From NCBI GenBank assembly GCA_002224055.1, contig AZLU01000329.1, positions 1 through 33,984 on the forward strand: DNA of 33,984 bases. The letters run 5' to 3'. The notes under the pieces are model-generated. The model saw only the letters and a program-made list of their open reading frames with translations. It did no database searches and was not told where the DNA came from. A program made the position numbers and the translations under genes. Origin of the DNA: Pezizomycotina sp. ARF18 (lineage: Eukaryota; Ascomycota). This document shows positions 1-33,984 of the stretch, in pieces (the stretch's first letter is position 1; every line of letters begins with the position of its first letter).

Positions 1-2094
1 TTTTTCTATTTAAATTCCCAACAACATACACGAGAGCCAAAAGGTACAGATCGATCTGTTTCTAGGTAGTTGCAATTTCGAACACTCAAATTAAATACGC
101 TAACATTTTTGGCTGCTACCTACTTTTGATAGGAGATACACCGAAATAGGGTGAGAGAAGGGTGAGCTCCGACACATAGGCTGGATAAGATTTTTTTATT
201 TTTTTTTTTTCCTTCTTCGGCGTTTTTCGAAAAAAAAAAAAAAATTTCTTCGCAACAGTTCCTTCTTATGGTGGCATTGTGAAAGTGACTTCATGATACA
301 GGAAGCTCGAGAAGCGTTCACTTTCGTGGTATTTGGCGAGACACACCGGGTTAACGGGCCTTTTTTCCCAACGCTTTGGGGCTAAGTTGATCTACGATCG
401 ATTTGTCACGATGCCATCATAGAGGGGAACGAGGGGCCATTCGCTCTCGTGGAGGTCTGTCTCAGTTGCTATTCAGCAATTGGATCGTAGGAGACGAGCG
501 AAGGAATTCTCCAGAAGGACAGATGAAAAAAAAAATTTTTTTTCTGTCTTTCTCTTTCTATTAGGGCGACACCACCTAGCAGATATCAGAAACATGCTAA
601 GCGTTTTGGCGCAACTCGGTCGTTTTTTCTCCTCTCTTTCGCTGAGGGAAGGGAGAAAGGGCCATGTACCAATTCGACAGCAGCCAAACGTGGATGTTCC
701 ATGGAAAACGCCGTATGTGCGTGTGAGCTGTCAAAAGGAAAAAGCTCGACGACGATAGTTTCCACTTACTCAATTCGTTCATCGTCGTGATACTTTTTCT
801 TTTTGGAGATCGAGGCGACATCCTTTTGCATTCTCATCTCATCGCGACGTTACGACCTGCGATATGTGTAATTGACGTTTGATTGATTACTCGCAGCTCT
901 CTTTAAAAAAAATTTCCAAACCCTTGCTGACTATGACGCACGATAAGAAAAAAAAATATCGGAGCATTTCAAGAGGCAAGCGCTCGATCTATCCGACTCC
1001 TTTCCTTCCCGCGAGGGAAAAGAAGAAAAAACGGGCACGGTGACCAATTGAAACCACCGTTCACCGAAAAGAAACACCTATCGTCGGGACATCCTAGAGG
1101 AACTGTCAAGAAAAATAAGAGGAGCGGCTATGTTTCTCCAACAGGAAAACAATCAGCGCCAGTTCACCTGCGTCCCCGGGAAGTGAATAGAGTTTACGCA
1201 GAGTGAAAGAGCGAGCGGGTCCTCTCTCCTTTACGTGATATTTATTCAACAGAAAAAGGTTGTCGTTAGTTGGTAGAAAAAGCCACTAATGGTTCCATCA
1301 TATCGTTGCTACGCATCGGGTAAGAATCAGAATTTGGAAAAAGCTTTTTGGACCGCCGTTCCGCGTCCGATGCATAAGGGTCATATGTCACCTCTTTTTT
1401 TTTTTTTTGCGCCTGTGGGGCTTTTTCGCAACTACAACGTTGGTGCTGCTTCGTACAGGCCGGGAGGGCAAAAGGAATGCAGTGATATAATCCATATGAG
1501 GTTACCGGGGGAAGCTCTTGTTCATTAGAAGTCAGAGGACACTTCACGACACTCTTGAAGAGCTCGCACCTGTGAACCTGTGAAAAAGATATCAATAATG
1601 GGCGGAGGATGTTTTGTCTTTTCTTTCCTAATGCTTTTTAAATTCTTTTTTTTTTTTTTTTTTTTTTTTTTTTGCCCAGATGTTGGAGAGCTACGCTTCT
1701 GCCAATAACAGCTTTTGAAATAATAATGTATACGCAGCCTGAGAAGAACGAGGAGAGAGAGTAGAGAAGGATAGATCGATATGTGCAGCCAAACGCCTCC
1801 GGAAAAGACTAGAGGGGAATACATGAGGTTTATGGGAGCAAATAATAAGGGAGGGAAAAAGTCATCACCACTTTGATAAACATATAAAAACGATTCATCA
1901 TGCCGGTATGATCATGAACAAAAAAGAAAAGAGAACCGAGCCACTGATAGGGAGGACCGAAGGTCGTGACAATAGTAAATACTAGCCATAAAAAGAGAAG
2001 AGATAATACCACCACTCCGAACAAAAAAAAAAAAAAAAAAAAAAAAAAAACAATAAACCACCTCTTATCTTCCTTTTCTTCTCTTGACTTTTTT
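1..2094. other. AT-rich intergenic DNA left of eIF4E
   Basis: No gene supported. Short open frames overlap on both strands without protein-like composition. It holds 28-nt homopolymers at 1646-1673 (T) and 2023-2050 (A), the latter starting 45 bases beyond the eIF4E stop and so in its likely 3' UTR. Confidence 0.6.
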
Positions 2095-3268
2095 TTATAC
2101 GACGAACTTCGCCCTAGCCCTAGTGCTCCCGCTCTGCGCGCTGTCCGTGTGTCCCGAAACTCAACCTGCTCCCTCTCCCCAGCCTCAAAACCTCCTTGAA
2201 CCTCCTCCCGATCTCCAAAAGCGCCTCCTACTTTCCTTCGCCGTCTTCCCGCCCCCTCCGGTACCCACGGACTTCGTCCACAGCCCGATCCTGAAAAACC
2301 CCTTGCGGACGTTCGCGACGACGCCCATGACTTCCTGATCCCTTCGTTCTCGAGGGTTTCACCGATCGCGGCGAGCATGACGTGCAGCCAGAGCTCGTCG
2401 ATTGGGACGGTGCGCTTCTCTTTGAACTGGTAGGCCCATTTACCGCCGTGCTTGTTCGAGGGGTCTTCCCACTCCGGGCGGATGCCGGATTTGAAGAGTG
2501 GTAGTCGGACTTGACGGCTAGCTCGGAGGTTTTGGTGATGTTGTTCTGTTGGGGGGTCAGGGTGGGGTGGTTAATTAAGGTTTTGAGATCTGTGAAGGGT
2601 GAAAAAAGGTGGGGGATGTGGTTGGATATGTCTGCGTGTATGTGTGCGCGCGATATCATTGGGCTTGATATAAAGCGAACATGTGCTTTGAGGGTAAGTA
2701 AGACAAAAAGGGCATAGATGAAAGAGGGGCTGGTAATATAACCCGTTGCTTGCGCCATAATCAAAAGCACGGGAGGTAGAACAAAGGAAGGTACGAAGTG
2801 TATAAAAAAAAAAAAAATTTTTTTTCTTAACGAAGAGAGGGAAAGAACTTACGTAGATACCCCAGAACCCTCCACGGAATCGAAAGTGACGACCTCCTTG
2901 AGCTGGTCCGCCAATTGTTCTCGCTCTACAAAACGTAAAACACACACCATCAGTAAAGAAGCTCAAAAGTCCAAGCGCTGCTCCCGTCGTAGAGAAGCGG
3001 GGCAAAAAACACATCCCACCAAACAAGGGAAAGAAAAGGGTACACGAACCTTCGCCCGCCGCTCGGAGGCTTGGTGAACCACAGGGTCCACTTGTTCATC
3101 AGCGGGTGCTTAACGGTGAAGTTATCGGGCGAGTGGAAGATAGTGATCTGCTCGTCGAGGGTGGGCGCGGCTCCGGACGCCGTCTTTCTCCCTCGGGGAG
3201 ACCGGGGGTCAAGGGTGCGTTCGAGAGGTCTGCTGGACGTTGATGTTGGGGACTTGCAGGTCGGCCAT
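2095..3268 (-). CDS. eIF4E: Translation initiation factor eIF4E (mRNA cap-binding protein), three exons, split by nine 1-base losses
   Basis: Binds the m7G cap of mRNA in the cytoplasm and recruits eIF4G for translation initiation. Exons run 3268-3050, 2923-2853 and 2545-2095; the introns are 3049-2924 (GTTCGT..GAG) and 2852-2546 (GTAAGT..CAG). Seen in pieces across frames: LDEQITIFH, HPLMNKWTLWFTKPPSG, DQLKEVVTFDSVE, FWGIY, IRPEWEDPSNKHGGKWAYQF, PIDELWLHVMLAAIGETLEN, EVMGVVANVRKGFFRIGLW, and a C-terminal TDSAQSGSTRARAKFVV before TAA. The family's cap-stacking Trp/Glu (PEWED, FWGIY) and eIF4G-contact HPL are present. The frame slips nine times, always by -1. Adding nine bases gives 750 nt (249 residues), normal for fungal eIF4E, and both intron phases then agree. 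The start at 3268 gives MADLQVPNINV. Sequence error is more likely than a pseudogene. Family identity is very sure; the exact slip positions are approximate. Confidence 0.95.
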
Positions 3269-5375
3269 TGCTGCTTTTATTGTAGAGAGAGGGAGATGTG
3301 TGTTTGCGGCGGGAAGTAGGGATTTTATGTAATGAAGGTGTTTGTCGTCGTTGTTGTTGGGGGGAAAGATGCGGCCAGGCGCGTCTAGAGTGTGATGATT
3401 TTTTAGGAAAAACGTGGCGGTTTGAGTGTACTGTATGTAGGAGTTTAAGGTGGTTGTTGGTTGGTTGTTGGGCGACAGGTCTCAATGTGGGGAGGGAAAG
3501 CGAAAGGGAAAAGGAAGAAGAAAGCTTCAAACTGCTTGCTGTGGGCCAAAAAAAAAAAAAAAAAAAAAAAAGAGGAACCTCAGAAAAAGAACAACCACTA
3601 AAGGATTACACCAGAGGCAGGAAAAAGAGAGGAACGCGACAAGCTTATGATATAGAGATACTTTATAAATGTGTATAGAGATGGAGACGTGTATTGTGAG
3701 TTTATATGCTAAATTCTCCTGATGGGCTTTTTCCTGCTACTATGAAAATTTTTTTCCTTGCTTATTTTGCCCGATAAAGGGATAAATCGAGTAGCGAGAG
3801 GAAGGAAGAGATAATCTGAAACAACAAGAAACCCCCCCCCCCAAAGTATCTCGAATGGTGGAATAGAGCTGCAACGAATTACCTCAATGCTATAAAAAGG
3901 TCCGTTATCGTTCTGTTACTCTAAGGCTTTATGTTAGAAGGGGAAAAATTCGAGTAAATTTTTTTCTTTGATGGCGAATCGCGATTTAAAGTTAAAAGAC
4001 CATTCTTTTTTTACCGCGCGTTTATCGTAGCCCTTTGTCCCTTAAGTTTAACTAGTGTTCGAATAACAATGCATATTTTTTAGGTCACCCGGCAAAAAAA
4101 AAAAAAAAAAAAAAAAAATCCATGAACTTTGAAGAACCTGAAGCAAACGTATAACGAGATCTGTAAGTAGCTTTTAGATCTAAACCAGGAACCAGGAACT
4201 AGGTAATAATAAATAACCAATTCTCGAACGTTTGAGGATGAGGTAAATTATTCAAGAAGACCATACATAATAATAATAAACGGTGGAGGGCCTCGCGCTG
4301 GTCTGATTAAACCCCCAGCCTTGGGAGGGGGATTCTATCTGGGCTGTTATATATCAAGGCAGCTGAATCCTCGCGACAAGCTTTCGCAAAGCATCTGTCA
4401 ATGCAGTGAATAAGACTTCCAGAGGTTATAGAGAATTGAATACTTCCGCCGCGGAATATATTTATACAATTTAACGCCTGCTACAGTTACACAACGGCCG
4501 TTGCTTTTCATTTCCACCTTTCTAAGTCTAAAGTGTGCCCCCCCCAAAAAAAAAAATAAGAAGGGGGGGGGGAGAAGTGTAATAAGCAGCTCAGACTTTG
4601 TCTCATAGCTAGATCATTCTCCTGCGAATGTAGGGTGCAGCTGCTGGGGTAGCAAACCTCTTTTCGAAGAACCTAGGAGTTAAAAACGCTCGTGGTAACT
4701 TTGAATTACTATAGTGAGAAAAAGAAGCAAGCTGTTCTTTGTTCAGACTTTCGGTGTTCGGAGCCGCTGACCATTATTTTGTAGAAGCTTCCAAGACATG
4801 TGGAACTTCAGACTCTACCTCCGTGGACATATACGCTCTCATATAAAACTTCTCCCTTTGTACCTTTGCTGCTAGTTTTTGCAAAGTACGAGGATTAGAA
4901 TTAACCGTTCCGCTCTATACGAACTCTCTTTGCCGATGGTAGCAAATAAAACGGATCTCGAGGCTGTGAAGCGGTTCACTTTTTTAGGTAGTGTAGAATA
5001 TATTTAAATCTGTAGTACGCGTATTTTGGAAGCTGGAGGTCGAAATGGGAAGTCGACGAACGAGTGGTAAGGCATTCTACGCGTTGTTGTTTTCGTTATT
5101 TATTTATTTATATTTTATTTTATTTATTTTATCTTATTTTATTTATTTTATTTATTTTATTTTATTTTATTTTTTTTGGGTTCATTACTTTTAATAACAC
5201 TTGAGCTGAAAGAGAAAAGAAAAAGCACCACTGGAGAATATACTCTAAGTTACATCCCTCTTTCCCTTTCTTTCTTACTGATTCATTCAACATAACATAC
5301 CGGCCTCCTTTACGAAGTACCCCGCTGGTCAGAGAACTCATACTCCCAGCGCAGTTGTTATATCAAGTATTGATC
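3269..5375. other. Divergent promoter region between eIF4E and the 5.4 kb gene
   Basis: No gene supported. It contains A runs at 3548-3571 and 4094-4118, C and G runs near 3832 and 4540-4572, and the TTTAT-type microsatellite at 5096-5177. Promoters of both flanking genes must lie here, but no specific element is convincing. Confidence 0.55.
5096..5177. repeat. TTTAT/TTTTA microsatellite
   Basis: About 80 bp of imperfect TTTAT and TTTTA units about 200 bp upstream of the 5376 start. The same TTTTA unit recurs at 12886-12920, about 275 bp before the 13195 start. Confidence 0.9.
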
Positions 5376-6319
5376 ATGTCTTCTTCCATGCTACACACGC
5401 TGTACGGAGGGCGAGGACGAAATCAAGGAACCCGCGCAGAAGTCTTCCATCCCCGGAAGCATCCATTCCAAGAATATTCAACGCTAACACGCCCTTTAGT
5501 CTCTTCGCGGCGGACAAGTTCACTTTCTCAATGCGGAACGGAAGAAGACGTACAGCTGGAAGGAGATGAAAAGCTCCGGGAGCTGCTAGGGACAGGAACC
5601 GTTACGGAGAAGAACCGATTGGTCTACGGGCAAGAAGCAGATGACCTCGCTTCGATACTCAACAACACGCTTTCTCTCAACCAGCTGACGAGCGACACGA
5701 GTATGTCCATCGATAAGATCGGGAAAGAGCAAGAAGAAGATAGGGAGGAATGGAGAAGCGCTCTGCGAACATCTAAAGCAATCCGAAGACGATTTCTCCA
5801 GAGCGGGGCGGCGGAGCATGCAAACGTGCACCCCTCAAAGCTTCATTGACGACTGCCAAGTCAACGAAAAGTCCGAGAAGAGAGCGGGAAACATTGCGCA
5901 CATGAAGCAGATGCTGTTGGGGACACGACGTACTTCTCCGACTTAAAATACAGTGCTCTATACGGCGTGGAGAGGAGCATGGTCCACAAGCTTGAAACAC
6001 AAAAGAATTATAAGGCCATCGCGGTTATTAACATCAGATGCGATCACTGGACTTTCCTGCACAACAACGTCGCACTCGGATCCGCACTGAAACTCATGGA
6101 TTCCAATCCCGACGAAGCTGTGAACCGAATAAAGTCCGTACAGCTGACGATCGGAGGGACCTCGCTGAAGCAGCTACTAGAAGAGGAGGAGGCTTTGGGT
6201 ACAAGCCGCGTATGTTATACAACAAGGGCCTACATAGGTTGGAGGAAGATCACCGAGACGACTCTTGGACGAAGAAGTGGATTGGGGTTGAGAGCGTGCC
6301 TTATACAGAGAAGGATTAA
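5376..6319 (+). CDS. Unrecognised protein, probably conserved, with frameshifts
   Basis: Not recognised. The start at 5376 gives MSSSMLHTLYGG; the Ser/Arg-rich N-terminus (to about 5560) looks disordered and is followed by an acidic helical stretch (REEWRSAL region near 5740). The frame is then lost near 5795 (net +1 or -2) and runs through CTPQSFIDDCQVNEKSEKRA and MKQMLLG. It slips by -1 near 5920 to DTTYFSDLKYSALYGVERSM and a helical core (WTFLHNNVALGSALKLMD, VQLTIGGTSLKQLLEEEEAL), and by -1 again near 6200 to YNKGLHRLEEDHRDDSWTKK and VESVPYTEKD before TAA at 6317-6319. Each segment has coding-like composition that stops when the frame changes, which argues for one gene read through errors. 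The joined length is about 314 residues. No membrane segment or signal peptide is seen. It converges with Sam37 across 594 bp. Confidence 0.7.
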
Positions 6320-6913
6320 CTTGCGGTAGCGGATATGTTATTTTGGATGTTTGATCGAGACAATAGAGCCTAATCAAGCTGTTGTCTTGCAAAAAATACA
6401 CGTTTAGGACTATCCCCTCATGTTGAATTTTTGTTTCTCGGATCGTTTTCCCTTCATGTATACTAATTTAACACTTCTTTACGGTGTCTTCTCCGCTTAT
6501 TCTGCTTAAAAAGGATTACATGCGTTGGCCGAAGGTCTGTTACAAATCGTGCAGTGCTATCGCTTTTATTTTCACCTTTTCGATAATTATATATTTACGA
6601 AAAAGAATGGGGATATTTATTTCTTATGTAAAACTCATCGACAACCTGGATCGATGTGGAGCAGGGATGTTATAACGGAGCTGAACTTCGGCGTTAGTTC
6701 CTTTAATCTTTAACGGATTGGTAGTATCGACAGTAGCCTTTTTTTTTTTTGTTTGGTGAAACATACTCACTTCCTTGCTAATAATTCTAGGAAAGTGATA
6801 CACAGAAAAGGCTGTCGAAAGGTCCCAAGTCTCCGGCGAAAGCGGACCGCCTTTCGGCGAGGGTCATGTGGCTATGGATTATTTTGTCATTTTTAAGCTT
6901 CACCTCCTAATTC
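6320..6913. other. Convergent 3' region between the 5.4 kb gene and Sam37
   Basis: Nothing beyond AT-rich 3' sequence is seen; two short open frames near 6484-6713 overlap each other and lack protein-like character. Confidence 0.5.
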
Positions 6914-7815
6914 CTAGGAAGCTATTTGCGCTGAGGTCGTATTCGACTCGCCCGGACGGGACGATTCGGGCTGCTCATCCTTGTCGGGGTGTATAGCAGC
7001 ATCAAGGGGACTACCTTCCCTCGTTGCGAGGAAGGCAAGCCCGGATATTGCTACAATACCCGATACAGCCTGCAGCAGCGGCCACAGCTTGCTCGAGTTT
7101 GGCTCGTTGTTCGCTTGCTGTCCCCTGCTACCTCCTCCAACATAACCCTTGACGCTGTCCACCACCCAAGAAACCCTCGATAAAGCGTCCTCTGGATCCG
7201 CTTTCTTCCACGGTAGCTCCTCATTTCTAGGGAACGCACTCGCCTCATCCTATCCACGTACTCGCAGACTCTCGGGAAATCCTTCCTTGTTATCTCCGAT
7301 AACCAAGGGTAAGGCAGTTTTGGGTAGACGAACAAGCTGAGGTAACCGATCAGGTAACAATCCACCGATGTAGGTCCATTGTTGCCAAGCAAGTAATCCC
7401 TCGAAGCAAGCTGGTTATCCATCACTTCCAGAAAATCTCGCACGAGACGCTCCAGCCGTATCCTCGTTGTAATTTTTTCCTTCACGCCTTCTCTTTCGTC
7501 GCTGCCTGATATCATCGGCGGGACCGTCAAATTCGCAAAAACCGTGGACACGGGAGGCGGGCCTTGATCGTCGTAGCCGAACGTTGAGGTTACCCACTCG
7601 AAGTGGGAAGTGCGCTGAAGGGCGAGTTTGTGGTGCTCTCCCGGGATGTAGTATTGCAGTAACCATGGTAGGAAATTGCCGTACATGGGTCGGACGACGT
7701 TGGTCCAGTTTTGCGGGGAGACGTAGAGCGAGAGTGCGAGGATTGGGACGGCATGGTATGATATTAGGGCTGAGAGGCTGTTGCGAAAATATATAGGCCG
7801 TAATTGATTAGCTAG

Positions 7816-7854
<39 letters not shown>

Positions 7855-8405
7855 TTTTTATAGCAGCTTTAGCTTCCAAGCTAGACAGGATTTTTACGTA
7901 AAAATGAAATGAAGAGTGCTGAGGGAAGTAGGTGCTTACGCAGTTGAAAGCGCTTTACTTCTATCTTTCAAATCTTTGTCTAAACCAGCGTTTCCATTGC
8001 TCTTTTGCCGTATGTGAGCTACAATCCTGTCAAATCCAGCTACCCAGTTCCCGTTGTCCTTCAGTGCAGGCAACGCACCTACTCGAAGGAAGCTGTTAGC
8101 GGAGGAAGTTAGAATCTCGATCGGTATTACCGAAGGTGCAAAAGAAAAAGAAAAGAAAGGGAGAAGGGGGGGGGAGAAGAGTGGGGGCAAAAGCGGGAAG
8201 GACGTCTCCAAATGTGCGGAGGGAGATGCAGCATATCTTCCCTACCGTTCGGCGATATCGATGCGTTGTTGGATTCAACAACTACCCAGTACTGCTTCGG
8301 CAGCGCAACGTTGAGATACGCAATCGCCGCAAGACATTCCGGATCGAACGATGGAAGACCGAAAGCTGGAGACCAGACGTGGAGCTCGATTGCCCTGGTT
8401 GACAT
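6914..8405 (-). CDS. SAM37: Mitochondrial outer-membrane SAM complex subunit Sam37 / metaxin (Tom37 N-terminal domain), three exons
   Basis: Sam37 works with Sam50 and Sam35 in the SAM complex, which inserts beta-barrel proteins into the mitochondrial outer membrane. Exons are 8405-8246, 8078-7940 and 7777-6914. Intron 1 is GTAGGG..TAG and intron 2 is GTAAGC..CAG; intron 2 holds a 33-T run. The N-terminus reads ELHVWSPAFGLPSFDPECLA and SNNASISPNG, then GALPALKDNGNWVAGF, the Tom37/thioredoxin-like signature. The middle reads YVSPQNWTNVVRPMYGNFLP and the GST-C-like LLGNNGPTSVDCYLIGYLSL and PYPWLSEI. A hydrophobic LLQAVSGIVAISGLAFLA near the C-terminus would be the membrane anchor. One -1 slip lies near 7220 (before PWKKADPEDAL). 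With it restored the exons sum to 1164 nt, 387 residues, a typical length. SAM37 is a yeast-style symbol given by homology. Confidence 0.9.
7821..7853. repeat. 33-T homopolymer inside Sam37 intron 2
   Basis: Uninterrupted T on the plus strand (A in the transcript) within intron 7939-7778. Confidence 0.95.
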
Positions 8406-10377
8406 GTTTCCCCCTCACGCCCCCCTTGTTTCTTGACAGTGAGGGATTTAAGGAACAGAATAGCAGGGCCGCAATTGAGGGGAAGCAGCAGAAGCTGTCA
8501 AAAATAAAAGTGGAGCTAAGAAGAAGAAGAAGAAGAAGAAGAAGTTGGTTTTTTCTTTTTGTTTGGTTGAGGATAAACGAATTTTTCCGGTGCAGTGGGA
8601 AAAAAAAAAAAAAAAGAGCCCACCCAAGCTCAATTGTCCAATCGCTGTTCCCCACTCCCTCTTTTAGCCTCAACAAGCAAAAAGCTAAAATTTAAAAATA
8701 GCCAGCCAAAATCTGAAAAGGCTCTTTCAACCTTGAAATACTACTGAAACAAAAACGGACGGATAGGAAGAGTCTTCAATTCTCTCTATTTATCACGATC
8801 TTACGAAGCTACTTGATCTTTCGCGACAATGTCGCCGACGAAGACATATCTCCTCTGCTGTGTGTTATTCTCGATCACTTTTCGGAAACTGCGAAAACAC
8901 AAGATAAACATTAACGGCTTGTTCTGATCGAGATTTCATGCACCTCGGTGCTGTTAATCGCTTGATAGGTACAGGAACAGCGCCGACGGTGAGATATCCA
9001 TTACGTATTCGACTTGGATAACGTGCGTTTACTCCTTGCTTCCTGCTTAATGAAACGTGACCTTTTCAAAACCACTGACAAATTGTGACAATGAAAATCC
9101 TCTCCCCTCGCTTCATAGTTCCGGAGCTTCGGTGCGGCTACCGATCCTACGAGACTTTCCTCGATATACCACCGTGCATATGCAGTGGTCGTGTGCTTTT
9201 GGAGGTCTATTCGCTACCTTCTTCTCAAAAAAGAAAGAAAACGGCTTGATAATCCTTAACGCAATGCAAGGCGAGAATAACACCTTGGAAAATCTCACCA
9301 CTCTCTGACAGGCCATCGCGAACCGATCGCAAGATGGAGAGCTGCTCTCACAATGACTTCTCTTTTCTCTACAATCCAACCTGCCCGTTTGCAATTGAGA
9401 ACCGTGAGAGCTCTTGACCTTCTCAAAGAGCTCAAAGCTTGGAGAATTCGAAGAAAGTTAAATGGAAATAGAAGGAGAAGTTTTCAGGAAACCACGTACT
9501 CTTTCAAGATTTTCTTTAAAAAAAGAAAAAAAAATCGCATGATACGACAGAGCTCGTATCGCAAGGACGAGGGTGTAAATCACACCATACAAATGTTACT
9601 TTTCTCGGCGGTTCAGCCCAACAAAACACCAAGTCCAATCATGCATCCCCTGCCAAGAGGTTAATAAAAGGAGACGAAAATGTGAGTTACAGAGTTCAGA
9701 GGTGTGTATCTCCTTCTATGATATTCTACCCGTTTCTACCGTTCTTTTGGGACTTCAAATCTCCCCTACGGTGGATCAAGAGGAAAAAGACGTCGTAAGA
9801 AGGCTGAAGGCAAACTTATATTTAAAATTGAAGGGTTGAAGCTTAATTTTGTGTGAGTTTTAGGATTTTCCCTTTTTGTTTTTATTTCTTCCCGTACGGA
9901 TGAGGATTTCCGCGCTTTGCGATCTTCAAAAATTTAGCGTGGGGGTTTTCTAAAAGTCTAGTTGCTCTGTGCACAGCGGGCCGGTTCTCGGAGAAATCCA
10001 ATAACGGCTGTGCAAGTTGCACCCAGAGGAATGGTTTATACTTGGTTTACTAATTACGTTTAAACGACTTCACGATGTTGTAATTGAGAGCGAAGATGAT
10101 AAACTCGCCTTTTTACCATGGAGTTTCTCTTTTGCTTTACGGGAATTGAATAGATAATTTTCGGCCCTAACACGGTTGCCAGGCGGTCCTCCCTAAAGAT
10201 GGAAGGACGCTGTCGAGATGCGACTACTATATATGTGGCTTTCAGAGAGGAATAAATCGTGAGTTGGCCATTACTGTGCATTTTCAGGTCGGATATGAAA
10301 GGCCCTAATATCCTTTATGGTAAGATTTTGCTGCTTGTAAGTGGGCCAACAGGTTGGATGGCCGTATGTCTCATACT
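8406..10377. other. Sam37 upstream region, no gene seen
   Basis: Holds a GAA repeat at 8518-8544 and A runs near 8600 and 9525. A 103-codon plus-strand frame at 9353-9664 is basic and low-complexity and is probably chance. Confidence 0.45.
8518..8544. repeat. (AAG)9 trinucleotide repeat
   Basis: About nine AAG units roughly 110 bp upstream of the Sam37 start; purine-rich on the plus strand, so pyrimidine-rich in the Sam37 sense orientation. Confidence 0.9.
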
Positions 10378-11026
10378 TTACCTCTTTTTACGCCTGAGCA
10401 CTTGCTCACGCGAGCAGTCACAAACGAAAAATATCACCATTCCACGGGATGCAGCAGTTTCACCACTACAATTCTGGTAATTATATTCATGACGATCTCT
10501 TGAAGCAATCAATGACCGGTTTCCCGCTATTGGCTTGATTCCCATCGGCGCGCCTGTATATCTGCCTGCTTCGCTGTCCCCTTCTTCTTCCTGCGCAGCA
10601 TCGAGGAACAAGAGTTCCAAATCGTTGCACGTGTTGAACTCGTGAATTTTTAGCGTCCCCCTGACTTCTTTTCTCTATCGTACAGTGGACTGCATGCGGT
10701 CGTCTTCGGGAATTGGTCGGGATTCTTCGTTGGGGAAACTTGCCGAAAAAGCGTGACTTCCCTGTAGCCTGTGGATATATTTCCTTCCTGTCGGTTTCTT
10801 TGCTTTTCTTTTCCTTCAAGTGCCTCCTTTTTTGCTTGGACCCACTTTTGGGGGATACCACAAGTTCGCAAAATCTGCTTCACCTTTTGCACCTTGCCCC
10901 TTCGCGTAAGCGGCAAGTCAGTGAATGGGTCCTGGCCCAGTCAAACAGTTTCGAAGGCTTATTCATGCCGCTCCCCTTTGGTTGGGGCAACCGTTGGTGG
11001 TCTTCGCCCGGGAGTTTATAATACAT
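10378..11026 (-). CDS. Unrecognised, probably real intronless gene split by two 1-base losses
   Basis: Not recognised. Three minus-strand open stretches in three different frames join end to end through two -1 slips. MYYKLPGEDHQRLPQPKG starts at 11026 and runs to DWARTHSLT. A slip near 10912 leads into PLTRRGKVQKVKQILRTCGI and PQKWVQAKKEALEGKEK, a basic helical segment, then a loop ending SPLYDREKKSGG. A second slip in a G run near 10655 leads to TLKIHEFNTCNDLELLFLDA, an acidic EEEGD stretch and GRYTGAPMGIKPIAG. The joined length would be 216 residues, possibly less if the last ~40 residues are intron or 3' sequence. No domain, signal peptide or membrane segment is evident. Overlapping plus-strand frames are also open but lack this character, so the assignment is tentative. 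Confidence 0.45.
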
Positions 11027-12380
11027 TGGAATGCCCTCCTTTTTGCTTTTGTTTTTGGGATTAATCACTGGAATTTTTTCTCCTGGATATACATCTACAC
11101 CTCGACGGTGATTTCTTCTATTTTATTCCTCTTGATTAGAAGAAGCCCCGTTACCGATTATTCAAGACCACGATTACACGTGGGTTATAAGCTACATCAT
11201 AGTCCCGGTAGCTAGCGCGAATTCTTTGCGCGAATTGCGACATTATACATTATCAGGTTTAGGCCCGTCTTGAGGAGAATCTCAGGTTTATTTTAAAGGT
11301 AGGTTCTTTCTATAATTTCTCGTTCATGTCGCATTCAGCGTTGTCTTTGTGTCCGCGTTGTCCGTTAGTCCTTTATCTGTGAAACGTCTCTTATCATCGG
11401 GCTGCGTTGCGATCCAGTCGACCGACGCAGCCTGGACGAAAGGGCTGTCTTAGACCCTTTGAGAACGTTTCTCTTAGGGTTTCCTTTCTTTTTTTTTTCT
11501 TTTTTTTTTGTTGAGCTGATTGAAGCAGAATATTCCTTAATGTCGCTTTTAAGCTTTTTATTGGCTATCTGTCGATAAACACTGGGGTTGGTGTGTCTTT
11601 GATATAGGGAAGAAAAAAGCTTGGTCTCCTTTATTCCCTTCCGGGGACTTTTTTGCAAACGGATTAGCTCCGAACGACGCCCGTTGATCTTGCCTCTAAG
11701 CTGTCCTGCCCAAATATTGGGGTGGTAAAAAAAAAGGAAAAAAGAAAAAAAAAGAAAAAAAAAGAAAGAAAATTCCAATGAAACCGAAGCGAGTTTTTGC
11801 TCTTATTCAAATTGGGACCGTCTTTGTCTTTATATATATACTTGGGGTTATCTCTTCTTTGTGTGTATATATCGTCGTACGTCTCCCTGCAAAAGTAATA
11901 AAGCAAAAATATCGAGTTCAAGATATATTTAATATTTCAGTCAGTATACATAAGTACGTTTGTTATATCTGGACGTTTTGGAGGAGTTCTCACTGTCGCT
12001 CCTTCTTCTTCGACCCTCCGCAATATGTTGTACTACTCATTATCATCGCTGTTGCATCCTTTGGTCCTTTTGGTCTATGGCACAGGGCATATGTCAAGGT
12101 ATTGCTTGCATATGTCAAAACGGACCCATTGTCGTGGTCCTTACACAAGCTTCAGCACACCTGGCCAGGCAAGCTGTGGAGAAGAGAGCAGAGAGAGCGG
12201 AAAAAAGGCGCAGCATAACAGATCTGGCTCTAGTCTAGTCAGACCCTACTCGGACCGAAGCTGTTCGGATCTTTGATAACCATCTTTGTACGATATGTAT
12301 GTATTGTTAAGGCTGAATTGAAACGATCTTGAATATATAAACAACGTCAAATCGTCTGGCAAAATATCTTTTTTCCCATT

Positions 12381-12413
<33 letters not shown>
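12381..12413. repeat. (ATC)11 trinucleotide repeat
   Basis: Eleven uninterrupted ATC units; the minus strand would read as an Asp run but lies in no supported gene. Confidence 0.95.
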
Positions 12414-12414
<1 letters not shown>

Positions 12415-12885
12415 GCATCAATCTCGCCATTCACAACTGCTCCTACCAAGCGTCCTTCGTCTTCTCTATAGCTAGATATATACTTGCCATCTTCTCCTTC
12501 CCCCTAATCCTTTCTTCTGCTTTCTTCATTATTGTCATATTCAAAGACTTGATACTATTTTTTTTTTTTTTTTTTTGCTTTGATGTTTTGGGAGTTGATC
12601 TCTGGTCGATTCCTTCCTTTACTTGCTACACTCGCTGCTTCACCACCCTCTTCTTTACGGAAAGATAACCGCCAGCTATTCTGAACATCACCACACTGCT
12701 ATATTAAGGATTACTACTACTACAGAAGAAAATAAAAATAAAAAAAAAATCATAAAAATAAAAAAAAAAAAATAAAAATAAATAAAAAAACAAAGGAAGA
12801 AAGGAGGGGGGGACGCCTATCAAAAGATATATACAGCTTGGGGCAACATCTCTCTCTCTCTACATTTTGAAAATTGACCGGCTAT

Positions 12886-12920
12886 TTTTTATTTTTATTT
12901 TATTTTATTTTATTTTATTT
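12886..12920. repeat. TTTTA microsatellite
   Basis: Five to seven TTTTA/TTTTTA units in the presumed promoter or 5' UTR of the 13.2 kb gene. Confidence 0.9.
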
Positions 12921-13194
12921 TGGTTAGAATACACTACTAGTGCTTTCTATCATAATAAATTATCTCATTAAAAATAAATCAGCTCAGTTATTATATTTCA
13001 AAGTTCATTTATTGTCTCTGCTTCTTTTTTTTCTTATCTTTTTCTGCTACACTCTTTTAGTCACCCCAGTCTCTCTAATGAAGAACCACCTACAGACCTC
13101 TTTTCTCTTATATTTAGACGGAGCGAACAACACCGTCACGAAGATAGACGACATATCATACTGCATATACCCCCAAGAACTCAAGAAGAAAATC

Positions 13195-14570
13195 ATGACG
13201 CCAGCAGCATTCACGCGACCGGACGTTGATCGGCCGATAAGGTTCAGGACGCCGCAATCCTCGAGGCAATCCTCAAGGTCCTCATCTCCGCACCCATCCC
13301 AAGCTCTCCCCCGCACCTCGTTATCCTGCGGTGACCTCGAGGCCATGACGGTCCCTATCCAGATACCCCACCAAGGCCAGGCACGGCGACAGCCGCCTGT
13401 CCATCGTCGCTGCTAACACCGGCAGCGACGGCACCATATATTACCGGCGGAGCTCGAGCAAGCCGAGCCCGACCACTGAAAAGCAGCAACCTTTTTTACC
13501 GATATAAAGCTCCCGCGGACAGAGCCGGAGCAACCGACGACGAGGAAGCCGTCGAGGACGGTTCCGAGGGGACGGATTCGATACGAACCCGCCGAGGACG
13601 TCGAACAGCTCTATTTATTCCCGAATCAGCAACAGGGGGGTCAGGAAGGACGTCTGGGCGGAGCTCGATGATTACGCCGCGGAGACAGCGCAGATCATGG
13701 GACGGCTTAAAAATAAGCTGGTGGGGAGCTACGACCAGGAGGAGCACGTCAGCGTGCAGCAGTTTTACGAAGCGAACATGGACCTACTTCGGAAGTTGAA
13801 GGACGTGAGTTATACGATTACCCTGCCTTTTACCCACTCAAAAGCTTGAAGAAATGTTAGGATTGCTGACTGTATCTTTCTATATATTAGCGCCATAAAA
13901 CTCTCGACGATCTCATCGAATCCACCAACCTAGCCGCTTCCAAGAACCAGAAAGTTTACAAGGAGGTCAATGCCAGGGAACTCAGGGACGTCGACGCCGA
14001 GTACTCCGCTTCCCCGATGACGGTTACTTTCAGGGAGCCCTTCAACGACAGCGGCGGAGGAAGGATCTCTCCCATCACTCTCTGGGGCGAGGAGAAGGAA
14101 AAGCGCCTGGAGTACTCGAAGCTCAATTGAAGGAAGCGAACAAGAAGTGGAGCCTAAGCAGGAAGATGTCATTGAAGAGGTGAGCGATCTAATTCCAGAA
14201 AAAAATCAAATTGCAAATTTGTTTGAACCACAGCTAACACGTGTGCTTTTAGATCGAATTCTTCGGGAGGAGCGTCGTAAGGCTAAGAAGCTTCGACGCA
14301 TGACCGCCCCCGAGCGTAGAGGTAGTTCCTTTAGCTTGAAGAGCATCGGATCGTTCAAGAAATCTCGAAGCGTAAGTTTTCTTGCCTTCAGTGGTTACCT
14401 CTATTCTATATAATCTCAAATGTTCAGATCAGCAAGCTAACGCATTCTTCATATAGAACTCCGGTGCAAGCGGCGTTAGCATTAAATCCTCCAAGGGGAT
14501 AATCAGCAACTTTTCTAAGCCTTTTTTTACTACAAACACCATTGATTGCACAAAGCATAACCTCACCTAA
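13195..14570 (+). CDS. Unrecognised helical protein with Ser/Arg-rich N-terminus and basic C-terminus, four exons
   Basis: Not recognised. The ATG at 13195 gives MTPAAFTRPDVDRPIRF, followed by a Ser/Pro/Arg-rich, probably disordered region whose frame slips several times between 13350 and 13640 (for example to SRLSIVAANTGSDGTIYYRR). The first exon then ends in a helix, VWAELDDYAAETAQIMGRL and VQQFYEANMDLLRKLKD. Intron 1 is 13805-13890 (GTGAGT..TAG), joining KLKD to RHKTLDDLIESTNLAASKNQ; this pair looks like a coiled coil. Further introns are 14180-14252 (GTGAGC..TAG) and 14372-14456 (GTAAGT..TAG). Between them is a very basic stretch (EERRKAKKLRRM) and SFSLKSIGSFKKSRS, and the last exon gives NSGASGVSIKSSKGIISNFS with TAA at 14568-14570. 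Frame slips near 14120 and at intron 2 leave the exact joins uncertain. A cytoskeletal or scaffold role is possible, but nothing shows it. Confidence 0.65.
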
Positions 14571-16151
14571 AAGTAAACTCGGACAACACACAAACAAGCA
14601 CATTATCATTATTCCTATTATCATTCGCATTCTTACTCACGAGCATTAATAACTTAAATACCCGCTTTAAATTCCTTTCTTTCTTTTGTTCTCAAAAAAT
14701 TACTTCTTTGGATCCATATCTTCTCTGTTTGCTTTAACATTCTGTTTCCTTTTGGCATAAAATTTTTTTTTACTTCTCTATAATCTTTACTTGAGGCCTA
14801 TATCTCTTTATTTTGTGCATCTTGATATGAAGCTCTCTGCCTCTAAAAAAATCCTTTTTAATGAAATTTTGTTATAACTTCATGGCTTTTCTTCTCTTTC
14901 TGTCTGTGAAGGGAAAACGGTTGTTCTTGAACTTTTGGATCAAAAACACAAAAATTTATTGGCGTTTTTCAAGTTTTCCGAAAAACATGTTTGATGTTAT
15001 TATTACTTGGTCTCTTTTGTCGTCTTGTCTTTTTTTGCTTCGACTTTATTTCATAACCCGATATTGATGAAAAGGGTTTACTGAAAAATAAATGGACTTG
15101 CATGATTTTGGGGGTGTATATTTATCATTATCATCATCGTTGAAACTTCCGCGCTCTTTTCACTCGATTCTATTTTCTTTTGTACTACTGGAAGAGAGGT
15201 AATCGGGTGATGAAGAAAACACTACGCATTTGCTTCGATTAACGATAAAGAAGCAACAGTATTATTATTTCCATGTCTCTAATAGCTAGAAATGAAATAT
15301 ATCTTTACATTATCTCGCCAGTTTGGTCATCGTGCATAGACCCAATTTGTTACAACGTGACGAGCTAAGTGATGGGAGATAGATACCAGATAGATTGCCG
15401 TATTAGACCTCGGATTTGGCCGTGAACCTTTTCCGCCTAAAAATACCGCGAAGGCTACCTTTCCGGCTCAGGCACCGTTTCAATGACCAAGCGATTTACG
15501 TCTCAAGACATCCCACCGGGCGTTTCATGGATAGGAAAGTGAAGGTACTATTAACAGAAGAGCCGCCGAATATTAACCTGTATCAGACAGGTACACGAAT
15601 GCAAGTTGGATGCCTACAATCCTCAAAAACAAAACCAGGGAAATTTAGCGAGCCAGAAGAGTCCGTTTTCGGGGGGTGGGTGACGACGACTACCGCGAGG
15701 CTCTTCCATGGGCTGCCTATCGCAGTGAAAAGCTAAGCCCGCATTGGTTAAATTGGGGACAAGTCTTGGCTTTGCTTACACGCAATCCTATCAATTAATG
15801 ACCAGGCTTCAAGACTCAGTCAGCTTGGACCTGGCTGTCTCCACATGTTTTTTTTTTTTTCACCTGTGTTTGGTGAGACAATCCTTTTTTTCGTTCACGA
15901 TGAGGGCTGGTTGTAAACACCGACGAGGGGATTTCTTGATGGTATAAAAGTCTCAAGATATCTCTTTCGCCTCCTCTTCCTTTCCGACCGAACAAAACGG
16001 CATTAAAGACTACCCATCAGGAGCGGGAACGAACTTCTAAAGGGTCTGAGACAGCCTTAGCTTCCTTCTGCTCTACTCGGTCATCTGCTCGAAAGCTTAG
16101 CCTTCCCGGTAGCGTAACATACGAGATCGTTTCTCTCTACCCTCCATCGTC
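14571..16151. other. Intergenic, no gene supported
   Basis: AT-rich 3' sequence to about 15360, then a more balanced stretch with a 106-codon frame at 15416-15736 that lacks clear protein character. CT-rich sequence just before 16152 suits a fungal 5' UTR. Confidence 0.45.
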
Positions 16152-17409
16152 ATGCCTTCCCCTCCGAACAACCACCGCTTCCAACTACCGAACCTCAAAT
16201 CGCTCAGCGATGAGAACCTCCCCGCCAGAACAGACGCCGACCGCGAAAACGTCAAGTACTCCTTCGCCAACACCTCCCCCTCGCGTAGTAAATACCTCCC
16301 CGGCTTCGCCTCCTACGATCCTCCCGTCGGCCTCGTCGATTCGCTGCCGACGAGTCCCACGTCGCCTATGAGCCCCGCGCTCGTGACCGCGGGCGTGTCA
16401 TATATTCCCCCTTCGTCAAGTTCAAGCGTATCTCTACCGGCGTACGAATCGCTGGATGTCGATGATATAGAGCGGGAGAGGAACCCCGATGGATTTTGCA
16501 GCGAGGCGTTACATATTGATCCGCGGCGTAGTAGTCACGTACCTGTACTGCCGCCTCTACCTGGAGAGGCTTTTTCTTCGTCGTCGAGGAGTCCCGCGAC
16601 GCTGGTTATACAGCACCCGCGGAAAAGTCGGGCTTCTACGCCTCAACTGGATCTAATTCGAATCCGCAACTACCGACGTATTCACCACCGGTGCCGGTAC
16701 CGGTACCGCAGTCGTCGTCGAAAAGCCCCGCTTTACAGCGCAGTAACACGTTAGGGTCGCTCAGTTCCTCGGGTACGTCGACGCCTATATTTAACAGGCG
16801 CTACGATGTTCTTTCTAGCATAAACGCCGCGACTCCGGGTCTATCGCACTCAGCGGATGATTTACGAACTTTGCAGGTTAAATCCGCGTTCACGAATTTC
16901 TTCCGGAGTTTTAACTTTTCTCCTTCGCCGTTCCCGCATAAATACCTCCTCTTCGAATTTTCCAATGGAACGTCCGTGAGGATACCGTGGACGAGCTACT
17001 ACCAAGACACCATGCGGTCGCTGTGGGAGCTCGTCGCGCGGTATCCTCCCTCCTCCCTCCAGTGATAATCTCCAGCAGGAGAAAATGGCGAAGTTTCCGC
17101 GGCCGCAGCTGCGCTGTCGTATTCCGGATTACCGAGGGATACCTTGGGCCATATATGGGACTACGCGCTCTCGTTCGTTAATCCCGAGCGGAAGGAGAAG
17201 GAGGAGCATTTGGAGAGGTGGTTGACGGGGCTGGAGTTTGTCGTTTTGGCGTGGTTGGTTGGTTGTACTGTAAGTGTCATAGGAGGAGAGGGTCGAGCTT
17301 GAGCTCGCCGTCGCAGGAGGACGTGAGCATTGTGAACTTTGCGAGTAAGATGATGGGGGACGAAGTGAGAAGGAAGGATGAGTTGGGGATTTTTTCTCCT
17401 GTTGTATAG
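16152..17409 (+). CDS. Ser/Pro-rich protein with a C-terminal EH (Eps15 homology)-like domain
   Basis: The ATG at 16152 gives MPSPPNNHRFQLPNLKSLSD, then a long low-complexity Ser/Pro region (SPTSPMSP, PPSSSSSVSLPAYESLD). A -1 slip near 16607 leads into another Pro/Ser stretch with a VPVPVP run and ALQRSNTLGSLSSSGTSTP. Next is a folded-looking block, FTNFFRSFNFSPSPFPHKYL to IPWTSYYQDTMRSLWELVAR. After in-frame stops at 17063-17068 the same frame resumes with GEVSAAAAALSYSGLPRDTL, GHIWDYAL and GLEFVVLAWLV. This matches the EH pattern (SGLPxxTLxxIWxxA, later EFxxAxxL). EH domains bind NPF motifs; in fungi they occur in Ede1, Pan1, End3 and Irs4. The tail QEDVSIVNFASKMMGDEVRR ends at TAG 17407-17409 in yet another frame. 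An Irs4-like protein is one possibility. The gene is clearly real; the domain call is moderate. Confidence 0.65.
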
Positions 17410-18083
17410 TGCACCGTATACGGCGTTTTGTGATTGGAGATTGGCGATCTGGGTTTTGATGATAAAAGGCGTTTTTTGGTTGTATCGTTTTTTGTTTAAG
17501 AAGTAGGAGCTGGCGCTCCCCCTATACAGTTCCAGCAATCATCGGAGTTTTACTGTAACAGCAACAGAGTTTATATTTGCAAAAGTAGATATCATCGTGT
17601 ATAATAAATAGTCAATGTATACAGATTATATCATCTCATCGCATCTACAAATAGTACTTATCCTTCAACCAACCGCAGTACCTCGTTCTACAATCGTGAT
17701 CAGAGTCGTGAATCTCGTGATGCTCGACAGCCACATCTCGAAAGATACTTGGGGTTAATTCAATATCACGTGACTGGCTGATAAGGTTCGTAGGGCTAAG
17801 ATGCCCTTATCTCTTATCAATCTAATTAGCCCACTAAAAATGACCGCAAGACTTTCTATGTGACTTTTTCAACAGTTCAAAAAAAAAAAAAAAAAAATTC
17901 AAGCACACCCGCAAAAATTTCGAGCTTAGCTAGCTAAACCACCCCATCCCACCCACCGAACGAGGAAATATTATCGATTTATCGATTATCACCAAACCGT
18001 CCCTTTCCGACAAAAACTCACGATCCTCCACGAACCAAACGACATTCTCGACTTAACCTAAAACACACACATAAATCAACATC
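17410..18083. other. RPS2 promoter and 5' UTR region
   Basis: No gene seen. Includes an A run of about 19 at 17879-17897 and a C/A-rich leader (18000-18083) directly before the RPS2 ATG, a composition common in strongly expressed fungal genes. Confidence 0.5.
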
Positions 18084-19136
18084 ATGGCTGACGCAGGAGC
18101 ACCAAGGGGCGGAGGCGGTTTTGGAGCGCGCGTGGAGCCGAAGGTGGTGATCGCGGACGCGGTGACAGGCGCGGCCGTGGCCGCGGTCGCGGTCGCCGCG
18201 GACCCAAGCAGGATTCGGAGAAGGAGTGGCAGCCGGTCACCAAGCTCGGCCGCCTCGTCAAGGCCGGAAAGATCAAGAGCATGGAGGAGATCTACCTGCA
18301 CTCCCTCCCATCAAGGAGTACCAGATCGTCGACTTCTTCCTCCCTAGACTGAAGGACGAAGTTATGAAGGTGAGGGAATAGATACTCATTGGAATTTTTG
18401 TTTACTGTAGCGATGGCAAGAAGAGAATATTGGAAATTGGTGGTGGAATTTGAGTAATTTGCTTTGGAGATATTGTGGGGATTGATTGCATGGAGGGAGG
18501 ATAAATTTTGCTGATTATTTTATTTCTTGCGAAACAGATCAAACCCGTTCAGAAGCAGACCCGTGCCGGTCAGCGTACCCGTTTCAAGGCCATTGTCGTC
18601 ATCGGAGACTCAGACGGCCACGTCGGTCTCGGAATCAAGACCTCCAAGGAAGTCGCCACCGCCATCCGCGCCGCTATCATCATTGCCAAGCTGTCCGTCC
18701 TCCCCATCCGCCGCGGCTACTGGGGTTCCTCCCTCGGTGAGCCTCACTCTCTGCCAGCCAAGGAGAGCGGAAAGTGCGGTTCGGTTACTGTCAGGGTACG
18801 TTATCTACGAAATATGTTGCTATTTGCCAATTGTTATGGAATGGAATATCCTGTTGCTAATCTGATAAAAATCTACAGCTTATCCCCGCCCCCCGTGGTA
18901 CCGGTCTCGTTGCTTCCCCGGCCGTCAAGCGCCTGCTCCAGCTCGCTGGTGTTTCCGACATCTACACTTCCTCCTCCGGTTCCACCAAGACGCTCGAGAA
19001 CACGCTCAAGGCTACGTTCGCGGCCGTCGGCAACACGTACGGTTTCCTCACTCCCAACCTGTGGAAGGACCGTGCCCTGTCCAGGAGTCCGCTGGAGGAG
19101 TTTGGCGATGTTCTGAGGACGAAGGCTGCTTATTAA
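18084..19136 (+). CDS. RPS2: 40S ribosomal protein uS5 (Rps2), three exons, two 1-base losses in exon 1
   Basis: Component of the small ribosomal subunit near the mRNA entry channel and decoding region. Exons are 18084-18369, 18538-18795 and 18879-19136; introns are 18370-18537 (GTGAGG..CAG) and 18796-18878 (GTACGT..CAG), both phase 0. The N-terminus [16 protein letters not shown] leads into the Gly/Arg repeat tail typical of eukaryotic uS5. The core reads [20 protein letters not shown], the S5 signature [39 protein letters not shown], then [20 protein letters not shown] and [12 protein letters not shown]. Exon 1 loses a base near 18130 (in the GR repeat) and another near 18313 (CTCCC before ATC AAG GAG TAC). 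Restoring both gives 804 nt, 267 residues, the family length. The start context AACATCATGG is good. As an essential gene, real inactivation is improbable. Confidence 0.97.
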
Positions 19137-19844
19137 AAAAATATTATTTTCTTTCGATAAAATTCTTTTCGTTCCTTTTGTCGTTTCTTAATAATGGTTT
19201 TTTTTTTTTTTCATAAGGTCTCTTTTTTTTTCAAATGGGTGTACTGTGAAATTTGGGCTTCCAAACGTTTTTTTGTTGCATTTTTCTATATACGATAACA
19301 AACGCCTTTTTTTCTCTTATTATCTATCTATATTAATTTCTAAGAAACCGGGATAACGGTTTTACTCTACAATATCTGGTGATCAAGTATCGTCACACAA
19401 GGAGGTCTTTCGGTGAACGTTCGTGTTCTTATATTCTCTCAATTTTTGGGTGATCGTATAGGAGCTCGTAGATAATGAAAGCTACAAAGCCCTTGAATAT
19501 GTTGTGATATCTTGATATCTCAAGTATGCCATGATCAGCTAGCGTAGATCTTCGACAGCCAATCCTGCAGACAACGTGCACCTAGTATCTCGGTTAAAGC
19601 GGGTCTCAAAGTTTCCAGCCCTACCAAGTTTTTTTTTCCCTCTCTGACTCGGATAATTTTCAGTTCTTGCAACGTCACAGCTGTCTGATATTCACGGTTT
19701 CTTCTGTAACTAGGTCTGAGAACTGTATAGATACTCGACTTAGCCTTACTGCTCCTCCTGTGAATGTCTCGTAAACCTTTGATCTTCAATCTATCGCCTA
19801 TTTTCAAGAATTAGCTGGACATCTACAATACTACCATTTCACAA
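19137..19844. other. RPS2 3' UTR and IMPase upstream region
   Basis: T-rich sequence follows the RPS2 stop. A 90-codon minus-strand frame at 19535-19807 has a basic character but no recognisable features; treated as non-coding. Confidence 0.45.
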
Positions 19845-20290
19845 ATGACATCCGAAGTAAACCTCCGCGAAGTCCACGACTTCCTCATCCAAATCGCCAA
19901 TGCGGCAGGCGATATGATGACGGCTGCGAAGCCTTCGACGACCGCTACGGATGAGAAGAAGAATTGTCTGTTTTCCTCGTATATATACCTGTTGAATATA
20001 ACAAAGATTTTAGCTGTATCGCTCGCTGACCCTATGTACCTTAGGAGTTGCAGCTGTCGACCTTGTGACGGAAACAGACCAGGCTGTCGAAAAGATGGTA
20101 TCGGAGCGTATACGCTCGCAGTACCCCAATTACAGATTCATTGGCGAGGAGACGTACAAACCGGGTGAAACGGAGCTAACGGAGGAACCGACGTTTTTGT
20201 GCGATCCAATCGACGGGTAAGGGAGTCCCAACTGCGATATCCTCAATATACATATTGGTCAGCACGGGTTAATATTAATTATGAGTTAAC

Positions 20291-20325
<35 letters not shown>

Positions 20326-20951
20326 CGGAATTAAAAAAGCACGACAAACTTCGTTCACGGCTGCTACACCAGCATCTGCATATCCTCGGCTTCCTCGTAA
20401 ACAAAATACCCAGCGTGGGTATAGTCTACAACCCCTTCACGAAGGAAATGTACACTGCTATCCGCGGGCAAGGATCATACCTCCGCTCACCGATCCACAC
20501 CACACCCGTTAAACTTCCCCTCCGCACGCCGGAGCCGCTACCGGGACTGTCAAAGTCGCTGGTTATACTGGAGTGGGGATCAGACCGCGAAGGCGTAAAC
20601 TTCGAAGTCAAGATCGAGACATTTAGGAAATTAGCTGCGAGCGAGAAGCACGGCGGGAAAATGGTGCATAATGTACGTAGTTTTGGGTCCGCGGCGCTGA
20701 ACTTTTGTAGGGTTGCGGAGGGTGGGTGCGATTTGTATTGGGAAGGGGGCTGTTGGGCGTGGGATGTTGCGGCGGGGTGGGTTGTGCTTACAGAAGCTGG
20801 TGGGATAGTCGCGGATGGTAATCCCGGGGGAAACTTCGAACCGGCCGTTGACGGGAGGAAGTATATTGCTGTGAGGGGTGCGAATGAGGATGAGCAGAGG
20901 CATATCGTGGAGGAGCTGTGGGATTGTATTCCGGGGAAGATGGAGTATTAG
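19845..20951 (+). CDS. Inositol-1-monophosphatase family phosphatase, three exons, one 1-base loss
   Basis: Mg-dependent phosphatase that releases myo-inositol from inositol monophosphate; fungal relatives include QutG. Exons are 19845-19965, 20054-20216 and 20340-20951. Intron 1 is GTCTGT..CAG; intron 2 is GTAAGG..AAG and contains 33 T. The protein starts MTSEVNLREVHDFLIQIANA. Intron 1 joins KKN to SVDLVTETDQAVEKMV. The metal ligands of the family are visible: the GEET motif, DPIDG joined across intron 2 to TTNFVHG, and the C-terminal WDVAAGWVVLTEAGG. In exon 3 a base is missing near 20388 (TCCTCGG), which separates CYTSICIS from LGFLVNKIPSVGIVYNPF; with it the CDS is 897 nt, 298 residues. 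It lies 708 bp after RPS2 on the same strand, with no sign of shared control. Substrate within the family (inositol versus related phosphates) is not decided by sequence. Confidence 0.93.
20293..20325. repeat. 33-T homopolymer inside IMPase intron 2
   Basis: Uninterrupted T ending 14 bases before the AAG acceptor; in the transcript it could serve as an extreme polypyrimidine tract. Confidence 0.95.
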
Positions 20952-22654
20952 AGATACGAATATCCGATAAGATCTGGTAAATGAGTACATTCGGAAGACC
21001 TAAGGCATTTACATGCATACAAAATTGTACGAAAACAAAATTTACCCTTGAATAGATATACAATATAAAGTTTAAGGAAAGATGTACTTGCTTATGCGTA
21101 TGTAACTCTTCAAGTTAGTGGCACTCTGTCGCGCGCTATCTTTAATTTTATTTCAATATTGATAATATAAACAGACTGGGTGAATTTGGCGATCACTCCA
21201 CGGGTGAGATGCAATGTACTGAAGAAATTTATATTTACTGCCATCGTCACTAGGCTTTGCGAACTCTTCTTGTCGTATGCACAATCACATTATCCCCCAA
21301 GTTGCGATAGCGAACTGCATAGATCAACACGGGTAATTGTCAAGGATATAAAAATTCTTATACGACGTTGCTAAAGGCACAAGCGCAATATTGATACTAT
21401 ACCTCGGTAAGCTCTAAATTAATTTAAAGTAGCGTTTTTGAAGGCTGGCGGTCACCAATGGTCATTTCCATTTATAATATTATCTAAATGGTGTCATCAT
21501 GCAAGACCAGTACTCCCCGAACGAGCCCCCCGCAGCAGCCAGTTCTTGGAACGTCTGATCATCCTGTACTAACTAAACCCAGATCCAAGCTCTTCTCTTC
21601 GATCTTCATGAAAAGCGACATGATCAGCAGGTTTATATAGATCTGAGACACGAACCCGTCGACCCGTTATCTCGGTAATCGGCAGAGGAGCCCTAGCTAT
21701 AATAAACTTTTTATAAGAAAATGTGATGAGAATACGGATACGAACGATATCCTTGAATAAACAATTTGTAGAACTAAGAAAACCAATACTAATCAAAGGT
21801 CTTTTCGTTCGTAATTCGTGTTGGTGGCGTGAAACCGCCACGAACGTCACCAACCTCGTACTCGCGTAACATATCGATATATCGCTAGTCTTATCTGGAG
21901 TTGTTTGAACTTTTTTTTTTTCGCTGTCTCCGGTCTCGGAGATATAGATAGTCCGTTTTTGTGTTATAGCAGATTTGATTATTTCGCTATATTTTAAATA
22001 GTATGCATATTGGTTGGGGGAAGGGAAGTGGTTCACTCAAGAGATTCGAATCCATGACTCGTCGGTTTTTTTTCCACATCCCGCAAAGCCGAAACCTTTA
22101 CCAGCTCAAGAAAATCTGGGGATTTTGATATTGATAAGGTGATCGCCCCTTTTTTAATATAACTAGCTTTACGATCTAAAGTTCTTCAAGATACACGAGG
22201 TGTATGATTTGTTGTTCTATGTATTCTATGTTTGGATGCGACTATCGCGCCAGTGGCGTACTCGTTTAAATGAAAAACCAGTTTTTTCTCCCCAACTTGA
22301 CCAGTGACCCCTTAACTCCCTGGTCAGTAGTGGGTCCTATTTGTGAAAGTGCCTATAGATCCACCTGTAACCTTTGGGGTTTTTGGATACTGGCCAGGGT
22401 GGGAATGAAAATGTGGAGAACTGGCTTTACCACTATGCATGGTTTGTTTGTTTGGGTATTTAGACAATCAAACTGTTGTCTAAATATATCAAGTATATAT
22501 ATAATAGTAGTCCCTGAGTGATCATTTAATGCCATTCTGTCATTACTTTGGTTTCATCTTATGAAGAGATCAGAGGAGGTCACGGATCGAAGCATAAGGA
22601 GCAGAGTTACTATCTCTTACCGAGGCAGTCAAAGACAGAAATAAAGTCAGAAGC
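20952..22654. other. Intergenic, no gene supported
   Basis: A 155-codon minus-strand frame (21569-22036) lacks convincing protein character. GATTCGAATCC at 22042 resembles a tRNA T-loop but has no tRNA around it. Confidence 0.45.
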
Positions 22655-24007
22655 ATGTCTAACATCATGGCTCTTTCTCCTGAGACGATAAAGCAAGCTA
22701 TACGCTACGGTTTCCTGATCACTGCAATCGCGAACGAACCAAAACTCAGAACAGTTGACCTGATTCCGCACCTCCTTGAAAATCCGATCTCCAGCAATGA
22801 AACGCTAAAACCTTATTTTCCTAATGAAGACCTTATTCCATCCTGAAGAAGTTAAACACGATTATCCGTACTTACCACGCGACGATACCTGGGAGACGTA
22901 CACGATCGTGCTGGCCGTGCTAGAATTCCTAGCGATTGTGGCGGTAGCGATGCGGGGTATATAAGGTCGAAAAGAAAGAAACTCGGCGCGGAGGACTGGG
23001 TATGTGTTGTCGTTTAGGCGTGATCACGGCCTGGATGGGTAGTGTAGACTTGCACATGAAGTATACGGGTCGGCATGTTTACATGTTGAGTATTGCCGGA
23101 ATTAAAAAGCATCAGATTGTAAGACTACATATATTTCTCTAAGACTCATTTATTTCTTTTTCCCTTTCTTAGGCCAATGCCAACCCCAAACTGACAAATA
23201 ATAGCTCATGTTTGTAAACGGCATCATATACACCTTCTGCCAACTCTTGGTCAAGCTAGTATTCCTCGTTTCTTACTACCGCCTCCTATCAAATAACCTC
23301 TACCGGATCGCCGTTAAGGTTGTAGCAGGATACACAGCCATCGCCAGCTGTCTAATACCTTTACTCTGCTTCATATTTAGCTGTAAGCCGATAGATTTCT
23401 GAATCACCTTATGACGGCAAAATGCATTGACGAAGTCGCCGCCTCCTCCTACGGAGCGGTAGTATATATAATTGCCGATTTCGCGACTCTGGGATTAGCC
23501 GTGCCAATTATGTTGAAACCGAACTTGAGAGGTGGGACAAAATACTGCTAGCGGCCTCTTCGGACTTGTTTATTTATCTGTATATCCAGCATCCTACGGC
23601 TGATCAAGCTGAGAGAGTGGCTAAATGATCCGGACTTTACCTACTCATTCGGCCCGTACCTGCTGTGGTCGGCGCTCGAAGTCGTACTGAGTCTCGTTGT
23701 GGCATGCGTACCCACGCTGAAGCAGGGACTATCCCATCTGCTAGAGGAGGATGAAATGAAAGTTGACGATCCGGTAGCCGCGTTCAGCGGCTGGTCACTG
23801 GCGCAGGGTCAGCACTCACGTCAGAATAGCAATGCGGGTCGAAAATCAGGGGAGGGAGAAGTGGTAGAATTCAGCATCGGAAAGGACGAGATTACGGCGC
23901 AGCGCATCGCGGAGAGTCTCAATTGGGGCACGTCTAGCTTACGGAGGGGGACGGTGGATAGTACGATGAGTCAGGCGAATGAGATGAGGATGGCTGCTAG
24001 AGGGTAG
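22655..24007 (+). CDS. Fungal rhodopsin-domain integral membrane protein (7TM), frameshifted
   Basis: Belongs to the large Pezizomycotina family of seven-helix 'rhodopsin domain' membrane proteins, whose function is mostly unknown. The ATG at 22655 (or 22667, MALSPETIKQ) is followed by TM1 around 22890-22960 (YTIVLAVLEFLAIVAVAMRG), then LGAEDWVCVV (the usual 'DDW' position) and HVYMLSIAGIKKHQI. An intron lies at 23119-23172 (GTAAGA..TAG). Next come NGIIYTFCQLLVKLVFLVSY and GYTAIASCLIPLLCFIFSCK, the W-containing segment with CIDEVAASSYGAVVYIIADF, then SILRLIKLREWLNDPDFTYS and LLWSALEVVLSLVVACVPTL, ending in a hydrophilic tail with TAG at 24005-24007. Frames slip at least four times (around 22970, 23203, 23400 where TGGAAT lost a G, and 23535-23600). 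The first ~55 residues may be a mis-joined leader. Confidence 0.8.
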
Positions 24008-25426
24008 CAGCGAGTAATTCTAAATCGGAAGGGAAGGCGGGGTAGTTATAGCGGTGACAGAACGGGAAAGTCGAGGAAGAACTCCACCGTGGATAACGTG
24101 CTGAGATATAACGCATCGGAGATAACATCGTCAATGATCTGGAAAGGGCATAGGATGGAATGAAGGTGGCTGTTTTCTTTTAGCCTACTTATTTGCGGAC
24201 ACAACGTATAACGAATCTTGATTCTTAGAGAAGCATCATTTCAAGTTCACGCTCCTGATGTTTGATAGATATATTCACTTTGCGATTGCCTTATGAGATT
24301 CACGTTTAATTAAATCTACGGTCTATAAAGAGCCTTACGATCTCTAAGAATAATATATCCCTTGAAACATTTTATACATATAAAACAAAATCAGGCAAGA
24401 ATACCCTGTTATAAATCCGAAGCTAAGATTAGGTTAAGATTCATGTCTTCGCGAAGGCCAACCTATGGAACATTCTCATAAAACGTCCCATAGAATAGAT
24501 GAGCCTGTAGGTCCAGGGCTAGACTATCGTATAGAGAAGGTATTAGCCTGAGGTACTGGGTATACAACTCGTGATTATAATGCGTCGTGATAATCCACTA
24601 AGCTATCGAAATATTAATCAGACTTTTTCTTTCTATTTTTTTTTTTTTTTTTTCTTTGGATAATACATGTATAAATCACCACATTGGGATCGAAGCATTC
24701 TGAAGCTAAGCTAAGCAGTACCTTTTGTCGCAGCGAAGAATAGCGCACTGAAGTACTTTAATTTTTGCTTTGTGTAACCTCAGCCCTGCAGTGTTTTCTC
24801 GACCCGTGTGTGTGTAACCTTGAACTCACTACCACTTACCCAACAGCTTGATCGTGCGATATCGTGGGATTTACAGTAATCTAGTAAAAAGCAGTGTATA
24901 GTTTTTTGTAATTATGAGGAAAAAAACTCTTTAACCTCTACCGGCTACAAGGTAGTTAGTTTGCCAAGAGGCCCAGGTAGAGAAAAAAAAATTTCAATCA
25001 ATCAATCAATCGATCATGTCAGATTATGCCATATTACCTTAGCAATAGAGATATTTTGTAGCAGTGCTTCTAGTGATCAGGATCGAATCGCTATTTCCTG
25101 AAGGTAACGCGGGCATGTACTTTAAGGTAGCTACCAAAAATCTGTAGGATGATCCGTGCGGTATAATGAAAGAATTTCATGCCAATCCTTTGCATTTTAG
25201 GAATCGATTAGGAAAAATGGTTTACCGTCCTTTGTCCCTTATCCTGATTTCTGACTTGCCCTAATATTGTCTATTATCATCGGGTGCTTTTGATTGATTC
25301 CAGAACGCTCAGGTCGTCTCACACCCCAGCAGGTGACTCCTTAGCCTATTTCAGCTATTGTTGCACTATCTTGACCGTTGCATAAAATAAAATTCTCCAT
25401 CTTGCGAAACTTCCGGTTGAACCCTG
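24008..25426. other. Intergenic between the 7TM gene and 5S copy A
   Basis: No gene seen. Contains a CAAT tetranucleotide repeat (about 24995-25010) and a T run near 24638-24653. Confidence 0.5.
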
Positions 25427-25438
25427 CCTTATATAGCA
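25427..25438 (+). promoter_or_regulatory. Upstream TATA element of 5S copy A
   Basis: CCTTATATAGCA sits about 27 bp before the first 5S base. The identical 12-mer is at the same distance in front of copy B, while the flanking bases differ. Neurospora 5S genes are known to need a TATA box at about this position in addition to internal elements, so a Pol III upstream promoter role is inferred. Confidence 0.75.
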
Positions 25439-25456
25439 ATTGAACCTTGTGCCGGT

Positions 25457-25572
25457 ATCTACGAGCATAGAACGAGGAAATTTGGCATCCCGTCCGCTCT
25501 GCCTAAACAAGCCTCGTATCGGTCGACTAGTACTACGGTGGGTGACCATGTGGAATCCCGACTCTTGTAGAT
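25457..25572 (+). rRNA. 5S ribosomal RNA gene, copy A
   Basis: Part of the large ribosomal subunit; transcribed by RNA polymerase III. The first nine bases ATCTACGAG pair with the last nine CTTGTAGAT (helix I, one G-U). Helix II pairs ACGAGG (25472-25477) with CCTCGT (25512-25517). The conserved 5S core is present: CATCCCGTCCGCTCTGCC, AGTACTACGGTGGGTGACCA and GTGGAATCCC. It is a single copy away from any rDNA, as in Neurospora and many other filamentous ascomycetes. It is 116 nt versus 119 in copy B; two of the differences are single missing bases (for example GTGGAATCC versus GTGGGAATCC), consistent with the deletion errors seen elsewhere in the window. Confidence 0.92.
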
Positions 25573-25580
25573 TCTTTATT

Positions 25581-25661
<81 letters not shown>
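25573..25661 (+). terminator. Pol III terminator expanded into an 80-T tract
   Basis: After the 5S end comes TCTTTATTG and then uninterrupted T at 25582-25661. Pol III normally stops at about 4-7 T. Copy B has the same TCTTTAT-G lead-in followed by 18 T, so the position is conserved but the length is not. Confidence 0.7.
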
Positions 25662-26153
25662 CTTCTTTATTGGAATTGTTGTGTAAACTTTTTTTGTTTC
25701 ATCTACTTGATGAGCTGGTGATAGATAGACATTGTACATTGTGCTGTTTCCGATATTGCTATTGCAGCGGCGGTTTCGATATTCGAATTCGGAACCTTGC
25801 GAAATCTGGGTCATGGCAATTTGTTTGCGCTGGCAATTGCTACCTCTCGAGCTTGATGAAGGCCTTTCCTATTTTCGCCTAGGTCGTGAACGCCATTCAT
25901 CTTCGGAAGAAATGCCGTTTTCCGTAAGGAATATAGGTCTGGAGTATTAATAGATACACTCGATTACGAGCCGAGGATCAACATAGTCTCCTGTAATTCC
26001 TAACTCAATTACATGTTTTAATACAGAAGCGGCGATGTATTCCGTTCCCAACCGCCATAGCCCAGGACCGGCTTAAAAGGGAATTCGTAACCTCATTTTA
26101 TAGCCTCTACATGGCGATTGCAAAGCGAAAGTCTACCTTTTGGCTGCTTAGTC
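25662..26153. other. DNA right of 5S copy A, no gene supported
   Basis: Overlapping short plus-strand frames are open here, but none has protein-like character or splice support. Confidence 0.4.
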
Positions 26154-27317
26154 TTTAGCCCTTCCTCGTATTGGGTTCAAGAAATTGCCATTGCGGAGGC
26201 GTTTGAGGGACAAAATAGCTTTCCATTAGTCGAAGCGGACTTGCGGAATTCTTCTCAATGATTTTCTTAATTGCACATGGCTCTCTCACATGAAATTGAA
26301 CCTCAAGACGTTGACGTGATAGGGAAAGAATCTTCTGCATTGACGCCCGTTAAAACCGTCCAAGGATTACATTTTGTTTTGAGGTTAGTGCGCGGAAGTA
26401 GCCGCTTCTTGAAGAATTAGCCCACGCGTTTTGTCTTCACGCATCAGACTACGGGCCCGGACTCGGAACAGGGAAACGACCCGGCAGAGCTGAAAACGGA
26501 GATCAAAATTCTTTTGATTATTAAGTTAATCAAGGAATTACTGATACATTCTATAGATACTATCTGAAATTTGGAGTAGGTATTCACGACCGTGTATTGT
26601 AATACTAACGCAAGGCTCTGGTTCCTGACCTTTCGAACCGCCAATAAAGGATCGCCAGTAACAAGCGCGGCATGCATCGCATCGGAAAATATTATTCTCG
26701 TCACTGCTTGTGCATGGAGATGTTACTCTTTTTGGTATTTGGTTCCAAAATCGAGCATCAGGAGCTGTCGCTGTATAAGATACTTTGTATATTGTGGTTT
26801 TAAACAGCGGCGTTCGTTCACGTAACATGTATCGACTTCGTATACCACCATGTGCCTATTCCAATTCGACATTGCCAAAACATGTGAACGGAAAATGCTG
26901 TCGCTTTTTTTTTTTTTTCTAACTTCAAGTTTGTCATCACAGGATATGATTTGATTATGGTCTTCAGCCTTTTCAATTCACTGTAATAGGAATCTTTCTC
27001 GGTTGGACAGTTTATTCGGTTTTGCCATTAGAACTGCACTTCAACCCGGGCCGCTCGAATTGTGCATGATATACTCTGAACTTATGTTTTCCTGGCTGAA
27101 TTGAAGCCAGGAGAACAAAAATATTAGATCGCCGATCTTCATTGACAGCTTTCTCGAGCCCCGTAATTACCAAGTGAAAGCCTATCCACATTTCCTCAGC
27201 CTGACGTGTACTCGAAGAGGACTCAAGATCATCGGTATGAACAATACTCATGATCATTAGGTGACTCCAGGTGTCTTCGAACTCTCTGTCGGTTTTCTCT
27301 CGTCGGGTGTTTAGCAA
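26154..27317 (-). other. Possible degraded or frameshifted minus-strand coding stretch
   Basis: Several minus-strand segments look protein-like but cannot be joined with confidence: QAEEMWIGFHLVITGLEKAV and RSNIFVLLASIQPGKHKFRV (27200-27050), SYYSELKRLKTIIKSYPVMT (about 26970), a Cys-containing stretch around 26700, and a short closed ORF at 26340-26155 starting MQKILSLSRQRLEVQFHVRE. No family is recognised. It could be one broken gene, remnants, or chance. Confidence 0.25.
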
Positions 27318-27429
27318 AGGAATTCCCTGTATCTAATCCTTCTACAGAGTACGAGTGAACCATAGCTCCTGATATTTCCCGCGCACGTCCAAGCAACTAC
27401 CCACACCTCAGAACCTGCTCAAAGCAAGA

Positions 27430-27679
27430 ATGAGCGACCCGGACCTCCTTACGCCAGCTTTAACCAGAACATGCTGGTCGTAAAGGTCGAGCCTACCGCA
27501 AAGTCCATCGATCTAAAATATAGTCAAGATCCCCTCCCAATGACGACCCAAACGTACAATTACCAGACCGGAAAAACAAACCAAGCTGTGATAGTCTGGA
27601 CGATAATAGTCCGTCTGGCTTGAGCTCACGGGTTCAGAATCAATAAAATACAATCCGGACGCCACGCTGTACGTTACTG
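27430..27679 (+). CDS. Unrecognised coding fragment, beta-rich, probable first exon
   Basis: Not recognised. The ATG at 27430 gives MSD; after an apparent -1 slip near 27440 the frame reads GPPYASFNQNMLVVKVEPTA, then KSIDLKYSQDPLPMTTQTYN and TGKTNQAVIV. A further slip near 27595-27620 leads to ELTGSESIKYNPDATLYVTG, which ends exactly at a plausible donor GTAGGT (27680). Alternating hydrophobic residues suggest beta strands. No signal peptide is visible. It may belong with the coding exons at 28.9-29.7 kb on the same strand, but 1.2 kb of poorly coding sequence separates them. Confidence 0.4.
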
Positions 27680-28420
27680 GTAGGTTAAGATTTTTTTTTT
27701 CTTTTTGCTATTTACGTAGATCTCCTGTTGCTTTCCATTTCCCTTTTCTTGCTTTTTGAGGTTGCATTTAAGAATGTTACCTGTAGTGTTAATCTACCCT
27801 GGTTGGTTTTGGGGCCGTTTGATGAAGACGTTGGGTGGGTAGTGTATGTCAGAATCACCTTGGTCAAAAGGAAGCGAGGTTTATGCAAATTGCGGGAGCT
27901 ATTTAGTTTCTAATGTATCCATATAGTTATCGTGTTTATGTGTGTAATGCTGAAGATGACGAAAATCTCTGAGCCCACATATAACCCGATTAACTTTTCG
28001 ATATCGAATTGAAGTCATGATTTGATATCACGTTTGTGAGTGCCAAGTTATACCGTCTCGAAAGCCTAATAATAATTGGGTTATTTTCCGTTAGAAGACC
28101 TTCTATTCTAATATCGCTCTGAATTTATATACATAACAGGATTGGAAAACGCCCAAACTAAATTTACCCGTGGTATTTGTCTATTTGGTAATAGTTGTAA
28201 TTCAACACAGCTTAGAACTATATTTTCGGTCTTCTTCGGGATTTGACTTAGTGTCTAAATAGTGTAAAATATTTCGAATCAGCCTGCATATGCGCATGCT
28301 TGTATGTATATTGCGGGCTTAACTAACCATTAATATCACTACCGCCTCGATACAATTTGTTCGTCTTGAAGTCTAACATTCTAGACCCAGCCCTCTAACC
28401 GGTTGCTCTCTGCTAAAGCG

Positions 28421-28910
28421 TCAAAACGAAATCATTGAGCAAGAGAATGAGCAATTGAGAAACGAACAACGAAGCATTGCTGAAGCCTTAGTGGCCACTA
28501 TGTGGAAGCAGATTGTGTGATTGGCGGCTAAAATTGTTCCTTCAACGTTATCCATAACACCTCTTGATACTGGACCTAAAGATCTCCTTGACCTCCATCG
28601 CGCAAACAAGCCAAACTTGAAATCCAGGAATCAGCCGCTCTGGCTTGTTGAGCGTGAGGGTAGAGTAGCTTCAATTTGCTCTATATTGCATTGCATAAAC
28701 TCACATAGGATTGTCCTTCAGCTTGATTTTGTATTCACTGCTTTATCGGACTCTCGCTGGCGTAATACACCTTCAGAACGTCAGATATGCTCTACTACCA
28801 GGATATTTGACAAACAAGAAGGAGAACTGCAGTACTTGCGTCAACTTGTTGAACGGCGAGTACATTCTAGTAGGCACGAAAAAACATATAAACCCCTTTC
28901 CGCCCCCTAG
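28421..28910 (+). other. Helical, possibly coding fragments upstream of the 29 kb gene
   Basis: One frame reads KRQNEIIEQENEQLRNEQRS, a charged coiled-coil-like stretch, to a stop at 28518, then resumes with PLDTGPKDLLDLHRANK and, further on, FDKQEGELQYLRQLVERRV. The helix character differs from the beta-like exons downstream, so this may be another gene or a remnant. No family recognised. Confidence 0.25.
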
Positions 28911-28933
28911 TCCTCGAACTACTCTTACGACAA

Positions 28934-29728
28934 CATCAGCACATCTAAGAAGCCAGCTACTAACACCGCTATACCAAACCCCGTCTCAAATCTATACAAA
29001 CCTTCAACCTCTTTGCCAACCTCACCTATACACTTCATATACCGTAGCTATGGTTCCGTCAAGTGGGATTCCAACACATCCACCTTACCGTCAACTCCAT
29101 TGCGAAATCTGTTGACTTCGGTCCAGGCGTATGGGTAACCGGCGTCTACAATAACGTCACAACGGAGACAAACACTGCTACGGTCGTTGACTCTTCAACA
29201 ATACGCATAAGATCAAGTACTCAAGCGGAGACAACGTCCCTTCCCATCTGGCGGGGACGTGAACATACAGGGTAAGCTTGCTTTAATCTTATAGATAAAC
29301 ACTTTTTTAGAATTATAGCAAGCCAACTAAAGGCTTGACAACACAATTTATATATATTCTCACAAAAAAAAATTTTTTTTTTAAAAACATTAGTGGTTAC
29401 TGACTTTAATATGTATATATTTACTTTGTAGGTCCTGCCGATAACAAGGAATGGGCTTTTACGATCGTTTCAGCGATTAATCCCAGATTGCGGCGACTTT
29501 CAAGGCGACTTAACTCCTGTTCAGGGCAAAATCTACTGGTACGTCTACAGATTGCCTATTTCGATCTCTTCAATACGTTGTCATTCGTTAAATACTAATA
29601 ATCTTCTCGAATGTGAAGTCTTAATCAACACCTAGTCGAGTTAACAGCATTTCCTAGTCCATTATTCTGAAGACAATGCGGATATCCAAGCCTCGTTTCC
29701 TGAAGAGCTTCCGGGCGCCGACCTTTAA
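28934..29728 (+). CDS. Unrecognised spliced gene (3' part), Thr/Asn-rich beta-like protein
   Basis: Not recognised; the start was not found and the left edge is approximate. Coding segments in order are NLFANLTYTLHI (about 29010); HIHLTVNSIAKSVDFGPGVW with VTGVYNNVTTETNTATVVDS; then, after a -1 slip near 29185, FNNTHKIKYSSGDNVPSHLA, and after another in a G run near 29255, GGDVNIQ. The donor GTAAGC at 29271-29272 and a TAG acceptor at about 29432 join this in phase to GPADNKEWAFTIVSAINP. A slip then leads to DCGDFQGDLTPVQGKIYW, a donor GTACGT near 29544, and a last piece HYSEDNADIQASFPEELPGA ending at TAA 29726-29728. The phase-true splice across 29271-29432 is good evidence that the gene is real. 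Upstream (28430-28900) holds helical, possibly coding fragments that could not be joined. Confidence 0.45.
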
Positions 29729-30134
29729 GTTGCAGGCGGAAGAAATAAGATAATACATGAACAATCACTAGAGAGACAGATACTATTAGTCAAGATACCT
29801 ACAATTCGTGCTATCACAATGGTTTATTCTCCAAATATGTAATTTGAAGGATGTATTGTACAGACTGTGTATATATGTCCGTCCGCTCCTTTAACGTTGT
29901 CATGGACGCTAGCTAACAACTTTCAATCTAATAAATATCGATATTTGTCATAAAACTGGGAATGTGGCATCGTCGTCGTACTACTATCTACGCCTCCCTT
30001 TACAACTGCAGAGAGATTGAGCTAGTATTCAAGTATAAAATAAAAGAAAATGAGAATATTAGATTATCATTTATATGTCCTAATGTTCGAGCCAAAAGGA
30101 CCAGAAGTTTAAGGATTGTAAAAAAAAGAAAGAC

Positions 30135-30152
30135 AAAAAAAAAAAAAAAAAA
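30135..30152 (-). terminator. Pol III T-run terminator of 5S copy B
   Basis: Minus strand reads 18 T starting 8 bases after the 5S end, with a second shorter T run beyond an interruption (plus strand A run at 30121-30127). Confidence 0.75.
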
Positions 30153-30160
30153 CGATAAAG

Positions 30161-30279
30161 ATCTACAAGAGTCGGGATTCCCACATGGTCACCCACCGTA
30201 GTACTAGTCGACCGATATGAAGCTTATGTAAGGCAGAGCGGACGGGATGCCCAGTTGTCTTCATTCTATGCTCGTAGAT
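30161..30279 (-). rRNA. 5S ribosomal RNA gene, copy B
   Basis: Read on the minus strand, ATCTACGAG at the 5' end pairs with CTTGTAGAT at the 3' end (helix I). Helix II pairs ATGAAG (30264-30259) with CTTCAT (30222-30217). The core CATCCCGTCCGCTCTGCC, TCGGTCGACTAGTACTACGG and GTGGGTGACCATGTGGGAAT is shared with copy A. The length of 119 nt is normal. Helix II differs from copy A by paired changes that keep the stem, so both copies appear to be under selection for structure. It faces copy A across 4.6 kb. Confidence 0.93.
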
Positions 30280-30298
30280 GCTGATAGTAGCAGGGAGC

Positions 30299-30310
30299 TG
30301 CTATATAAGG
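30299..30310 (-). promoter_or_regulatory. Upstream TATA element of 5S copy B
   Basis: On the minus strand CCTTATATAGCA lies about 28 bp upstream of the first 5S base, matching the element before copy A exactly in sequence and nearly in spacing. Confidence 0.75.
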
Positions 30311-30352
30311 TGTAGTGAAAATTTTCATACAAGGGTTATTTAATTAATAATT

Positions 30353-30377
30353 AAAAAAAAAAAAAAAAAAAAAAAAA
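30353..30377. repeat. 25-A homopolymer upstream of 5S copy B
   Basis: Lies about 75-100 bp upstream of copy B and roughly marks the edge between AT-rich homopolymer-bearing DNA and the higher-GC block that starts near 30590. Confidence 0.9.
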
Positions 30378-30589
30378 CGAAATAAGAGCGTGCAAAGCTC
30401 TCGCAACGCATTTGTGAAGGTCAAAACGAATATTTCGATCCTTGTCCAGTTTCTCCATTATAAGTATTTTATCGAATATCAAAATATAAACTGCTATGTA
30501 AATACATACAAATGATCGACTAAGTAGATACTTGCCTCCTCTTCGCTTTCTCAAACAGCCATCAATTTTGAATTGAGAACCTCGCCGTC

Positions 30590-33500
30590 TTGCCCGCTCA
30601 CTGTCGTGATACTACCGTCGCCGCGACGCATCGTGATCGTGCACGTCTTCACGACGCCAACGCTCGGTCAAACCCGAGCACGTCTGGCCAAACCTTGAAC
30701 GGGAAGCCACCTCCAGTCGCCGCGTTCCACGCCCTCGCGAAGACCGCGCTGTCATACACGGGCACATCGCCATACGTGATCTTCTTGATCTCCTTGCCGA
30801 CATTAGCCAACGCGAGGAACTCGCCTTCATTACATCCTTGACGAATACGCTACGTCGTCGGAGCGGATCGTGACTCGCACGTTTTCGCTTGACCGGAGCG
30901 GGGTCGTACCCGAAGGTGTCGTTGCTAACCAGGACGGCACGCTGGGTCTATGAGGGTTGCAGGGCGGCAGAGAATACGACTGGGTCCGTAATCGTCGCTT
31001 GACCCCACGTGATTAATGTGACGTCGGTGTTGAAATTGAGATTCTGGTGCTCTATATCGGTCGCGTCTTTACGATGCCGCCGTCGACGTAGCGTATGATT
31101 GCCCTTCTTAGCGGTCCAAGGCCACGGGTCACCGCCATGTTCGTGTTATTAATAGCGAAAGGTGTGCCTGGGTTCAGGAGCGATTCAAGCGCCCATCGTA
31201 CGCCGCCTGGTTCGTAACTCTCGAATGCCCGTACTCGATATCCAATACGTCCTTTCCGAAGTCTATGGAGCATAGTCTACCGCCGAGCGCGTCTTTGTGA
31301 AGCGCCTTCGATGTACTTTACCGGAGTGTCTTCTGTATAAATGGAAATGATCTATGCCGACCATCGGCAACGTGACGGGGAACGGCCGCCGGTTGCTATG
31401 GCGGAGAGGCGTTCTGCACGGTAAGGGGTTGGTCCATCATATCTTTAGGAGTTCCGTCTAGCGGTCCGTATGTGATGGATAATAGCGTCACGGGGTTACC
31501 ACGTGGCTACCAATACTGCTCTCGGGCCTTCGTGGCATCACCGCTTATCATATCGTTCCAAGCCCCAGTGTACGACATCCAAGCGCTGATTGCTCGTCGC
31601 CGATGTTCATCCCGGCTCTGCAGAGACGATGAGTACTTTGCCGAGGCATCGACCGTGCCGCCCACTCGTATCGTCAACGATGGCAATATTAGCCGTACCT
31701 GCCGGGAACTGCGGCTTGAACGTTCCCATGCTATCGACGTAGATGTGCAGCCTCGTCTGAGCCTTCGCGTCGCTCCGCTTAACGAGCTTCAGCGGGTTAT
31801 TCTCTCGGCAAACAGAGTGCGGAAAAATTAAGAATCGTAGTTCGGCACCCAAAGGTCTCCCGGAAACTTAACCGCTTCTAAAACTAGCGTCTCGTTGTTG
31901 AAGCGCAGCGTGATGGACTTCCACCACTGTAAGGGTACAGGCAGAATACAATCACGTCGGTGTGTTGAAGTATATTTGCTCGTCTGCGTTCCTTAGCACG
32001 ACGTAAGCTTCCCTCCGAAGCGGTCGCGTACGCGCCGGTATAGTGCATGATCCAGCTATCCCCCGTCGGCAGCGACGGCAGCTGGGTAGCGGTACTATAT
32101 GAGACGCCTGTGCTACGGTTCGAAGGGTCGAGCGGCTGAGGGTACGTATCGACTCCGATCGGCAAGCGGGAGTGCTTCTCGTGTACGAATACTGGAGGCG
32201 CGGCGCTAGGAACGTCTTCATTTGGTTCACGGTGCGCTGAAAAGGGATGGTCTGCTGGACTCGGATCGAAAGCGCGCTAGCGGCAGATCGGCGTTTCGGT
32301 GTATGGCCTGGAATGGCCCGAGCTACACTCTCATAAAATGCGAACCCGTGACCGGCGGGCCGGCCCGCCGCTATCTAGGATTATCTTTTGTCGCCGGTGC
32401 CAGTGCGAAGCTTCCACGCTTTGAATCGGCCGCTGTCTTGGCTACGGGGACGAATGCGCGCCCGTTGTCATCTCGGATACTCAGCGTCGATATTAGTGGA
32501 AGGTAGCCTTCTTTTGGCGACGGGTCGAAGCGCCAGAGTGCCAGATGTGTAAATCCATCGGTCAGATTGAGCGTATTGTTGGCGTGATTATGGCGAGAAC
32601 TTCCCGTCGGAACGTGTACGGATCCAACGACCGTCATAGGTAAGTAAGTCAAGTCAATAAATAGAATAAGGCTAGCTGCTATAGAACCGCTATAACTAAC
32701 CCTCATCCCAGTCTATAACAGTCCACAGCTGTAAGGTGACACCAATACAAGTCCGCTGCAGAGTAACGGCGCCGGTGGCGTCCGCCGAAAGCACTCTTTG
32801 CGATTACATTCCGGTTTTATCTCTTGCCTCGATCTGGATCCTAAGCGTAGAGTCGACGATGGCAAATCTCCTGTATTCTTGAACACGCCACCATGATAGG
32901 GCGAAGGTGACTCGAACCACGCGCGTAGCCGATAGCGGTGGTCTCCGCCATGGATAAGTCTGATTGTTGGTGTCGAAAATACCTACCCGTAGCTTCGTTG
33001 TAGACACGCTGAGGTTGCTATAAGTTCGACTCTCACACCGTTGGAACTAATCCATAGTATATCCATCAGCAAAGAACCAATAAAAATCGGCAGTTAACTG
33101 CTTGAATAAATGCGTTTTATCTCTCTAATAAACCACTTACACCATCGTCCTGATTGTATGGCCTCTTTAGCAGTCTCCAACCATACGGATACCTTGATCG
33201 AGTAAACAAGCGACAGATCTCCTCCTCTTGATGCTAGATCAGGCGCGATCACGACCCTAGCAGGTCAAGCAATCCTCCGCGATCAGTGTCGCGACAGGTA
33301 TCGGCTTCCAGCACATCTTCGGCTGGTTACAAGCTGCTTCGGATCGCCCATGGGCTGTAGAGACACGCTGTTGAACCCTGTGGCAGTCAGACACATCTCC
33401 TTCCCATCCTTTGGTAGTTTTGAAGGCCAGGAGCTGCCATCGGGTGTTCGCTTGATCAGCTTGAACCCGCCAATGTCCTGGTAATTATGGCATCACGCTG

Positions 33501-33984
33501 CAATCGAGCTGCGTCGTATCATTCTCTTCGTGCCGAGTCCAACCGTAGATTGCTCATTCATGATCTGGTAGGTTCCTCGAAAGCTGTCTTTACTAAAACC
33601 ACGTGTTGTGAGCATCCATTCTGAGCTCCTGGCCTCCGACATTTATCGTCGATGCTTGTGAAAATGGCTATAACGTAGCCAAACCGACGCTAAAGTCGGC
33701 AGCGACACTGAGCAGTTGCTGCGCAAAAGTTGGTTCCTGGTTTTGGAGGTAGTAGCCTGGCGGTTCAGCAAATGAACCTCTGCCGCTGTGGTTCCGTGCC
33801 GTCCGTCCTTGTATATACGGCTCGCAGATAAGGCCGTTTGCTCTGTAAGTCGATAGCGAGGACCATGTTGCTCGTGCCATCCTTGTACTGAAAATTGCGT
33901 AACCGCCTGTAGCTTCTTGATAAGCTACCTTCCAGTTCGTAGGCGGCGGTCTGCTATCGTTCAAGTCCACCTTGTTGTCGGCCC
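30590..33984 (-). pseudogene. Long disrupted minus-strand coding region, unrecognised, runs off the window end
   Basis: Not recognised. From the right edge leftward the minus strand shows protein-like stretches in changing frames: PPPTNWKVAYQEATGGYAIF; FKLIKRTPDGSSWPSKLPKD with GKEMCLTATGFNSVSLQPMG; VYSIKVSVWLETAKEAIQSG up to a donor GTAAGT at 33140 and acceptor TAG at 33018; then LQLWTVIDWDEG, NHANNTLNLTDGFTHLALWR, PTGDSWIMHYTGAYA, WWKSITLRFNNETLVLEAVK, SLLNPGTPFAINNTNMAVTR, and KKITYGDVPVYDSAVFARAW near 30760. Besides frame slips there are apparent in-frame stops (for example after EQYW and after NASPP, 31420-31510). Composition is higher in GC and free of long homopolymers. It may be one large beta-rich protein or two or three adjacent genes. 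Error alone may not explain the stops, so decay is possible. Strand choice is fairly sure; gene limits are not. Confidence 0.4.

Follow-up and report, generated by a model that had tools for sequence, protein, structure and literature searches.

The two 5S rRNA genes found in the window (the whole stretch of 33,984 nucleotides that was analysed, contig C329 of a 46.4 Mb assembly in 408 contigs) are best explained as members of a small, dispersed 5S family, probably that of a filamentous ascomycete, evolving by birth and death and under selection for the folded RNA; the probability of this reading is put at about 0.9. Both places match the Rfam 5S model RF00001 at scores well above its gathering score of 38 bits (Table 1), in agreement with the initial annotation, which had recognised them as 5S rRNA, and at the gathering score no other Rfam match was found in the window. 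The genes, referred to here as copies A and B, are convergent and lie 4.6 kb apart. When Pfam was run on 10 of the 38 listed open frames of the window, four matched (a fungal rhodopsin domain; Tom37 with a glutathione S-transferase domain; ribosomal protein S5; and inositol monophosphatase), a content that is probably consistent with a filamentous ascomycete. In the proposed explanation, A and B are probably independent RNA polymerase III genes, each equipped with a TATA-like box on the upstream side, an internal promoter and a T-run terminator. Such copies would diverge, duplicate and be lost, while selection on the fold would remove unpaired changes, leaving changes in the stems to survive mainly as compensated pairs.

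Table 1. Locations of the two 5S rRNA genes of the window, their helix II arms and the signals flanking them
Feature	Position	Strand	Basis or remark
5S rRNA gene copy A, type A	25457..25573 (25457-25572 by end of helix I)	+	Rfam RF00001, 78.4 bits; 3 homopolymer deletions, 0 substitutions vs type A
Copy A helix II 5' arm ACGAGG	25472..25477	+	sequence; pairs counted
Copy A helix II 3' arm CCTCGT	25512..25517	+	sequence; pairs counted
TATA-like element, 27 bases before copy A	25430..25435	+	motif search of 5S upstream regions
80-T run after copy A, probable Pol III terminator; length possibly a matter of assembly	25582..25661	+	
5S rRNA gene copy B, type B	30160..30279 (30161-30279 by end of helix I)	-	Rfam RF00001, 79.7 bits
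Copy B helix II 5' arm ATGAAG	30259..30264	-	sequence; pairs counted
Copy B helix II 3' arm CTTCAT	30217..30222	-	sequence; pairs counted
TATA-like element before copy B	30302..30307	-	motif search of 5S upstream regions
AAAATTTT motif upstream of copy B	30318..30325	-	enriched upstream of 5S places
18-T run after copy B, probable Pol III terminator	30135..30152	-	

The helix II arms originally quoted for the two copies can be read in the sequence exactly as given, and the accompanying statement that helix I and the core of the internal promoter are identical also holds: helix I is the same in both, as are alignment columns 65-100, within which the internal promoter is expected. Between the complete type-A copy C209 and copy B, ten positions differ. 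Four of these are unpaired and the other six make up three changed pairs, with not one pair changed on one side only. Two of the pairs, 17-64 and 20-61, lie in helix II; the third, 28-54 in the outer part of helix III, changes from T-A to G-C in a register chosen by us, the Rfam alignment pairing neighbouring columns. If ten changes are placed at random, three complete pairs with no half pair are obtained with p = 3e-5 (33 pairs). With 28-54 left out (31 pairs), p is ~0.00014 for two or more complete pairs unaccompanied by any half pair, and ~0.012 for two or more complete pairs irrespective of the other changes. The initial annotation had taken the helix II differences as direct evidence that both copies make a folded 5S RNA. 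The differences do covary with the fold, but this record in the sequence shows past selection of the ancestors of these genes for folding, rather than present RNA production or expression.

Paired differences of this kind could also be mutational in origin, if C to T decay associated with CpG sites or RIP-like processes had struck both complementary arms in the same context. Both helix II differences are indeed exchanges between C-G and T-A, and two of the CpG sites of type A fall at pair 17-64. However, of the nine CpG sites of type A, type B is without only two, which face each other, and keeps the other seven. Pair 20-61 is not a CpG, pairs 28-54, 71-112 and 85-98 involve transversions, and no complete copy is one-sided at either 17-64 or 20-61. 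Judged on these nine sites, decay is a weak candidate for the cause of the helix II pairs, and a mutational origin is considered extremely improbable.

The comparison extends to the whole assembly, which holds at least 18 5S places. This number is a lower bound: DNA searches with each copy led to the same 18 places, and a genome Rfam search listed 15. Fourteen of the copies are complete and are spread over eight contigs, while the remaining four are broken or cut after base 92-100. By type, the complete copies comprise six of type A, one intermediate A' (C36:174386), four of type B and three that are more diverged (C39, C18 and C17), which bears out the earlier suggestion that at least two sequence types coexist in this genome. 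Several 5S types are likewise found in Neurospora. Three type-A copies (C209, C96a and C96b) are identical over 119 bases, and the other three (copy A, C36_181 and C36_185) are separated from them by nothing but deletions; similarly, indels account for all the differences of C36_186 and C19 from copy B, and the fourth type-B copy, C36_173881, has three substitutions. The A' copy carries, relative to type A, the double change at 17-64 with 20-61 unchanged, along with one deletion, and is in sequence terms a stepwise intermediate from type A towards B. The more diverged C39, C18 and C17 have 8, 9 and 22 substitutions, respectively, against the nearer type, and have a changed helix IV pair, 85-98, in common. 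A comparison of flanks found these to be mostly unrelated, with few exceptions: the C36-cluster copies have in common about 159 upstream bases that agree at 88% (the remaining C36 matches being overlapping loci), the last 41 bases before the gene are alike at 85% in copy A and C209, and a 98-base piece still further upstream of copy A is similar to DNA on the downstream side of C18. The genome thus combines scattered places bearing more than one 5S type, as in a dispersed multi-type family, with broken or cut copies at 4/18 of them, as in a family subject to birth and death, and would preserve an intermediate step in the compensatory evolution of 5S rRNA within a single genome.

A genome-wide pattern of unpaired substitutions, which the initial annotation had named as a refuting result, was not found in the 14 complete copies: over 12 distinct rows and 33 named pairs, standard pairs occupy 384/387 cells and helices I-V are kept. 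The pairs were named by us from these same sequences and the Rfam drawing, and the paired percentage is therefore favoured by construction. Further paired substitutions, which the initial annotation had proposed looking for, are present, with 10/33 pairs changed on both sides in the complete copies against a mean of 3.9 in shuffles. The number of doubly changed cells is 23 (shuffle mean 6.1), and the mean paired fraction of the shuffles is 92.6%; none of 500 shuffles reaches the observed value for paired cells, doubly changed pairs or doubly changed cells. The count of further pair types is 12, compared with a shuffle mean of 8.9, and is reached by 3/500 shuffles. Five of the ten doubly changed pairs (27-55, 29-48, 31-46, 72-111 and 89-96) are each supported by a single distinct sequence, and helix I shows no variation among the 14 complete copies. 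Sliding the partners by 1-3 columns leaves 32-47% of cells paired and 0-3 doubly changed pairs. Minimum-energy folds of single copies proved uninformative, being little better than those of shuffles (z from -0.5 to -1.5 for four copies). In the broken copy C164, an unpaired C-A is found at 17-64, as expected where selection has stopped.

Among the copies, pairs 17-64 and 85-98 are found in every one of their four possible combinations of states, and pairs 71-112 and 85-98 in at least four combinations, so that either repeated double change or an exchange of segments is needed. Gene conversion between dispersed copies, through which the types would have spread partly as blocks instead of by repeated compensatory change, is a tentative possibility. 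It requires that both sides of a pair travel together each time, although the partners stand 47 columns apart in 17-64 and 41 in 71-112, and, while it could explain how the double changes are distributed, it would leave their first appearance to be accounted for.

Three single bases present in the mutually identical C209, C96a and C96b are missing from copy A, a point that the initial annotation did not make: one A of the AAAA between helices II and III, one C of the CCC in the 3' strand of helix III, and one G of the GGG at positions 98-100. These losses, and a score of 78.4 bits set against 83.0-84.7 bits for three complete type-A copies, might mark it, or other base-deficient copies, as a decaying pseudogene, such that the window would hold a single live 5S gene; pseudogene fractions of 18-83% are among those quoted for 5S genes of filamentous fungi in PMC10462631 and PMC5555474. 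Nevertheless, this is judged unlikely, as copy A retains both its TATA-like box and its T-run, has no substitutions relative to type A, and is reduced only within homopolymers, in an assembly whose HSP70 genes undergo frequent changes of frame. The last two observations led to the pseudogene being dropped as the main view. The three missing bases are instead probably assembly errors, because they are confined to homopolymers, are unaccompanied by substitution, and occur in an assembly with two HSP70 genes that are repeatedly frame-shifted.

In two HSP70 genes, those on C49 and C70 out of matches on seven contigs, the frame changes at 12/12 junctions of neighbouring profile matches (the overlapping C70 row 64616-64837 being left out). 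At ten of the 12, the matches overlap or are no more than 31 bases apart, which leaves no room for an intron; of the others, one is 52 bases long with 18 profile positions missing, and one is 91 bases long and could be an intron. In the six indel-bearing 5S copies that closely match a type sequence, all ten indels fall in runs of two or more equal bases, although such runs take up 34-39% of positions; in the four other indel-bearing copies (C39, C18, C36_173881 and C17), 9/13 fall in such runs and four do not. The same one-base deletion at position 34 is found in both C36_186 and C19, and could be real. A 449-codon open frame beside the C7 copy, and longer ones elsewhere in the assembly, imply that indel errors are uneven across it. 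Hence single missing bases in this assembly are most likely unevenly spread assembly errors and are not to be taken as marks of pseudogenes, whereas the matched pairs of substitutions that carry the covariation signal are not expected from such indel errors.

The flanking sequences were also searched for signals of transcription. A TATAT-like match at about -25 to -34 is present in 16/18 5S places, including both copies in the window; with the strings used, none was found near -30 in C19 and C17. Neurospora 5S genes also require a TATA box. All 14 complete copies are followed by four or more consecutive T, beginning no more than 23 bases after the gene. The TATA-like boxes and T-runs would support, without proving, transcription by RNA polymerase III, and both types are presumably so transcribed and incorporated into ribosomes. 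The located copies constitute a set that could be used for testing the expression of 5S types.

Another upstream sequence, AAAATTTT, lies within 120 bases of 10/18 5S places but in only 18/1247 background pieces (sampled in the window and in 13 stretches surrounding other 5S places, with 300 bases about each 5S gene left out), while its reversed order TTTTAAAA occurs in 0/18 and 9/1247, respectively. Of the 1688 8-mers present, it is the one with the first rank by p, although the C36-cluster copies are not independent. Within 110 bases upstream, it is found in 4/4 complete type-B copies and 2/6 complete type-A copies, a split noticed after the fact that is not significant alone; it also precedes the A' copy, one of the three more diverged copies and two of the four broken ones. 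That the types are separately controlled, with AAAATTTT upstream of type-B genes and absent from most type-A genes, is a speculative and very unlikely proposal, but, if true, the fungus could alter the 5S make-up of its ribosomes through type-B genes under AAAATTTT control. In yeast, the RRPE is an element associated with ribosome production. A general role of this kind for AAAATTTT finds no support, as it is present in 2/6 stretches of ~1.1-1.3 kb preceding matches to the Brix and Nop domains, relative to 50/250 background windows of 1200 bases. A general role at genes transcribed by RNA polymerase III also seems unlikely, since only 1/20 tRNA stretches contain it within 250 bases upstream (contig C50 apart, 21 tRNA rows were listed, and 20 of them were used, including an identical pair on C257).

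Three of the broken copies, C77, C7 and C164, keep the first 92 bases of the gene and then pass, at the same base, into related DNA. In C164, the remainder of the gene (92-119), together with a T-run, reappears 311 bases further on, which implies that the gene was split at this point by an insertion. The bounded insert is 311 bp long and opens with a palindrome of about 90 bp; a 93-base piece of it recurs, inverted, upstream of the C77 copy. No 3' piece of the 5S gene was found in the ~5 kb downstream of C77 and C7. Assembly-wide, the 3' ends of C77, C7 and the fourth broken copy, C36:197732, were not found by an ungapped pattern allowing up to three mismatches, a search that misses 1/14 complete copies (C36_185, through a one-base deletion) and that 3' ends bearing indels escape. 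The upstream flanks of C77, C7 and C164 do not match each other, and no element protein was recognised by eye in the open frames beside C77 and C7. The simplest reading is that a 5S-directed mobile element may lie behind these three breaks. C36:197732 is of type B to about base 100, after which other DNA follows.

Parallels for these broken genes exist in both fungi and animals. Aspergillus nidulans has 5S pseudogenes with a common foreign 3' block, which C77, C7 and C164 resemble in having the first 92 bases followed by related DNA; the likeness is one of arrangement, and C164 differs in that its missing 3' end is present 311 bases on, so that the block there is an insertion. Mobile elements that insert into 5S genes are described in fish, in the form of Dada-5S (as presented in PMC8869645), and Mutsu of zebrafish is named as another in PMC3706591. 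As with these elements, related DNA is found at the same base of several 5S genes, and the likeness is one of insertion pattern; a point of difference is that the sole bounded insert here is 311 bp long with a palindromic start of about 90 bp.

The closest comparison for the family as a whole is with Neurospora crassa and other filamentous ascomycetes, in which dispersed 5S genes of multiple types have been described (Selker et al. 1981; Rooney and Ward 2005, as quoted or listed in PMC10462631 and PMC5555474), with several types and many broken copies or pseudogenes per genome according to the same two sources. The finding is ordinary for fungi, and its pattern of a known kind, because several 5S types and broken copies are already among the features reported there for filamentous ascomycetes. 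At a minimum of 18, the copies are fewer than the 50-200 quoted for fungi in PMC5555474. The arrangement nevertheless resembles that of the 5S genes of N. crassa and other filamentous ascomycetes, as represented in these sources, in its dispersed single genes, several types, cut copies and apparent birth and death.

The sequence AAAATTTT is present upstream of the 5S gene at 10 of the 18 5S places in the assembly, compared with 18 of 1,247 background pieces drawn from the window and 13 stretches around other 5S places, with 300 bases about each 5S left out. At tRNA genes, it is found in a single one of 20 stretches. Contig C50, which is probably a very large mitochondrial genome, carries 33 of the 54 tRNA matches listed for the assembly, all on a single strand and spanning 5 to 231 kb.

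The flanks of copy A, a 5S gene in the window, have further features. On the 5' side, a 98-base stretch (window approximately 24898-24991) has 92% identity to DNA lying 3' of the 5S copy on contig C18, in the opposite orientation; it is possibly a dispersed repeat. On the 3' side is a run of 80 T (window 25582-25661), the first T-run after the other 13 complete 5S copies being 6-25 in length. A local 5S cluster is found at C36:173881-197825, where six 5S places lie inside 24 kb, some of them having upstream blocks in common.

At the level of the assembly, changes of frame at all 12 junctions between neighbouring matches in two HSP70 genes (contigs C49 and C70) point to indel errors.

Three 5S genes, on contigs C164, C77 and C7, are broken by related DNA, in each case after base 92, and this DNA starts with a palindrome. 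In C164 it forms a 311-bp insertion, beyond which the remaining part of the 5S gene lies. No fungal 5S-targeting element was found by paper title, in a literature search not designed to prove absence; the interrupting DNA may represent such an element.

Positions of the upstream motif and the broken 5S genes (L050-L052: stretches around 5S copies, numbered locally)
Feature	Position	Strand	Remark
AAAATTTT	window 30318-30325		also upstream of other 5S genes
Broken 5S gene, C164 (L052)	5146-4717	minus	
Broken 5S gene, C77 (L050)	from 4979		
Broken 5S gene, C7 (L051)	from 4955
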